Positions 1 through 64,000 of a stretch of 64,000 bases of DNA are shown here, in pieces. How positions within the stretch are numbered: position 1 is the stretch's first letter; each line of letters opens with the position of its first letter. Origin of the DNA: Candidatus Pantoea soli (lineage in GTDB: Bacteria; Pseudomonadota; Gammaproteobacteria; Enterobacterales; Enterobacteriaceae). The notes under the pieces were generated by a model that was given only the letters and a program-made list of their open reading frames with translations, ran no database searches and was not told the origin of the DNA. The stretch spans positions 1,426,001 to 1,490,000 of the forward strand of contig NZ_CP032702.1 of NCBI RefSeq assembly GCF_007833795.1, written 5' to 3'. Both the position numbers and the translations under genes were made by a program.

Positions 1-565
1 GGGAAGGGTAGTGCATGCTGACCAGCACAATGCCGGTGACAATCAGCGCCACAATGGCGACGATTTTGATAATCGCGAACCAGAACTCCATTTCACCAAA
101 CAGCTTTACCGTGGCGATATTCAGCGCAAGGAACACAAAGACGCAGAGCAGGGCGCTCATCCAGATGGAGAAATCCGGGAACCAGAGCTGGAAATAGGCG
201 CTGATAGCAACCACATCCGCAATGCCGGTCACCACCCAGCAAAACCAGTAGGTCCAGCCGGTAAAGTAGCCCGCCCAGGGGCCGAGTAAGTCGGCGGCAA
301 AATCGCTGAACGACTTGTACTCAAGGTTGGAAAGCAGCAGCTCGCCCATGGCGCGCATGACGAAAAACAGCATAAAGCCGATGATCATATAAACGAAAAT
401 GATCGACGGCCCTGCCAGGCTGATGGTTTTGCCGGAGCCCATAAACAGACCGGTGCCGATAGCACCGCCGATGGCAATCAGCTGGATGTGACGATTATGC
501 AGGTTGCGCCGGAGTTTTTCCGGCTGTTCGGCCTCAACGGGCACCGCTTTGGATTGATCAACCAT
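1..565 (-). CDS. cycA: D-serine/D-alanine/glycine permease, 5' part
   Basis: This gene is cut by the window edge; 188 N-terminal codons are visible from an ATG at 565. The protein is an APC-superfamily amino-acid:proton symporter of the inner membrane that takes up D-serine, D-alanine and glycine. The translation starts MVDQSKAVPVEAEQ and continues with RRNLHNRHIQLIAIGGAIG and TGLFMGSGKTISLAGPSIIF, which closely match the first transmembrane helices of [15 protein letters not shown] CycA as I remember it. Later segments (GELLLSNLEYKSFSDFA, GWTYWFCWVVTG) also fit. An AGGAAAG ribosome site lies about 9 bases upstream of the ATG. The C-terminal half is outside the window, so intactness cannot be judged. 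Confidence 0.93.
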   Translation of the reverse strand, partial: MVDQSKAVPVEAEQPEKLRRNLHNRHIQLIAIGGAIGTGLFMGSGKTISLAGPSIIFVYMIIGFMLFFVMRAMGELLLSNLEYKSFSDFAADLLGPWAGYFTGWTYWFCWVVTGIADVVAISAYFQLWFPDFSIWMSALLCVFVFLALNIATVKLFGEMEFWFAIIKIVAIVALIVTGIVLVSMHYPS

Positions 566-850
566 AAAGATATCTTTCCTGTCTTGATGTTGTGTCAGCT
601 CTGCTGGCTGTTAGATAAGGTGCTGTTGCACAGGGCAAGAGGGCATAAGATAGAGGAAAGGCCACCGGTCTCGGTAATGGTTTTTAAACATTTGTGACCT
701 TTTGCGTGCTTTACCGTGTCAGAAAATATTTACAAGGCAGCGGCGAGGGTCATTTTGGGTAAATCTTCAGCAAAGCGGCCAGTTTCAGCGCGTTGCGCGC
801 GGCGGGCTTCTACACTTGGTGATTTCGTAACTCCCTAAAAGTGAGGCACC

Positions 851-1549
851 GTGCGCGCAATTCTGGCGATTATGCTGCTGGCGTTGGGCGGCTGGTGGAG
901 CCTGCCGTGGCTGAAAACGCATCTGCCCCCGCAGTGGAATCCCTTCACGCCGCTACAGGTTACCGATCCGCCCGGCTGGCTGACGCGCTATAAACTGCAG
1001 CGCCTGAGCGCTCAGCCGCAAGCCTGTCTGGCGGTGATGAGGCAGGCGCGTGAGCAGGGACGCGTGCAGTTCCGCGAACTGCCGCCATTGCGCGGCGACT
1101 GCGCCATTGACCAGCCGTTGCGCATCACCGGCTTTGGTGCGGTCTCGCTCAGCAGCAGCTTCCTCGCCAGCTGCCCGATGGCGGTGGCCAGCACCCTGTA
1201 TGTCACCCGCAGTGATGCAGTGCTGCAGCAGGCAGGCATTGCCAGCCCGCTGCGGCGCATTGCACACGTCGGCAGCTATGCCTGTCGCAATATTTATCAT
1301 CGCCAGACAGGAAGACGCAGCGAGCATGCCACGGCGGATGCCTGGGATGTGACAGGTTTTCAGCTGGCGAATGGCCGCTGGCTGGAAGTGGGAAAAAACT
1401 GGCAGCAGCCGGCGTAATCCGCCGCTGCGCTGCATGCCCTGTGGCAGAGCGGCTGTGCCACCTTTGGCAATGCGCTGGGGCCGGATTATAACGCCGCCCA
1501 CGCCGGGCATTTTCACCTTGGCATGCGCGGCGCAGGCTTTTGTCGCTGA
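851..1549 (+). pseudogene. Extensin-like (PF06904-type) protein interrupted by an in-frame TAA
   Basis: The open part runs from a GTG at 851 (GTGAGG ribosome site upstream) to TAA at 1415-1417, giving 188 residues with an N-terminal membrane anchor. It carries the family's conserved core: PPLRGDC, SSSFLASCPMA, GSYACRN, SEHATADAWDVTGF. In the same frame after the TAA the sequence continues with WQSGCATFGNALGPDYN, AAHAGHFHLGMRG and GFCR, then TGA at 1547-1549. That is the expected C-terminal end of the family, with its conserved Cys and HxxHFHL-like region. One base change (for example GAA to TAA) explains the break. The family is an envelope or periplasmic protein of unclear biochemical role. 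It is called a pseudogene because the conserved C-terminal ~43 residues are cut off; sequencing error or stop readthrough are alternatives. Confidence 0.82.
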
Positions 1550-1550
1550 G

Positions 1551-2285
1551 TCATACGGCCGGATTGAGGCCGCGTTTTATCAGAAAATGGTTAGCGGGCC
1601 AGGAGAATATAAAGCCGATCATCATCGCCAGCTGCAGCATAAACCAGAAGGGAACCCGCAGCGGGTTAATTTGCTGATTCAGGACATATTTCAGGGCCAG
1701 CGCCATAAAGATAAAAATGCCCGACTGATAAATCAGCAGCGGAAAGGTTTCTGTTTTAAACGCCAGTAACAGCGCCCGGCCAAATGAACAGCGTTCCCGC
1801 TGACGGATAGCCAGAAACTGAAAAAATAATCCCAGCAAAAATGCCAGCGCCAGGCTAATCAGTGCCTGTAATCCTAATTGAGGATTAATTGCGAAATGAT
1901 TTAACAGCGTGATCAGTGGCAATGACAGGACATCGCCCATAATACAGGCCGCAGCCGATAATGAGGTGGAAATAAAAATTGTCTGCCAGCTGGTATAGCG
2001 CTGCGGACCGGCCGGGGCCAGCAGCGCCAGCTTTGCCTGCCGCGAGGGTTGTCGTCCCAGATACCACCATGCGAGCCAGCCGAAAAACGGCATATAGAGT
2101 CCGGTAAGCGGCCAGACGATATTCATCACCGCCACCGGATGCGGATGACGAAAGAGATCTTTCATGATCATCAGGGCGGTGCAGCCGCCCACAACAAGGA
2201 AAGGTAATGCTAACTGGTTCAGCATAGTCAGTCTCGCTAAGTTCCCGAAGACGCGCCGCAGCCCGTCTGGTGCGTGCTGCGACAA
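1551..2285 (-). CDS. DUF4396-type integral membrane protein
   Basis: This is a 244-residue polytopic inner-membrane protein with about six hydrophobic segments. The stretch NIVWPLTGLYMPFFGWLAWW near residue 55 and the later segment TSLSAAACIMGDVLSLPL resemble the DUF4396 family, in which the second region usually contains a THCGAGC-like motif. Here that motif is degenerate (STSLSAAAC), which may mean a divergent member. The start is uncertain: a TTG at 2285 opens the longest frame, but an ATG at 2225 immediately before the first membrane helix is equally plausible; neither has a strong ribosome site. Its stop lies one base from the end of the broken extensin-like gene, so the two converge. 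No function can be assigned. Confidence 0.7.
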   Translation of the reverse strand: MSQHAPDGLRRVFGNLARLTMLNQLALPFLVVGGCTALMIMKDLFRHPHPVAVMNIVWPLTGLYMPFFGWLAWWYLGRQPSRQAKLALLAPAGPQRYTSWQTIFISTSLSAAACIMGDVLSLPLITLLNHFAINPQLGLQALISLALAFLLGLFFQFLAIRQRERCSFGRALLLAFKTETFPLLIYQSGIFIFMALALKYVLNQQINPLRVPFWFMLQLAMMIGFIFSWPANHFLIKRGLNPAV

Positions 2286-2300
2286 GACGTTGCGCCTGCA

Positions 2301-2791
2301 ACGTGTTGCTGCCGGAAATACCTCTTACCTGCTAAGAGTAGCCGGAAAAGCAGCAGACGGAAATCCGCTGCAGAGGGTAAAGGCGATGATTCTCTGCAGG
2401 AATGGATGGAATTAAGAATAAGTCGATACTCAACAGCAGTTAAATTATTTCCTGCGTGATAAAAAAGCGCAGCGGTAGCGTATAATTCTGGTAAATGATA
2501 ATGCTAAACATTTATCCATCCGATGCCTTTTTTCGCTGAGGTGATCATTGAAACCGGTAGCGAAAAATCCTATTCTAACTGCCGCTGAGCTTATAAGGCT
2601 GCGGAAAGATTTGCGAAAAAACATTCTGACAGAGTCAGCAGGTTAACTTATTGTCAACAGAGTGTTTAACGCTAATCGTGATAATGTTGTTCTGTTTTCA
2701 ATCAATATTTCTTCTCTGGCTAATTTATTTTTTACATTAGCTGCGGCAGATAGCAAGGTGCAATCAGACGTGTTACAGCGTCAGGGTAATA
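2301..2791. other. Intergenic region upstream of sdiA
   Basis: About 490 bases without a convincing gene. It is clearly more AT-rich than the flanking coding DNA. A TATAAT hexamer occurs at 2481-2486 and a short dyad CTGAC-AGA-GTCAG at about 2625-2637. It probably holds the promoters of sdiA and of the minus-strand membrane gene, but I cannot place a start site with confidence. Confidence 0.5.
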
Positions 2792-3514
2792 ATGACAACC
2801 GATAATTATTTCGTCTGGCGAGGCGAAACTGAAAAACAATTTCAGGCGCTGACGGAAGTGATGCAGTTGAAATCGCTCTTACAGCATCAGATTGAAGCGC
2901 TGGGATTTGATGCCTTCGCCTTTCTGGTCCAGCATCCGGTGCCTTTTACCCGGCCACGCATTTTTTTGTTCAGTACCTATCCGTCAGGCTGGGTCAAACG
3001 GTACGAAAGCCAGAATTATTACGCCGTTGATCCGGTGCTGGTGCGCTGCCAGCAGCCGGGACGCGGCGTTGACTGGAACGCCGAGCTGTTCGCAGAAGCG
3101 GGTAATTTGTGGGCAGAAGCCAACGCTGCTGGTTTAATGAGCGGCTTTTCTTGTTCTGCGATGGCATCAAATCGTGCCATTGGTATATTATCTATATCAT
3201 CGCCACATCCCAGTCAGACCCGGCACAAACGTATTCAGCTGGAAGTGCAATTGCATTTTCTGGCGGAGCTCAGTTTGCGCGTTCTGGAACGGCTGAATGA
3301 TGGTTCGATGGTGGTTTTATCTAAAGATTTTAGCCAGCGCGAGCTGGAAATACTGAAATGGACGGCAGAAGGGAAAACCTCTGCGGAAATTTCGCTTATC
3401 CTGGCCATATCAGAGCATACGGTGAATTTTCACCAGAAAAATATGCAAAAGCGTTTTAATGTTTCCAATAAAACGCAGATAGCCTGCTATGCAGCAGCAA
3501 TCGGCCTGATTTAG
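2792..3514 (+). CDS. sdiA: LuxR-family quorum-sensing regulator SdiA
   Basis: A 240-residue transcription factor with an N-terminal autoinducer-binding domain (about 1-170) and a C-terminal LuxR helix-turn-helix (about 175-240). Strong family marks are HPVPFTRPRIF, the AHL-pocket residues W and Y in WVKRYESQNYYAVDPVL, and a C-terminus (LKWTAEGKTSAEISLILAIS, TVNFHQKNMQKRFNV, YAAAIGLI) almost the same as E. coli SdiA. SdiA senses acyl-homoserine lactones and alters transcription, in E. coli including uvrY. E. coli and Salmonella SdiA are 'solo' receptors with no synthase. Here a LuxI-type synthase follows 121 bases downstream in the same direction, so this receptor probably has a cognate signal. 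The ATG at 2792 has only a weak ribosome site (CAGGG). Confidence 0.95.
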   Translation: MTTDNYFVWRGETEKQFQALTEVMQLKSLLQHQIEALGFDAFAFLVQHPVPFTRPRIFLFSTYPSGWVKRYESQNYYAVDPVLVRCQQPGRGVDWNAELFAEAGNLWAEANAAGLMSGFSCSAMASNRAIGILSISSPHPSQTRHKRIQLEVQLHFLAELSLRVLERLNDGSMVVLSKDFSQRELEILKWTAEGKTSAEISLILAISEHTVNFHQKNMQKRFNVSNKTQIACYAAAIGLI

Positions 3515-3523
3515 CGAAATAGC

Positions 3524-3543
3524 AACTACTACTTTTGGTAGTT
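3524..3543. promoter_or_regulatory. lux-box-like 20-bp dyad upstream of the AHL synthase gene
   Basis: The sequence AACTACTACTTTTGGTAGTT has matching 6-base ends (AACTAC/GTAGTT) and the 20-bp length and layout of LuxR-family operators. It starts 9 bases after the sdiA stop and lies about 92 bases before the synthase ATG. A further half-site, AACTACC, occurs near 3563. The likely role, inferred, is SdiA control of the synthase. Confidence 0.6.
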
Positions 3544-3635
3544 TCTGCTCCGCCGACAGTTAACTACCCTGCGCCGGGAAATCCGCCAGGCTGGCGCTAA
3601 TTAAATCATTGCAAACATGAGGATGTCAGGGGCGC

Positions 3636-4250
3636 ATGATGAAAATAATTCAAACACAGCTAAAGGATATGCCGTCCTCACTGTTGGCCGAATTAGGCAC
3701 TTATCGTTACAGCGTTTTTGCGCGCGGGGAAGGCTGGTCTATTCCGCCGCGTCTGAGTACGCCAGGACAGGAGTACGATCGTTACGATCGCTCTGATGTC
3801 ACCTGGCTGATTGCATGGACTGCCCGCAAAGGTATCTGCGGCTGTGCACGTCTGCTGCCGTGGCATGAACCGGAAGTCCCGGAAGGCATGGTGCTGCCGT
3901 TTGATCAGGATAAAGTCTGGGAGATGTCGCGCTACTCCGCGCGGCTGGAAGTGGATGCCGAACTGCCGCTGAATATTTTGTGGCACTCGGTGCAGCTGGC
4001 AGAGCTGAGCGGCATGGAGTATCTGATCAGTTCCGCTACGCCAATGCTGGAAAAAATGTTTGCGCAGCATCAGGTGGTCTATGAGCCGCTGTCGCCAGGA
4101 CTGATTCAGTCTGAAGATAACCTGTTTGCTATCCGTATTCCGGTGCATCAGCCTGCGCTGGCGGAGAAATACCGCGGCACGCGCCGCTTCAGTCCGGAAG
4201 AGGTGCTGCCTTCGCTGGGTGTGATGGTTAACTGGCAGTCACATAACTGA
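3636..4250 (+). CDS. LuxI-family acyl-homoserine-lactone synthase
   Basis: A 204-residue autoinducer synthase, which makes an N-acyl-homoserine lactone from S-adenosylmethionine and an acyl-ACP. Family-invariant residues are visible in order: R24, F28 and W34 in YRYSVFARGEGW, D48 and D51 in EYDRYD, R72 in GCARLLP, and E96/R99 in VWEMSRYSA. The length is normal for the family (about 190-220). The ATG at 3636 is followed by a second ATG; an AGGGG ribosome site lies just upstream. The gene is in the sdiA orientation and preceded by a lux-box-like dyad. Ancestral pairing of sdiA with an ExpI/PhzI-like synthase has been proposed for Erwinia/Pantoea relatives; this locus fits that idea. Acyl-chain specificity cannot be read from the sequence. 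Confidence 0.92.
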   Translation: MMKIIQTQLKDMPSSLLAELGTYRYSVFARGEGWSIPPRLSTPGQEYDRYDRSDVTWLIAWTARKGICGCARLLPWHEPEVPEGMVLPFDQDKVWEMSRYSARLEVDAELPLNILWHSVQLAELSGMEYLISSATPMLEKMFAQHQVVYEPLSPGLIQSEDNLFAIRIPVHQPALAEKYRGTRRFSPEEVLPSLGVMVNWQSHN

Positions 4251-4252
4251 CA

Positions 4253-4299
4253 CCCCGCGCCGGGCGCGCGGGGGAACCGCTTACTGACGATAGGCGGTT
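4253..4299. terminator. Hairpins between the convergent synthase gene and yecF
   Basis: A GC-only hairpin (CCCCGCG, 7-base loop, CGCGGGG; 4253-4273) sits directly after the synthase stop. A second stem (AACCGC 4275-4280 with GCGGTT 4294-4299, followed by TTAAT) overlaps the end of yecF. No clean T-run follows the first, so factor-independent termination is only likely. Confidence 0.4.
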
Positions 4300-4508
4300 T
4301 TAATCTGACGAATGGTATTGCTGAACACCTCAGCCTGCGGTTTGTCTGCCAGTGCGTTCTGCACGTAGCGCTCCATGTTAATGATTACCTTGCCGGCGTC
4401 GGCCTGGCCCATGCCTTTGAGAATCAGGGTGACCATCATTTTCAGGCAGGCGACTTCATCTGCCAGGGCCTGGGTATCACGCGACGTTACAAAGTCTTCA
4501 TCACTCAT
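4281..4508 (-). CDS. yecF: YecF-like small protein (DUF2594)
   Basis: A 75-residue, mainly helical cytoplasmic protein. The start at 4508 was chosen because the translation MSDEDFVTSRDTQALADEV and the C-terminus (MGQADAGKVIINMER, IRQIKTAYRQ) match E. coli YecF, and because GGAGAC lies at ribosome-site distance; the longer upstream frame has no support. yecF lies between sdiA and uvrY in E. coli as well, so position supports identity. Its function is unknown. Confidence 0.9.
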   Translation of the reverse strand: MSDEDFVTSRDTQALADEVACLKMMVTLILKGMGQADAGKVIINMERYVQNALADKPQAEVFSNTIRQIKTAYRQ

Positions 4509-4727
4509 CGTTGTCTCCTTGGTGGTGTTATTTAACACAGTCACATTCTTCCTGTGCGTGAAAAGCAGAGTATACCACATGGCGCACCGGTGAAATTTAA
4601 CGGAAACGAAGCAGCAGGATGTCTGAGCAGAATTAACCGGAAAGAGCCTTATTTGGCATAAGGTCAACATAGCCGGAAACGCCGGTTAATTTATTTGTGT
4701 GCAACAGGGCTTATAAATTATAACCGG

Positions 4728-4877
4728 ATGATATTTCTGGGTATTTGCCTTTGCTGTTATTTCCTGGTATTGCATTTTGCTAAAATGTTGCGCATGCCGT
4801 GCGACTATTTGATCCACATCATGGCATTCGGGATTTATCTGGGGTGTCTGATGTTTTTTCCCGGTGAAAACCGGTAA
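4728..4877 (+). CDS. Possible 49-residue membrane peptide between yecF and uvrY
   Basis: An open frame starting at ATG 4728 would encode a very hydrophobic peptide with two possible membrane segments (MIFLGICLCCYFLVLHF and LIHIMAFGIYLGCLMFF). There is no strong ribosome site and I recognise no family. It lies in the uvrY leader. It may be a real microprotein or a chance frame in AT-rich DNA. Confidence 0.22.
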   Translation: MIFLGICLCCYFLVLHFAKMLRMPCDYLIHIMAFGIYLGCLMFFPGENR

Positions 4878-4930
4878 GATGCCTTCCCGGTATATATATT
4901 TCCCTTCACTAACCTGCGGAGTACGTCCCG

Positions 4931-5590
4931 TTGATCAGCCTGCTTCTTGTTGATGACCATGAACTGGTACGCGCCGGTATTCGTCGCATACTGGAAGATA
5001 TGAAGGGACTGACGATTGCCGGGGAAGTGGCCTGTGGTGAAGATGCGGTGAAATGGTGCCGTAGCAACCCGGTGGATGTGGTGCTGATGGACATGAATAT
5101 GCCCGGTATCGGCGGTCTGGAAGCCACACGCAAAATTGTGCGCTACAACCCGGACATCCGCATCATCATGCTGACCATCCACACCGAGAATCCGCTGCCG
5201 GCAAAAGTGATGCAGGCAGGGGCAGCCGGTTACCTCAGTAAAGGCGCCGCCCCGCAGGAAGTGGTCAGCGCTATACGCTCAGTGCATGCGGGCCAGCGTT
5301 ACATCGCTTCCGACATTGCGCAGCAGATGGCGCTAAGCCAGATTGAACCCCAGAAAGCCGAATCGCCCTTCAGCTGTTTGTCGGAAAGGGAATTGCAGAT
5401 TATGCTGATGATCACCCGGGGACAAAAGGTGACGGAAATTTCCGAGCAGCTCAATCTCAGTCCTAAAACCGTTAACAGCTATCGCTATCGCATGTTCAGC
5501 AAGCTGAATATCAGTGGTGACGTAGAGTTAACGCATCTGGCCATTCGCCATGGCCTGTTCAATGCGGAGCCGTTAATCAGTAGTGAGTGA
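4931..5590 (+). CDS. uvrY: Response regulator UvrY (BarA partner)
   Basis: A 219-residue NarL/FixJ-type response regulator: receiver domain about 1-120 with the acidic pocket D8/D9 and phosphoacceptor D54 in [10 protein letters not shown], then a LuxR-type helix-turn-helix ([29 protein letters not shown]). It is the partner of sensor kinase BarA and activates the CsrB/C RNAs. The start is a TTG at 4931 with CGGAG at good spacing; the reading [16 protein letters not shown] fits the family N-terminus, so a weak start codon is likely real. It overlaps uvrC by 8 bases, so the two are co-transcribed, as in E. coli. Confidence 0.96.
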
Positions 5591-7415
5591 CGTTTTTAAT
5601 CCCAAAGCCTTTCTCAGCACCGTAACCAGCCAGCCCGGCGTCTACCGTATGTATGACGCAACCGGCACGGTCATCTATGTTGGCAAAGCCAAAGACCTGA
5701 AAAAACGCCTGAGCAGCTATTTCCGCAGTCAGGTGGGCAGCCGTAAGACCGAAGTGCTGGTCAGCAATATTCACAACATTGACGTCACGGTGACGCATAC
5801 CGAAACCGAAGCGCTGCTGCTGGAGCATAACTACATCAAGCTCTACCAGCCGCGCTACAACGTACTGCTGCGCGACGATAAATCCTATCCGTACATTTTC
5901 CTCAGCGGCGATACCCATCCGCGTCTGGCGATGCATCGCGGTGCTAAACACGCCAAAGGCGAATACTTTGGCCCGTTTCCTAACGGCTATGCGGTGCGGG
6001 AAACGCTGGCGCTGCTGCAAAAAGTGTTTCCGATTCGTCAGTGTGAAAACAGCGTGTATCGCAATCGCTCGCGTCCGTGCCTGCAGTATCAGATTGGCCG
6101 TTGCCTCGGGCCGTGCGTGGCCGGCCTGGTGAGCGAAGAGGAGTATGCGCAGCAGACCGACTATGTGCGGCTGTTTCTGGCCGGCAAGGATGACCAGGTG
6201 ATTAACCAGCTGGTGGCACGTATGGAGCAGGCCAGCCAGGGCATGCGCTTTGAAGAGGCCGCGCGCCTGCGCGATCAGATCCAGGCGGTCCGTCGCGTTA
6301 CCGAAAAGCAGTTTGTCTCTAATCAGGGGGACGATCTGGACGTCATGGGCGTGGCCTACGATGCCGGTATGGCGTGCCTGCATGTGCTGTTTATCCGCCA
6401 GGGTAAGGTGCTCGGCAGCCGCAGCTACTTCCCGAAAGTGCCGGCCGATACTGACCTGAGCGAAGTGGTGCAGACGTTTGTCGGTCAGTTCTATCTGCAG
6501 GGCAGTGAAGCGCGGACCCTGCCGGCGGATATCCTGCTCGATTTTACCCTGCCGGAGCGCGAGCTGCTGGCCGAATCGCTGAGCGAGCTGGCCGGGCGCA
6601 AAGTGACGATTCAGAGCAAGCCGCGCGGCGATCGCGCCCGCTATCTGAAGCTGGCGCGCACCAACGCGGCCACCGCGCTGACCACGAAGCTGTCGCAGCA
6701 CTCCACCATTCAGCAGCGGCTGTCGGCGCTGGCTGCGTTCCTGAAGCTGGACAGCATCAAACGCATGGAGTGTTTTGACATCAGCCACACCATGGGCGAG
6801 CAGACCATTGCCTCCTGCGTGGTGTTTAACCGCGATGGGCCGCTGCGTTCAGACTACCGCCGCTACAATATCGAAGGGATTACGCCAGGCGATGACTACG
6901 CCGCGATGAATCAGGTGCTGCGCCGTCGCTATGGCAAGGCGCTGGAAGAGGACAAAATTCCCGATGTGATTTTAATTGATGGCGGAAAAGGACAGCTGGC
7001 GCAGGCGAAGCAGGTGTTTGCTGAGCTGGAGGTTACCTGGGATAAACACCGGCCGATCCTGCTGGGTGTTGCCAAGGGCAGCGATCGTAAAGCCGGCCTG
7101 GAAACGCTGTTTTTTGAAGCAGAAGGCGAGGGCATTTCGCTGCCGCCTGACGCGCCGGCGCTGCATGTGATTCAGCACATTCGTGATGACGCTCACAATC
7201 ATGCAATTTCCGGTCACCGGAAAAAACGCGCCAAAGTGAAAAACACCAGTGCGCTGGAGAGCATCGAAGGGGTAGGGCCGAAACGTCGGCAGCAGCTGCT
7301 GAAGTACATGGGTGGCCTGCAACCGCTGATGAACGCCAGCGTGGATGAGATTGCCAAAGTACCCGGGATCTCGTTTGCACTGGCGGAAAAAATCTATCAC
7401 TCGCTGAAACACTAA
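5583..7415 (+). CDS. uvrC: Excinuclease ABC subunit C
   Basis: A 610-residue nuclease subunit that makes both incisions in UvrABC nucleotide-excision repair. Domains in order: GIY-YIG nuclease at the N-terminus ([22 protein letters not shown]), a conserved cysteine cluster near 150-180 (C..C..C in [19 protein letters not shown] and LGPC), the UvrB-interacting UVR motif near 205-240 ([14 protein letters not shown]), an RNase H-like endonuclease domain ([20 protein letters not shown] in [10 protein letters not shown]) and a C-terminal double helix-hairpin-helix ([26 protein letters not shown]). The GTG start at 5583 overlaps the uvrY end. Length equals E. coli UvrC. Confidence 0.98.
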
Positions 7416-7427
7416 CGTTGAAACAGG

Positions 7428-7466
7428 GTGGGCAATGTAGGAACATACGGTAAATCCTACTCCCAC
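7428..7466. other. Two-part inverted repeat in the uvrC-pgsA gap
   Basis: GTGGG(7428-7432) and GTAGGA(7437-7442) pair with TCCTAC(7455-7460) and CCCAC(7462-7466), giving a long interrupted hairpin around a 12-base loop. No T-run follows. It could be an RNA-stability or processing hairpin between uvrC and pgsA. Confidence 0.5.
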
Positions 7467-7483
7467 CAGACAGTTACTGGCAT

Positions 7484-8032
7484 ATGCAATTTAACATTCC
7501 GACGTGTCTTACCCTGTTTCGAGTCGTGCTGATTCCTTTCTTTGTGCTGGCGTTTTATCTGCCCTTTCACTGGGCTCCCTTTGCGACGGCGCTGATTTTT
7601 GTGATTGCTGCGGTAACCGACTGGTTTGATGGCTTCCTGGCACGTCGCTGGAAGCAGACCACGCGTTTTGGCGCGTTCCTTGACCCGGTGGCCGATAAAG
7701 TCATGGTGGCGATGGCGCTGGTGCTGGTGGCTGAATATTTTCATGCCTGGTGGATTACGCTGCCGGCGGCAACCATGATTGCGCGTGAGATTATCATTTC
7801 CGCGCTGCGTGAATGGATGGCGGAAATCGGCAAGCGCAGCAGCGTCGCGGTTTCATGGATCGGCAAAGTAAAAACCACGGCGCAGATGCTGTCGCTGTTT
7901 GCTCTGCTGTGGCGTCCTGATGCCACCGTGGTCGGGGTTGGCGTGGTGGCGCTGTACATCGCCGCGGTGCTGACTTTCTGGTCAATGTTCCAGTATCTGA
8001 GCGCGGCGCGCGGCGATTTGCTCGATAGCTGA
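7484..8032 (+). CDS. pgsA: Phosphatidylglycerophosphate synthase
   Basis: A 182-residue inner-membrane CDP-alcohol phosphatidyltransferase that joins CDP-diacylglycerol and glycerol-3-phosphate, the committed step of phosphatidylglycerol and cardiolipin synthesis. The family signature D-G-x2-A-R-x8-G-x3-D-x3-D is present as DGFLARRW...[10 protein letters not shown] near residues 48-72. Four or five membrane segments surround it. It follows uvrC by 68 bases, as in E. coli. Start at ATG 7484 gives the expected [15 protein letters not shown]-terminus. Confidence 0.97.
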
Positions 8033-8082
8033 TCGATACGATTTAAAAAGCAGCAAACGGATGCAATGTGCTGATAATTATG

Positions 8083-8110
8083 TTGACTCATTGCGTCAGA
8101 TAAGTAGAAT
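8083..8110 (+). promoter_or_regulatory. Promoter of the tRNA cluster
   Basis: TTGACT (8083-8088) and TAGAAT (8105-8110) are separated by 16 bases and followed by GCATCGCATC, a GC-containing discriminator typical of stringently controlled stable-RNA promoters. It lies about 75 bases before the first tRNA. Confidence 0.7.
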
Positions 8111-8184
8111 GCATCGCATCGAACGGCAGCGAGGCTGCAAGAAGCTGAATAAAATCAGTAAGTTCGATAAAGCAGTACGACAAA

Positions 8185-8260
<76 letters not shown>

Positions 8261-8303
8261 GTTCAGGTAATGCGTTTATAACGGGTTACCACCTCAGAAT
8301 TAC

Positions 8304-8377
8304 GGCGCGTTGGCAGAGTGGCCATGCAACGGATTGCAAATCCGTCTACCTCGGTTCGACTCCGGGACGCGCCTCCA
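8304..8377 (+). tRNA. cysT: tRNA-Cys (GCA)
   Basis: A 74-base tRNA with encoded CCA. Acceptor stem GGCGCGT/ACGCGCC, anticodon stem-loop GGATTGCAAATCC with GCA, T-loop GTTCGACTC. Second in the three-tRNA cluster. Confidence 0.97.
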
Positions 8378-8388
8378 GTTTACACCCT

Positions 8389-8474
8389 GCCCGGGTGGTG
8401 AAATCGGTAGACACAAGGGATTTAAAATCCCTCGGCTTATGGTCGTGCGGGTTCAAGTCCCGCCCCGGGCACCA
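8389..8474 (+). tRNA. leuZ: tRNA-Leu (TAA)
   Basis: An 86-base class II tRNA with a long variable arm (CGGCTTATGGTCG) and encoded CCA. Acceptor stem GCCCGGG/CCCGGGC; anticodon stem-loop GGGATTTAAAATCCC with anticodon TAA. Third in the cluster, matching E. coli leuZ. Confidence 0.96.
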
Positions 8475-8518
8475 TGTTTCATACCGAATACTAAAAAGCA
8501 ATAAGCAGTAATGTCGTG

Positions 8519-8582
8519 ACCGCCCAAGGGCGGTTTTTTTGTTTGCTGACCCGTTGCAATGACCGCCTGAAGGCGGTTTTTT
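8519..8582 (+). terminator. Two tandem intrinsic terminators of the tRNA operon
   Basis: ACCGCCC-AA-GGGCGGT followed by a T-run (8519-8540), and ACCGCCT-GA-AGGCGGT followed by TTTTT (8562-8582). The two are near-copies of each other. Confidence 0.9.
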
Positions 8583-8599
8583 GTTTCTGTCCTGCATAA

Positions 8600-8620
8600 A
8601 AAACCCGGCAGGGCCGGGTC
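8600..8620 (-). terminator. Terminator of the small lipoprotein gene
   Basis: Read on the minus strand, ACCCGGC-CCT-GCCGGGT is followed by TTTTTTATG. It lies just after the stop of the minus-strand lipoprotein gene; with the plus-strand terminators next to it this forms a bidirectional stop region. Confidence 0.75.
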
Positions 8621-8625
8621 GTATC

Positions 8626-8796
8626 TTAATCCTGAGGCTGGCCCACCGGACCTTCACCTTCGCTGGCACCCGGCACGGATTGCTTGCTGGGCGCATGCGG
8701 ACGGCCATCGCTGCCGACAGCATCACTGTGTCGCATACATCCCGCCAGCGTCATCAGTGCCATGACCACTAATCCTGCTTTCATTAATCCCCGCAT
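8626..8796 (-). CDS. Small lipoprotein, 56 residues
   Basis: The ATG at 8796 has a very good ribosome site (CGGAGGCGAT) and is followed by a type-II signal peptide: MRGLMKAGLVVMALMTLAG with a lipobox LAGC, Cys at residue 20. The mature part of 37 residues is hydrophilic, rich in Gly, Ser and Pro, and ends EGPVGQPQD. The gene has its own terminator. I do not recognise the family; the predicted place is the inner leaflet of the outer membrane or the inner membrane. Strong translation signals and a clear lipobox make it a real gene. Confidence 0.75.
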   Translation of the reverse strand: MRGLMKAGLVVMALMTLAGCMRHSDAVGSDGRPHAPSKQSVPGASEGEGPVGQPQD

Positions 8797-8911
8797 ATCG
8801 CCTCCGCGTCACTGTTTCAAAAAGAAAATAATAAAATTCATCGGGTTGCGCAGATAAGCAAAGGCGTAAAACGGCGATTTTGCAAGCGCAGCGGCACACG
8901 GTTTCCGCTGC

Positions 8912-9769
8912 TCAGGTGCTGGCTAACGCCCGGGCGCGTCGCCGGTATTCGCCAGGCGAACAGCCAAAGGCACGGGTAAACGCTTTGTGAAACGAGGATT
9001 CGCTGGCGTAGCCCACTGCCAGTGCAATGCCGATCACCGGCTGCGCCTCACGCGCCAGCTGCTGGGCTGCCAGCTGCAGTCGAATAGTGGCCAGTGCCGC
9101 CTGAGGCGTGGTATGGGTCAGCTGGCGAAACAGGGCAGCGAAGGTTGCACGTGACATAAACACCTGATCGGCCATCTCCGCCACGGTCCACGGACGGTCC
9201 GGTGTGCTGCAGAGCCGGGAAAACAGGGGACCCATCCGCGGATGCAGCGCCAGCGCCAGCAGGCTGCGGTGCGGCAGGGATGACGCAACGCTGTCCCGCA
9301 CCGCCAGCGTAAACATGGCGTTGATCTGCTGGCTGTGCAGTGCGTCACTGCCGGGCTGTCGCGCCGGTGAGGCCGTGCCGAGCAGCGGCAGCAGCGCAGC
9401 CAGCCAGCGGGCTTCAGCGGTTTCCATCTGCGGCGCCAGCAGCAGCGTTTCCGGCAGCGCGGTGAGGAAGGCATGGGCGCTGGCAGGCAGTTGCAGGAGA
9501 CCACAGACCAGCTGCACCGGCTGCGTGTGTCGCTGCACAATCCGGTGCGCCGCATTCTGCGGCAGGAACACCACCTGACCCGCCTGTAATACGTGTTCTG
9601 CGCCGGAAGGCATCTCCAGCCGCACGTCACCGCCGGCAACAGTATGCCAGCGTACGCTGCACAGGTGGCCGGCGTGATGGGGCAGCTGCCATTCACCACT
9701 CAATACGCAGTTTTTATCAATGCTGCCCTGCGGGTTATGCAGCAGCAGTAACTCACTTAACGGGTCCAT
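8912..9769 (-). CDS. rclR: Reactive-chlorine-responsive AraC-family activator RclR
   Basis: A 285-residue regulator with an N-terminal cupin-type sensor domain (about 1-170) and a C-terminal AraC double helix-turn-helix (about 185-280; MSRATFAALFRQ, YASESSFHKAFTRAFGCSPG). It follows E. coli RclR almost throughout: MDPLSELLLLHNPQGSIDKN, then C21, and a second cysteine at residue 89 (VCG). Those two cysteines are the known redox sensors that react with hypochlorous acid, and both are kept here. It is divergent from rclA, with 140 bases between the starts, the expected arrangement for activation of rclA by RclR. The start is ATG 9769. Confidence 0.95.
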   Translation of the reverse strand: MDPLSELLLLHNPQGSIDKNCVLSGEWQLPHHAGHLCSVRWHTVAGGDVRLEMPSGAEHVLQAGQVVFLPQNAAHRIVQRHTQPVQLVCGLLQLPASAHAFLTALPETLLLAPQMETAEARWLAALLPLLGTASPARQPGSDALHSQQINAMFTLAVRDSVASSLPHRSLLALALHPRMGPLFSRLCSTPDRPWTVAEMADQVFMSRATFAALFRQLTHTTPQAALATIRLQLAAQQLAREAQPVIGIALAVGYASESSFHKAFTRAFGCSPGEYRRRARALAST

Positions 9770-9909
9770 GTGCGATCCTGTTTATGCTTCCGGTCAGCCA
9801 TGATTCAGACGCTGCGACAAAAAAGCCAGCGTTTAAGCGGGAAATTGTCACGCCGTGACGCCTAACCTGATTGCAGGCAACCCCAAGAGTCATTTATCCG
9901 GAGAACAGC

Positions 9910-11234
9910 ATGAACCATTATCAGGCAGCGATCATTGGCTTTGGCAAGGCAGGCAAAACGCTGGCGGCCGCACTCGGGCGCGCAGGCTGGCGGGTGGCAA
10001 TCATTGAAAAATCCACCCACATGTATGGCGGCACCTGTATTAACGTTGGCTGTATTCCAACCAAAGCGCTGGTGCACGACGCGCAGGCGAATATCGATTT
10101 CAGCGCGGCCATGCAGCGTAAAGACGGGGTGGTGGACCTGCTGCGCGAGAAAAATTACCAGAACCTTGCCAGCCTGGAACAGGTCGACGTCATTGACGGA
10201 CAGGCTGAATTTGCTGATGCGCATACCCTGAAGATCCTCACCGCACAGGGTATAGACTACCTGAGCGCCGAAAAGATCTTTATCAATACCGGTGCCGAAG
10301 CGGTGATCCCGGCGATCCCGGGGCTGGCGCCCGGGCCGCGTGTGGTAGACAGCAGCGGCCTGCTTGGCCTCACGCACTTACCCAAACGGCTGGGGATCCT
10401 CGGTGGCGGGTATGTCGGCGTAGAGTTTGCCTCCCTGTTTGCCCGCTTTGGCAGCAAGGTTACGCTGTTTGACACCGCGCCGCAGTTTCTGCCGCGGGAA
10501 GATGCGGATATCAGCGCGGCGGTGCGCACTGTGCTGCAGGATCAGGGAATCGATCTGCGGCTCAGCAGCAGGGTCATTGCCGTCACAGCCGACGCCAGCC
10601 AAGTGACACTGCACACCGGTGCGGAAGATCATCAGGTGGATGTGTTGCTGATCGCAACCGGACGCCGGCCGGCGGCACAACAGCTGAAACCTGAAAATGC
10701 CGGTGTCGCGCTGGATGCACGTGGTGCGGTTGTGGTGGACCGCCAGCTGAAAACCTCGGTCGATCATATCTGGGCCATGGGCGATGTCACCGGCGGCCCA
10801 CAGTTTACCTATATTTCGCTGGATGATTTTCGCATTGTGCAGGATCAGTTGCTGGGCGAAGGGCGGCGGACCACAGACGACCGCGTCAACATTCCGTATT
10901 CGGTATTCATGGCGCCGACGCTTTCGCGCATCGGGCTGACAGAGGCACAGGCCCGCGCCGAAGGCCGGGATATTCAGGTGGTTTCACTCCGGTGGCGGCC
11001 ATTCCGCGTGCGCGGGTGATTAACGATACGCGCGGCGTGCTGAAGGCGGTGGTGGAACGTCCGACGCAGCAGATTCTTGGCGTGGCGCTGCTGGCAGCCG
11101 ATTCTCATGAGGTGATTAATATTGTGAAAACGGTGATGGACGCCGGACTGCCGTATACCGTGCTGCGCGATCAGATTTTCACCCATCCGACGATGAGTGA
11201 AGCCCTGAACGATCTGTTTGCGCTGGTCAGATAA
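9910..11234 (+). pseudogene. rclA: Reactive chlorine resistance flavoprotein RclA with a one-base frameshift
   Basis: RclA is an FAD-dependent pyridine-nucleotide disulfide oxidoreductase that protects against hypochlorous acid. From ATG 9910 (GGAG upstream) the frame shows the FAD motif IGFGKAGKTLAAALG, the redox pair in YGGTCINVGCIPTK (two cysteines five apart), the NAD motif GILGGGYVGVEFAS and GDVTGGPQFTY. Near 10988 the frame changes: it runs into WRPFRVRG and stops at 11019, while the +1-shifted frame carries the remaining dimerisation domain (VAAIPRARVINDTRGVLKA, DSHEVINIVKTVMDAGLPY, FTHPTMSEALNDLF) to 11234. Adding one base to CT-CCGGTG restores the family's LPVAAIPRARV. The lost part includes the dimer interface, so the product is probably inactive unless this is a sequencing error. 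rclB and rclC are absent downstream. Confidence 0.88.
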
Positions 11235-11274
11235 AGGGCAAAGACGCCGCAGGCAGCGCGGCGTCTTACCGGGC

Positions 11275-12774
11275 TTAGCCCAGATTGCCGCTCAGGCGAT
11301 CGCGAAAATCGCTGCTGCGATTATCGAGGCCGACAAAGGTCACGGTGGCACCGTGACGCTGATAGCGGTATTCAATGGCGTCAAGCGCCGCCACGCTGGA
11401 GGCATCCCAGATTTGCGCGTGCGTCAGATCGATGGTGACGCGGCGCGGATCGTGGCCATAATCGAAATGTTCAAACAGGTCGTTACTGCTGCCGAAAAAC
11501 AGCGGCCCCCGCACGGTATAGTGCACTTCTTCTCCATCCTCGCTCAGTTGACGTTCGGCATGGATAACGTGAGCAATGCGACGCGCAAACAGCATCATGG
11601 CCAGAATCACGCCCATCAGCACGCCCAGTGCCAGGTTGCCGGTCCAGACGGTGACGGCCACGGTCAGCACCATCACCAGCGTTTCAGACCACGGCATGCG
11701 TTTCAGCGTGGCGGGCTGCAGACTGTGCCAGTTTACGGTTTTCACGGCCACCACCATCATAATGGCCGCCAGTACCACCATGGGGATCTGCGCCATGATC
11801 TGGCTCAGACCGGTCACCAGCAGCAGCAGCACGATGGCCGCTGCCACGGTTGAAACGCGGGTACGCGCTTTGCCCAGCTCAACGTTAACAATGGTCTGGC
11901 CAATCATGGCGCAGCCGGCGATACCGCCATAAAAGCCCGCCAGGATATTGCCCACGCCCAGCGCCCAGGATTCGCGACGCTTACCCGATGGCGTATCGGT
12001 GAGATCGTCCACCAGTTTAGCGGTCAGCAGCGATTCCATCAGGCCGACAAAGGCCACGGAAAGGGCGGTTGGCCAGACGATTTGCAGCGTCTGCAGGTTA
12101 ACAGGCACCAGCAGCGCAGTAAACCCCGGCAGGCCGGCCGTCATCGGACCTCCATCACCGACATTCGGTACGCGATAGCCAAGCAGCAGCGCGACCGCAG
12201 TGACGGCGACAATCGCCACCAGCGGCGACGGCACGCTTTTCAGCACCTTTGGCAGCAGCAGTACAATCGCCAGCGTGACGGCAAACAGCCCCCACACCAG
12301 AGCAGACTGACCCCAGACATGCGGCACCTGCGCAAAGAAAATCAGGATGCCCAGCGCATTCACGAAGCCAATCATCACCGAACGCGGAATATAACGCATC
12401 ATGCGTGACAGTCCGGCAAGGCCAAAAATAATCTGAATAATGCCGCCGAGAATCACGGCGGGCAGGATATAGGCGACCCCGTGCGCATGCACCATCGGGC
12501 CAATCACCAGCGCAACCGAACCGGCGGCGGCGGTAACCATGGCCGGTCGACCGCCCAGAATGGAGAGTGTCAGGCACAGCACCACGGAGGCCACCAGGCT
12601 GACTTTGGGATCCACGCCGGCAATCACCGAAAACGAGATCACTTCTGGAATCAGTGCCAGCGCGGTAATCACGCCGGCCAGACATTCACGGGTTAACAGG
12701 GCGGGAGAACGCAGGACGCGTCCGACCGTGATATCGCTTGCCGCCGCAGCAGCAGGATCGCTCGGATGACTCAT
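11275..12774 (-). CDS. SulP-family inorganic anion transporter with STAS domain
   Basis: A 499-residue inner-membrane transporter. The N-terminal 390 residues are hydrophobic, with 10-12 segments and SulP hallmarks (ECLAGVITALALIPEVISFS, GRPAMVTAAAGSVALVIGP, YIPRSVMIGFVNALGILIF). The C-terminal ~85 residues form a STAS domain (VRGPLFFGSSNDLFEHF, VTIDLTHAQIWDASSVAALD). Relatives move sulfate, bicarbonate or dicarboxylates; the substrate here cannot be deduced. It is shorter than E. coli DauA (about 550), mainly in the termini. It converges on the broken rclA and is a single-gene unit. Confidence 0.88.
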   Translation of the reverse strand: MSHPSDPAAAAASDITVGRVLRSPALLTRECLAGVITALALIPEVISFSVIAGVDPKVSLVASVVLCLTLSILGGRPAMVTAAAGSVALVIGPMVHAHGVAYILPAVILGGIIQIIFGLAGLSRMMRYIPRSVMIGFVNALGILIFFAQVPHVWGQSALVWGLFAVTLAIVLLLPKVLKSVPSPLVAIVAVTAVALLLGYRVPNVGDGGPMTAGLPGFTALLVPVNLQTLQIVWPTALSVAFVGLMESLLTAKLVDDLTDTPSGKRRESWALGVGNILAGFYGGIAGCAMIGQTIVNVELGKARTRVSTVAAAIVLLLLVTGLSQIMAQIPMVVLAAIMMVVAVKTVNWHSLQPATLKRMPWSETLVMVLTVAVTVWTGNLALGVLMGVILAMMLFARRIAHVIHAERQLSEDGEEVHYTVRGPLFFGSSNDLFEHFDYGHDPRRVTIDLTHAQIWDASSVAALDAIEYRYQRHGATVTFVGLDNRSSDFRDRLSGNLG

Positions 12775-12928
12775 AGATTTGCAGGCTCTTTTCTTGTGTT
12801 GCGCCAGCCGTCACGGCAGGGCAGATTTTAAGGAAGACATTAACGCGGAGGATGTTACCGGGGGATGACGTGGGATACCAGCAAAACGCGGTGCAGTGGG
12901 ATGATTCCGTCCCTGGAATCCGGCATAG

Positions 12929-13186
12929 CTATACCGAAAAATCGTCGGGCGTTTTATTGACCACCATTTCCAGCAGATGGCGATAGATGTCCAGCTGTAC
13001 CACATCGCTCTCCTGCTCCAGCCGGGAGATCAGTGCGCTGATAATGGCTTTATTGGTCACCGGCATACCGGCCTGAAGAATCTCAGCAATGAGATGGCCG
13101 AACACTTCCATCTCATTGATGTCGTTGTGGTGCGCCTGAGTAAAGTAGTCAGCGACGGTTGCGCTGTTATTGGCGGCGTTTTGCAT
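12929..13186 (-). CDS. AriR/YmgB-like biofilm and stress regulator
   Basis: An 85-residue, mainly helical protein. ATG 13186 was chosen over the longer frame because AAGGG lies 8-9 bases upstream and the family starts here. The core (FGHLIAEILQAGMPVTNKAI, ISALISRLEQESDVVQLDIYRHLLEMVV) resembles the YmgB/AriR/YcgZ 'connector' group, which feeds into Rcs signalling and acid or biofilm responses in E. coli. Similarity is moderate, so I give no symbol. The upstream region carries TTGTACAA palindromes like those bound by the MerR-type regulators that control such genes in E. coli. Confidence 0.72.
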   Translation of the reverse strand: MQNAANNSATVADYFTQAHHNDINEMEVFGHLIAEILQAGMPVTNKAIISALISRLEQESDVVQLDIYRHLLEMVVNKTPDDFSV

Positions 13187-13386
13187 GTGTAAGCCCTTAA
13201 GATTGGCTGATGGCGTCAGCGCCTTCAGTTCCATGATGAAAAATTGACGCGCGGACAGGCGCGAAAACCCCTCATCACCCAACGCAAAAAGACACCTCTG
13301 AAGGTTGAAATCCAAAAACACCTTCAGAGGCGACGCAACGTGCATCATTCGTTACTGAATCGTTAACCGATTCATGGCGCACAAAG

Positions 13387-13505
13387 TTATACAATATGTG
13401 TTAACTTGTACAACAAAGAATTAAGCATTTTGTGCTTAGTGTTTTATTGCTATGAAATCGCTACCATTTTTCGGAAAAATAAACTTATACATGTGGTTGT
13501 ACAAC
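13387..13505. promoter_or_regulatory. Repeated TTGTACAA-type elements
   Basis: TTATACAA (13387-13394) with TTGTACAA (13406-13413), centres 19 bases apart; and TTATACAT (13485-13492) with GTTGTACAAC (13496-13505), a perfect 10-base palindrome. They resemble the TTGTACA boxes of MerR-type MlrA/BluR sites known in E. coli. Assignment to a regulator is inference. Confidence 0.5.
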
Positions 13506-13588
13506 CCGAAAATTCTGAGTTTTTTTCGCTTAAGTGAAATTACCCTGCTGGCTGTTCAGCAGCTACAGTTAACCGCACAGACCCACTT

Positions 13589-13644
13589 TTCATTCAGGCT
13601 GGCGTTCTACTATAATAACCTTCACGTTTAGTTAGATATCTAAC
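13589..13644 (+). promoter_or_regulatory. Promoter and palindromic operator of the marR-efflux operon
   Basis: TTCATT (13589-13594) and TATAAT (13611-13616) have a 16-base spacer. Just past the predicted start site is GTTAGATATCTAAC (13631-13644), a perfect 14-base palindrome of the kind bound by MarR-family repressors. A repressor there would block transcription, fitting autoregulation. Confidence 0.68.
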
Positions 13645-13661
13645 CATTAGGCCGCTACGCT

Positions 13662-14093
13662 TTGAGTGACTACCCGCAACCCTTTTCCCGCTTACTCCAT
13701 CTTACCGCCCACGCATGGCGGCTGGCGGTTGACCGGCGTCTGAAGGAGAGTGGCCTGAGCATGAGCAGCTGGATGGCGATTGCCAGCGTCGCGACGGCCG
13801 CGGAGCCGCCGACGCAAAAAGCGCTGGCGCAGCTGCTGGGGCTGGAAGAGGCGAGCGTGGTCCCGCTGGTGGATCGGCTGGTGAAACAGCAGTTGCTGGC
13901 GCGGGTGCAGCCGCCGGACGATCGGCGGAAACGTCTGCTGGTGCTGACGCCGCAGGGCACACTGGCATTCAGTGAAGTGAAAACCCAGGCGGATGCGCTG
14001 CGTGCCCAGCTGCTACAGGATATTGATGCTGGCGAACTGGCGATTGCGGAGAAAGTCCTGCAGCAGCTGCTGGACCGGCTGGGGAGCCTCTGA
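13662..14093 (+). CDS. MarR-family transcriptional regulator
   Basis: A 143-residue winged-helix protein. The DNA-binding part is clear: KALAQLLGLEEASVVPLVDR, then the wing with PPDDRRKRLLVLTPQG. Dimerisation helices lie at both ends. The start is a TTG at 13662, the only start-like codon before the conserved N-terminal helix, so the exact start is uncertain. It is the first gene of a four-gene operon and is followed after 2 bases by the MFS pump; a perfect palindrome overlaps its promoter. It probably represses the pump until a ligand binds. No gene symbol: it resembles EmrR/SlyA only generally. Confidence 0.85.
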   Translation: MSDYPQPFSRLLHLTAHAWRLAVDRRLKESGLSMSSWMAIASVATAAEPPTQKALAQLLGLEEASVVPLVDRLVKQQLLARVQPPDDRRKRLLVLTPQGTLAFSEVKTQADALRAQLLQDIDAGELAIAEKVLQQLLDRLGSL

Positions 14094-14095
14094 TC

Positions 14096-15781
14096 GTGGC
14101 AAAACGCAATCCTTATGCGCAGCGGGAGTGGCTGCCGCACGAAAAGCCAATGCTGCCGGGCTCACCGTCGACGCCGCTGCATTCGCCCGGGAAACGCGTG
14201 GCATTTGGGCTGATTGGCCTGCTGATCTCCATCACCGGGGCGCTGAGTAACGCGCTGGTAACCGCCAACCTCACCAACCTGCAGGGCACGTTTGCCGCCT
14301 ACAGCAATGAAATCGCCTGGCTGCCGGCAGTCTATGTGATGGGCAACATCTCAATAAACCTGCTGCTGGTGAAATTTCGTCAGCAGTTCGGGCTGCGCCT
14401 GTTTACCGAAGCCTTCCTGGTGCTGTACGTCATCGTGGCGTTTTTCCATCTTATTGCCAACGATCTCAGCTCGGCGATTATCGTACGCACCGCGCATGGC
14501 ATGGTGGGTGCCGCGCTCAGCTCGCTCGGCATCTATTACCAGATCCAGGCCTGGCCGGCGAAACATCGCCTGAAAGCGCTGGTCATCGGCATCACCGCGT
14601 CGCAGCTGGCGATTCCGCTGGCGCGGCTGTTCTCCACCGAACTGCTGCAGCTTGAGGAGTGGCGCGGGCTCTATCTGTTTGAACTGGGTCTGGCGATGAT
14701 CGCGCTGGGCTGCGTGCTGGTTGTCAAACTGCCGCCCGGCGATCGTTTCAAAGCGTTTGAAAAACTCGATTTTGTCACCTTTCTGCTGCTGGCACCAGGC
14801 ATGGCGCTGCTGTGCGGAGTGCTGTCGCTGGGACGCATTGAGTGGTGGTTCAGTACGCCGTGGCTGGGTGTCTGTCTGGCGCTGGCACTGACGCTGATTG
14901 TGGCGGCGGTGGTGCTGGAGCACAATCGCGCTAACCCGCTGATTAACACGCGCTGGCTGAGCAACGGCATGATGGTGCGGTTGGGGATTGTGATGATCAT
15001 GATGCGTATCGTGCTGGCGGAACAGAATACCGGCGCGGTAGGCTTTCTGCAGCAGCTCGGGCTGCAGAACGATCAGATGCGCGGGCTGGCGCTGGCGATT
15101 ATCGCCGGCGTGATCTGCGGCATGGTTGCCAGCGCGCTGACCATCAAACCCACTCACCTCAACTGGCCGATTGTGACGTCACTGGCCATCATGATTGTGG
15201 CGTCGCTGATGGATGCGCAATCCAGCCCGCTGACGCGCGGCAATAATTTGTATATCAGCCAGTTTTTGCTGGGGTTCAGCAGCGCCTTTTTCCTTGCGCC
15301 GGCGATGCTGCTGGGGATTGGCGGCGTGGTCACCCAGCCGAAAAATCTGGTGAGCTTTGTGGTGCTGTTTGGCATGAGCCAGAACCTCGGCGGCCTGATT
15401 GGTTCGGCGATTCTCGGCACCTTTCAGACCTGGCGCGAAAAATATCACTCCAGTTTGCTCGGTGACCAGCTGTCGCAGCTCGATCCGAACGTGACCGATC
15501 GTCTGAATCAGTACAGCGCGCTGTTCCGCAGCCAGCTGACCGACAGCGTGCTGCTCAGTGCGCAGAGCAGCAGCCAGCTGCAAACCACCGCCACGCTACA
15601 GGCGAATGTGCTGGCTTATAACGATACCTATCTGCTGACGGCCGCGCTGGCGCTGATCACCCTGATGTGGGTGCTGTGGCGGCTGACGCGGCAGCGTTAC
15701 CTGAGCTGGCGCCAGGCACGGCATAACCTGGCAGAGCAGCGCCAGCAGGCGATTTCAGAAAACCGAACGGAGACCCCATGA
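14096..15781 (+). CDS. DHA2-type MFS drug/metabolite exporter
   Basis: A 561-residue inner-membrane major-facilitator protein with about 14 hydrophobic segments. The N-terminal ~45 residues are cytoplasmic and proline-rich. Segments such as LTNLQGTFAAYSNEIAWLPA and VYVMGNISINLLLVKFRQQFG fit the EmrB/DHA2 group, although its usual motif-C region is divergent. A large periplasmic stretch lies between the last two helices. The GTG at 14096 starts two bases after the marR stop; the end overlaps the HlyD gene by ATGA. With that adaptor and the outer-membrane factor it should form a tripartite proton-driven exporter. The substrate is unknown; the siderophore receptor downstream raises siderophore or phenolic export as possibilities. 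Confidence 0.87.
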   Translation: MAKRNPYAQREWLPHEKPMLPGSPSTPLHSPGKRVAFGLIGLLISITGALSNALVTANLTNLQGTFAAYSNEIAWLPAVYVMGNISINLLLVKFRQQFGLRLFTEAFLVLYVIVAFFHLIANDLSSAIIVRTAHGMVGAALSSLGIYYQIQAWPAKHRLKALVIGITASQLAIPLARLFSTELLQLEEWRGLYLFELGLAMIALGCVLVVKLPPGDRFKAFEKLDFVTFLLLAPGMALLCGVLSLGRIEWWFSTPWLGVCLALALTLIVAAVVLEHNRANPLINTRWLSNGMMVRLGIVMIMMRIVLAEQNTGAVGFLQQLGLQNDQMRGLALAIIAGVICGMVASALTIKPTHLNWPIVTSLAIMIVASLMDAQSSPLTRGNNLYISQFLLGFSSAFFLAPAMLLGIGGVVTQPKNLVSFVVLFGMSQNLGGLIGSAILGTFQTWREKYHSSLLGDQLSQLDPNVTDRLNQYSALFRSQLTDSVLLSAQSSSQLQTTATLQANVLAYNDTYLLTAALALITLMWVLWRLTRQRYLSWRQARHNLAEQRQQAISENRTETP

Positions 15782-16869
15782 GTCAACAGGATGATCTTCA
15801 GTCTGCCGAGCGCGAACGCGCTAACCGCCGACGGATTCTCTCTATCGCAGCCGGCAGCGGCATTGTGATTGTCGGCGTGCTGGTGATTTTGTATGCGTGG
15901 CAGCTGTGGCCTTTTACCAGCACCATTCAGTCCACCGAGAACGCCTACGTGCGCGGCCAGGTGACCTTTATCAGCCCGCAGGTCAGCGGCTACCTCACCG
16001 GTGTTGAGGTGGTGGATTTGCAACCGGTGACCCGTGGACAGCTGCTGATGACCATCGACGATCGCATCTACCGTCAGCGCGTGCATCAGGCTCAGGCGCA
16101 GCTCGATATGAAAATCGCCGCGCTGAACAATAATCAGCAGCAGCGCCGCAGTGCGGAAGCTACCATCGCCAGCAATCAGGCGGCGCTGGAAAATGCCCGG
16201 GCGCAGGCGCTGAAAAGCGGGCTGGATCTGAAACGCGTGGAGAATCTGGCGTCTGACGGCTCGCTTTCCGTGCGTGAGCGCGATGCCGCACGGGCGGCGA
16301 ACGCGCAGGCGCAGGCGCAACAGCGTCAGGCTGCCGCGCAGGTGGCCGTGGCGCAGCAGAATCTGCAGACGGTGATTGTTAATCGCGCCTCGCTGGAGGG
16401 TGATGTCGCCAGCGCGAAAGCGGCGCTGGAACTGGCCAATATCGATCTGGCGAATACGCGGATTATCGCGCCGGACAGTGGCCAGCTCGGGCAGCTGTCG
16501 GTGCGTAAAGGGACCTATGTCACGGCGGGCACGCGCCTGACATCGGTGGTGCCGGATAACAAATGGATTATCGCCAACCTGAAAGAGACGCAGCTGGCGC
16601 GGGTGCGGCCCGGCCTGCCGGTCACCATTCGCGTGGATGCGCTGGACGGTAAGCGCTTTGACGGCCGGGTGGAGTTCATCTCACCGGCGGCCGGTTCGGA
16701 GTTCAGCGCTATCTCGCCGGACAACGCTACCGGCAACTTCGTTAAAATTGCGCAGCGTATACCGGTGCGTATCCGCATTCTGGGTAATGATCAGCAGCTG
16801 CTGCGGCCGGGGATGTCGGTAGAAGTGAGTATTGATACCGCCGCCGAACCGCACAGGGATGCACCATGA
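15778..16869 (+). CDS. HlyD/EmrA-like membrane-fusion protein
   Basis: A 363-residue periplasmic adaptor anchored by one N-terminal helix (residues about 22-42). The lipoyl-type half-motifs are seen at STENAYVRGQVTFISPQVSG and again at NTRIIAPDSGQLGQLSVRKG, flanking an alanine/glutamine-rich coiled-coil hairpin (about 95-220). A beta-barrel domain follows (VPDNKWIIANLKETQLARVR). It bridges the MFS pump to the outer-membrane factor. The ATG lies within the ATGA overlap with the MFS gene; its own stop overlaps the OMF gene the same way, so translation is coupled. Confidence 0.92.
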   Translation: MSQQDDLQSAERERANRRRILSIAAGSGIVIVGVLVILYAWQLWPFTSTIQSTENAYVRGQVTFISPQVSGYLTGVEVVDLQPVTRGQLLMTIDDRIYRQRVHQAQAQLDMKIAALNNNQQQRRSAEATIASNQAALENARAQALKSGLDLKRVENLASDGSLSVRERDAARAANAQAQAQQRQAAAQVAVAQQNLQTVIVNRASLEGDVASAKAALELANIDLANTRIIAPDSGQLGQLSVRKGTYVTAGTRLTSVVPDNKWIIANLKETQLARVRPGLPVTIRVDALDGKRFDGRVEFISPAAGSEFSAISPDNATGNFVKIAQRIPVRIRILGNDQQLLRPGMSVEVSIDTAAEPHRDAP

Positions 16870-18236
16870 AGCGACTGTTACTGGTACCGCTCACGGCGCT
16901 GATGCTGAGCGGCTGCGCCACGGAAGTGGAAAAAGCCCCGGCGTCATTGCCGATACCGGAAAGCTGGCGACAGCAGGTCGGCCCGCACGCAGCGCCGGAG
17001 GCGCAGTGGTGGCGGGCGTTTGGCGATGACGATCTTAACCGGCTGGTCAATCAGGCGCTGCAGCACAACAGCGACGTACTGATGGCGCGATCGCGCGTCG
17101 ATCAATACCGGGCACAGCTGCGGGCTGCGCAGGGCGATAACTTCCCGACGCTGTCAGCGGGCGTTGCGGCTACTCATCAGCGCGCGCTGTCATCGGCCAC
17201 CGGCCAGCCTTATGAGAATGCGGTGTTTCAGGGGCTGCTGCAGGCAAACTATGCAGTGGATTTGTGGGGCAGCCGCAGCAACAGCATACGGGCGGCCCGG
17301 GCGTCGCTGGAAGCGCAGCGGGCGGCGGCTTCTGCGGCGGAGCTGACCGTCGCCAGTTCAGTGGCGTCCGGCTATCTCAGCCTGTGCGCGCTTGACGAGC
17401 AGCTGCGCGTGACTCACGCGACGCTCGCGACGCGGGAAAATGCGCTGCGGCTGGCGCAGCGTCAGTTTGAAATCGGCTATACCTCGCGACTGGAGTGGAT
17501 GCAGGCGTCTTCGGAATACCAGACGGCAAAGGCGCAGGTGCCGCAGCTGCAGCACCAGATCGAGCAGCAGGAAAATGCGCTCAGCGTGCTGGTGGGCATG
17601 AACCCGCGCGCCATTGCGCGCAACAGCCGGTTCGACCATATCCGGCCGCAGACGCTGCCTGCGCTGCTGCCGTCGCAGTTACTCAATCGTCGTCCGGACA
17701 TTGTGCAGGCGCAGCGTCAGCTGCTGGCGGCCGATGCCACGCTGACCTCCACCCAGGCGAAACTGCTGCCGTCGCTAAATCTCACCGCCAGCGGCACCCT
17801 GCAGAGCACGCAGCTGCATGATTTGGTCGCCGATCCGTTCCGCCTGTGGAGCATCGGCGGCAGCATTCTGGCGCCGCTGCTGAACCGTGAAGCGCTGACC
17901 GCCCAGGTGGATGTGGCGATGGCCACGCGCAATCAGGCGCTGTACGGCTATGAGAAAGTGGTGCGTAACGCTTTCTCCGAGGTGGATAACGCCATGGATG
18001 CGATTCGCCGCAGCGAAGAGCAACTGAGCGAGCTGCAGCAGCAGGAAAAATTTGTGGCAGAGGCGTATCGCATCGCCCATAACCGCTACCAGAATGGCTA
18101 TGCCTCCTACCTTGATGAACTGGATGCGCAGCGCACGCTGTTCAGCACGCAGCTGAATATTGTCTCCGTGAAGAATACGCTGCTGCTGGCACAGATCGAT
18201 CTTTACCGCGCGCTGGGCGGCGGCTGGCAGGGCTGA
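16866..18236 (+). CDS. NodT/OprM-type outer-membrane efflux lipoprotein
   Basis: A 456-residue outer-membrane factor. The signal peptide MKRLLLVPLTALMLSG ends in a lipobox with Cys17, so it is a lipoprotein, unlike TolC. Two OEP repeats follow: one around LNRLVNQALQHNSDVLMARS and the second around LLNRRPDIVQAQRQLLAADA, with TSTQAKLLPSLNLTASGTLQ between helices. The coiled-coil helices are Ala/Gln rich. It is the last gene of the marR-MFS-HlyD-OMF operon, giving the pump its own outer-membrane channel. Confidence 0.92.
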   Translation: MKRLLLVPLTALMLSGCATEVEKAPASLPIPESWRQQVGPHAAPEAQWWRAFGDDDLNRLVNQALQHNSDVLMARSRVDQYRAQLRAAQGDNFPTLSAGVAATHQRALSSATGQPYENAVFQGLLQANYAVDLWGSRSNSIRAARASLEAQRAAASAAELTVASSVASGYLSLCALDEQLRVTHATLATRENALRLAQRQFEIGYTSRLEWMQASSEYQTAKAQVPQLQHQIEQQENALSVLVGMNPRAIARNSRFDHIRPQTLPALLPSQLLNRRPDIVQAQRQLLAADATLTSTQAKLLPSLNLTASGTLQSTQLHDLVADPFRLWSIGGSILAPLLNREALTAQVDVAMATRNQALYGYEKVVRNAFSEVDNAMDAIRRSEEQLSELQQQEKFVAEAYRIAHNRYQNGYASYLDELDAQRTLFSTQLNIVSVKNTLLLAQIDLYRALGGGWQG

Positions 18237-18433
18237 AACCGCTGCCGCCCGCTGCGCCGGCAGTGGCAGACACAAACCCGCCTCCGCCGGCCGTTTTCGC
18301 CTGCATCCGCACCGCGGTCGCGCGCTTTCTCATGGCTTGTGGTCTGCCCCCGTCAGGCGCGCTCGCCGTTCTCCCCCCTGTGATGATTTCGCTTGCATTT
18401 GGTGGTTCGCTGCGCATAATCGCAAACCGAAAT

Positions 18434-18452
18434 AATAATGATTATCAATTTA
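18434..18452. promoter_or_regulatory. Fur box upstream of the TonB-dependent receptor
   Basis: AATAATGATTATCAATTTA matches 15 of 19 bases of the Fur consensus in the orientation GATAATGATTATCATTATC. It ends 20 bases before the receptor start codon, so iron-bound Fur should repress the gene. Confidence 0.8.
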
Positions 18453-18472
18453 CTTTTTATCAGGGGATTTTC

Positions 18473-20656
18473 ATGCGCACTACACCTTTCCCGGGCGGAT
18501 TAATACCCACCCTGCTGGCCGTGCTGATCGGCAGTGCCTGCCTGCCGGCGCGTGCTGCGACCGCCACCTCCGCCGGCCAGTCAGAGACGCTCATCGTCAC
18601 CGCCGCACCAGAGAGCACCTTCCGGCCCGGCGGCAATGCGCTGGTGCCAGCCTATCTCGACGGGCAGATAGCGCACGGTGGCCGGCTGGGCATGCTTGGC
18701 GAGCAGAACGCCATGGACGTGCCGTTTAACGTCATCGGCTATACCGCAAAGATGATTCAGGACCAGCAGGCGAAAACCATCGCCGATGTGGTGCGCAACG
18801 ATGCCGGGGTACAGAACGTCAAAGGCTACGGTAATTTTGCAGAAACCTACCGCATTCGCGGGTTTGATCTCGACGGCGACGACATGACGTGGGGTGGCCT
18901 GCCGGGCGTAGTGCCGCGTCAGATAATGGATGCTTCGCTGATCGAGCGGGTGGAAATTTTCAAGGGGGCTAACAGCCTGGTTAATGGCGCGGCCTCATCA
19001 GGCGTGGGCGGCATGATTAATCTGGAACCCAAACACGCCGAAGAGGTGCCCGCGACGCGGGTGGGCGTAGATTACACCACCGCCTCGCAGCTGGGCGGGA
19101 CGCTGGATAGCGGACGCCGCTTTGGCGATAATAATCAGTTTGGCGTGCGCGTTAACGCGGTGCACCGCGAGGGCGAAACCGGCGTGCACGCTGAAAAGAA
19201 ACGCACCACGGCTGCGTCTGTTGGTCTCGACTACCGCGGCGACCGGCTGCGTACCTCGCTGGACGTGGGCTATCAGAAAAAAAGCGTGCACGGCGGATTG
19301 CAGGGCGTGAAATTTGCCGATGCCGGCGTGATTCCGGCCGTGCCCGCGGCTTCCCACAATTACAGCCAAAAATGGGTCTACAGCGATGTGGAATCCACCT
19401 TTGGCATGGCGAAAGCCGAATATGACCTGACCGACAGCTGGACCGCCTACGCCGGGCTGGGGGCGCAGCATGCGCATGAAACCGGTAACTACGGCGCGCC
19501 ATCCCTGACCAGCAGCAACGGTGATGGCACCATCAGCAGTTTTTATTCTAACCGCATTCAGGACAACCTGAGCGGCATGGCCGGCTTGCGCGGTCAGTTC
19601 CACACCGGCGCGATCAGCCATCAGGTTAACCTGGGCTATTCAGCCCTGACCACCAACGCCAGAAACGCGTATGCCATGTCGCTGACCGGCACGCCTTTCA
19701 ATATTTACCGCAGCGGCGAGGTTGCACAGCCGGCAGCCACCTTTGCCGGCGGAAAGTTTTCCGATCCGCTCACCACGGCACGCACGCGTACTCAGGGGTA
19801 TCTGCTGAGCGACACGCTGGGTCTGTTTGATGACAGGCTGCTGCTGACCGCCGGTGCCCGCCATCAGAAGGTGGTGGTACGCGGTTACGACTACAACAGC
19901 GGCCGTGAAGATGTTGACGCACGCTACAGCAATGACCGCTGGATGCCAACCTACGGCGTGGTCTATAAGCCGTGGCAGTCGGTGGCGTTTTATGCCAACC
20001 ACACCGAAGCGCTGCAGCCGGGCGACACCGCGCCGAAAGAGGCGGTTAACTATGGCAGCGTTACCGGTATTGCGCATTCGCAGCAGAACGAAATCGGCGT
20101 GAAAACCGATTTCGGGCGCATCGGCGGTGCCCTGAGCCTGTTTGACATCCGCAAGCCCTCGGGCATCCTTAACAACGACCGGGTTTACGTGATGGAGGGG
20201 GAGCAGCGCCATCGCGGGGTGGAAGCGAATGTGTTTGGCGAACCGCTGCTGGGGCTGCGTCTGAATGCCAGCGCCACCTGGATCGACCCGGTGATGAAGA
20301 AAACCAACGGTGGCACCTATGATGGCAAACAGGCGATCGGCGTGCCGCGCAGCACCTGGGTGGTGGGGGCGGAGTACGACATCCGCGCGGTGGAAGGCCT
20401 GACGGCGACCGCGCTGCTGAACCACAGCGGTGCGCAGTATGCCAACGTCGCCAATACCCTGAAGCTTGCCAGTTATACCACGCTGGATCTGGGCGTGCGC
20501 TACCGTATGCAGCTGCAGCAGCACGATCTGGTCTGGCGCGCCGGGGTAGAGAATGTCACTAACGAGAAGTACTGGGCGAATGTTGACAGCACCGGCACCT
20601 ATCTGGCGCAGGGCGACCCGCGCACGCTGAAAATCAGCATGAGCTACGATTTCTGA
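18473..20656 (+). CDS. TonB-dependent siderophore receptor
   Basis: A 727-residue outer-membrane receptor for a ferric siderophore. ATG 18473 was chosen because it gives a signal peptide ending near LPARA, has AGGGG upstream and sits just behind a Fur box; the longer frame lacks these. The TonB box is ETLIVTA (about residues 38-44). The plug follows (DVPFNVIGYTAKMIQDQQ, IRGFDLDGDDMTWGGLPG, RVEIFKGANSLVNG), then a 22-strand barrel ending in the canonical aromatic C-terminus (ISMSYDF). It looks like the ferrichrome/hydroxamate-type FcuA/FhuE/FhuA relatives; the ligand is not certain. It lies directly downstream of the efflux operon but has its own Fur-controlled promoter. Confidence 0.9.
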   Translation: MRTTPFPGGLIPTLLAVLIGSACLPARAATATSAGQSETLIVTAAPESTFRPGGNALVPAYLDGQIAHGGRLGMLGEQNAMDVPFNVIGYTAKMIQDQQAKTIADVVRNDAGVQNVKGYGNFAETYRIRGFDLDGDDMTWGGLPGVVPRQIMDASLIERVEIFKGANSLVNGAASSGVGGMINLEPKHAEEVPATRVGVDYTTASQLGGTLDSGRRFGDNNQFGVRVNAVHREGETGVHAEKKRTTAASVGLDYRGDRLRTSLDVGYQKKSVHGGLQGVKFADAGVIPAVPAASHNYSQKWVYSDVESTFGMAKAEYDLTDSWTAYAGLGAQHAHETGNYGAPSLTSSNGDGTISSFYSNRIQDNLSGMAGLRGQFHTGAISHQVNLGYSALTTNARNAYAMSLTGTPFNIYRSGEVAQPAATFAGGKFSDPLTTARTRTQGYLLSDTLGLFDDRLLLTAGARHQKVVVRGYDYNSGREDVDARYSNDRWMPTYGVVYKPWQSVAFYANHTEALQPGDTAPKEAVNYGSVTGIAHSQQNEIGVKTDFGRIGGALSLFDIRKPSGILNNDRVYVMEGEQRHRGVEANVFGEPLLGLRLNASATWIDPVMKKTNGGTYDGKQAIGVPRSTWVVGAEYDIRAVEGLTATALLNHSGAQYANVANTLKLASYTTLDLGVRYRMQLQQHDLVWRAGVENVTNEKYWANVDSTGTYLAQGDPRTLKISMSYDF

Positions 20657-20666
20657 GTCAGGCGGC

Positions 20667-20690
20667 AACGGCGCACGGTTGTGCGCCGTT
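20667..20690 (+). terminator. Hairpin after the siderophore receptor gene
   Basis: A perfect 10-base stem AACGGCGCAC / GTGCGCCGTT with a GGTT loop lies 10 bases past the stop. Only ATCATTTCT follows, so the T-run is weak. Confidence 0.65.
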
Positions 20691-20789
20691 ATCATTTCTG
20701 CTGGAAATATTTCTGTAACTTGTCCGCTATTCCATTACACTCTGTGCGGCAATCCTGCTGAGTACATCGCTTTCTGCTATTGAGTGACC

Positions 20790-20933
20790 ATGCATTCACC
20801 CGCGCCACCCGACGATCACGATGAACCGTTACGCCAGCCGCTTGACGATGCCCACTTCGCCATTGTGGTGCTTGCAGTGACTTCAGTGACGCTTATAATC
20901 TTTGTCCTGATGATCACGCTCTGGATGAGCTGA
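20790..20933 (+). CDS. Small single-span membrane protein, 47 residues
   Basis: ATG 20790 opens a frame with a charged, Asp/Pro/His-rich head (HSPAPPDDHDEPLRQPLDDA) and one membrane helix (FAIVVLAVTSVTLIIFVLMI) ending TLWMS. It is followed 39 bases later by a second protein of the same design, suggesting a two-gene unit. No family is recognised. An N-in, single-span topology is likely. Confidence 0.5.
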   Translation: MHSPAPPDDHDEPLRQPLDDAHFAIVVLAVTSVTLIIFVLMITLWMS

Positions 20934-20972
20934 AGCCTGCAACGCTTAATGGATGCCTGCAAGGAGATGTCG

Positions 20973-21146
20973 ATGGAAGCCCGTGATGACATTCTGATCG
21001 CCGTTATTGGTCTGCTCTCTGCCTGCCTGATTGGTGTGGTCTTTCTCTTCACCATGACCTGGCTTACCGATGTGCGTCATCCCGCCGACCCGGCGCTGGA
21101 CGTCCAGACCTGTCCAGCCACCTCGCATCCTGCGCAACACGCCTAA
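20973..21146 (+). CDS. Small single-span membrane protein, 57 residues
   Basis: ATG 20973 was chosen because AAGGAG lies 7-8 bases upstream; earlier in-frame ATGs overlap that site. MEARDDILIAVIGLLSACLI begins a single helix (to about residue 31), followed by a short C-terminal tail with two separated motifs (VRHPADPALD, CPATSHPAQHA). The first gene of the pair lies just upstream. The last four bases overlap the stop of the convergent glycosidase-like gene. Function unknown. Confidence 0.58.
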   Translation: MEARDDILIAVIGLLSACLIGVVFLFTMTWLTDVRHPADPALDVQTCPATSHPAQHA

Positions 21147-22288
21147 TCCGGCTGGCGGTTCTGCCATTTGATCTGCTGACTGCGCAACTCCAGCGCCAGC
21201 GCTTCGTGCAGCGTGCGATTGCCATTGGCGTCACCCAGCCCCAGCAGCGCACCGGGCGAGCGGCGATCGTCCGCCCAGGCCGGATATTCAATCACCGGAT
21301 AGAGGGAGATGCCCTCCAGCGCGACCCCCTGCGCCAGCGCCAGCCGCGCCTCCTCGCTGACGTGACGCAGCCAGGGCGCGCGCGCTTCGCCTTCAGCACC
21401 GGTTTCTGCCAGCAGCAGCGGGCGCTGATAGCGCTGCCAGCACTGTATCAGCAGGCGATGCAGCGGCTGATAGTGCGCATGATCTGCCGGGATAGTGTCC
21501 CCCGAAAAAAACCAGTGGTTATTCGGATAATAATTCAGGCCAAGAATGTCCAGAAAATCGGCCTGACCGCCCAGCTCGGGTGCATCCCGTCCGGCCAGCC
21601 AGTCCCAGGCTTCAAACTGCGCCTGATGCTGGCTGTCAGCATAGGGTTTGCTATCCGGGTTATCCGGATCGGCGGCGATCTGTACCAGCGGATCGGTCAG
21701 CACAAATCGCGCCTGCGGATACACGTCGCGGATGGCGTGCATCGCCGCGAGCGAGGCGCGCACCAGCTGCCGTTTCAGCTCGCGCCCGCGCTGGCTGGCG
21801 TAAGGATCCAGCCAGGAGACATCGGCACCCGCCCAGGACCAGAAAGAGATTTGATTAATCGGGGTAAAAAAAGGCTGTTCGACCCCTTCATCACGCATCA
21901 GCTGCGCCATCGCCCGGGCAAAACGGCCAAAGTGATCGACAAAAGCGGCTTTCCAGATATCCAGGTGATCCGGGTACCCAAAATGGGCCAGCTCCCATAT
22001 GATTTGCACATCGTGACGCGCGGCGGCGTGCAGCATCGGCAGGAAGCTGCGCCAGTCATACGCGTTGGGCGTGGCTTCAATCAGGTGCCAGCGGGCGCCG
22101 TCACGCGCCGTACGCAGACCCAGCTGCGCCAGGGCCGCATAATCTTTCTCCAGCAGCATGTCGTGGCCGCTGCTGATGACCATATCAATCCGTCGTCCGC
22201 CGCTGCGGCAGGCGGTTGAGCAGGGGAAGCTGCCCTGATAAAAGCTGCGAAACAGTTGAGGCTGATGGCGCGGGGATAGCTGAGTCAT
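21143..22288 (-). CDS. Glycoside-hydrolase-like TIM-barrel protein
   Basis: A 381-residue protein without a clear signal peptide. The layout is that of clan-A glycosidases related to family 1: TARDGARWHLIEATPNAYDW (beta-strand 2), IIWELAHFGYPDHLDIW (strand 3; cf. family-1 L.H...P), FTPINQISFWSWAGADVSW (region of the usual T.NEP acid/base motif), FLDILGLNYYPNNHWFF, and LLLAETGAEG (region of the nucleophile, usually ITENG). The acid/base NEP has become NQI, so catalytic competence is uncertain. Substrate unknown. Start ATG 22288. Confidence 0.6.
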   Translation of the reverse strand: MTQLSPRHQPQLFRSFYQGSFPCSTACRSGGRRIDMVISSGHDMLLEKDYAALAQLGLRTARDGARWHLIEATPNAYDWRSFLPMLHAAARHDVQIIWELAHFGYPDHLDIWKAAFVDHFGRFARAMAQLMRDEGVEQPFFTPINQISFWSWAGADVSWLDPYASQRGRELKRQLVRASLAAMHAIRDVYPQARFVLTDPLVQIAADPDNPDSKPYADSQHQAQFEAWDWLAGRDAPELGGQADFLDILGLNYYPNNHWFFSGDTIPADHAHYQPLHRLLIQCWQRYQRPLLLAETGAEGEARAPWLRHVSEEARLALAQGVALEGISLYPVIEYPAWADDRRSPGALLGLGDANGNRTLHEALALELRSQQIKWQNRQPD

Positions 22289-22436
22289 GATCCACTCCTC
22301 ACGGTAAACACCGCATGCAGAACGCCTGGCTAAGTCTAGACTAAATTAGCGGCGCGTCAGGAAGCGGAAAGCTCCGATGGCCGGAAGGTATCGGTGCCAC
22401 CAACAATAATAACGTCAGGGCAGGCAGGGATTCAGA

Positions 22437-23897
22437 ATGAGTGAAGCAGCACCGTTGCCGTCGGGCGAATTGCCGGGCGGAGGATTACAGGACAGCGTGA
22501 CGCAGCAGTGCCGGCAGCATCCCGGCCTCAGCGGCATCCATCCGCTGAATGATGGTCTGGATGCGTTTGCCGCGCGCTATCTGCTGATGGGCATGGCGCA
22601 GCACAGCATTGATGTGCAGTACTATATCTGGCACAACGATATGTCAGGCCGTTTGCTGTTCAGCGCGCTGCTGGATGCCGCCGGACGCGGCGTTAAAGTG
22701 CGGCTGCTGCTGGACGACAACAACACGCCGGGACTGGATGAAACCCTGGCCGAGCTGGATCGGCATCCGAACATTGCCGTCAGGCTGTTTAACCCGTTTT
22801 CGTTCCGCACGCTGCGTGCGCTGGGGTATCTCACCGATTTCGCGCGGCTCAACCGGCGGATGCACAATAAAAGCCTGACGGTGGATGGCGCCGCCACCCT
22901 GGTGGGCGGGCGCAATATCGGTGATGAATATTTCGGCACCGGCAATGAACCGCTGTTCACCGATCTGGATGTGCTGGCCATCGGCCCGGTGGTGGAAGAA
23001 GTCACGCACGATTTCGAGCGCTACTGGCACAGCAAAGCCGTCTCGCCGCTGCGCAGCGTGGTGGATGTGGGGGCGGAGAGCGAAGAGGCGGTGCGTCTGC
23101 CGCCGGAGTGGCAGCACAGTGAACCGGTGCAGCGCTATCTGGCGCGGCTGGAAAAATCGTCCTTTGTCAGCCAGCTGGCGCAGGGCTCACTCAGCATGAC
23201 GTGGGCACAGGCACGCCTGCTGAGCGACGATCCGCGCAAAGGGTTGGGCAAAGCAAAGCGGCGCAACCTGTTGCCACAGCGTATGCTGGAGGTGATTGGC
23301 ACGCCGCAGCAGCAGTTCGATATTATCTCGGCGTATTTTGTGCCAACGCGTGCCGGCGTGGCGCAGCTGCTGACGCTGAAGCGGCGCGGCGTGAAAATTG
23401 CCATCTTAACGAACTCGCTGGCGGCGAATGATGTTTCCGTGGTGCATGCCGGCTATGCGCGCTGGCGCAAAAAGCTGCTGCGTCACGGCATTGCGCTATA
23501 TGAACTCAAACCGCAGGCCCATGCCGCTGATGCGCCGCACGACCGCGGCCTGACCGGTAACTCGGGTTCCAGCCTGCATGCCAAAACGTTTACCGTGGAT
23601 AACCACAAAGTGTTTATCGGTTCGTTTAACTTCGATCCGCGCTCGGCGGTGCTGAATACCGAAATGGGGCTGGTGATCGAAAGCGCGTCGCTGGCGCAGC
23701 AGACGCATCAGCACTTCACACGCGGAATGCGCGATCGCGCCTGGGCGCTGCGGCTGGATAAGTGGGGGCGCGTTAACTGGGTGGAATACGCCGGCGAGGC
23801 GGGCGAAGTGGTGCATAAACATGAGCCACAGTGCACGCTGCTGCAGCGCCTGCTGGTGCGGCTGGTGTGGCGGCTGCCGGTAGAGTGGCTGCTGTAG
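22437..23897 (+). CDS. clsC: Cardiolipin synthase C (phospholipase-D family)
   Basis: A 486-residue member of the phospholipase-D superfamily. The two HKD motifs are complete: HNKSLTVD followed by GGRNIGDEYFG, and HAKTFTVD followed by GSFNFDPRS. The stretches QHSIDVQYYIWHNDMSGRLL and PLFTDLDVLAIGPVVEEV match E. coli ClsC (YmdC), which makes cardiolipin from phosphatidylglycerol plus phosphatidylethanolamine. In E. coli clsC also sits beside opgC, supporting the call. The E. coli partner ymdB is not present here; a glycosidase-like gene takes the upstream place. The protein probably works with pgsA products in membrane remodelling. Confidence 0.92.
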   Translation: MSEAAPLPSGELPGGGLQDSVTQQCRQHPGLSGIHPLNDGLDAFAARYLLMGMAQHSIDVQYYIWHNDMSGRLLFSALLDAAGRGVKVRLLLDDNNTPGLDETLAELDRHPNIAVRLFNPFSFRTLRALGYLTDFARLNRRMHNKSLTVDGAATLVGGRNIGDEYFGTGNEPLFTDLDVLAIGPVVEEVTHDFERYWHSKAVSPLRSVVDVGAESEEAVRLPPEWQHSEPVQRYLARLEKSSFVSQLAQGSLSMTWAQARLLSDDPRKGLGKAKRRNLLPQRMLEVIGTPQQQFDIISAYFVPTRAGVAQLLTLKRRGVKIAILTNSLAANDVSVVHAGYARWRKKLLRHGIALYELKPQAHAADAPHDRGLTGNSGSSLHAKTFTVDNHKVFIGSFNFDPRSAVLNTEMGLVIESASLAQQTHQHFTRGMRDRAWALRLDKWGRVNWVEYAGEAGEVVHKHEPQCTLLQRLLVRLVWRLPVEWLL

Positions 23898-23942
23898 TCG
23901 CTCTCCGGCAACGCTGAGCGGCGCCGGAGAGCGGAGCAACGG

Positions 23943-25076
23943 CTATTGCTGTGCTTTCTGCTGTGGTTTGCCGGAGAACAGGAAACGCAGCAGCGGAATA
24001 CGCAGGTGGATTTCGTAGAGCAGGAACGCGACACCAAACACCACCAGCAGGCCGGTGAAGAAGCCCAGCGTGTTGTTACTGATGTGAGGCGTGATGAAGA
24101 TGCCATACAGAATGGTCAGCGGATGGTGCACCAGATAGATGAACAGCGACGCATTCACCAGATACATGATGCGCGGCGAATGGCTGTTCAGCAGCTTATG
24201 GCCCAGGCTGAAACAGACATTGAGCATACAGAGACCCATCAGGGTCGAGATCAGCGCATCGGCCTCATAAAGCCAGCCTTCGCCGCTGCTGTAGCGCTGG
24301 TTCAGACTGTAGGCGATAAAGACCAGCACGGTACCAAAGCACATCACCGGATTGAACCGCACAAACAGCGCCTTCAGCGCCGGATGCTTCCAGCTCAATG
24401 CGCCAAGCATAAAGAACGGCAGGAAGAACAGGGTTTGCATTACGGCGATGCTGAACAGGCCGTCCATCAACAGGGCCGGCGCAAACCAGAAAATCAGCCG
24501 GCGGAACGCGCACCACACCAGCGCATAGCCCAGCAGCGCCAGCGTCAGTTTGCCCCAGCCAACCTGCTGATAATCGAAACGACTCTGCTGCTGGCGCAGC
24601 CAGCGGAACGTCAGCATACCCAATGCGGTCAGCAGCACCAGCACCAGTAAAAACCACAGGTGTGAAATCAGATCCCACATCAACGCATTGTATTTTTCGT
24701 AAGCGGAGAAGCGCGACCAGTCACCTATTTTGTCAGTGAGGTTTTTCAGCAGGAAGAACTGCGGCAGGGTAATCAGCGGCACGGCGGTCAGCAGTGGAAT
24801 ACCCACGCGCTCCATGCGCACTTTCAGCCAGCGCCCCGGCTGGTAGCGCAGGTAGAGCATGTAAGAAAAATAGCCTGAAATAACAAAGAACACCTGCATG
24901 CGGAAGGCGTGAATAAAATCATTGAGCACTGTCAGCCACAGAGAGGCTTCGTGGCTGTTCACGGACCAGCGCTGGGTGGAGTAGATCAGGGAGACGTGAA
25001 ACGGCACGCCTAATAGCATTAAATACGCTCGAATCGAATCGAGAAAATATTCACGTTCGGGTTTGGCTGCACTCAT
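23943..25076 (-). CDS. opgC: Glucans biosynthesis protein C (OPG succinyltransferase)
   Basis: A 377-residue inner-membrane protein of the acyltransferase-3 family that adds succinyl groups to osmoregulated periplasmic glucans. About ten hydrophobic helices are visible. The N-terminus ([26 protein letters not shown]) has the conserved R and H typical of the family; [20 protein letters not shown] is also conserved. It is divergent from opgGH, with 248 bases between the starts, as in E. coli. ATG 25076 is the start. Confidence 0.94.
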
Positions 25077-25324
25077 AAGCTTCCGGTTTGTCAGTTTTGC
25101 TGCCGGTTTCCCCCTGAAACCGGATTACACCGGAACAAATTCTACCGGCTGTAAACAGCGTATACTATCAGGTGAATCTGGTTCTTAATCTTCCGGGTTT
25201 AATAATCCGAAAAGTGCCGTTTTGGCTTACAAATCAGCGGAACAATCTTTTACATACGCTGTCGGAAAACCGAATAATCCTTTAAGATAAATGGGTTTGA
25301 TCTAAGCACACGAAAGGGGGGGAT

Positions 25325-26890
25325 GTGCTGACTAAAGTGAAAAATAATGGCGGGCTGGTGAAGATGCGCTGGATGAGCGCGGCAGTTCTGCTGGCGTTGT
25401 ACGCCAATAACAGTTGGGCGTTCAATATTGATGATGTGGCAAAACAGGCTAAGTCCCTGGCAGGCAAAGGTTTTGAAGCGCCAAAAAGTAATTTACCCTC
25501 TCAGTTTCGTGAAATGAAATTTGCCGATTATCAGCAAATCCAGTTTAACCACGACAAAGCATACTGGGGCAAACTGCGCACGCCGTTTAAGCTCGAGTTC
25601 TATCATCAGGGCATGTACTTTGACACGCCGGTCAAAATCAATGAAGTGACCGCGTCGTCCGTTCGGGAAATCAAATACAGCCCTGACTATTTCAACTTCG
25701 GCAACGTTAAACACGATGCTGATGCCGTTAAAAACCTCGGTTTTGCCGGGTTCAAAGTCCTTTATCCGCTGAACAAAAAGGGTAAAGATGACGAAATTTC
25801 CAGCTTCCTCGGCGCCAGCTATTTCCGCGTGATTGGCGAAGGGCAGGTGTATGGCCTGTCAGCACGCGGACTGGCGATTGATACCGCGCTGCCTTCGGGC
25901 GAAGAGTTCCCGCGCTTCCGGGAGTTCTGGATCCAGCGGCCAAAACCGCAGGACAAACAGCTGGTGATCTATGCACTGCTGGATTCGCCGCGTGCTACCG
26001 GTGCCTATCGTTTCACCATCAAACCGGGCAAAGAGTCCACGGTAGATGTGCAGTCAAAGGTTTACCTGCGTGATAACGTCGGCAAGCTGGGTATTGCGCC
26101 GCTGACCAGTATGTTCCTGTTTGGCGCTAACCAGCCTTCGCCGGTCAGCAACTTCCGTCAGGAGCTGCATGACTCCAACGGCCTGTCGATCCACGCCGGC
26201 AACGGTGAGTGGATCTGGCGTCCGCTGAATAACCCGCGTCATCTGGCGGTCAGCACCTTCACAGTGGAAAATCCAAAGGGCTTTGGTCTGCTGCAGCGTG
26301 GCCGTGACTTCAGCCACTATCAGGATCTGGACGATCGTTACGATCTGCGTCCAAGCGGCTGGGTTGAGCCACAGGGCGACTGGGGCAAAGGGCGTGTTGA
26401 GCTGGTGGAGATCCCGACTGCGGATGAAACCAATGACAACATCGTGGCGTTCTGGACGCCGGAATCCCTGCCTGAGCCGGGCAAAGAGATGAACTTCCAG
26501 TATCGTCTGCACTTCACGCGCGACGAGAACCAGCTGCACCAGGACGATGTGGCCTGGGTGAAAGACACGCTGCGTTCTGCCGGCGATGTGAAACAGTCGA
26601 ATCTGGTGCGTCAGCCGGATGGCTCCATCGCCTTTACCGTCGACTTTACCGGTAAAGAGATGAGCAAACTGCCGGAAGATACGCAGGTCGCACCGCAGGT
26701 GAGCGTGGGCAACAACGCTGACGTGGTGGAGCAGAGCGTGCGCTACAATCCGGTGACCAAAGGCTGGCGTCTGGTGTTGCGTCTGCGCGTGAAAGACAAC
26801 AAGCAGCCGACCGAAATGCGTGCGGCGCTGGTGAGCGGCGACAAGACATTGACGGAAACCTGGAGCTATCAGTTACCTGCCAATGAATAA
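25325..26890 (+). CDS. opgG: Periplasmic glucans biosynthesis protein G
   Basis: OpgG acts in the periplasm to shape the beta-glucan backbone made by OpgH. The 521-residue reading matches E. coli OpgG through [56 protein letters not shown] and [20 protein letters not shown]. The start is uncertain: GTG 25325 follows an exceptional purine run (GAAAGGGGGG); GTG 25358 and ATG 25364 directly before the signal peptide ([19 protein letters not shown]) are alternatives. The signal peptide cleaves near SWA-FNIDD. It overlaps opgH by 8 bases. Confidence 0.95.
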
Positions 26891-29435
26891 ATCGACTTAT
26901 TTACCTCAATCCTATGTGGAGGCTCTGCCGCTTGATGCGGCAGGGCGCGCGCGTCTCAGCGCGTCCCTGCAGAATGCGCAGGCGTTCCATGCCATTCACA
27001 CGCTGCTGGGCCATGACATTACCGCCAGCGATCGTCCGGACGATGCGCCGCTGCAGTCGGTCTCTTCCCGCGTGGAGATGGCCTGGCCGGATGCGCTGGC
27101 CGGTGGAGAGCAGCTGAGCAAAGATTATCTCGACCGCACCACGCTGAAGGCGATGCCGCCGGTGAAGCGTTCACTGATGTTCCCGGAAGCCTGGCGTACC
27201 AACCCGCTTGCGCGCGCCTGGGATTCGCTGCGCGGCCACAAATCCACGCCGCGCTATGCCACCGTGGAAGAGCAGAAAGCGGAAGATAAGTGGCGTCACG
27301 TCGGCTCTATGCGCCGCTATGTGCTGCTGATTCTGACCATTCTGCAAACCGTGGTCGCCACCTGGTATATGAAGACCATTCTGCCGTATCAGGGCTGGAC
27401 GTTGCTTGACCCGGTCGAGCTGTTCAATCAGAACTGGCTGCAGTCGGTGGAGCTGATTCTGCCTTACATTTTGCAGACCGGGATTCTGTTCCTGTTTGCC
27501 ATTTTGTTCTGCTGGGTCTCCGCCGGCTTCTGGACGGCGCTGATGGGCTTCCTGCAGCTGCTGATTGGCCGTGACAAATACAGCATCTCTTACTCCACCA
27601 CCGGGGATGAACCGCTTAATCCGGAACACCGCACCGCGCTGATTATGCCGATCTGTAACGAAGACGTGGAACGCGTGTTCGCCGGTCTGCGTGCCACGTG
27701 GGAATCGGTCAAACGCACCGGCAACGCCGAGCATTTCGATGTCTACATCCTGAGCGACAGCTATGATGCGGATATCGCCATTGCCGAGCAGAAAGCATGG
27801 ATGGAGCTGGTGCGTGATGTCGGTGGCGCCGGTAAGATTTTCTACCGCCGTCGCCGTCGCCGCGTGAAGCGTAAAAGCGGCAACATCGATGACTTCTGCC
27901 GCCGCTGGGGTAGCAACTACAGCTACATGGTAGTGCTGGATGCGGACAGCGTGATGAGCGGTGAGTGTCTGACCGGTCTGGTGCGCATGATGGAAGCGAA
28001 CCCGAACGCCGGTATTATCCAGTCGTCACCAAAAGCATCAGGCATGGATACGCTGTATGCACGCTGCCAGCAGTTTGCAACGCGCGTCTACGGCCCGCTG
28101 TTTACCGCCGGTCTGCACTTCTGGCAGCTGGGTGAATCGCACTACTGGGGACACAACGCCATTATTCGCGTGCAGCCGTTTATTGAACACTGTGCGCTGG
28201 CACCGCTGCCGGGCGAAGGATCATTTGCCGGTTCTATCCTCTCGCATGACTTTGTGGAAGCGGCGCTGATGCGTCGTGCCGGTTGGGGCGTGTGGATCGC
28301 CTACGATCTGCCGGGCTCTTATGAAGAGCTGCCGCCAAACCTGCTGGATGAGCTGAAGCGTGACCGCCGCTGGTGTCACGGTAACCTGATGAACTTCCGT
28401 CTGTTCCTGGTGAAAGGTATGCACCCGGTACACCGTGCGGTATTCCTGACCGGCGTCATGTCCTATCTCTCCGCGCCGCTGTGGTTTATGTTCCTTGCGC
28501 TTTCCACCGCCCTGCAGGTGGTGCACACGCTCATGGAGCCGACCTACTTCCTGCAGCCACGCCAGCTGTTCCCGGTGTGGCCGCAGTGGCGTCCCGATCT
28601 GGCGATTGCGCTGTTCTCCACTACGCTGGTGCTGCTGTTCCTGCCGAAGCTGCTGAGCGTGGTGTTGATCTGGTGTAAAGGCGCGAAAGCCTACGGCGGT
28701 GCCTTCCGGCTGTTCGTCTCCCTGCTGCTGGAGATGCTGTTCTCCGTGCTGCTGGCACCGGTGCGCATGCTGTTCCACACGGTGTTTGTGGTCAGCGCCT
28801 TCCTCGGCTGGGAAGTGGTGTGGAATTCACCGCAGCGTGACGATGACGCCACGCCATGGAGCGAAGCGTTCCGTCGTCACGGTTCGCAGATGCTGCTGGG
28901 TATCGTCTGGGCGGTCGGCATGGGCGTGCTGGACCTCAACTTCCTGTGGTGGCTGGCACCGATCGTGTTCTCCCTGATCCTGTCGCCGTTTGTCTCGGTG
29001 ATGTCCAGCCGTGCCACGGTTGGCCTGAAAAGTAAGCGCGCCAGACTGTTCCTGATTCCGGAAGAGTATGCGCCGCCGAAAGAGCTGGTGGATACCGACC
29101 ACTATCTGCAGATCAACCGCGAGCGCGCGCTGAAAAACGGCTTTATGCATGCACTGTTTAACCCGGCGTTTAATGCGCTGGCGACCGCGATGGCGACGTC
29201 GCGTCACAAACAGAGTACGCTGCTGGATCATGCACGCGATCGTCAGGTCGATCAGGCCCTGAGCGATAAGCCGGAGAAACTGAACCGTGAACAGCGACTG
29301 CAGCTGATTAGCGATCCGGTGGTGCTGGCGCGCGTGCATTCACGGCTGTGGGAGAGCGCGGATAAATATCATCAGTGGGTTGAGAGCTATCAGAAACTCA
29401 CGCTGAATCCGCAGGCGCTGCCTCAGCGCGGCTGA
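26883..29435 (+). CDS. opgH: Glucans biosynthesis glucosyltransferase H
   Basis: An 850-residue inner-membrane family-2 glycosyltransferase that polymerises glucose from UDP-glucose into the linear backbone of periplasmic glucans; in E. coli it also inhibits FtsZ according to nutrient state. Two helices near residues 140-215 precede the cytoplasmic catalytic domain: [28 protein letters not shown] (DAD), [16 protein letters not shown], and the RxxRW-like RDRRWCHGN. About six C-terminal helices follow. The ATG lies inside the 3' end of opgG, so translation is coupled. Confidence 0.97.
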
Positions 29436-29453
29436 TTGTCAAAACGCAAAACC

Positions 29454-29479
29454 AAAGCGGCAGCAATGCCGCTTTTTTT
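29454..29479 (+). terminator. Intrinsic terminator of opgGH
   Basis: AAAGCGGC - AGCAAT - GCCGCTTT followed by TTTT, starting 18 bases after the opgH stop. Confidence 0.9.
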
Positions 29480-29663
29480 ATGCCTGAAAAGCGGGCGGTG
29501 AGGGCAATTCGCGCGCGGCGCGCGGGCAGGAAAAGGCGCAGCAGGGTACGGCACAGATGAAAACAGGTCACACAATCACGCTGACGTAATCTTTACGCGT
29601 ACAGGCTGTGCCTTTCGACGCGTGGCAGGTTACACTGGCAGCAATTCACTGTGAGTAAATGTT

Positions 29664-29903
29664 GTGAAATCTTTCCTGAAATGTACCGCACTGTGCGGCG
29701 TCATCCTGTTACTGAGCGGGTGTGGCAGTATTATCAGTCGTACCGTGCCCGGACAGGGGCACGGTAACCAATATTATCCGGGCGTGCAGTGGGATGTGCG
29801 TGACGGCGCGTGGCGCGTGCTGACCATCCTGGATCTGCCGCTTTCCCTGGTGATGGACACGCTGCTGCTGCCTGTGGATGCCCATCACGGCCCTTACGAG
29901 TAG
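29664..29903 (+). CDS. yceK: YceK-family lipoprotein (DUF1375)
   Basis: A 79-residue lipoprotein: signal peptide with lipobox LSGC, Cys20, then SIISRTVPGQGHG, YYPGVQWD and the conserved end (WRVLTILDLPLSLVMDTLLL, PVDAHHGPYE). It follows opgH, the same position as E. coli yceK. GTG 29664 is the only sensible start. Function is unknown; likely anchored in the outer membrane. Confidence 0.88.
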   Translation: MKSFLKCTALCGVILLLSGCGSIISRTVPGQGHGNQYYPGVQWDVRDGAWRVLTILDLPLSLVMDTLLLPVDAHHGPYE

Positions 29904-29907
29904 CGCG

Positions 29908-30306
29908 TTACGCCCAGTTGTCTGACGGGCTGTCGTCGTCTTCCCACTCTTCTGCTGCCGTTTCCCCCTCTTCAAGGTCACGCGGCGGCTCAAGCTGAAA
30001 CTCACCTTCATCCCACTCGTGCAGGGTATTTTCCGCCTGCCACTCCTGGCGCAGCTCAACCTCGTCAAAATTACCGTCGAACACGGCCTGTGCCGCTTCA
30101 CCACTGCAAATCGGCAGGCATTCGCCCTGGCCATCTTCATCAGCGAAAAACTCGGCCTGCCACATGATGTCACCGTCCTGCATGACATACTTTTGCAGCG
30201 CGAACTGGCTGACATTCACCTCATCCTCTGCCACGTCCGGCTGGCTGGCCAGAAACTCTTCGCGGGCGGCTTCAATGGCTTCTTCTAACGTACTAAACAG
30301 GCTCAT
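29908..30306 (-). CDS. msyB: Acidic protein MsyB
   Basis: A 132-residue, strongly acidic soluble protein. It matches E. coli MsyB at STLEEAIEAAREEFLASQP, YVMQDGDIMWQAEFFADE and ENTLHEWDEGEFQLEPP. MsyB was found as a suppressor of secretion defects; its mechanism is unclear. The start at 30306 gives the best spacing from AAGGAG; two adjacent upstream codons (TTG, ATG) are alternatives. It converges on yceK, as in E. coli. Confidence 0.93.
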   Translation of the reverse strand: MSLFSTLEEAIEAAREEFLASQPDVAEDEVNVSQFALQKYVMQDGDIMWQAEFFADEDGQGECLPICSGEAAQAVFDGNFDEVELRQEWQAENTLHEWDEGEFQLEPPRDLEEGETAAEEWEDDDSPSDNWA

Positions 30307-30425
30307 CATCAACTCCTTGGCTGTTCAAAAGGGATTTCACAGAAGGATAGACGAAAAATAGCGGATAGCAGGGCGGCGGAGAATAAAGGACGGGCGAATG
30401 GATAAAAAACATTCGCCCGATCCGG

Positions 30426-30692
30426 TCATATCATTTTCTGGGGAAAGTGCAGAACCGGACGAACTGTCTCGCGAATAATGGGTGCAGAATAACGGATACA
30501 GCATTTAATACAGGGTTTCACTTTTTTAAAATTAATCCGCGCGGTCGATAATGCCTGGTTTAAATTGTAGAGAGTGCCAATAAAAACCATATCTTCCTTC
30601 ACCGGCAGACGTTTACACTCTTTCCGGTGCAGCAGATGATAGCCTTCTGGATCGGTGCTGATAGTGACGTAAAAATAGATGCCTTTATTCAT
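30426..30692 (-). CDS. Unknown 88-residue protein with a possible His/Cys metal site
   Basis: ATG 30692 has AGGA at ribosome-site distance. The protein starts MNKGIYFYVTISTDPEGYH and contains H19, H22 and C26 (HLLHRKEC) plus C61, C64 and C65 (KPCIKCC). The pattern H-x3-C ... P-C-x2-C, with a stretch containing F and A between, resembles small zinc-binding modules found in Ada-type and nuclease-associated domains. That is an inference from spacing only. It occupies the place where E. coli has mdtG, beside a 554-base AT-rich non-coding stretch, so it could be acquired DNA. Base composition is visibly lower in G+C than its neighbours. No named family is recognised. Confidence 0.62.
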   Translation of the reverse strand: MNKGIYFYVTISTDPEGYHLLHRKECKRLPVKEDMVFIGTLYNLNQALSTARINFKKVKPCIKCCIRYSAPIIRETVRPVLHFPQKMI

Positions 30693-31246
30693 ATGATATG
30701 TCCTGAGAGATATTTGCTGTGTGTAATCTTTTTATATTTTTTAACGCAGCCAGTGGTCTGACTGTCACGATCGAAATTAACTGGAATCGATTTCGTGGAC
30801 CAGTTACATAAAGTAATAACAGAGCGTTAATTTTCAATTAACTGGAATAAGGCAGGATAAACCAGGACAAAGTCTTGTTTAGTAAGTTAATTTTATTGCA
30901 TTGATTAGCGGATGCAATGCATTAAGCATAATTAAATAGGAATAGGCCTGGAGTTAATTAAAATCAGGGCCGCATGCAAATAATTTAACTGATTAATATT
31001 GCTTTAGCAAAGTTGACCTTTTTGCTGCCGCTCACCCTCTGTAACCCGCTGACAGGTGGCTTCACGTTGAAAATTATCATCAGAACGGGCTATCCGGACG
31101 GGGTAATCTGATAATAACCGGCACGTTAGCGCTGTTTACATCGCTGTGGCTCGGGTCCGGCTGGCGGTGAATTAAGGACGTTCTGTCGGGATTAACTCTC
31201 TGCCAGCATGGGAAGCAGCGGAGCACTTCAGGTGCTCCGCGCCGGG
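30693..31246. other. 554-base AT-rich non-coding region between the Cys/His gene and lpxL
   Basis: No gene is supported. The left two thirds are markedly AT-rich. A 13-base direct repeat AATTAACTGGAAT occurs at 30775-30787 and 30836-30848, with an inverted copy of TAACTGG in between (30810-30816 as CCAGTTA). ATTGCAT (30895-30901) and ATGCAAT (30912-30918) form an inverted repeat. A long hairpin near 31218-31240 ends the region. Confidence 0.65.
31218..31240. terminator. Hairpin downstream of lpxL
   Basis: A perfect 9-base stem GCGGAGCAC / GTGCTCCGC with loop TTCAG lies just beyond the lpxL stop. There is no T-run on the minus strand, so it may be a Rho-assisted or RNA-protecting hairpin. Confidence 0.5.
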
Positions 31247-32170
31247 TTAATAGCGGGAGGGTGTGCCTTCAGGGCGCGTTTTAAAGCGGCGATGCAGCCA
31301 CATATATTGTTCCGGTGCCAGCAGCACGGTCTCTTCCACCACCTTGTTCATCACCGTGGCGGTATCCAGTTCGCTCTCCAGTGAGAACCTGCCGCGGATG
31401 TCCGGCATCATTTTCAGTTCGTAGCCGCGCCCGTGCGGCAGGCGACGCGCCAGGAAGGGCACGACGCTGGGGTTCGCCAGGCGAATCAGCATATGGGTAC
31501 CGGTGGTGGTGGCGGCCTGCTGCACGGCAAAGAATGGGGCGAACACGCTGCTGCGCGGGCCGTAGTCGTGATCCGGCGCGTACCAGATAATGTCGTTATT
31601 CTTCATTGCACGGATCATGCCTTTCAGATCTTTGCGATCGAGCATGCTTTTATTCGAACGCATCCGGCCCCAGGTTTGCAGCCAGTCAAGCAGCTTGTTG
31701 TCGTTCGGACGATATACGCCGATGCCCGGATTGTGCATTCCGAACACGCGGGCACCCAGTTCCAGCGTCAGAAAGTGCATCCCAATCAGCAAAATGCCGC
31801 GCTTTTCAGCCAGCGCGTTTGCCACATGTTCCAGGCCGCTGGTGGTCACCCATTTGCGGATGCGCCAGTCGGGCCAGAACCACGCCATGCCGGTTTCGAT
31901 CAGTCCCATGCCCACCGATTCAAAGTTGTGCTTCACCATTGCTTCGCGTTCGCTGGTCGGCATATCCGGAAAGCACAGCTCCAGGTTACGCCGGGCGACC
32001 TGCACGCGACGTTGCATAAAGCGCATCGCAATCCGCCCCAGACCGCAGCCAATGGCATGCAGGACCGGGTAGGGCAGCAGCACCAGCACATAGAGAAAAC
32101 CGATGCCCAGCCATGTCAGCCAGTAGCGCGGATGAAGAAGTTCACGGGTAAATTGCGGAAGTTGCGTCAT
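31247..32170 (-). CDS. lpxL: Lauroyl-Kdo2-lipid IVA acyltransferase
   Basis: A 307-residue inner-membrane enzyme that adds the laurate secondary chain to Kdo2-lipid IVA in lipid A synthesis. One N-terminal helix ([20 protein letters not shown]) precedes the catalytic domain; the HX4E motif is HFLTLE in [15 protein letters not shown]. Other conserved parts are [20 protein letters not shown] and [20 protein letters not shown] 32170 was chosen because [17 protein letters not shown] is the family N-terminus; the 44-codon upstream extension is not conserved-looking. Length equals E. coli LpxL (306). Confidence 0.96.
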
Positions 32171-32436
32171 GGAAATGTCAGTATCCTGCGTCTTGTACCA
32201 GAGAGTCCGGTTTCTGTTATTGGGCGCAATTATGCCATTTTTTCTCGCTGACTGAAATCCGCCATCGCCGGCCAGCGGGCGGGACGCAGCATGTTTGCGC
32301 ACTAAACCGCAATCACAGCGCAGAAAAACGTCCGGAATAGCCGCTGGCAGGAGATTCGCCCCAGCCCCTTTGCATCTGCTGGAATTCAGGTATCATGTGC
32401 GCGCTAAATTTCTCTGATTGCTAACAGGTGTTCACC

Positions 32437-33492
32437 ATGCCAGTGTTACACAACCTCGTTTCCAATAAAGAGCTGAAAGAACGTATGCTGGCCGAGACCG
32501 AGCCGCGTACCACAGTCTCTTTTTACAAATATTTCCAGATTGCCGATCCCAAAGCGTTCCGCGATCGCCTCTATATTGCGCTGACGCAGCTGAACGTTTT
32601 TGGCCGCGTCTATGTGGCGCAGGAAGGCATCAACGCGCAAATCAGCGTGCCCGCCAGTCAGTATGACGCCATGAAAGCGATGCTTTATGCGTTCGATCCG
32701 GCGCTGAACAACCTGCGCATGAACATCGCGCTGGACGACGACGGCAAATCCTTCTGGGTGCTGCGTCTGAAGGTACGCGACCGCATCGTCGCTGACGGGA
32801 TTGATGACACCAGCTTTGATGCCAGCAATGTCGGTAACTACCTCAAAGCGGCGGAAGTGAATGCGCTGCTTGACGATCCCGACGCGGTATTTGTCGATAT
32901 GCGTAACCACTATGAATACGAAGTCGGCCATTTCGACAACGCGCTGGAGGTGCCGGCTGACACCTTCCGCGATCAGCTGCCGATGGCGGTTGATATGCTG
33001 CAGAATCAGAAAGACAAGAAGATTGTCATGTACTGCACCGGCGGTATCCGCTGTGAGAAGGCCAGCGCGTGGATGAAGCATAACGGCTTTGACGATGTCT
33101 ATCATATTGAAGGCGGCATCATCGAATATACGCGCCGGGCGCGCGAGCAGGGCTTACCGGTGCGCTTTAAAGGCAAAAATTTTGTCTTTGACGAGCGTAT
33201 GGGCGAGCGCATTTCCGATGACATCCTTTCCAGCTGCCACCAGTGCGGTGCACCCTGCGACAGCCACACCAACTGCGTCAACGATGGCTGCCACCTGCTG
33301 TTTATCCAGTGCCCGAGCTGTGCGGAAAAGTATCATAACTGCTGCAGCCCGATCTGCATGGAAGAGGCAAAACTCTCGCCGGAAGAGCAGCGCGCGCGCC
33401 GTGCCGGCCGCGAAAATGGCAATAAGGTGTTTAATAAATCACGGGGTCTGCTCAACATGACCATGGCAATCCCGGCACCTGACAAGAAGTAA
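32437..33492 (+). CDS. trhO: tRNA uridine-34 hydroxylase TrhO (rhodanese-like)
   Basis: A 351-residue enzyme (formerly YceA) that makes 5-hydroxyuridine at position 34 of some tRNAs, an oxygen-dependent route. An N-terminal acylphosphatase-like domain ([36 protein letters not shown]) is followed by a rhodanese domain with the reactive Cys in [17 protein letters not shown], and a C-terminal cysteine-rich metal site ([26 protein letters not shown]). ATG 32437 (AGGTG upstream) fits the family start MPVLHN. It is transcribed divergently from lpxL, as in E. coli. Confidence 0.96.
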
Positions 33493-33743
33493 TCCCTGCC
33501 AGCCTGACGCGCTGCGCGTCAGGCGCCGTTACTCTCTGCGTTTCAGCAGCCTCTCTGCGTTTCACGCTTTCAGACACCAGAACAGCACGATGTCAGCGCG
33601 CTGTTTTGCCGCGCTGCGCCGTGCTGTTGCCCGCCGAGCCAGCATTGCGTCCCGATAAGGGCGCGCGGCAGCTTACGCTGAAGAGGAGAAGTGTGTAACC
33701 CGGTCAGTGGCATCGGGGCAGCGCACTGCCCCGAATAGCGTAT

Positions 33744-34859
33744 TCAGGCGAAACGCTGCAGAGAAAAGGGCGACAGGTCAAAGGAGAAGGGCTTGCCCTG
33801 GGCAAATTCGCTGGCCAGCTCACCCAGTACGCTGGCGAACTTAAAGCCGTGTCCGCTCAGACCGGTGACGATCAGGCGGTCCGGTTCACCGGGCAGCGTA
33901 TCAATAATGAAATCTTCGTCAGGCGTCATATCGTAACTGCAGGCTTCGCCGTGCAGACACACGCCGACGCCCGGCAGGAACTGACGCAGAAACCCAAAAG
34001 CATCGCTGCCATCGGCCGCCACGCTGCCGAACGGTTTGCGATCGGCAGGCGTGATCATAGGCTGCCCCCCATCATGGCGACCGACCTTCAGCGCATTGTT
34101 GTCTGCCGGGAAGCCATAATAGTGGCTGCCGTTCGGCATCTCGACGGTAAAACCCGGGAACTGATTGTTTTCGCTGTAGCGGCCGTCGGCCTGATACCAG
34201 GCAAACACTTTGCGCACCGGCGTAACCGGCAAACCGCTCACCAGCTGGCTGACCCAGGTGCCCGCGCTGATCAGCAGCTTACGTGCGCGAAACTGGCCTT
34301 CGCTGGTGGTGACCTGCTGCAAATCGCCCTCACGACCGATGTCCGTTACCGCGCAGTTAAACAGCTGGGCGCAGCCAGCCTGCTCCGCCAGCTGAATCCA
34401 GCTGCGTACCGCCTGTTCACATTTCAGATAACCGGAGCGGGGCTCAAACACGCCGAGATAGCCATCGGGTACGGCAAACTGCGGCCAGCGTTTACGCACT
34501 TCATCTGCCTGCAGGATGCTGACCTCCAGCTGCCAGGTGCGGGCGCTCTCAATCACGTTCTGAATAAAGGAAGAGTGGATGGGAGCCAGATTCAGGATAC
34601 CGCTGCGGTGCATGATGCGCTCGCCGCTCTGGCGCTCCAGTTCATCCCACAGCGCCTGAGCGCGCAGCACCAGCGGAACATAACGTTCACCTTCGCCATA
34701 GGCATGACGGATCAGGCGCGTCTCGCCATGGTGTGTGCCCTGATGGTGCGGCGGATGGGCACAGTCGATCATCAGCACCGACAATCCCGCCTGCGTCGCG
34801 TAAAAGCCGGCGGCGGCCCCCACCGATCCACTGCCCACCACAATCAGATCATAAACCAT
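33744..34859 (-). CDS. solA: N-methyl-L-tryptophan oxidase
   Basis: A 371-residue flavoprotein of the monomeric sarcosine oxidase group, which demethylates N-methyl amino acids and makes hydrogen peroxide. The FAD-binding GxGxxG is [12 protein letters not shown] at the N-terminus; [20 protein letters not shown] is the typical substrate-side region, and the cysteine that carries covalent FAD is in [17 protein letters not shown]. The order solA-bssS-dinI-pyrC is the same as in E. coli. Confidence 0.93.
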
Positions 34860-34921
34860 GACGACATTACTCCTGCAAAACGGCGAAATTTTTCAGCAGC
34901 ATACCAAAAGAACGCGCCCAT

Positions 34922-34950
34922 GAAAAAGGCACCCGATTGGGTGCCCTTTC
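34922..34950. terminator. Terminator between bssS and solA
   Basis: GGCACCC-GATT-GGGTGCC (34928-34945) with an A-run on the left (34923-34927) that reads as a T-run on the minus strand. It should stop bssS transcription before solA. Confidence 0.85.
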
Positions 34951-34965
34951 ACGCGAGGATGGAGA

Positions 34966-35220
34966 TTAGTGCTTTTGGTTATCGCGTAGGTATTGCTCGG
35001 TGGACTCAATTTTTGCAATGCCAGCTTCGAGTATGGAGATAAACTGTCTGGCTACGTCCGTCGTCAGCCAGTAAGTCGGGCCCACGTCAGCTTCTTCTTC
35101 TTTCTGATCCTGCGAGGAGAGCGAGTGCAGACGGATCATCATGGCGTCGTAACTGTCAACCGTGCTGATATCCCAACCCACCAGCGGATGAGTCTGAATG
35201 ACGTCTTTATTTCTGTCCAT
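34966..35220 (-). CDS. bssS: Biofilm regulator BssS
   Basis: An 84-residue protein whose sequence (VIQTHPLVGWDISTVDSYDA, LTTDVARQFISILEAGIAKI) is nearly the same as E. coli BssS, reported to affect biofilm formation through indole/catabolite signalling. The middle part (DQKEEEADVGPTYW) is variable. ATG 35220 with a purine-rich AGGAGG-type site upstream. Confidence 0.95.
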   Translation of the reverse strand: MDRNKDVIQTHPLVGWDISTVDSYDAMMIRLHSLSSQDQKEEEADVGPTYWLTTDVARQFISILEAGIAKIESTEQYLRDNQKH

Positions 35221-35377
35221 TATAACCTCCTTATTACTCGTTAAACGAAGTGCTTCTTGAGGTTCAATGCGGCTGTAACATGCACTAGCGGGTTAATTAT
35301 AACATGAAATTAACAGTGCATTAGTGAAAAAGTGTGGCAGATAAAAAGAGTACAAAATAAACGCACTGAAAAGTTCC

Positions 35378-35437
35378 CATTCAGCGGATAATTTATGCCC
35401 GATGTGCCGGGCATTTTTAATCGCTTATCGCTGAATG
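35378..35437. repeat. Nested inverted repeat with a terminator-like core
   Basis: The outer arms are CATTCAGCGGATAA (35378-35391) and TTATCGCTGAATG (35425-35437), complementary except for one extra G. Inside is ATGCCCG-ATGTGC-CGGGCAT followed by TTTTT (35395-35419), a plus-strand terminator-like hairpin. No plus-strand gene lies upstream. Confidence 0.72.
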
Positions 35438-35508
35438 CCTGCAACCAGATTATCGGCGCGTCCGGCGTAAAACTTTAGTCAGTCAGGTAAACTGTATCCG
35501 CTCAGATG

Positions 35509-35778
35509 TCAGGCCTGCGGCTCAACCGGCAGATGGCCATTACGCTTTTGAATCTCTTCGGCCAGGCGGGCGAAGTGCTGCTGTAACTGTGCGTCGTGAT
35601 TCTGGTTTTGTGCTTCCAGCGACAGGTTATGCACCAGCAGCTGGCTGGTGCGGTCATCCAGGCAGAAGGTCAGGCTGGCAAAGGCGTTTTCCAGTACGGT
35701 TAACCGGCGCTGCTGCTCGGCAATAAAGGCCAGCAGTTCACCAAAAGTCATCGCCTCTTCGGGTTTTTCAGTAGTCAT
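35509..35778 (-). CDS. Small helical/coiled-coil protein, 89 residues
   Basis: ATG 35778 has an excellent ribosome site (AGGAGGT, 9 bases upstream). The protein is nearly all helix: MTFGELLAFIAEQQRRLTVL, ENAFASLTFCLDD, then LEAQNQNHDAQLQQHFARLA. A single cysteine lies near residue 39. The helical hairpin form is reminiscent of YecF or IraP-type small regulators, but I see no solid match and do not name it. It is absent from this position in E. coli (between bssS and dinI). Strong translation signals suggest a real, abundant protein. Confidence 0.72.
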   Translation of the reverse strand: MTTEKPEEAMTFGELLAFIAEQQRRLTVLENAFASLTFCLDDRTSQLLVHNLSLEAQNQNHDAQLQQHFARLAEEIQKRNGHLPVEPQA

Positions 35779-35883
35779 GTGTTAACACCTCCTGTAAGCA
35801 TGACGAGGCAAGAATAGGGGATCGTCTAATCTGAGTCTAGATGGCGGTGATTTTTCTGGCGAGCGGCAGATAAAAACAAAAAA

Positions 35884-35910
35884 GCCGGGTGGCGAAACCC
35901 GGCAAAAACG
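35884..35910 (-). terminator. Terminator of dinI
   Basis: GCCGGGT-GGCGAA-ACCCGGC (35884-35903), bordered on the left by an A-run (35875-35883) that reads TTTTTTGTTTTT on the minus strand. Confidence 0.88.
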
Positions 35911-35941
35911 GCACAGTGGCGGTTAATCGTGATGGAGGCGA

Positions 35942-36187
35942 TCAGTCGGTGATAAACCAGTCATCCGCGCTTTCCCATGTCTCCTGCAGAATATCGCTGA
36001 TACGTTCGCGCGAGGCTTTACAGCCCCCAAACACGTTCAGCTGATTACCGCCCGCATAGCGGACGTGGACATGATGATTATCATCAGGAAAATCGCGGGT
36101 GATACGGCGCGTAAGCTCGGCGCTGAGTGCGTCCAGCGCGCCAGCAGGCAGGGGCTGAGTCTTTGCTACGGTAATTTCAACACGCAT
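35942..36187 (-). CDS. dinI: DNA damage-inducible protein I
   Basis: An 81-residue SOS protein that binds RecA filaments and tunes LexA/UmuD cleavage. It matches the DinI family along its length: MRVEITVAKTQPLPAGALDA at the start and RISDILQETWESADDWFITD at the acidic C-terminal helix. A LexA box lies 20 bases upstream of the start. Neighbours bssS and pyrC are as in E. coli, apart from one inserted small gene. Confidence 0.96.
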   Translation of the reverse strand: MRVEITVAKTQPLPAGALDALSAELTRRITRDFPDDNHHVHVRYAGGNQLNVFGGCKASRERISDILQETWESADDWFITD

Positions 36188-36206
36188 AAACGCCTCCGGA
36201 ATAATA

Positions 36207-36226
36207 TACTGGTTATTTGTACAGTA
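36207..36226. promoter_or_regulatory. LexA box (SOS box) of dinI
   Basis: TACTGGTTATTTGTACAGTA has the perfect CTG-N10-CAG core with TACTG/CAGTA ends. It lies 20 bases upstream of dinI. Confidence 0.92.
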
Positions 36227-36255
36227 TCTTTATCCCGAAGGCAAGCGGTACAGAA

Positions 36256-37302
36256 TTATTCTTTGATGCGCCAGTTCAGGGTTTCGCCTGCCAGGAACGG
36301 CACCAGCGTGTCATCCGCTACGGCGACCGTGTCTGGCACGGTCCACGCCTCACGCACCAGCGTCAGCGTTCCCTCATTCAATGGCAGGCCATAGAAGTTC
36401 GGGCCGTTCTCAGAGCAGAAGGCTTCAAAATGCGCCAGCGCATCCAGCTCCTCAAACACGCTCAGGTAAGCCGGCAGCGAGGTGGGGGCGTTGAACACGC
36501 CGGCACAGCCACAGCTGGCTTCTTTCAGATGACGCAGGTGTGGCGCGGTGTCGGTGCCAAGGAAGACGCGGGGATGTCCGCTGGCAACCAGCTTGCGCAG
36601 CGCCTCCTGGTGCACATTGCGTTTCAGAATCGGCAGGCAGTAGAGATGCGGACGCACGCCGCCCACCAGCATATGGTTGCGGTTAAACATCAGGTGCTGC
36701 GGGGTGATCGTGGCCGCGAGCAAATCATTGCCTTCGGCCACGTAGGCAGCCGCTTCGCGCGTCGTGATGTGCTCCATGACCACTTTCAGCGCAGGGAATT
36801 GCTGGCGCAGCGGATGCAGAACGGTCTCAATAAAGCGCGCTTCACGATCAAAAATATCCACGTGTGCGTCCGTTACCTCACCGTGTACCAGCATCGGCAT
36901 ACCTATCTGCTGCATGCGCTCCAGCACGGGCGCGATAGCGGCAATGCTGGTGACGCCGTGGCTGGAGTTGGTCGTGGCATGCGCCGGGTAGAGTTTGGCG
37001 GCGGTAAAAATGCCGTCGCGGTAGCCACGCGCCACTTCCTCCGGGTCCAGCGAATCCGTCAGATAGCAGGTCATCAGCGGCGTGAAGCGGTGGGCAGCGG
37101 GCAGGGCCGCAAGAATGCGTTCGCGATAAGCCACGGCGGCTTCCACACTGGTGACCGGCGGAACCAGATTAGGCATCACAATCGCCCGTCCGTTGACGGC
37201 GCTGGTATAGGGCAGCACCGCGTTAAGCATGGCGCCATCGCGCAGATGGATATGCCAGTCGTCAGGGCGGCGGATGGTTATTTGCTGAGGTTGGGCTGTC
37301 AT
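36256..37302 (-). CDS. pyrC: Dihydroorotase
   Basis: A 348-residue zinc amidohydrolase that closes carbamoyl-aspartate to dihydroorotate, step three of pyrimidine synthesis. The metal-binding HIHLRDG is near residue 17; the carbamylated lysine region is [20 protein letters not shown]; further ligands are in HGEVTD and MEHITT. The end DTAPH holds the catalytic Asp. ATG 37302 with GGAG upstream. A PurR box and a pyrimidine-responsive leader lie upstream. Confidence 0.97.
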
Positions 37303-37310
37303 TCAGGGGG

Positions 37311-37386
37311 CTCCGGCTGAGAATTAAAACGAAATGGCGTGTTCAGGCCGGGGAGTAATCATAAGCGGCGAAGCAACCGTTTGCAC
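37311..37386 (-). promoter_or_regulatory. pyrC promoter, PurR operator and leader
   Basis: On the minus strand a TATGAT -10 (37358-37363) lies 17 bases from a -35 region covered by AAGCAACCGTTTGCAC (37371-37386), a near-consensus PurR box. The transcript should begin around CTCCCCGGCC (37346-37355). That 5' end can pair with the ribosome-site segment GCCGGAG (37311-37317), matching the known CTP-controlled start-site switch of [15 protein letters not shown] pyrC. Confidence 0.72.
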
Positions 37387-37496
37387 GGGATTTTATTGTC
37401 AGCCCGGGCCTGGCGGAGAGAAGCGCACAGGAATGCAGCAAAAGCAGGGGAAAGTGCATGCGCAGACCAGGAGGCGGTCTGCGCTGCAGGCATCGC

Positions 37497-38060
37497 TTAA
37501 TCGGTAAAGGGAATGACCAGTTCGCCGGGCTTCACTTCCAGGCCTTTTGCCAGCTTTTTCGCCAGCGCTTCCGCTTTGCTGCGGTCGCTGCTCAGCACGT
37601 AAGCGGGTTGCTCGCTGAAATAGCGTTTCAGCGATTCATTCAGATAAGGCGTCAGGGTTTTCATGATGGTAGCCATTTTATCGGGCTGAACCTGCGCGTC
37701 GGTGATCTCCAGATCCTGCAGATATATTGCGCCCTGCTGCACGTTATACACCGGCTGCGCTTTCATTTTCAGCTGCATGTCGGCCTGCTGCGGACCAAAC
37801 AGCGAACTGACGTTGATATGGGCTTTTCCACTGAGGGTCACTTTACCCGGCTCTTCACGTCCAATCTGGCTGCTCAGTTCGCTCAGCACAATATGGGCAT
37901 TCACCAGGCCGGCCACGCCAAGGTCTTTTTCGTAATTGTTGCGCTTCTGCAGCGCCTGATTCACTTCCTGCTCGCTGATAGTGTATTGGGTTAACTGATT
38001 ACAGCCGCTTAGCAGCACGGCAAAAAACAGGGCAGTCAGCCCGATAACAGCCTTTTTCAT
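37497..38060 (-). CDS. yceB: YceB-family lipoprotein (DUF1439)
   Basis: A 187-residue lipoprotein: lipobox LSGC with Cys20, then NQLTQYTISEQEVNQALQKR typical of YceB, and an alpha/beta domain related to lipid-binding tubular folds. In E. coli, yceB also lies between pyrC and grxB. Likely anchored in the outer membrane. No enzyme activity is suggested. Confidence 0.94.
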   Translation of the reverse strand: MKKAVIGLTALFFAVLLSGCNQLTQYTISEQEVNQALQKRNNYEKDLGVAGLVNAHIVLSELSSQIGREEPGKVTLSGKAHINVSSLFGPQQADMQLKMKAQPVYNVQQGAIYLQDLEITDAQVQPDKMATIMKTLTPYLNESLKRYFSEQPAYVLSSDRSKAEALAKKLAKGLEVKPGELVIPFTD

Positions 38061-38175
38061 AATGTCTTCATCCTGAACGATACGGCAAAACAGCCTAAAG
38101 CCTGCCTGATTCAGGAGCGGGTGTCACCAGGAGGGAGATGAGAAACGCACGGCGCGCTTCTCATCGGGGGAAGTG

Positions 38176-38823
38176 TTAAGCCGCTAAGGAGGAGAGCAGA
38201 TTAACCTGCGTCTGCTTGGCCATGTTGTCGCGGTAATCGGCCACGCGGGCTGGCCACTCAATGCCGGCAACCAGCGTCAGTGAACGCAGCAGCGGGAACA
38301 GATGAATGTCATCCTCGGACAGCTCGCCATTTACCGCGTTGGGTTTGACGATCAGTTTATCAAGCTGGCGCAAATCGCCGCTGATGTTCTTGATCCATCC
38401 CGGCGCGTGTTTGTGCAGCTCTGCAAAATCGCCGATGCTGGCCTGCTTCTTCTCGCGGAAATAGTTGCGCGCCTCCGGCGTGGCGAACTCGGCGAATGAC
38501 GCCTCGGCAATGCGCGGAATCAGCAGCTTGTTAACGTAGCTGTTGACGTGGCGCAGCCAGTCGCTGATGGCCGGATTGGTTTTCCCGGTCAAGAGTGGCT
38601 CGCGATCCTGATTATCCACCAGGCGCACAATATCCATGCTCTCCGCCATCGCGCTGCCATCCTGCTTCTGCAGAACAGGCGCTATTTTCTGGCCCACCAG
38701 TTTTTTCGGGGTATCTTCATCGTCATTCAGCATGACCACCAGTTCTACCGGCAGGTTTTTCAGGCCAAAAATCATGCGTGCTTTCACGCAGAAAGGGCAG
38801 TGCTCGTAGATATAGAGTTTCAT
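38176..38823 (-). CDS. grxB: Glutaredoxin 2
   Basis: A 215-residue glutathione-S-transferase-like glutaredoxin. The redox motif is CPFC at residues 9-12 in MKLYIYEHCPFCVKARMIFG (E. coli has CPYC). The glutathione-contact segments PVLQKQDGSAMAESMDIV and the helical C-terminal GST-like domain are complete. It reduces protein disulfides with glutathione in the cytoplasm. Length matches E. coli Grx2 (215). Confidence 0.96.
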   Translation of the reverse strand: MKLYIYEHCPFCVKARMIFGLKNLPVELVVMLNDDEDTPKKLVGQKIAPVLQKQDGSAMAESMDIVRLVDNQDREPLLTGKTNPAISDWLRHVNSYVNKLLIPRIAEASFAEFATPEARNYFREKKQASIGDFAELHKHAPGWIKNISGDLRQLDKLIVKPNAVNGELSEDDIHLFPLLRSLTLVAGIEWPARVADYRDNMAKQTQVNLLSSLAA

Positions 38824-38915
38824 CCCGTTTCTTCTCCTCGGGTTCTCAGGGTGACGGGGGTCACCCTTTTTCCGGACGTGCGGGAAGTATGGAAGAGATC
38901 ACCTGAACCGGCAAA

Positions 38916-40118
38916 CTAGCTGCTGAAAATCACCGGGGCCACCGGGCGCGGCTGGAACTGCCACCACAGCGCGCCGAGCGTCACCACGCCCACGCTGCTC
39001 AGCAGCATCCACGGCAGCTCTGGCAGGGCCAGCTGCTGGCCGAGGTCAAACATCCAGCCGCCTCCCGAGTAGCCAATTAAACCGCCAATCGCCAGCCCCA
39101 GCCGGCTGAAGCCCATATAGCTGCCGCGCGCGCGGGCGCTGGCCAGAGAGGCGCTAAGGGTTTCGCGCGCCGGCTCGGCAATAATGGAACCGAAATAAAA
39201 CAGCGCGATCAGCACAAACAGCGCCGGCAGCGACGTCGTCATCCCCACCGGCAGCAGGCTGAAGGTCATCAGCGCCAGCCCGGCCATCAGCCGCGTTTCC
39301 AGCCGGAAGCGTTTTTCGCTCCAGCGCGCCAGCGGATAAAGCAGGGTAAGCGACAGCAGGGCCTCAATCGCGTACATCCATTTTACCGCGGCCGGGGCAC
39401 CGGCCACCTGATTGACCATTACCGGCAGCATCAGCATCACCTGCACCGCCAGGATGTAGTAACCGGTAAGTGTGAAAACGTACCGGCGGAAACGTTTATC
39501 ACGCCATACGCGCTGCAGGCCATCCCGCATTGCGATGCGTTCGGTCGACAGCCGCCAGGCCGGTAACCACAGGGCATTAAACAGCGCCGCGCCAACAAAT
39601 ACCGCCGCACCTGTCCAGCACACCAGGCGAAAATCCCACGTCAGCAGCCAGCTGCCGATCAGCGCCCCCAGCACCGCACCGGCGCTGTCCTGCATCATCA
39701 GCAGGGAAAAGAAACGGCCCCGTTCACGCGCCCGCACCAGTTTCACCACCAGCGCGCTGCGCGGCGGATCAAACAGCGTGCCGCCCAGCCCTGACAGCAC
39801 GCAGGCAAGCCAGAGCAGCCAGGGTTCATGCGCCAGCGCCATACCGGCAAAGCCGCCGGCGCGCAGCAGCATGCCGGTAACAATCAGCGGCCGGGCGCCA
39901 AAGCGGTCCGCGATGGCACCGCCAAAAATACCCAAACCCTGCTGGGTAAGCTGACGCAGGCCGAGCGCAATGCCCACCAGCAGCGCGGCCCAGCCAAGCT
40001 GCTCTACGAAGTGGATGGAGATCAGGGGAAAGACCACAAAGAACCCCAGCACCACCAGCATGTTATCGATTAACAGAAACGTTTTTCCAAGGCGACGTGC
40101 CCGCGCAACCCGTGACAT
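38916..40118 (-). CDS. mdtH: MFS multidrug transporter MdtH
   Basis: A 400-residue, 12-helix major-facilitator exporter. It has the motif [20 protein letters not shown] and [10 protein letters not shown] between helices 2 and 3 (motif A), and matches E. coli MdtH (402 residues) across its length ([20 protein letters not shown]). E. coli MdtH affects resistance to quinolones when overproduced. Gene order grxB-mdtH-rimJ is conserved. Confidence 0.94.
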
Positions 40119-40361
40119 GCGGCATCCTGAACAGAAGGGAGAGAAAAGCGACCAGTGGGTCCATTCTCTGTTCGCGGCTGGAGAAAAAATAGCCTTTTCA
40201 GGATGATATTTTTTTATCCAGGCTGAAGAGAAATTAATCCCGATTCGGAATCAATTCCGGCCGGTGATGCGCGACGTTTTACCGCAGCCGGGGGGGCGGT
40301 TATAGTGAGAGTATCGCCGCTGGCGTACATCTTTCTTTCGTTATGGATTTCAGGAGTCATG

Positions 40362-40949
40362 ATGTTTGGCTATCGCTCTGCCGGCCCGCGCGTGCGGCTG
40401 ACTACCGATCGTCTGGTTGTCCGTTTAGTACACGAACGTGATGCCTGGCGACTGGCAGATTACTACGCTGAGAACCGCGCCTTTTTAAAACCCTGGGAGC
40501 CGGTCCGCGATGACAGCCACTGCTACCCCTCCGGCTGGCAGGCGCGGCTGGGGCTTATCGCTGACATGCATAAGCAGGGCACCGCCTTTTATTTTGTGCT
40601 GATGGACCCGGAAGAGCAGGCAGTCCGCGGCGTCGCTAACTTCAGTAATGTACTGCGCGGCTCGTTTCACGCCTGCTATCTCGGCTATTCGCTCGGCGAA
40701 AAATGGCAGGGGCAGGGCATGATGTTTGAAGCGCTGCAGAGCGCCATTCGCTATATGCAGCGCCAGCAGCGTATCCACCGCATTATGGCGAATTACATGC
40801 CACACAATCAGCGCAGTGGCGATCTGCTGGCGCGCCTCGGCTTTGAAAAAGAGGGGTACGCCAAAGATTACCTGCTGATTGACGGGCGCTGGCAGGATCA
40901 CGTCCTGACCGCGCTCACCTGGCGTGAATGGACCCCGGACCGTCGTTAA
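40362..40949 (+). CDS. rimJ: Ribosomal-protein-alanine N-acetyltransferase RimJ
   Basis: A 195-residue GNAT-fold enzyme that acetylates the N-terminus of ribosomal protein S5. The start was placed at the second of two tandem ATGs because AGGAG is 5 bases upstream and the family begins MFGYRS. Conserved segments: [60 protein letters not shown] (acetyl-CoA loop) and [20 protein letters not shown]. It begins the rimJ-yceH-yceM group. Confidence 0.96.
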
Positions 40950-40971
40950 TCATAAGCATAAGGAAAATCGC

Positions 40972-41613
40972 ATGAAGATGGCTTTGCCGGCGCAGGCGCT
41001 GCGCGTGCTGGGCTGCCTGCTGGAGAAGCAGGTCACTACCCCCGAACAGTATCCGCTCTCGCTTAATGGCGTCGTGACCGCCTGTAATCAGAAATCGAAC
41101 CGCGAACCGGTGATGGACCTGAGCGAAAGCGAGGTGCAGGCGCAGCTGGATGCGCTGGTGCAAAAGCATCTGGTGACGGCAAACAGCGGCTTTGGTCAGC
41201 GCGTCAGTAAATATGAGCAGCGTTTTTGCAACTCCGCTTTCGGCAATCTGCAGCTTAATCCGGCTGAAGTGGCGGTGCTGACGTTGCTGTTTTTACGCGG
41301 TGCGCAAACGCCCGGCGAACTGCGCACCCGCAGCGGGCGGCTGCATGCGTTTCGCGACATGGCGGAGGTTGAGCAGACGCTGGAGGGGCTGATGACACGC
41401 GCAGACGGGCCGATGGTGGTGCGGCTGGCGCGTGAGCCGGGCAGACGTGAAAGCCGCTTTATGCACCTGTTTGGCGGGGCGGTGGCAGACGCGCCGGCAG
41501 CGGCAGAAGCGCAGCCCGATCGCGACGATCTGGCCGCGCGCGTGGCGCAGCTGGAGCAGCGCGTCGCGGCGCTGCAGGATCAGCTCGATCAGCTGCTGCA
41601 GCAGGAGGCCTGA
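40972..41613 (+). CDS. yceH: YceH-family protein (DUF480)
   Basis: A 213-residue protein with two winged-helix-like domains ([40 protein letters not shown]; later [20 protein letters not shown]) and a C-terminal coiled coil ([20 protein letters not shown]). It matches E. coli YceH. Function is unknown. ATG 40972 has AAGGAAAA upstream; the frame opening earlier overlaps rimJ and is not conserved. Downstream yceM starts 1 base after its stop. Confidence 0.93.
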
Positions 41614-41614
41614 C

Positions 41615-42535
41615 ATGACGCTGCGAATTGGTGTAGTGGGACTGGGTGGCATTGCGCAGAAAGCCTGGCTGCCGGTGCTGGCGCAGGCCGCTGACTGGCA
41701 ACTGGCGGGGGCCTTCTCGCCCAATCAGGCGAAAGCCCAGGCGGTGTGTAACAGCTACCGTATTCCCTGTTTCTCCCGGCTGGATACCCTGGCCGCCGCC
41801 TGCGATGCCGTTTTTGTCCACAGCAGCACCGCCAGCCACTATGAGGTAGTGAAGGCGCTGCTGCTGGCAGATAAGGACGTGTGCGTCGATAAACCGCTGG
41901 CGGCCACGCTGCAGCAGGCCGAAGCGCTGGTGACGCTGGCAGAGAAGCGGAAACGCACACTGATGGTGGCCTTTAACCGCCGCTTCGCCCCGCGTTATCA
42001 GCAACTGAAAGGTGAAATGGCGCGTGCGGCCGCGCTGCGCATCGAAAAACATCGCGCGGACAGTGTTGGCCCGCACGACCTGCGCTTTACCCTGCTGGAC
42101 GACTATCTGCACGTGGTGGACACCGCACTGTGGCTGGCAGGCGGCAAACTCACGCGTCAGTCCGGTCATATTGAAACCAATGAACGGGGTGAAATGCTGT
42201 ATGCCGAACATCACTTTTATGCCGGCGCGCTGCAAATCACCACCAGCATGCATCGCCGTGCCGGTACGCAACGTGAAGTGGTCAGCGCGGTATGCGACGG
42301 CGACTATATCCAGATTACTGACATGCGCGAGTGGCAGCAGGAGAACCTGAACGGCCTGCGCAGCGATCCGTCACCGGCCTGGCAGAGCCATCTGACCCAG
42401 CGCGGCTTCAGCGGTGCCGCGCACCATTTTCTGCAGTGCGTGCAAAATCAGACGATGCCTGAAACCAGCGGCGAACAGGCGCTGGCGGCGCAGCGTCTGG
42501 TTGAAAAGCTGTGGCGCGATGCCGAACAGGAATAA
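41615..42535 (+). CDS. yceM: Gfo/Idh/MocA-family oxidoreductase YceM
   Basis: A 306-residue predicted NAD(P)-dependent dehydrogenase. The Rossmann motif is IGVVGLGGIAQKAWLPVL at the N-terminus and the family signature VDKPLAATLQQAEALV follows near residue 90; a second domain holds FNRRFAPRYQ. It is the MviM/YceM protein found beside murJ throughout the enterobacteria. The substrate is unknown. ATG 41615 overlaps closely with the end of yceH, with the ribosome site (AGGAGG) inside yceH. Confidence 0.93.
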   Translation: MTLRIGVVGLGGIAQKAWLPVLAQAADWQLAGAFSPNQAKAQAVCNSYRIPCFSRLDTLAAACDAVFVHSSTASHYEVVKALLLADKDVCVDKPLAATLQQAEALVTLAEKRKRTLMVAFNRRFAPRYQQLKGEMARAAALRIEKHRADSVGPHDLRFTLLDDYLHVVDTALWLAGGKLTRQSGHIETNERGEMLYAEHHFYAGALQITTSMHRRAGTQREVVSAVCDGDYIQITDMREWQQENLNGLRSDPSPAWQSHLTQRGFSGAAHHFLQCVQNQTMPETSGEQALAAQRLVEKLWRDAEQE

Positions 42536-42656
42536 TCCCTTGTAACACTCAATGCTGGTCATTTCCCGCCGCAGCAGTAGACTATCGCCGGACATCGCTG
42601 GATGTCCGCGCTAAGTTGCTCATTTATCCGACACTTTTCAGGATGCGCCACTCACT

Positions 42657-44195
42657 ATGAATTTGCTGAAATCGCTGGCTGCGGTCAGTTCGATGACCCT
42701 GTTTTCCCGCGTACTGGGGTTTGCCCGTGATGCCATCGTGGCACGCGTATTTGGCGCGGGTATGGCCACCGACGCCTTTTTTGTCGCGTTCAAACTGCCC
42801 AACCTGCTGCGGCGTATCTTCGCCGAAGGCGCATTTTCCCAGGCGTTTGTGCCGATTCTGGCCGAATACAAAAGCAAGCAGGGGGAAGAGGCCACCCGGG
42901 TATTTGTGGCGTATGTGTCCGGCCTGCTGACGCTGGTCCTGGCGCTGGTAACGGTGCTGGGCATGGTGGCGGCGCCCTGGGTGATCGTGGTGACCGCGCC
43001 GGGCTTTGCCGATACCGCCGATAAATTTACCCTGACCAGCGCGCTGTTGCGCGTGACCTTCCCCTACATTTTGCTGATTTCGCTGGCCTCGCTGGCCGGT
43101 GCCATCCTCAACACCTGGAACCGCTTCTCGGTGCCGGCTTTCGCCCCCACGCTGCTCAATATCAGCATGATCGGGTTTGCCGTCTTTGCGGCGCCGCACT
43201 TCCATCCGCCGGTGATGGCGCTGGCGTGGGCGGTGGTGGTGGGCGGGCTGCTGCAGCTGGGTTACCAGCTACCGCACCTGAAGAAGATTGGCATGCTGGT
43301 GCTGCCGCGCCTGAATCTGCGCGATGCCGGCGTCTGGCGCGTGATGCGGCAGATGGGCCCGGCGATTCTCGGCGTCTCGGTAAGCCAGATCTCGCTGATC
43401 ATCAACACCATCTTTGCCTCGTTTCTCGTTTCGGGCTCAGTATCCTGGATGTACTATGCCGACCGCCTGATGGAGTTTCCCTCTGGCGTACTGGGTGTGG
43501 CGCTCGGCACCATTCTGCTGCCGTCGCTGGCGAAAAGTTTTGCCAGCGGGAATCACGATGAGTACTCGCGCCTGATGGACTGGGGCCTGCGCCTCTGTTT
43601 TCTGCTGGCGCTGCCGAGCGCGGTTGCGCTGGGTATCCTCTCCGGCCCGCTTACCGTAGCGCTGTTCCAGTATGGCAAATTTACCGCCTTTGATGCGGCA
43701 ATGACCCAGCGTGCGCTGATTGCCTATTCTGTTGGTTTAATGGGCCTGATTGTGGTGAAAGTGCTGGCCCCGGGTTTCTATTCGCGTCAGGACATTAAAA
43801 CGCCGGTGAAAATCGCTATCGTGACGCTGATCATGACTCAGCTGATGAACCTGGCCTTTATCGGCCCGCTGAAGCACGCCGGTCTGTCTCTGTCGATTGG
43901 CCTGGCTGCCTGTCTGAATGCGGCGCTGCTGTTCTGGCAGCTGCGCAAAAAAGCCATCTTTCAGCCGCAGCCTGGCTGGTTCAGCTTCCTGCTGCGTTTA
44001 CTGATCGCGGTGGCGGTGATGGCCGCGGCGCTGGCTGGCATTCTGCAGCTGATGCCAGCGTGGGAAGAGGGACAGATGTGGTGGCGTCTGCTGCGGCTGG
44101 CGGCCGTCTGTGCCATCGGCGGCGGTGCCTACTTCCTGATGCTGGGGCTGATGGGCTTTCGTCCGCGCGACTTTGCCCGCCGCACCGCCGTCTGA
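42657..44195 (+). CDS. murJ: Lipid II flippase MurJ
   Basis: A 512-residue MOP-superfamily flippase with 14 membrane helices that moves lipid II across the inner membrane for peptidoglycan synthesis. The N-terminus [20 protein letters not shown] and segments [20 protein letters not shown] and [11 protein letters not shown] are diagnostic, including the conserved Arg/Asp residues of the central cavity (R18, R24, D39, R52 neighbourhood). It is essential in most enterobacteria and is intact here. Confidence 0.97.
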
Positions 44196-44269
44196 CCGGC
44201 GGTGTCTGAGCACAAACGCAAAAAGGCCGCCATCAACGATGGCAGCCTGCAGGCGCGGTAGCCGGCGGT

Positions 44270-44710
44270 TCAGGCCTTACGGCTGAGCGTCGCCTGTCCC
44301 AGACCGCGGCCATCGGGGCCGTAAAAAGCCTGGGTCTGATGCGGTTTCAGCACGGCCAGTGCGTCCTGGGTAAAGCTGATCTGATGCTGCAGCAATAAAC
44401 CGTTATGTTTATTCGCCATGCTTAAACGCTGCGTATGCTGCTGAATGCTCGCCCAGCGACGGGCGATATCACTGTGACCACGGTAGGGTGCCTGCACGCC
44501 GAGCGTCTGCCCGGCTTTGCGCCGCATCTCATCCAGATAATTCAGCGTGGCCAGCAGCGCGGTTTTATCTTCGGTGATGCGCTGCAGCAGGCTGCCATTT
44601 ACCTGTGCGGCAGAAAGCTGTTGCTGCTCCTCATCCATCACAATGGTGAGGGAAGCCAGCACATCCTGCATTTTGTCTAACGTGGTCAGCAGATCATTCA
44701 TTGGGATCAT
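44270..44710 (-). CDS. flgN: Flagellar export chaperone FlgN
   Basis: A 146-residue helical chaperone for the hook-filament junction proteins FlgK and FlgL. The central part matches E. coli FlgN ([67 protein letters not shown]). The ATG at 44710 overlaps the flgM stop as ATGA; a second in-frame ATG at 44701 is possible. It shares the flgM promoter. Confidence 0.95.
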
Positions 44711-45012
44711 TTACCCTCTAAATACGCCCGGGTATCGGCGATCAGCGCATCGGCGATCTTACCGGTATCCATTTTCAGTTCGCCATTACGAATGGCCGTC
44801 TTCAGCTGCTCTACGCGCGCTGTGTTGATATCTTTGCTGCCAGGCTGCATCAGCTGCGCCTGAGCGGTGCTCAACGTTACTTCAGCGCCGCTCTGACGCG
44901 GTGCGCTGGTGGCCGGTGCGCTGTTCTGACGCACTTTGCCGGCATTGTCGTTGTTGTCACGGGTCTGTACAGTGCTCACCGCTTTCAGGGGTTGCGTTCT
45001 GTCGATGCTCAT
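44707..45012 (-). CDS. flgM: Anti-sigma-28 factor FlgM
   Basis: A 101-residue, mostly unfolded inhibitor of the flagellar sigma factor FliA; it is exported through the finished hook-basal body, releasing FliA. The start at 45012 ([25 protein letters not shown] upstream) matches E. coli; the conserved sigma-binding end is [20 protein letters not shown] and [15 protein letters not shown]. Confidence 0.96.
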
Positions 45013-45085
45013 GGTCTTGCTCCTGTTAGGGTCAGATGGGGTCAACCAACTGAGTCAGCATAGGGTAATCTCTTTGTTGATATCT

Positions 45086-45112
45086 CTATCGGCAGAACAA
45101 CCGCCTTCTTTA
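45086..45112 (-). promoter_or_regulatory. FliA (sigma-28) promoter of flgMN
   Basis: On the minus strand TAAA, then 15 bases, then GCCGATAG: 11 of 12 positions of the class III consensus TAAA-N15-GCCGATAA. It lies just after the flgA stop and about 75 bases before flgM. Confidence 0.88.
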
Positions 45113-45117
45113 ACGCT

Positions 45118-45777
45118 TTATAGCGATATCAGAATATTCCCATCCGCGTCGGCGCGACCGCTGACCACCTGCCCGTTACTCATGCGCACCCGTACCATTT
45201 GTGTCGCCCCGGCGTTGTTCAGCGCGCGTCCTTCGCTGCTGGCATTAAAGCCGTTTCCGCTGGCGATCACCATCACATTTTGTCCGGCTTTCACCCGCCA
45301 CGGCTGACGCAGCATAGTGGCCGTTACCGGTTGACCGGGCGGGATATCGCGCAGGGCGATGGCATCCGCCAGGTTGTCTGTCTCCATCAGCGCACGTGCC
45401 GGCAGCGTATCCAGGCGTCCGGTTTCCAGACGGAAGTCGCTGGCACTGACGCTGGCACCGCGCGCAATCTGCTGATTCGCGACCAGGTATTGTCCGCTGA
45501 CCTGCACCTGTACCTGCAGGTAACGACGCTCCTGACCGCAGTTCGCCGCGATACTCAGGTTGCCCCACTGGCGGCTGTTGCCCGGCAACTGCAGCTGTGG
45601 CGCGTCACATTGTGGCCACTGGGCCTGCGGCGTGCGGAGCACCACCGTCATGCCGACAGCATGCGCGGGGTCGCGCGCCTGGAAAAACTGCGTCAGCTGC
45701 GCGCTGAGGTCAGCGGCATAGCCGGGCGTGACAAGCACCAGCCACAGCGTGGTCAGCAAGAAAGAACATCTGCGCAT
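45118..45777 (-). CDS. flgA: Flagellar P-ring assembly chaperone FlgA
   Basis: A 219-residue periplasmic protein needed for FlgI P-ring formation. The signal peptide [20 protein letters not shown], then A-ADLSAQL, was chosen with the AGGAGG ribosome site; the longer frame has none. The C-terminal SAF-type domain is clear: [40 protein letters not shown]. It is divergent from flgB. Confidence 0.95.
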
Positions 45778-45931
45778 GAACGCCTCCTGTCGGGAAGATG
45801 ACACTGAGTGTACCCGCTGCAAAAAAAATTCAAGGTCAAAAATAGCTGCGATTTTTGCTGTTATTCAGACGATGGCTCTTGCTTTTGTCCGCTTAAGCTG
45901 TCAGCTCAAAATTCTCATTCGCGGAGGAAGC

Positions 45932-46345
45932 ATGCTCGACAAACTCGATGCCGCGCTGCGATTTGGTACTGAAGCGTTAAATTTGCGGGCTCAGCGTCAG
46001 GAAATCCTGGCGTCTAACATTGCCAACGCCGACACCCCTGGCTATCAAGCCCGGGATATCGACTTTGCCAGCCAGCTGAGCAAAGTGATGCAGAACGGCC
46101 GCGCTGCGGGCAATAGCCTGGCACTTAACGTGACATCAGCGCGCCACATTGAAGCGCAAACCAATTCACAGCCGTCGCTGGATCTGCTGTACCGCATTCC
46201 CGATCAGCCTGCCGCGGATGGAAACACCGTGGATATGGATCGCGAACGTACGCAGTTTGCAGATAACAGCCTGAAATACCAAACCGATCTCACCCTCATC
46301 AGTAGCCAGATCAAGGGCATGATGAGCGTGCTGCAGGGGCAATAA
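45932..46345 (+). CDS. flgB: Flagellar basal-body rod protein FlgB
   Basis: A 137-residue proximal-rod protein. ATG 45932 has GGAGG upstream; the rod-family signature [20 protein letters not shown] lies near residue 30, and the C-terminus ([19 protein letters not shown]) is the usual helix. First gene of a nine-gene operon, flgBCDEFGHIJ. Confidence 0.97.
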
Positions 46346-46347
46346 CC

Positions 46348-46752
46348 ATGGCATTGCTGAATATTTTCAACATCGCCGGATCGGCGATGACCGCGCAGTC
46401 ACAGCGCCTTAACGTCAGCGCCAGTAACCTCGCTAACGCCGACAGCGTGACCGGCCCGGACGGCCAGCCTTACGTAGCAAAACAGGTCATTTTCCAGACC
46501 GATGCCGCGCAGGGTGCCGCAACCGGTGGCGTCAAAGTGGCTGGCGTGGTTAACGATCCGACACCGGCCAAACTGGTGTATGACCCGGGTAACCCGATGG
46601 CTGACCAGAAAGGTTACGTCAAGATGCCCAACGTGGACGTCGTGGCGGAAACCGTCAACACCATGTCCGCTTCACGCAGCTATCAGGCCAACGTGGAAGT
46701 GCTGAACACGGTGAAGTCGATGATGATGAAAACCCTCACGCTGGGTCAGTAA
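46348..46752 (+). CDS. flgC: Flagellar basal-body rod protein FlgC
   Basis: A 134-residue rod protein starting 2 bases after flg[21 protein letters not shown] near the N-terminus is the rod motif, and the C-terminal [20 protein letters not shown] is the second signature helix. Part of the flgB operon. Confidence 0.97.
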
Positions 46753-46764
46753 CGGAGAAATACC

Positions 46765-47436
46765 ATGAGTCTTGCAGTAGGGATTAAAGACAATCTGGAC
46801 CCAACGGTACTGAGCTCAGGCAGTACCGCAAACGCCAACAATGCGCAGGATCTGCAGAACCAGTTCCTGAACATGCTGGTGACGCAGATGAAAAACCAGG
46901 ATCCGACCAATCCAATGGATAACAGCCAGCTGACGACGCAGCTGGCGCAGATCAACACCCTGAGTGGCGTTGAAAAACTCAACACCACGCTGGGCTCGAT
47001 CTCCGGGCAGATCAGCACCAGCCAGTCACTGCAGAGTTCGACGCTGATTGGCCATGGCGTCATGGTCAACGGCAGTCAGGTGCTGGTGGGCAAAGGCACG
47101 GCAACGCCATTTGGCGTGGAGCTGGGCACGGCATCCACCGCCACCAGCGTCGCGATCAAAGACAGCAACGGCAACGTGGTACGCAATATCGATCTGGGCG
47201 GTCTCACCGCGGGCGTGCATACGTTCTCGTGGGACGGCAAGCTGGACGACGGCAGCACCGCACCGGATGGCAAATATACGGTTTCACTCGCCGCCAGCGA
47301 TGGCAGCACCCAACTGGTGGCACAGCCGCTGAACTACGCCTACGTCAATGGCGTCAGCACTGTGAATAACACCGCAAAACTGGATCTCGGCACCATGGGC
47401 TCCGCAACCCTCGATCAAATTCGTCAGATTCTCTGA
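46765..47436 (+). CDS. flgD: Flagellar hook capping protein FlgD
   Basis: A 223-residue scaffold that caps the growing hook. The N-terminal LQNQFLNMLVTQMKNQDPTN and PMDNSQLTTQLAQINTLSGV are diagnostic; a C-terminal beta domain (GVHTFSWDGKLDDGSTAPDG) follows. It ends shortly before flgE. Confidence 0.96.
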   Translation: MSLAVGIKDNLDPTVLSSGSTANANNAQDLQNQFLNMLVTQMKNQDPTNPMDNSQLTTQLAQINTLSGVEKLNTTLGSISGQISTSQSLQSSTLIGHGVMVNGSQVLVGKGTATPFGVELGTASTATSVAIKDSNGNVVRNIDLGGLTAGVHTFSWDGKLDDGSTAPDGKYTVSLAASDGSTQLVAQPLNYAYVNGVSTVNNTAKLDLGTMGSATLDQIRQIL

Positions 47437-47461
47437 CTAACCTCTTAGCAGGAGAAATTAC

Positions 47462-48691
47462 ATGTCTTTTTCCCAAGCGGTGAGCGGCCTGGGTGCTGCC
47501 TCCAGTAACCTGGATGTGATTGGTAACAACATTGCCAACTCCGCCACAGCCGGCTTTAAGTCCAGCACCATTGCCTTCGCCGATATGTTCGCCGGTTCGA
47601 ACGTCGGTATGGGGACCAAAGTGGCCGCGGTGATTCAGAACTTCAACGACGGTACCACCACCACCACCAGCCGTGGTCTGGACGTGGCGCTGAGCGGCAA
47701 CGGCTTTTTCCGCATGACCGATGCCAGCGGCGCGGTGTTTTACTCCCGTAACGGCCAGTTCACGCTGGACGAGAAGCGTAACCTGGTGAATACCCAGGGC
47801 CTGAACGTCACCGGCTATCCGGCAAGCGGCACGCCGCCGACTATCCAGAGCGGGGCAAACCCGGTTGCGCTGAGCATCCCGACCACGCAGATGTCCGCGC
47901 GCGCCACCACTACGGCCACCATGGTATCGAACCTGAACTCAACCGATGCCGTGCCAACCGGCGGTGCGTTCACGCCAACCAACGTGGATACCTACAACGC
48001 CAAGAGCACCGTGACGGTCTATGACTCACAGGGTAACGACCACGCGCTGGACCTTTACTACGTCAAAACCAGTAACAACAACTGGACCGTGCACGCCATC
48101 GATTCCACCACCGGCCAGGCCGCCGGCGATTTCGGGCTGACCTTTGACACCAGCGGTAATCTGCAGTCGATGACGCAGAGCGGCACCACCACCCCTGGCC
48201 AGACGGCGGCGACGCTTAACCTGACCGGCGCAAACGGCGCGGCGAACAGCACCATTACGCTGAGCGTGCTGGGCAGCCTGCAGCAGAACACCGGGAAAAC
48301 CAACTTTGGTAACCCAACGCAGGATGGTTATGCGCCAGGCAACCTGACCAGCTACACCATCAACAACGATGGCACCATCACCGGGACTTACTCTAACCAG
48401 AAAACCCAGCTGCTGGGTCAGATTGTGCTGTCGAGCTTCTCTAACCCGGAAGGGCTGAAGTCGGAAGGCGACAACGTCTGGTCAGCCACTAACTCCTCCG
48501 GTCAGGCAGCGGTCGGACTGGCAGGCACCGGCACTTACGGCAACCTGACTTCCGGCGCGCTGGAAGCCTCAAACGTCGACCTGAGTAAAGAGCTGGTGAA
48601 CATGATCGTGGCGCAGCGTAACTACCAGGCCAACAGCCAGACCATCAAAACGCAGGACCAGATTCTGAACACCCTGGTCAACCTTCGTTAA
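47462..48691 (+). CDS. flgE: Flagellar hook protein FlgE
   Basis: A 409-residue hook subunit. The N-terminal helix and rod motif (SNLDVIGNNIANSATAGFKS) and C-terminal helix (SKELVNMIVAQRNYQANSQT) pack in the hook core. The Thr/Asn-rich central domain (about 140-340) is the surface-exposed variable part. Start ATG 47462 with AGGAG upstream. Confidence 0.97.
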   Translation: MSFSQAVSGLGAASSNLDVIGNNIANSATAGFKSSTIAFADMFAGSNVGMGTKVAAVIQNFNDGTTTTTSRGLDVALSGNGFFRMTDASGAVFYSRNGQFTLDEKRNLVNTQGLNVTGYPASGTPPTIQSGANPVALSIPTTQMSARATTTATMVSNLNSTDAVPTGGAFTPTNVDTYNAKSTVTVYDSQGNDHALDLYYVKTSNNNWTVHAIDSTTGQAAGDFGLTFDTSGNLQSMTQSGTTTPGQTAATLNLTGANGAANSTITLSVLGSLQQNTGKTNFGNPTQDGYAPGNLTSYTINNDGTITGTYSNQKTQLLGQIVLSSFSNPEGLKSEGDNVWSATNSSGQAAVGLAGTGTYGNLTSGALEASNVDLSKELVNMIVAQRNYQANSQTIKTQDQILNTLVNLR

Positions 48692-48711
48692 TACGCTAAC
48701 GGGATTGCTTT

Positions 48712-49470
48712 ATGGATCACGCAATATATACCGCGATGGGCGCGGCCAGTCAGACGATGGAGCAGCAGTCTGTTACCGCCAGCAACCTCGCCAACGCCTC
48801 TACGCCAGGCTTTCGTGCGCAGCTGAACGCGCTGCGCGCGGTGCCGGTGAATGGCTGGTCGCTGCCAACGCGTACGCTGGTTGCCGCTTCCACGCCGGGT
48901 GCCGACATGTCTCAGGGATCGCTGGATTACACCGAGCGTCCGCTGGATGTGGCGGTGCAGCAGGATGGCTGGCTGGCGGTGCGCACCGCTGACGGCAACG
49001 AAGCCTATACCCGCAACGGCAACATGCAGATCAGCCCGACCGGTCAGCTGACCATTCAGGGCAATCCCGTGATGGGCGATGGCGGACCGATTGCCGTGCC
49101 GCAGGGAGCACAGATCACCATTGCCGCCGATGGCTCTATCACCGCGCTGAACCCTGGCGATGCGCCTAACGCCACCGTGCAGCTTGGACGTCTGAAGCTG
49201 GTGCGCGCCACCGGCAAAGAGCTGACGCGCGGTGACGATGGCATGTTCCGGCCCAACGCGGCAACGCAGGCTCAGCGCGGTGCCGCACTGGCCAACGATG
49301 CCACGGTGCAGGTGATGCCCGGCGTGCTGGAAGGCAGCAACGTCAAACCGGTAGAAACCATGGTCGATATGATCGCCAACGCCCGACGTTTTGAGATGCA
49401 GATGAAAGTGATCTCCAACGTTGATGAAAACGAACAGCGAGCCAACCAGTTGCTCAATATGGGCAGCTAA
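48712..49470 (+). CDS. flgF: Flagellar rod protein FlgF
   Basis: A 252-residue distal/proximal rod protein. It carries [20 protein letters not shown] at the N-terminus and [20 protein letters not shown] at the C-terminus. It sits between flgE and flgG in conserved order. Confidence 0.97.
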
Positions 49471-49487
49471 GGCTTAAGGAAAACAGA

Positions 49488-50270
49488 ATGATTCGTTCTT
49501 TATGGATCGCGAAAACCGGTCTTGACGCACAGCAGACCAACATGGACGTGATTGCCAACAACCTGGCAAACGTCAGCACCAACGGCTTTAAGCGCTCGCG
49601 CGCGGTATTCGAGGATCTGATGTATCAGACGCTGCGTCAGCCGGGCGCCCAGTCGTCAGAACAGACCACGCTGCCTTCCGGTCTGCAGATTGGTACCGGT
49701 GTCCGTCCGGTCACCACTGAACGTCTGCATAACCAGGGCAACCTGTCACAGACCAGTAACTCGAAAGATGTAGCGATTAACGGTCAGGGCTATTTCCAGG
49801 TGCAGATGCCGGACGGCACGTCAGCCTACACCCGTGACGGTTCGTTCCAGGTGGATCAGAACGGTCAGCTGGTGACCAACGCCGGTTTCCCGGTGCAGCC
49901 AGGCATTACCATCCCGGCGAACGCCACCAGCATCACCATCTCCCGTGACGGTGTGGTGACGGTGACGCAGCAGGGCCAGGCGCAGCCCGCGCAGGTGGGT
50001 CAGCTGACGCTCAGCACGTTTATTAACGACTCCGGTCTGGATAGCGTGGGTGAGAACCTGTACCAGGAAACGCAGGCATCAGGCGCGCCAACAGAAAGCA
50101 CGCCGGGCCAGAACGGCGCAGGCCTGCTGTATCAGGGATACGTGGAAACCTCGAACGTCAACGTGGCGGAAGAGCTGGTGACCATGATCCAGACGCAGCG
50201 TGCTTACGAGATCAACAGCAAGGCGATCAGCACCTCCGATCAGATGCTGCAGAAGTTAACCCAGATCTAA
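49488..50270 (+). CDS. flgG: Flagellar distal rod protein FlgG
   Basis: A 260-residue protein, the main distal rod subunit. [20 protein letters not shown] and [20 protein letters not shown] mark the N-terminus; the C-terminus is [20 protein letters not shown]. Length equals E. coli FlgG (260). Confidence 0.98.
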
Positions 50271-50283
50271 TGCTGGGATCGTT

Positions 50284-50302
50284 GGGCCAGCCTGGCTGGC
50301 CC
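50284..50302 (+). other. Intercistronic hairpin between flgG and flgH
   Basis: An 8-base stem GGGCCAGC / GCTGGCCC with a CTG loop. There is no T-run, so it is more likely an RNA-processing or polarity-controlling element inside the operon than a terminator. Confidence 0.6.
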
Positions 50303-50332
50303 GATTAAGAACATGAATAAGGTCAGAACTCC

Positions 50333-51043
50333 GTGGCGAAGCAAGTGATTATCAAGCCTGGGCATTGGTTAGTAGCCACGCTGCTACTGACTCTTAACGG
50401 TTGTGCGCTGGTGCCGCGCACGCCACTGGTACAGGGCGCGACGACGGCTGAGCCGACGCCTTCCGCGCCGCCGGTGGTCAATGGCTCCATTTTCCAGGGC
50501 GTTGCGCCACTCAACTACGGCTATCAGCCGCTGTTTGAGGATCGCCGTCCACGCAACATTGGCGATACCCTGACCATTACGCTGCAGGAGAACGTCAGCG
50601 CCAGCAAGAGCTCGTCAGCCAGTGCGAACCGCAGTGGCAGCAACAGCTTTGGCCTGAGCGCGATCCCAACCGGCCTCGCGGGTCTGGTGGGTGCCGGCGG
50701 CGAAAAAGCGGCGCTGGATGCCAATGGCAAAAACGATTTCGCGGGTAAAGGCGGCGCTACCGCCAACAACACCTTTACCGGCACCATCACCGTCACCGTT
50801 AATCAGGTGCTGTCGAACGGCAACCTGCGCGTGGTGGGTGAGAAACAGATTGAAATCAACCAGGGCACCGAATTTATTCGCTTCTCTGGTGTAGTCAACC
50901 CACGCACTATCAGCGCCAGCAACGCGGTGCTGTCAACGCAGGTGGCGGATGCCCGTATTGAGTACGTGGGTAACGGTTATATCAATGAGGCGCAGACCAT
51001 GGGCTGGTTCCAGCGCTTCTTCCTGAACATCTCGCCGATGTAA
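50333..51043 (+). CDS. flgH: Flagellar L-ring protein FlgH
   Basis: A 236-residue outer-membrane lipoprotein that forms the L-ring. The signal peptide ends in a lipobox with Cys24 (LNGC); [20 protein letters not shown] and [20 protein letters not shown] are diagnostic. Start is GTG 50333 with AAGG upstream. Confidence 0.96.
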
Positions 51044-51052
51044 GAGGTCATG

Positions 51053-52162
51053 ATGAAGAACACTGTATTACTGCGCATCGGGCTTGGCCTGCTGCTGGGG
51101 CTGAGCAGCCTGATGGTCCAGGCGGACCGTATCCGCGATCTGACCACCATCCAGGGCGTGCGTGATAACCAGCTGATTGGTTACGGCCTGGTGGTCGGAC
51201 TGGATGGCACCGGTGACCAGACCACACAGACGCCGTTTACCACCCAGACCGTCAGCAACATGCTTTCCCAGCTGGGGATCACCGTGCCGGCCGGCACCAA
51301 CATGCAGCTGAAAAACGTGGCAGCGGTAATGGTAACGGCAAAGCTGCCGTCCTTTGCCCGCCAGGGACAAACGGTGGACGTGGTGGTTTCCTCGCTGGGT
51401 AACGCCAAAAGCCTGCGCGGCGGTACGCTGCTGATGACCCCGCTGAAAGGCGTGGACAACCAGGTGTACGCGCTGGCGCAGGGTAACATTCTGGTCGGCG
51501 GGGCGGGTGCCTCGGCGGGCGGCAGCAGCGTGCAGGTGAACCAGCTGAACGGTGGCCGCATCACCGACGGCGCGACGGTCGAGCGTGAGCTGCAAAGCAA
51601 CTTTGGCAGCCAGAACACCATCAACCTGCAGCTGAATAATGAAGACTTCAGCATGGCGCAGCGCATCGCTGATGCGATCAACAGCCGCGGTATTGGCTCC
51701 GCGCTGCCGCTGGATGCGCGTACCGTGCAGATTCGCGTGTCGCCAAACAACAGTTCGCAGGTGCGTCTGCTGGCAGAGATTCAGAACATCGATGTCTCGG
51801 TACCACTGGAAGATGCGAAAGTGATCATCAACTCACGCACCGGCTCGGTGGTGATGAACCGCGAAGTGACGCTGAACACCTGTGCGGTCGCGCAGGGCAA
51901 CCTGTCGGTGACGGTGAATCAGCAGCAGAACGTCAGCCAGCCGGATACACCACTGGCCGGTGGACAGACGGTGGCCACCACGCAGACGCAGATCGATCTG
52001 CGCCAGAGCGGCGGCGCACTGCAGCGGGTTAACGCCAGTGCCAACCTGAACAACGTGGTGCGTGCGCTGAACGCACTGGGCGCGACACCAATTGAACTGA
52101 TGTCGATTCTGCAGTCGATGGAAAGCGCAGGCTGTCTGCGCGCTAAGCTGGAAATTATCTGA
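51053..52162 (+). CDS. flgI: Flagellar P-ring protein FlgI
   Basis: A 369-residue periplasmic P-ring subunit. It has a signal peptide ([20 protein letters not shown], ending MVQA) and the family core [40 protein letters not shown]. The second of two tandem ATGs (51053) has better spacing from GAGG; 51050 is the alternative. It overlaps flgJ by one base. Confidence 0.97.
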
Positions 52163-53103
52163 TGACCGATACGCAATCGCTGACGAACGCGGCGTATGAC
52201 AGCCGCTCGCTGAACGAACTGAAACGCCAGGCCGCCACGGACCCAAAGGGCAAGGCGCTGCAGGTGGCAAAGCAGGTTGAAGGAATGTTCGTGCAAATGA
52301 TGCTGAAAAGCATGCGCGCCGCGCTGCCGCAGGACGGCATGATGAGCAACGATCAGACCCGGCTGTATACCTCAATGTACGATCAGCAGATTGCGCAGGA
52401 GATCGGCAAGCGCGGCCTGGGCCTGGCGGACACCATTGTTAAACAGATGCAGCCCGCGCAGGCTCCGGATGAAACGGCAGGCACTATTCCGATGAAGCTG
52501 GATAACAGCTTCGTTTACAGCAGCATGGCGCCGGTACAGCTGGAGCAGATGGTGCGTAAAGCGGTACCGCGCCTGCCGGTCTCACCGGCCAGCCTGCCCA
52601 CGGACAGCAATGATTTTATTGCCCAGCTGGCGCAGCCGGCCAAAGTGGCCAGCCAGCAGAGCGGCATTCCGCACCACCTGATTCTGGCGCAGGCCGCGCT
52701 GGAATCCGGCTGGGGTCAGCGTCAGATTCTGACGCGCGACGGCAAGCCGAGTTACAACGTGTTCGGCATCAAGGCCAGCGGCGACTGGAAAGGCGAAACC
52801 ACCGATATCATGACCACGGAATATGAGGGTGGCGCAGCGAAAAAGGTGCGGGCAACCTTCCGCGTTTATGGCTCCTATTTTGAAGCGCTCAGTGATTACG
52901 TCCGGCTGATCGGCCATAACCCGCGCTATGCCGCCGTCGCCACGGCGTCAAGCGCCGAGCAGGGCGCCCGCGCGCTGCAGGCGGCGGGTTACGCCACCGA
53001 TCCGAAATACGCGCAGAAGCTGGTGGGAATGATTCAGCAATTCAAGAACATGGGCGAAAAAGTCGTGAAAGCCTACAGCCAGGACGTCAACGATTTGTTC
53101 TGA
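52162..53103 (+). CDS. flgJ: Flagellar rod-cap peptidoglycan hydrolase FlgJ
   Basis: A 313-residue protein with two functions: an N-terminal rod-scaffold domain (about 1-145) and a C-terminal family-73 glucosaminidase that opens peptidoglycan for the rod. The catalytic region is LILAQAALESGWGQRQILTR; PSYNVFGIKASGDWKGETT and YGSYFEALSDYVRLIGHNPR are typical. Length matches E. coli FlgJ. Last gene of the flgB operon. Confidence 0.97.
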   Translation: MTDTQSLTNAAYDSRSLNELKRQAATDPKGKALQVAKQVEGMFVQMMLKSMRAALPQDGMMSNDQTRLYTSMYDQQIAQEIGKRGLGLADTIVKQMQPAQAPDETAGTIPMKLDNSFVYSSMAPVQLEQMVRKAVPRLPVSPASLPTDSNDFIAQLAQPAKVASQQSGIPHHLILAQAALESGWGQRQILTRDGKPSYNVFGIKASGDWKGETTDIMTTEYEGGAAKKVRATFRVYGSYFEALSDYVRLIGHNPRYAAVATASSAEQGARALQAAGYATDPKYAQKLVGMIQQFKNMGEKVVKAYSQDVNDLF

Positions 53104-53112
53104 CTTTTGGCC

Positions 53113-53139
53113 TCAAGTTTCACTTAAGCACGCCGATAC
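53113..53139 (+). promoter_or_regulatory. FliA (sigma-28) promoter of flgKL
   Basis: TCAA-N15-GCCGATAC, with GTTT after the -35 half, fits the class III consensus (TAAAGTTT-N11-GCCGATAA) in all but two positions. It lies directly after flgJ. Confidence 0.85.
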
Positions 53140-53150
53140 TATGCATAGGC

Positions 53151-53171
53151 CGCAGATGCCTGCCATCTGCG
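53151..53171 (+). other. Hairpin in the flgK leader
   Basis: CGCAGATG-CCTGC-CATCTGCG, a perfect 8-base stem, lies just after the sigma-28 promoter and about 50 bases before flgK. It may slow readthrough from flgJ or form the 5' end of the flgKL mRNA. Confidence 0.6.
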
Positions 53172-53222
53172 CAATCGCACTGATGACTGCCAGCCCGGTT
53201 AACGGGAAATAAAGGAACCGAG

Positions 53223-54866
53223 ATGTCCAGCATAATTAACTCAGCGATGAGCGGGCTGAGCGCCGCACAGGCCGCATTAAGCACCACCAGTAACAACATC
53301 AGCAACTACACCGTGGCGGGCTATTCGCGCCAGACCATTCTGCTGTCGCAGGCCAACAGTACCCTGCAGGGCAGCAACTATTATGGCAACGGTGTCAATG
53401 TCACCGGTGTGCAGCGCGAGTATGATGACTTTATTACCGCCCAGCTGCGCGGTAACAGCGCTAACTACAGCGCGGTAAACTCGCAGTACAACCAGATTTC
53501 GAATATTGATGACCTGCTGTCGACCACCACGACCAGCCTGTCTGACTCTATCCAGTCGTTTTTCACCAACGTACAGAACGTCGTGAGCAACGCGGATGAT
53601 CCTTCAGCACGTCAGTCAATGCTGAGCTATGCGCAGGGGCTGGTCAATCAGTTCCAGACCACCGCCCAGTATCTGACCAGTATGCAGAACAGCGTTAACA
53701 CCGATATCAAAGCCAACGTTGATCAGATCAACACCTATTCCGGTCAGATTGCCGATCTCAACACCCAGATTGCCAAACTCACCACCGGCGGCGGGGCGGC
53801 GCCAAACGATCTGCTCGACCAGCGCGATCAGCTGGTGAATAACCTGAACAGCATTGTCGGCGTCAACGTTTCCAAGCAGGATGGTAACTACATTGTGGCG
53901 ATGGGCAACACCACGCTGGTCAATGGCGGGAAAACCACAACGCTGACCGCCATGCCGTCCAGCAGCGACGCGTCACGTCTTACCATTGGCTATGTCGATC
54001 AGCAGGCGGGCAAGGTTGAGCTGCCGGAAAAAACGCTGACCACCGGTGCGCTGGGCGGCCTGCTGTCGTTCCGTTCACAGGATCTCGACAACGCGCAGAA
54101 CCAGCTCGGCCAGCTGGCGGCGGCCTTTACCACCAGCTTTAACCAGGTGCACAGCACGGGTTATGACAGCAACGGCGACACCGGTAATAACTTCTTTAAC
54201 ATCGGCAGCCCGAGCGTGGTGAACAACACTAAAAACACCTCATCGGCCACCCTGACCGCCGCCTGGAGCGATACCAGTGCGCTGAAAGCCTCAAACTACA
54301 ACGTGAGTTATGACGGCAGCAGCTGGTCAGTGACCCGCCTGTCGGACAACGCCAAACTGACGCCGACCATGGGTACTGATGCTTCCGGCAATACCACCAT
54401 GAGCTTTGACGGTGTGGCACTGACGGTCAATGGCAGCGCCAATGCTAAAGACAGCTTCCTGGTGAAGCCGGTGCAGGATGTGATCAGCGGCATGTCCGTG
54501 GCGATCACCAGTGAATCGCAGATCGCGGCAGCCGCGGCACCGGGCGGTGCCAGTGATAACCGCAATGCGCAGAAGCTGCTGAACCTGCAGGATGCGAAAC
54601 TGATCAACGGCAATGCCACGCTTTCACAGGGTTATGCCAGCCTGGTCAGCACCGTCGGTAACAAAACCAAAAACCTTGAAACCGCCGCCGCCACGCAGAA
54701 AGGCGTGGTGACGCAGCTGACAGAGCGTCAGCAGTCGGTTTCCGGCGTAAACCTTGATGAAGAGTACGCCAACCTGAACAAATATCAGCAGTTTTACATG
54801 GCGAACGCGCAGGTGCTGCAAACCGCCAGTACCATTTTCAACGCGTTGATAAACATCCGCGGCTAA
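53223..54866 (+). CDS. flgK: Flagellar hook-filament junction protein FlgK
   Basis: A 547-residue hook-associated protein 1. The N-terminal helix region (SSIINSAMSGLSAAQAALST, TSNNISNYTVAGYSRQTILL) and C-terminal (SGVNLDEEYANLNKYQQFYM) are diagnostic. Length equals E. coli FlgK. It is exported with the FlgN chaperone. Confidence 0.97.
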   Translation: MSSIINSAMSGLSAAQAALSTTSNNISNYTVAGYSRQTILLSQANSTLQGSNYYGNGVNVTGVQREYDDFITAQLRGNSANYSAVNSQYNQISNIDDLLSTTTTSLSDSIQSFFTNVQNVVSNADDPSARQSMLSYAQGLVNQFQTTAQYLTSMQNSVNTDIKANVDQINTYSGQIADLNTQIAKLTTGGGAAPNDLLDQRDQLVNNLNSIVGVNVSKQDGNYIVAMGNTTLVNGGKTTTLTAMPSSSDASRLTIGYVDQQAGKVELPEKTLTTGALGGLLSFRSQDLDNAQNQLGQLAAAFTTSFNQVHSTGYDSNGDTGNNFFNIGSPSVVNNTKNTSSATLTAAWSDTSALKASNYNVSYDGSSWSVTRLSDNAKLTPTMGTDASGNTTMSFDGVALTVNGSANAKDSFLVKPVQDVISGMSVAITSESQIAAAAAPGGASDNRNAQKLLNLQDAKLINGNATLSQGYASLVSTVGNKTKNLETAAATQKGVVTQLTERQQSVSGVNLDEEYANLNKYQQFYMANAQVLQTASTIFNALINIRG

Positions 54867-54883
54867 CGGACGAGGTCTGATCG

Positions 54884-55852
54884 ATGAGACTCAGTACAAA
54901 CATGATTTTTGATCAGCAGGTGCGTGGCGTCACAGATGCGCAGTCCACCTGGCTGAAAGCGGGTGCACAGCTGTCCACCGGCCGTCGCGTCACCAACCCT
55001 TCTGACGATCCGATTGCGGCCTCGCGCGCGGTCGTGCTGTCGCAGACGCAGGCGCGCGACAGCCAGTTCGCGCTGGCGCGCTCGTTCGCCAATCAGGGAT
55101 TATCGCTGGAAGAGAGCACACTGGGTGATGTTACTACCGCCATTCAGGCTGCCCAGTCCGCGCTGGTCAGTGCCGGCAACGGTTCGCTGAGTGACGATGA
55201 CCGCTCCTCTTATGCCACCCAGCTGGAAGGCATTCGCTCTCAGCTGCTGAACCTGGCGAACAGCAAAGACGGCAATGGCCGCTATCTGTTTGCCGGTTAT
55301 GAATCCGACAAAGCGCCGTTTACCCAGGATGCCACTACGGGTGCCGTCACCTATAACGGCGGGTCAGATCCGATCACGCAGAAAGTGGACAGCGAACGTA
55401 CCATGACCGTGGGTCACACCGGTGACGCCATTTTCAACAAACTTACCAGCAATGCCAAACCGGAACCGAATGGCGGCGCCAGCCAGACCAACCTGTTTGA
55501 CATGCTGGACAGCGCGATTGCCGCGCTGAAAGTGCCACAGACTGACGCTGACGATGCCACCAAACAGACATTCAGCGCGGCGATGGACAAAGCCAACCGC
55601 GGCTTCAGCAACTCGCTGAACAACGTGCTGGCGGTGCGTTCTGAAATTGGTACCCAGTTAAAAGAGCTGGATACGCTGGACGCGAAAGGCGATGACCGTA
55701 CCGTCACGCTGAAAGATCAGATGAGCACGCTGGTTAACGTTGATTACACCCAGGCGATCTCAACCTACACCATGCAGCAGCAGCTGCTGCAGGCGTCTTA
55801 CACTACCTTTAGCGATATGTCGAAGATGTCGCTGTTCCAGATGAATAAGTAA
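54884..55852 (+). CDS. flgL: Flagellar hook-filament junction protein FlgL
   Basis: A 322-residue hook-associated protein 3. It has the flagellin-like N-terminus MRLSTNMIFDQQVRGVTDAQ and QLSTGRRVTNPSDDPIAASR, plus a C-terminal helix (TLVNVDYTQAISTYTMQQQL). It follows flgK by 17 bases in the same transcript and is ended by a terminator. Confidence 0.97.
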   Translation: MRLSTNMIFDQQVRGVTDAQSTWLKAGAQLSTGRRVTNPSDDPIAASRAVVLSQTQARDSQFALARSFANQGLSLEESTLGDVTTAIQAAQSALVSAGNGSLSDDDRSSYATQLEGIRSQLLNLANSKDGNGRYLFAGYESDKAPFTQDATTGAVTYNGGSDPITQKVDSERTMTVGHTGDAIFNKLTSNAKPEPNGGASQTNLFDMLDSAIAALKVPQTDADDATKQTFSAAMDKANRGFSNSLNNVLAVRSEIGTQLKELDTLDAKGDDRTVTLKDQMSTLVNVDYTQAISTYTMQQQLLQASYTTFSDMSKMSLFQMNK

Positions 55853-55905
55853 CTGTCCTGATATTTGAGCGTGCTTAAACCGGGTGCGCTTAGTTTCTCC
55901 CACTG

Positions 55906-55931
55906 CCCACGAGGGCCGTGGGATTTTTTTT
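55906..55931 (+). terminator. Intrinsic terminator of flgKL
   Basis: CCCAC-GAGGGCC-GTGGG (55906-55922) followed by a T-run (55924-55931), 53 bases past the flgL stop. Confidence 0.88.
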
Positions 55932-56018
55932 GCCCGCTGCCCGCTGCCCGCTGCCCGCTGCCCGCTGCCAGCTATCCGCTTCGCTGGCACACGGCACACG
56001 GCACACGGCACACGGCAC
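55932..56018. repeat. Two adjacent heptanucleotide tandem repeats
   Basis: GCCCGCT is repeated five times (55932-55966, plus GCC), and after a 17-base spacer GGCACAC is repeated four times (55986-56013, plus GGCAC). Both have a 7-base period. They start immediately after the T-run of the flgKL terminator and are non-coding. Confidence 0.93.
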
Positions 56019-56273
56019 GACACGGGCAGGGCACGCGGCCCGCAGGGCTGTCGCGCGGCTATCGCCGTTGTGCTCGCTCTGTTATCCATGCTTTTCCAAA
56101 ACAACGCGTTCACCACTCATCCGGCTGTCGCGCGGCTGCAAGTTCTGTCATCTGTACTTTGCGACACAAAACGCGTTCGCCATTCACCCTGTAAGGCGTA
56201 TGCGCCTTGCTACCAGCGGCGGCACGCAGACGGAGGGCAGCCGGATTCAGCCGGCCGGCAGCGAAATTGCGGC

Positions 56274-56301
56274 AATAAAAAACCCCGGACTGGCCGGGGT
56301 T
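56274..56301 (-). terminator. Intrinsic terminator of rne
   Basis: AACCCCGG-ACTGG-CCGGGGTT (56281-56301). On the minus strand it is followed by TTTTTTATT. It lies 18 bases beyond the rne stop. Confidence 0.9.
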
Positions 56302-56319
56302 GGAAGGGGTGTGCTGCAA

Positions 56320-59300
56320 TCAGCCATTTTCCGGGCGGGTCGCCGGAGCTGTCGCATGGTGTGTGGCGCTGTGACCACCGGCAGAGCCGCGACCGTCAAA
56401 GCTGAACGGTGGACGGACCCAGTCGCTGTGGCGCACTGGCTCAGGCTCCCACGCCGGGGCTGGCGCTTTGGTCATGGGCGCAGTGGCGTGATATTTAAAG
56501 CGGGTATCCGCCTCAGATACCGCGGTGTCACGTGCCGCAACCGGTGCATGTGGCTCGGTCACCGGCGCAACCGGTGCCTCTGCCGCCACCGGGGCTGACA
56601 GCACTGCTTCGACTTCCGCTTCCACCGCAGGCGATACGTCAGCCGGCGCCTGATCCGCCACGGCGGCAGCACTTTTTTCTGTCGGCGTTGCATCTTCAGC
56701 GGTCGCAGCCGGTTCAGCTGCGTCAGCGGTCTGGTTTGCCACGGCTTCATCTGCGGCAGAAATCACCGCCGGCTCGTGGTTTACCGGGGCAGAGACCGGC
56801 GCCAGGTTGTCAGTATTGACGACCGGAACCTCTGCGGGTGCCTGCGGTTCCGCCTGATGAACGGCCGCATCTGCGGTTTCTGCAGCAGGCTGCGCGTTCG
56901 ACTCCGCAGCGACCGGCAGCGCAACCGCTGCTGCGGTCTCTTCGCGGCTGTAGTCCGGCGTCTCCTGAACCGCATCCTGTGCGTTCTGCTCTTCCTGCGT
57001 CTGCGCAACCGGGTAAGTCACCCAGACTTTACCGGAAGCCATTTCCGGTGACGCAGCAGCGGTTTCCAGCGGCATTGGCGACTGCGACGGGTAGCGCTCG
57101 TCACGGTAGCGACGACGACGCTGACCACTCACGCGCAGGTGGCGTGGCGAGCGACGCGAACGGCGCGGCATGCTGGCGCTGTCACGGTCATCCTGCTCCT
57201 CACCGGCTACATCAGCCTGTTCAGGAGCCTGAACGCGCGGCGTGCTTTCCTCAGCGGCTTCAGTTGCCGTGGCGGCTGGCATCCCGGCCGTCTGCAGCTC
57301 AGCGGTATCACCTACGCGCACGCGCTGGCTCAGCTGACGCTGCTTACGGCGCGGCATCACCTGAACGCGCTCTTCTTCCTGTGCAACCGGCTCTTCAACG
57401 ACGTCATTCTGTACCACCTGCTCAGCGGCTTTCTGCTCCTGCTGCTGCGCACGCTTCTCTTCCTGACGACGACGCTGACGCTCAGCACGCTGTTCACGAC
57501 GCTGCTGCTGCTGCTCATCACGCTGCTGCAGCTGCTCTTCGGTCAGCGCCGGACGCTCACCGCGCGGCTCGCTCTGACGTTTGTTGCGACGGTTATCCTG
57601 ATCGCGCGGCTCACGGGCTTCACGTGGCTCACGCGGTTCGCGCGCTTCACGTGGCTCACGGCCTTCACGAGCCTGCTGGTTTTCACCGTTACGCGGGGTG
57701 CGCTCACGACGATTATTGCGGCGGTTGTTACGACGATCGCCACGCTGCTGGCCATTGTCGGTTTCCGCTTCAGCGGCTTTGGTTTCGGTTTTCACTTCCG
57801 CTGGCGCAGCGGCAGGTTCATCACCGGCAAACAGTTTTTTCAGACCACCCAGCAGACGCGCCACGAACCCGTTACCGGTGGTGGCCGCCGGGGCTGCTGC
57901 CGCAGTTACCTGAGGTTTGACCTCGGCTTTGGTAACCGGCTGGCTCTCTTCGGTGACTTCAACCGGTGCTGGTGGCGCATCCGGCATCACGAAGGCCGCC
58001 AGTGCCGGCTGCTCCGGACGACGACGCTCAGCGTGCTCTTCTTCAGAAGGCAGCGCCATTTCCGCTTCGTGCAGCTTCGGCAGGTGGTAGGAGAGGGTTT
58101 GTGTCTCTTCACCTTTACGCACGCGCAGCACAGAGTAGTGTGGCGTTTCCATCTGATCGTTTGGCACGATGATGGCGCGCACGCCGCCCTGACGTTTTTC
58201 AATCGCGCTGACCGCTTCGCGTTTTTCGTTCAGCAGATAGGACGCCACCTGCACCGGCACAATGGCGTGCACTTCTTTGGTGTTGTCTTTCAGCGCTTCT
58301 TCTTCGATCAGACGCAGAATGGAGAGCGACAGCGATTCGTTATCACGGATGGTGCCGGTACCGCTACAGCGCGGGCAGACGTGATGGCTGGATTCGCCCA
58401 GCGACGGGCTGAGACGCTGACGCGACATCTCCAGCAGGCCAAAGCGTGAAATGTGGCTGATCTGAATCCGCGCACGATCCTGACGCACCGCTTCGCGCAG
58501 GCGGTTTTCCACCGCACGCTGGTGACGGACCGGCGTCATATCGATGAAGTCGATAACGATCAGGCCGCCCAGGTCGCGCAGACGCAGCTGGCGGGCGATT
58601 TCATCGGCCGCTTCCAGGTTGGTATTGAATGCGGTTTCTTCGATGTCCCCACCGCGCGTGGCGCGAGCGGAGTTGATATCGATCGCGGTGAGCGCTTCGG
58701 TGCTGTCAATCACAATGGAGCCGCCGGAAGGCAGGCGCACTTCACGCTGGAACGCGGATTCAATCTGCGATTCAATCTGGTAATGACTGAACAGCGGGAT
58801 TTCACCGGTATAGAGTTTGATTTTGCTGCTGAAGTCCGGACGACCCAGCGCAGCGATGTGCTGACGGGCCAGCTCCAGCACTTTCGGGTTATCGATAAGA
58901 ATTTCACCGATATCCTGACGCAGGTAGTCACGGAAAGCGCGCACAATGACGTTGCTTTCCTGGTGAATCAGGAAGGGAGCAGGGCGGGTTTCCGCGGCTT
59001 TTTTGATCGCTTCCCAGTGTTTCAGACGGAAGCTGAGATCCCACTGCAGGGATTCGGCAGATTTACCCACGCCGGCGGTGCGGACAATGAGCCCCATGCC
59101 TTCCGGCAGTTCCAGCGCGGAGAGGGCTTCTTTCAGTTCGGTGCGGTCATCCCCTTCAATACGGCGGGAGATCCCTCCGGCGCGGGGGTTGTTTGGCATC
59201 AGCACCAGATAGCTGCCGGCCAGGGAAATAAAGGTTGTCAGTGCTGCACCTTTATTACCGCGCTCCTCTTTATCGATTTGTACGATCACTTCCTGACCTT

Positions 59301-59586
59301 CACGCAGCACGTCTTTAATATTCGGACGGCCATGCGCGTTGTAATTAGCTGGGAAGTATTCGCGGGAAATTTCTTTCAGAGGGAGGAAACCGTGACGCTC
59401 AGCGCCGTAATCAACAAACGCAGCTTCGAGGCTGGGTTCAATACGGGTGATTTTACCTTTGTAAATGTTGGCTTTTTTCTGTTCGTGTCCGGGGCTTTCG
59501 ATATCCAGATCGTACAGACGTTGTCCGTCAACAAGGGCAACGCGCAACTCCTCCTGCTGAGTTGCGTTAATTAACATTCTTTTCAT
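56320..59586 (-). CDS. rne: Ribonuclease E
   Basis: A 1088-residue endoribonuclease, the core of the RNA degradosome. The N-terminal ~530 residues are nearly as in E. coli: [20 protein letters not shown], the S1 domain ([20 protein letters not shown]), the 5' sensor, the DNase-I-like site ([40 protein letters not shown]) and the zinc-link CPRCSGTG. Then come the membrane-anchoring amphipathic helix ([15 protein letters not shown]), an Arg-rich RNA-binding part with a repeated REPREAREP pattern, the second Arg segment [20 protein letters not shown] and an Ala/Pro/Glu-rich tail. The end ([20 protein letters not shown]) is the PNPase-binding region. Slightly longer than E. coli (1061). Confidence 0.97.
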
Positions 59587-60159
59587 CGTGACTTACTCGT
59601 TATTCTCACATGAGTGATAAAGCTGCGGGCATCGTTACCCTGGACGAGAATCAACCGATGGCCCCGTGTCTGCTTGCACTGACGTCAACCTCACGGTTGT
59701 CGGCGGCTAAAGGGGCGCAAATCTTGTCGGTGGCCTGTTTTTCATAAGGAAATCCAGCGCCTGAAGGTGGAAGTGCTAAAAAGTATTCAAAAATCCACAC
59801 ATCCCAGTCTGTCGTCCAGGCCGCAACCCGCAGCCCGCTAAGTGCCTGATAAAACATCACGTCTTACGCCATTGCTGCGTGTCCGTTTTAACCGGCAAAA
59901 CACCTTAATTTCGCTCTTTTTCCTGCCTGACACTTATCAGGACAGAAACACCTGCATTATTCCATTGCTTAGCAACTTATAGCAAGGCGACTTTTGCCGA
60001 GCTGTGAAGTTTGTCAGTCCTTAACCTGTTCATTTGCAGGGGTAATCGCCGCATCGCTGAAAAAGGCAGCAATCTGGCCCGTTTCGGGTGCGACGATCAA
60101 AGAGTTAAGCACAGAAAAAGGGGTGGCGCTATCCGGGGACACTATTTAGAATCGCCGCC
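59587..60159. other. Intergenic region with the rne leader and rluC promoter
   Basis: About 570 bases between divergent rne and rluC. In E. coli the rne transcript has a structured leader of about 360 bases that RNase E uses to control its own mRNA; the spacing here fits the same design. A 69-codon minus-strand frame here lacks a ribosome site and is not called. The rluC ATG has no clear ribosome site. Confidence 0.65.
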
Positions 60160-61119
60160 ATGAAAACAGAGAATCCCGGCGTACAGTTTGTCGCCATTAC
60201 CGCTGAAAATGCGGGACAACGTATTGATAACTTTTTGCGCACCCAGCTGAAGGGCGTGCCAAAAAGCATGATTTATCGCATCCTGCGCAAAGGCGAAGTG
60301 CGCGTTAATAAAGGACGCGTAAAACCGGAATATAAGCTGGAGGCGGGCGATGAAGTGCGTATCCCGCCGGTGCGCGTGGCTGAACGTGAGGATCAGGCCG
60401 TTTCACCGAAGCTGGAGAAAGTGGCCGCGCTGGCTGACGCTATCCTGTATGAGGATGATCACCTGCTGGTGCTGAACAAGCCTGCCGGAACGGCGGTCCA
60501 CGGCGGCAGCGGCCTGAGCTTTGGCGTCATTGAAGGCCTGCGTGCGCTGCGGCCGGAGGCGCGCTTTCTTGAGCTGGTGCACCGGCTGGATCGTGATACC
60601 TCCGGTATTCTGCTGGTGGCCAAAAAGCGCTCGGCGCTGCGTGCGCTGCATGAACAGCTGCGTGAAAAAGGGATGCAGAAAGATTACCTGGCGCTGGTGC
60701 GTGGCGACTGGCCCTCGCATCTGAAAGTGGTGCAGGCGCCGCTGCTGAAAAATATCCTGCAAAGCGGCGAGCGCGTGGTGCGCGTCAGCGCGGAAGGGAA
60801 ACCTTCCGAAACGCGCTTTAAAGTGGAAGAGCGGTTTGGCTGGGCGACGCTGGTGAAAGCCAGTCCGGTCACCGGCCGTACGCACCAGATTCGTGTGCAC
60901 ACGCTGCACGGTGGCCATCCGATTGCGTTTGACGATCGCTACGGCGATCGGGAGTTCGACAGCCAGCTGGCGTCAACCGGCCTGGCACGATTATTCCTGC
61001 ACGCCGCCGCGCTGACCTTCACCCATCCCGGCACCGGTGAAACCCTGCGGATGGAAGCCCCGCTGGACGGGGCGCTAAAGCAGTGTCTCACCCGCCTGCG
61101 TCAGCAGACCAAAAAATAA
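60160..61119 (+). CDS. rluC: 23S rRNA pseudouridine synthase RluC
   Basis: A 319-residue RluA-family enzyme that makes pseudouridines 955, 2504 and 2580 in 23S rRNA. An N-terminal S4 RNA-binding domain ([31 protein letters not shown]) precedes the catalytic domain with [16 protein letters not shown], holding the catalytic Asp, and [19 protein letters not shown]. Neighbours rne and yceF as in E. coli. Confidence 0.97.
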
Positions 61120-61129
61120 GCATCAGGCA

Positions 61130-61714
61130 TCAGCCCAGCGGGTTGATGCCTGCCGCTCTGAGCAGATCGTTCAGCGCGATCAACGGCAAGCCAATCAGCG
61201 TATTGGGATCGCGTCCCTCCAGCCGTTCGAACAAGCAAATCCCTAACCCTTCGCTTTTAAAGCTGCCCGCACACTGCAGCGGCTGTTCACGTTCGACATA
61301 GTGGCGGATTTCCACGTCGCTCAGAGTGCGGAAATGCACGTCAAACGGTTCACACAGCACAAACTGCTGCGCGCGGGCCGGGTGAATCAGTGCCAGACCG
61401 GTATAAAAGGTCACGCGCTGGCCGCTGGCCTGGGCCAGCTGGGCACAGGCGTTTTCAACCGTATGCGGTTTGCCGGTGATGGCGCCGTTAAGGACGCACA
61501 CCTGATCGGAACCAATAATCCAGTGCTCAGGATAACGATCCGCCAGCGCGCGGGCTTTGGCCAGTGCCAGGCGCTGAACCAGCTGCGGCGCCTGTTCGCC
61601 AGGCAGCGGCGTTTCATCGCAGGCCGGCGCAGCGGTAATAAACGGTATCTCCAGTCTGCCGAGTAAAGCCTGACGGAAGGGGGAAGTGGAAGCCAGAACC
61701 AGCGGTGTCATCAT
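61130..61714 (-). CDS. yceF: Maf-family nucleotide pyrophosphatase YceF
   Basis: A 194-residue Maf-like enzyme; the E. coli relative hydrolyses 7-methyl-GTP and similar modified nucleotides. Conserved: [17 protein letters not shown] at the N-terminus, CDETPLPGE, and the catalytic aspartate in [27 protein letters not shown] is the C-terminal motif. Two tandem ATGs (61714, 61711) are possible starts. It is divergent from yceD. Confidence 0.95.
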
Positions 61715-61855
61715 TTTTTTTCAGAATAGATAGCGTATTGATGACAGGCATTTTAAACTATGCGCCGCACTGGATGCGACCTAACGGGTGAAAGATGCTG
61801 TAAACCGGCCTTTTTCTTTGACTCTATGACGTTACAAAGTTAATATGCGCGCCCT

Positions 61856-62377
61856 ATGCAAAAGGTAAAATTACCCCTGACGCTCGATCCGGTCCGCGCC
61901 GCGCAAAAACGCCTGGATTACCATGGTGTTTATGCACCTGAATTGGTGGCGCGCCTGGCCGAATCGGTCGTGAGTGTGGACAGTGATGTGGAATGTGCCA
62001 TGTCGTTTGCGGTTGACAACCAGCGCCTCGCGGTTCTGCAAGGAACGGCGGATGTGCAGGTGACGTTGTTATGTCAGCGCTGCAACCAGCCTTTCCCGCA
62101 CGCTGTGCACGTAAGCTATTGCTTCAGTCCTGTCTCTACTGATGAGCAGGCCGAGGCACTGCCGGAAGCCTACGAGCCGGTCGATGTCAATGATTTCGGT
62201 GAAATCGACCTGCTGGCAGTTATCGAAGATGAACTCATCCTCGCGCTGCCCGTGGTTCCGGTGCATGATTCTGAACACTGTGAAGTGTCCGACGCGGACA
62301 TGGTCTTTGGCCAGCTGCCTGAAGAGGCAGAAAAACCAAACCCATTTGCCGTATTAGCCAGTTTAAAGCGTAAGTAA
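61856..62377 (+). CDS. yceD: YceD (DUF177) 23S rRNA accumulation protein
   Basis: A 173-residue cytoplasmic protein conserved next to rpmF in most bacteria. It has the CxxC-like pair in [10 protein letters not shown] and an acidic region [20 protein letters not shown] followed by [17 protein letters not shown]. It is linked to 23S rRNA and ribosome assembly. It leads the yceD-rpmF-plsX-fabH group. Confidence 0.95.
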
Positions 62378-62391
62378 TAGGAGTAAGGTCC

Positions 62392-62562
62392 ATGGCCGTA
62401 CAACAGAATAAACCAACCCGTTCCAAGCGTGGTATGCGTCGTTCGCACGATGCGCTGACCACTGCCACTCTGTCAGTAGATAAAGTTTCTGGTGAAACTC
62501 ATCTGCGTCACCACATCACTGCGGATGGTTACTACCGCGGTCGCAAGGTTATCACCAAGTAA
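62392..62562 (+). CDS. rpmF: 50S ribosomal protein L32
   Basis: A 56-residue basic ribosomal protein: [31 protein letters not shown], ending RKVITK. It has a good ribosome site (GGAGTAAGG). It follows yceD by 14 bases and precedes plsX, the conserved order linking ribosome and fatty-acid synthesis. Confidence 0.98.
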
Positions 62563-62589
62563 TTCTTTGCGGTTACGCAAGGCGATACC

Positions 62590-63630
62590 TTGACACGTTT
62601 GACCCTGGCAGTTGATGCCATGGGCGGGGATTTCGGTCCCTGCGTGACAGTGCCTGCAGCCTTGCAGGCACTGGCCTCTCATTCGCAGCTGGTTCTTCTT
62701 CTGGTCGGCGATCCCGACATCATCTCGTCATTTCTTGCCAAAGCGGATTCCTCGTTACTGGGGCGTGTGCAGGTGATCCCTGCCGAATCGGTTATTGCAA
62801 GTGATGCCAGACCCTCTCAGGCGATCCGTAACAGCCGCGGCAGCTCTATGCGTGTGGCGCTGGAGCTGGTGAAAGAGGGCAAAGCGCAGGCCTGCGTCAG
62901 TGCCGGGAATACCGGCGCGCTGATGGGGCTGGCGAAGCTGTTACTGAAGCCGCTGGATGGCATTGACCGTCCGGCGCTGATGACCGTGCTGCCGCATCAG
63001 CAGCACGGCAAAACGGTGGTGCTGGATTTGGGCGCTAACGTGGACTCTGACAGCGCGATGCTGGTGCAGTTTGCCGTGATGGGCTCCGTGATGGCTGAAG
63101 AGGTGCTGGAAATCATCCAGCCGCGCGTGGCGCTGCTGAATATTGGTCAGGAAGAGACCAAAGGCCTGGAAACCATCCGCGCCGCATCGACGGTGCTGCG
63201 GGCCTCGCCGCATATCAACTATATTGGTTACCTTGAGGGGAACGATCTCCTCACCGGCAAGACGGATGTGCTGGTCTGTGATGGCTTCGTGGGTAACGTC
63301 ACGTTGAAGACCATGGAAGGCGTGGTAAGAATGTTTCTTTCTCTGCTCAGGTCGTCAGGTGAAGGGAAAAAACGGGCCTGGTGGCTGAAACTGCTGGGAC
63401 GCTGGGTGCAAAAGCGTCTGGCGAAGCGTTTCGGTCATCTCAACCCCGACCAGTACAATGGCGCTTGTCTGTTAGGATTGCGCGGGACAGTGATCAAAAG
63501 CCACGGCGCGGCGAATCAACGCGCGTTTGCTGTGGCAATAGAACAGGCAGAGCAGGCGGTGCGCAGGCAGGTTCCCGAGAGAATTGCGGCGCGCCTTGAC
63601 GCTGTATTAGCCAGGAGTGACAAAGCGTAG
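62590..63630 (+). CDS. plsX: Phosphate acyltransferase PlsX
   Basis: A 346-residue enzyme that turns acyl-ACP into acyl-phosphate for phospholipid synthesis. Typical parts: [80 protein letters not shown] and [20 protein letters not shown]. The start is TTG 62590, giving the family N-terminus MTRLTLAVD. The C-terminus is about ten residues shorter than E. coli. fabH begins directly after the stop. Confidence 0.97.
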
Positions 63631-64000
63631 ATGTTTACCAAAATTATCGGTACGGGCAGCTATTTGCCTGAACAAGTTCGCACCAATGCGGATCTGGAAA
63701 AAATGGTGGAGACTTCGGACGAGTGGATTGTCACCCGTACCGGCATTCGTGAACGCCGCATTGCCGCGCCCGATGAAACGGTCGCCAGCATGGGCTTCAT
63801 TGCCGCACAGCGCGCACTGGAGATGGCGGGCGTTGCAGCCAGCGATGTAGGTTTGATCATCGTGGCCACGACCTCTTCCAGCCACGCTTTCCCCAGCTCC
63901 GCATGCATGATCCAGCAGATGCTGGAAATCAACGATTGCGCCGCCTTCGATCTGGCGGCCGCCTGTGCAGGCTTTACATACGCGCTGAGCGTTGCCGATC
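63631..64000 (+). CDS. fabH: 3-oxoacyl-ACP synthase III, 5' part
   Basis: FabH condenses acetyl-CoA with malonyl-ACP to start fatty-acid synthesis. The window ends after 123 codons. Visible: [40 protein letters not shown], and the active-site cysteine C112 in [10 protein letters not shown], the same position as in E. coli. ATG 63631 directly follows the plsX stop; its ribosome site (AGGAG) lies in plsX. His244 and Asn274 lie outside the window. Confidence 0.96.

Follow-up and report, generated by a model that had tools for sequence, protein, structure and literature searches.

SdiA, which has no partner synthase in Escherichia coli and Salmonella, is a model receptor that eavesdrops on the signals of others, and its original signal is still in question. 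In a 64,000-nucleotide stretch of the Candidatus Pantoea soli genome (contig NZ_CP032702.1; hereafter the window), sdiA is followed by a gene for a LuxI-type synthase, which raises the question of whether the two genes form a working quorum-sensing pair and whether this pair is an old one. The gene order is sdiA, LuxI-type synthase, yecF, uvrY and uvrC, the last of which is presumed from reading alone; a cluster of tRNA-Gly, tRNA-Cys and tRNA-Leu genes lies at 8185-8474, after pgsA. The sdiA gene (alias expR or phzR; 2792..3514, plus strand) encodes an acyl-homoserine lactone (AHL)-binding LuxR-type activator of 240 amino acids, assigned by Pfam, structure matches and the receptor tree, and stands in tandem, at a distance of 121 bp, with the gene for an AHL synthase of the PhzI/ExpI family (204 amino acids; 3636..4250, plus strand), assigned by Pfam, residues and fold. 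Both open reading frames were confirmed at these coordinates and on this strand, as the initial annotation had read them: an intact synthase behind sdiA in the same direction. The conserved neighbour yecF (DUF2594; 4281..4508, minus strand; profile match) and the sirA/gacA-type response regulator gene uvrY (4931..5590, plus strand; NCBIfam 435.7 bits, cut-off 280), a context marker of sdiA, follow.

The window SdiA contains the Pfam domains Autoind_bind (107.1 bits) and GerE (71.3 bits), and scores 280.8 bits over residues 1-240 on the NCBIfam equivalog model for SdiA, NF007561, below the cut-off of 350; it belongs to the SdiA orthologous group and lies outside this named model. As described for SdiA, ExpR and PhzR (PMC3474713), this LuxR-type protein is encoded upstream of sirA/uvrY. 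Its structure matches include E. coli SdiA (1.6e-62), native RhlR (2.8e-51), a QscR-type repressor (2.1e-28) and designed RhlR variants (up to 5.2e-68). The synthase shows the AHL-synthase fold and matches Pfam Autoind_synth (PF00765) with 28.4 bits against a cut-off of 24, over residues 14-118 only. R24, W34, D51, R72, S98 and R99 are kept in 108 of 108 synthases, and F28, D48 and E96 in 107; we take these to be the LuxI catalytic and SAM-binding residues, and with this set kept in at least 107 of 108 proteins the earlier statement that all key residues are present holds good. The best named genome relatives of the synthase among the matches listed are those of Pantoea wallisii (98%) and P. 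dispersa (97%). The window genome (4.63 Mb, five contigs) has one match to PF00765, one match to the window synthase and a single match to PF03472, which is SdiA, and the pair is the sole AHL system detected in it. PF00765 can overlook PhzI-type synthases, as in G061, G185 and G286, where it found only the EsaI type.

That sdiA has a synthase partner in Pantoea and Erwinia is already in print (PMC3474713; review PMC12086679). The pairing itself is thus of a known kind, to which the window adds one more member. Among 391 genomes sampled from the GTDB family, 30 have a relative of the window synthase, comprising 20 strong matches (59-100% identity) and 10 weak N-terminal matches, the latter being other LuxI proteins close to a distant luxR homologue. 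Because yecF is present in 20 of the 20 strong loci and sdiA in 16, the adjacency of sdiA and synthase goes beyond chance. At the genus level, a synthase match was obtained in 58 of 60 genomes of the window's genus (one of these degraded), 36 of 37 of Erwinia (the genus of G114) and 8 of 8 of Mixta (the genus of G125); the three genomes in the genera searched that gave no synthase match (G428, G438 and G474) have no SdiA either. SdiA was found at E 1e-30 or better in 130 of the 391 family genomes, and subtraction of 16 with a synthase and 7 with weak matches to other LuxR proteins defined 107 solo-sdiA genomes, none of which yielded a synthase match. Inspection of 39 of these solo loci, spanning 33 genera, placed yecF 41-92 bp after sdiA and revealed no synthase remnant beside sdiA at E below 10.

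The spacer between the two genes contains an rhl/lux-type box, CTACTACTTTTGGTAG (3526..3541, no strand assigned), a CT-N12-AG palindrome that is a predicted SdiA binding site. For its comparison, 109 synthase loci were assembled, one per genome: 99 with intact SdiA, six with no SdiA match and four with truncated or partly matched SdiA. Some loci are near-identical, and the 99 spacers represent 94 distinct sequences. The palindrome is present in 97 of the 99 intact-SdiA loci, beginning 106-114 bp upstream of the synthase start, and its strict form, CTRCYA-N4-TRGYAG, in 96; in L019 and L189 (P. agglomerans NBRC 102470) SdiA is intact and the box is missing. Neither form occurs at this place in any of the six loci without an SdiA match, which comprise five intact synthases and one degraded symbiont copy (L126); L018 and L175 carry weak CT-N12-AG palindromes elsewhere, at -340 and -85. 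Outside the 99, the box is found in three of the four loci whose SdiA is truncated or matched in part (L089, L204, L206 and L208). Within 150 bp past the sdiA stop, 0 of 39 solo loci have the strict form, and a CT-N12-AG palindrome of some kind turns up in 4 of 39 when the threshold of the paired loci is applied. No variation is seen at positions 1, 2 and 4 of the box or at their partners; pair 3/14 is A-T in 83, G-C in 11 and mismatched in 3 of the 97 boxes. The two arms co-vary, a pattern that a dimeric protein would need.

A predicted -10 element, TACCCT (3565..3570, plus strand), proposed from the alignment, lies 23 bp after the box. Of the 99 spacers, 89 have the hexamer, always at exactly this distance from the box, and 87 have a longer block, TTGTCTACCCT, the window version being TTAACTACCCT. 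If TACCCT is read as a -10 element, the box centre lies about 31 bp upstream of it, presumably the usual lux-box place near -42.5. At the same position, the boxless loci L189 and L018 have TATTCT, which is nearer to the -10 consensus; these two cases look as if the promoter had turned independent of SdiA. The box tracks the presence of sdiA, has co-varying arms and is followed by a -10-like element; SdiA thus very probably activates the synthase gene. CT(N12)AG is also described as the conserved motif of RhlR sites (PMC2018727).

Genome-wide searches were conducted for further sites. CTACY-N6-RGTAG occurs eight times in the window genome, against 67 for the reversed control pattern; these are the synthase site and seven identical copies, which we take to be in 16S rRNA genes. 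CTRCYA-N4-TRGYAG occurs at 2 sites in the window genome (control 20), 10 in G391 (control 12), 5 in G234 (control 21) and 2 in G141 (control 16). All 11 of the inspected non-synthase sites overlap an open frame of at least 90 codons, stop to stop, with four G391 sites outside the inspected set. Real LuxR sites are frequently looser than a strict motif. A motif-based regulon beyond the synthase is not claimed. In G391 (L305), a box of this type lies some 160 bp ahead of an open frame that by eye looks flagellin-like; the box has no counterpart among the strict sites of the window genome. A separate leader motif, ACATGAGGATGT (3615..3626, plus strand), just upstream of the synthase start, looks like a possible CsrA site, and uvrY, of the Csr pathway, lies two genes downstream. 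CsrA control of the leader was considered and left aside, as the GGATGT core is present within the last 40 bases of only 52 of the 99 spacers.

Regarding the origin of the pair, a receptor tree of 53 proteins, including 13 paired and 16 solo SdiA, places all SdiA in one clade (100/99), in which paired (99/96) and solo (83/62) proteins form sister groups near RhlR. In a tree of 58 synthases, whose bootstrap had yet to settle fully, the PhzI family forms a clade of its own (100/100), with a stem as long as 2.27 changes per column, and 12 of 13 EsaI-labelled proteins form a separate clade (100/100), the thirteenth (L150) standing alone on a long branch. The best tree joins the synthase with RhlI at a support of 56/0, and neither its grouping with EsaI types (AU p 0.435) nor that with a Budvicia group (p 0.227) is rejected. 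The initial annotation had proposed that the locus keeps an ancestral pairing, and had named clustering of the synthase with EsaI/EanI types from other loci, together with an SdiA that ignores its product, as the result that would speak against it. The proposal is supported in part: the single SdiA clade with its sister groups near RhlR speaks for the receptor half, and the synthase half stays weaker, at 56/0; the EsaI/EanI grouping is absent from the best tree, and its AU value leaves room for it. The relatives are the Pantoea/Erwinia pairs of the literature, and over 92 loci the synthase and SdiA distances correlate with a Spearman coefficient of 0.84, as compared with 0.64 for synthase-UvrY, 0.76 for synthase-YecF and 0.80 for SdiA-YecF. 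Because the synthase and SdiA distances correlate, vertical co-inheritance of the two genes within the Pantoea-Erwinia line is well supported.

The two partners differ in constraint. In every one of 98 loci compared, the synthase resembles its window counterpart more closely than SdiA does (means 81.6% vs 65.9%), the mean protein distance over 4,186 pairs of 92 loci is 0.214 for the synthase and 0.390 for SdiA, and mean dN over mean dS is 0.027 and 0.146, respectively, based on the 129 of 1,378 pairs of 53 Pantoea-type loci with dS of 0.15-1.0 in both genes. Judged from these substitution patterns, the synthase is under strong purifying selection. An EsaI/EsaR control of 10 pairs, from ten of 18 genomes searched and omitting L148, L149 and L150 (two on long branches, one without a receptor), gave a more conserved EsaI in only 1 of 45 comparisons (EsaI 51.8%, EsaR 57.9%), and among five Pseudomonas Rhl-type pairs RhlI had a lead of 1-6 points over RhlR in 8 of 10 comparisons.

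In five genomes the synthase is intact while both SdiA and the box are missing: Paramixta manurensis (L012), Erwinia endophytica (L018), an Enterobacterales MAG (L020), Erwinia sp. OLFS4 (L021) and G461 (L175). A genome-wide search gave no SdiA match anywhere in the genomes of L012, L018, L020 and L021, and the sole PF03472 match of G461 is of the EsaR type. Four separate losses of SdiA are likely, because L018 and L175 are sisters on the synthase tree (97/93). An EsaR-type receptor is encoded in all five genomes; it has an EsaI partner in four and stands alone in G030 (L151). In G030, which is Erwinia sp. OLFS4, the lone EsaR-type receptor and the SdiA-less PhzI-type synthase, the only synthase found, are halves of different pairs. 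Two further genomes are peculiar: the type-B symbiont of Plautia stali (L126/L282) has a reduced genome with a decaying synthase and sdiA-like fragments only, and G166 (apparently Izhakiella australiensis) has seven AHL-receptor-domain matches, one with an internal stop, and three synthase matches. The box, the SdiA-less synthases and the constraint difference are absent from the text and reference list of PMC3474713, and no published description of the intergenic box was found in titles and abstracts, most subscription journals lying outside the search. As far as this literature search goes, the box with its link to SdiA presence, the receptor-less synthases as a mirror image of solo SdiA and the stronger constraint on the synthase than on its receptor look new.

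In our opinion, the reading that fits best, and one held with good confidence, is that sdiA and the synthase gene make up a working quorum-sensing pair with positive autoregulation, probably the old partnership lost by E. coli and Salmonella. The synthase, judged by family, residues and fold, would couple an acyl chain to the homoserine moiety of SAM, giving an AHL; SdiA would bind this signal and then the CT-N12-AG box directly past the sdiA stop codon, and box-bound SdiA would turn on the synthase promoter, closing an autoinduction loop. The pair was most likely inherited along the Pantoea-Erwinia line, given the correlated distances, and its source was likely an rhlR/rhlI-like pair, from which the ancestor of the solo-sdiA Enterobacteriaceae would have lost the synthase. 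The claim that SdiA is one half of a working pair has become likely through the purifying selection on the synthase and the RhlR-type box of the 97 loci. The strong divergence of the synthase (a Pfam match confined to residues 14-118, the stem of 2.27), a negative biosensor result in E. pyrifoliae, the two boxless loci with intact SdiA, the survival of the synthase without SdiA in five genomes, the weakly supported deep origin of the synthase and the SdiA score below the NF007561 cut-off count against this reading. The divergence also feeds the proposal that a synthase was gained beside a pre-existing solo sdiA in the Erwiniaceae ancestor, so that there was no old pair to lose: the stem is very long, the RhlI grouping has 56/0, and none of the 39 solo loci retains a synthase remnant. 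We regard it as rather unlikely, since in L283 the genes for RhlR, the kin of SdiA, and RhlI are arranged in tandem as in the window, the box in the spacer belongs to the RhlR type, and the best tree, at that same support, puts the synthase with RhlI. That the synthase is a remnant making nothing, as its weak Pfam score and the negative AHL biosensor test in E. pyrifoliae might suggest, is already largely refuted and very improbable: dN/dS is very low, the catalytic residues are invariant, the promoter box is conserved, and phzI mutants of two Pantoea strains are reported to have phenotypes. Decay of the synthase was accordingly rejected.

As the synthase outlives SdiA in five genomes, it may serve something besides SdiA. 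Its main receiver could then be another AHL receptor, of the EsaR type, or neighbouring cells, with SdiA merely a dispensable autoregulator of the synthase. The consistent excess of synthase over SdiA conservation points this way, as do the reversed EsaI/EsaR control and the small lead of RhlI, and so do the SdiA-less genomes, all with an EsaR type and one of them without EsaI. Paired genomes often have an EsaR type as well, so its presence in the five proves little; moreover, the window genome and two others of the 18 searched have no other PF03472 receptor, the box follows SdiA, and an enzyme may be more constrained than a receptor for other causes. This explanation is possible but less probable than the autoregulated pair. 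A bolder version, which we put forward only tentatively, is that the diverged Pantoea-Erwinia synthase family produces a signal other than the usual short-chain AHLs and matters more to its hosts than SdiA, the latter being a driver of autoinduction only, and that several lineages dropped SdiA together with the box while retaining the enzyme, with EsaR types or neighbours perhaps listening.

As for the published signal, Venturi 2004 reportedly deals with the AHLs of E. amylovora, and Sibanda 2016 is said to describe two LuxI/R homologues in P. ananatis LMG 2665, which may already answer part of the signal question. PMC3474713 states that ExpI and PhzI make 3-oxo-C6, and cites for this Venturi 2004 and, for P. 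ananatis, Morohoshi 2007. PMC6749038 attributes the Morohoshi 2007 work to EanI/EanR, another synthase; because the cited Pantoea paper, by this account, describes EanI, the 3-oxo-C6 assignment for PhzI needs to be rechecked. In E. pyrifoliae, the genome paper of which describes such a pair, neither of two AHL biosensors was triggered and an unknown signal was proposed by the authors (PMC2827408). PMC10364316 reports that a pagI mutant of P. agglomerans 9Rz4 is defective in AHL production. If 9Rz4 also carries the sdiA/synthase pair, the product of the latter would escape those biosensors. P. agglomerans NBRC 102470 carries both this pair and one that we presume to be of the PagI type by its likeness to L149. 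On the bolder version above, the pair would have been dismantled both ways, leaving a receiver without a sender in E. coli and relatives and a sender without a receiver in the SdiA-less genomes. Genomes in which this synthase is the only AHL synthase found would provide a clean background for finding the signal of SdiA, the box offers a direct test of autoinduction, and the receptor-less synthases are a natural comparison for who else listens.

Among known systems, ExpR/ExpI of Erwinia and PhzR/PhzI of Pantoea (Sabag-Daigle and Ahmer 2012; PMC3474713) have the same locus and the same kinds of genes as the window. Solo SdiA of Escherichia, Salmonella and relatives is the orthologous receptor at the same uvrY locus, but without the synthase and, in the 39 loci, without a box of the window sequence. 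The EsaI/EsaR, EanI/EanR and PagI/PagR pairs are AHL systems of many of the same genomes at other loci; unlike the tandem sdiA and synthase, EsaI/EsaR-type genes face each other on opposite strands, their synthases form the separate clade (100/100), and EsaR is more conserved than EsaI in 44 of 45 comparisons. RhlR/RhlI of Pseudomonas shares receptor kinship and the CT-N12-AG box with the window, and in Pseudomonas sp. LP_7_YM (L283) rhlR is followed by rhlI in tandem, the same order as in the window, with an RhlI that is 29% identical to the window synthase and a kinship support of 56/0.
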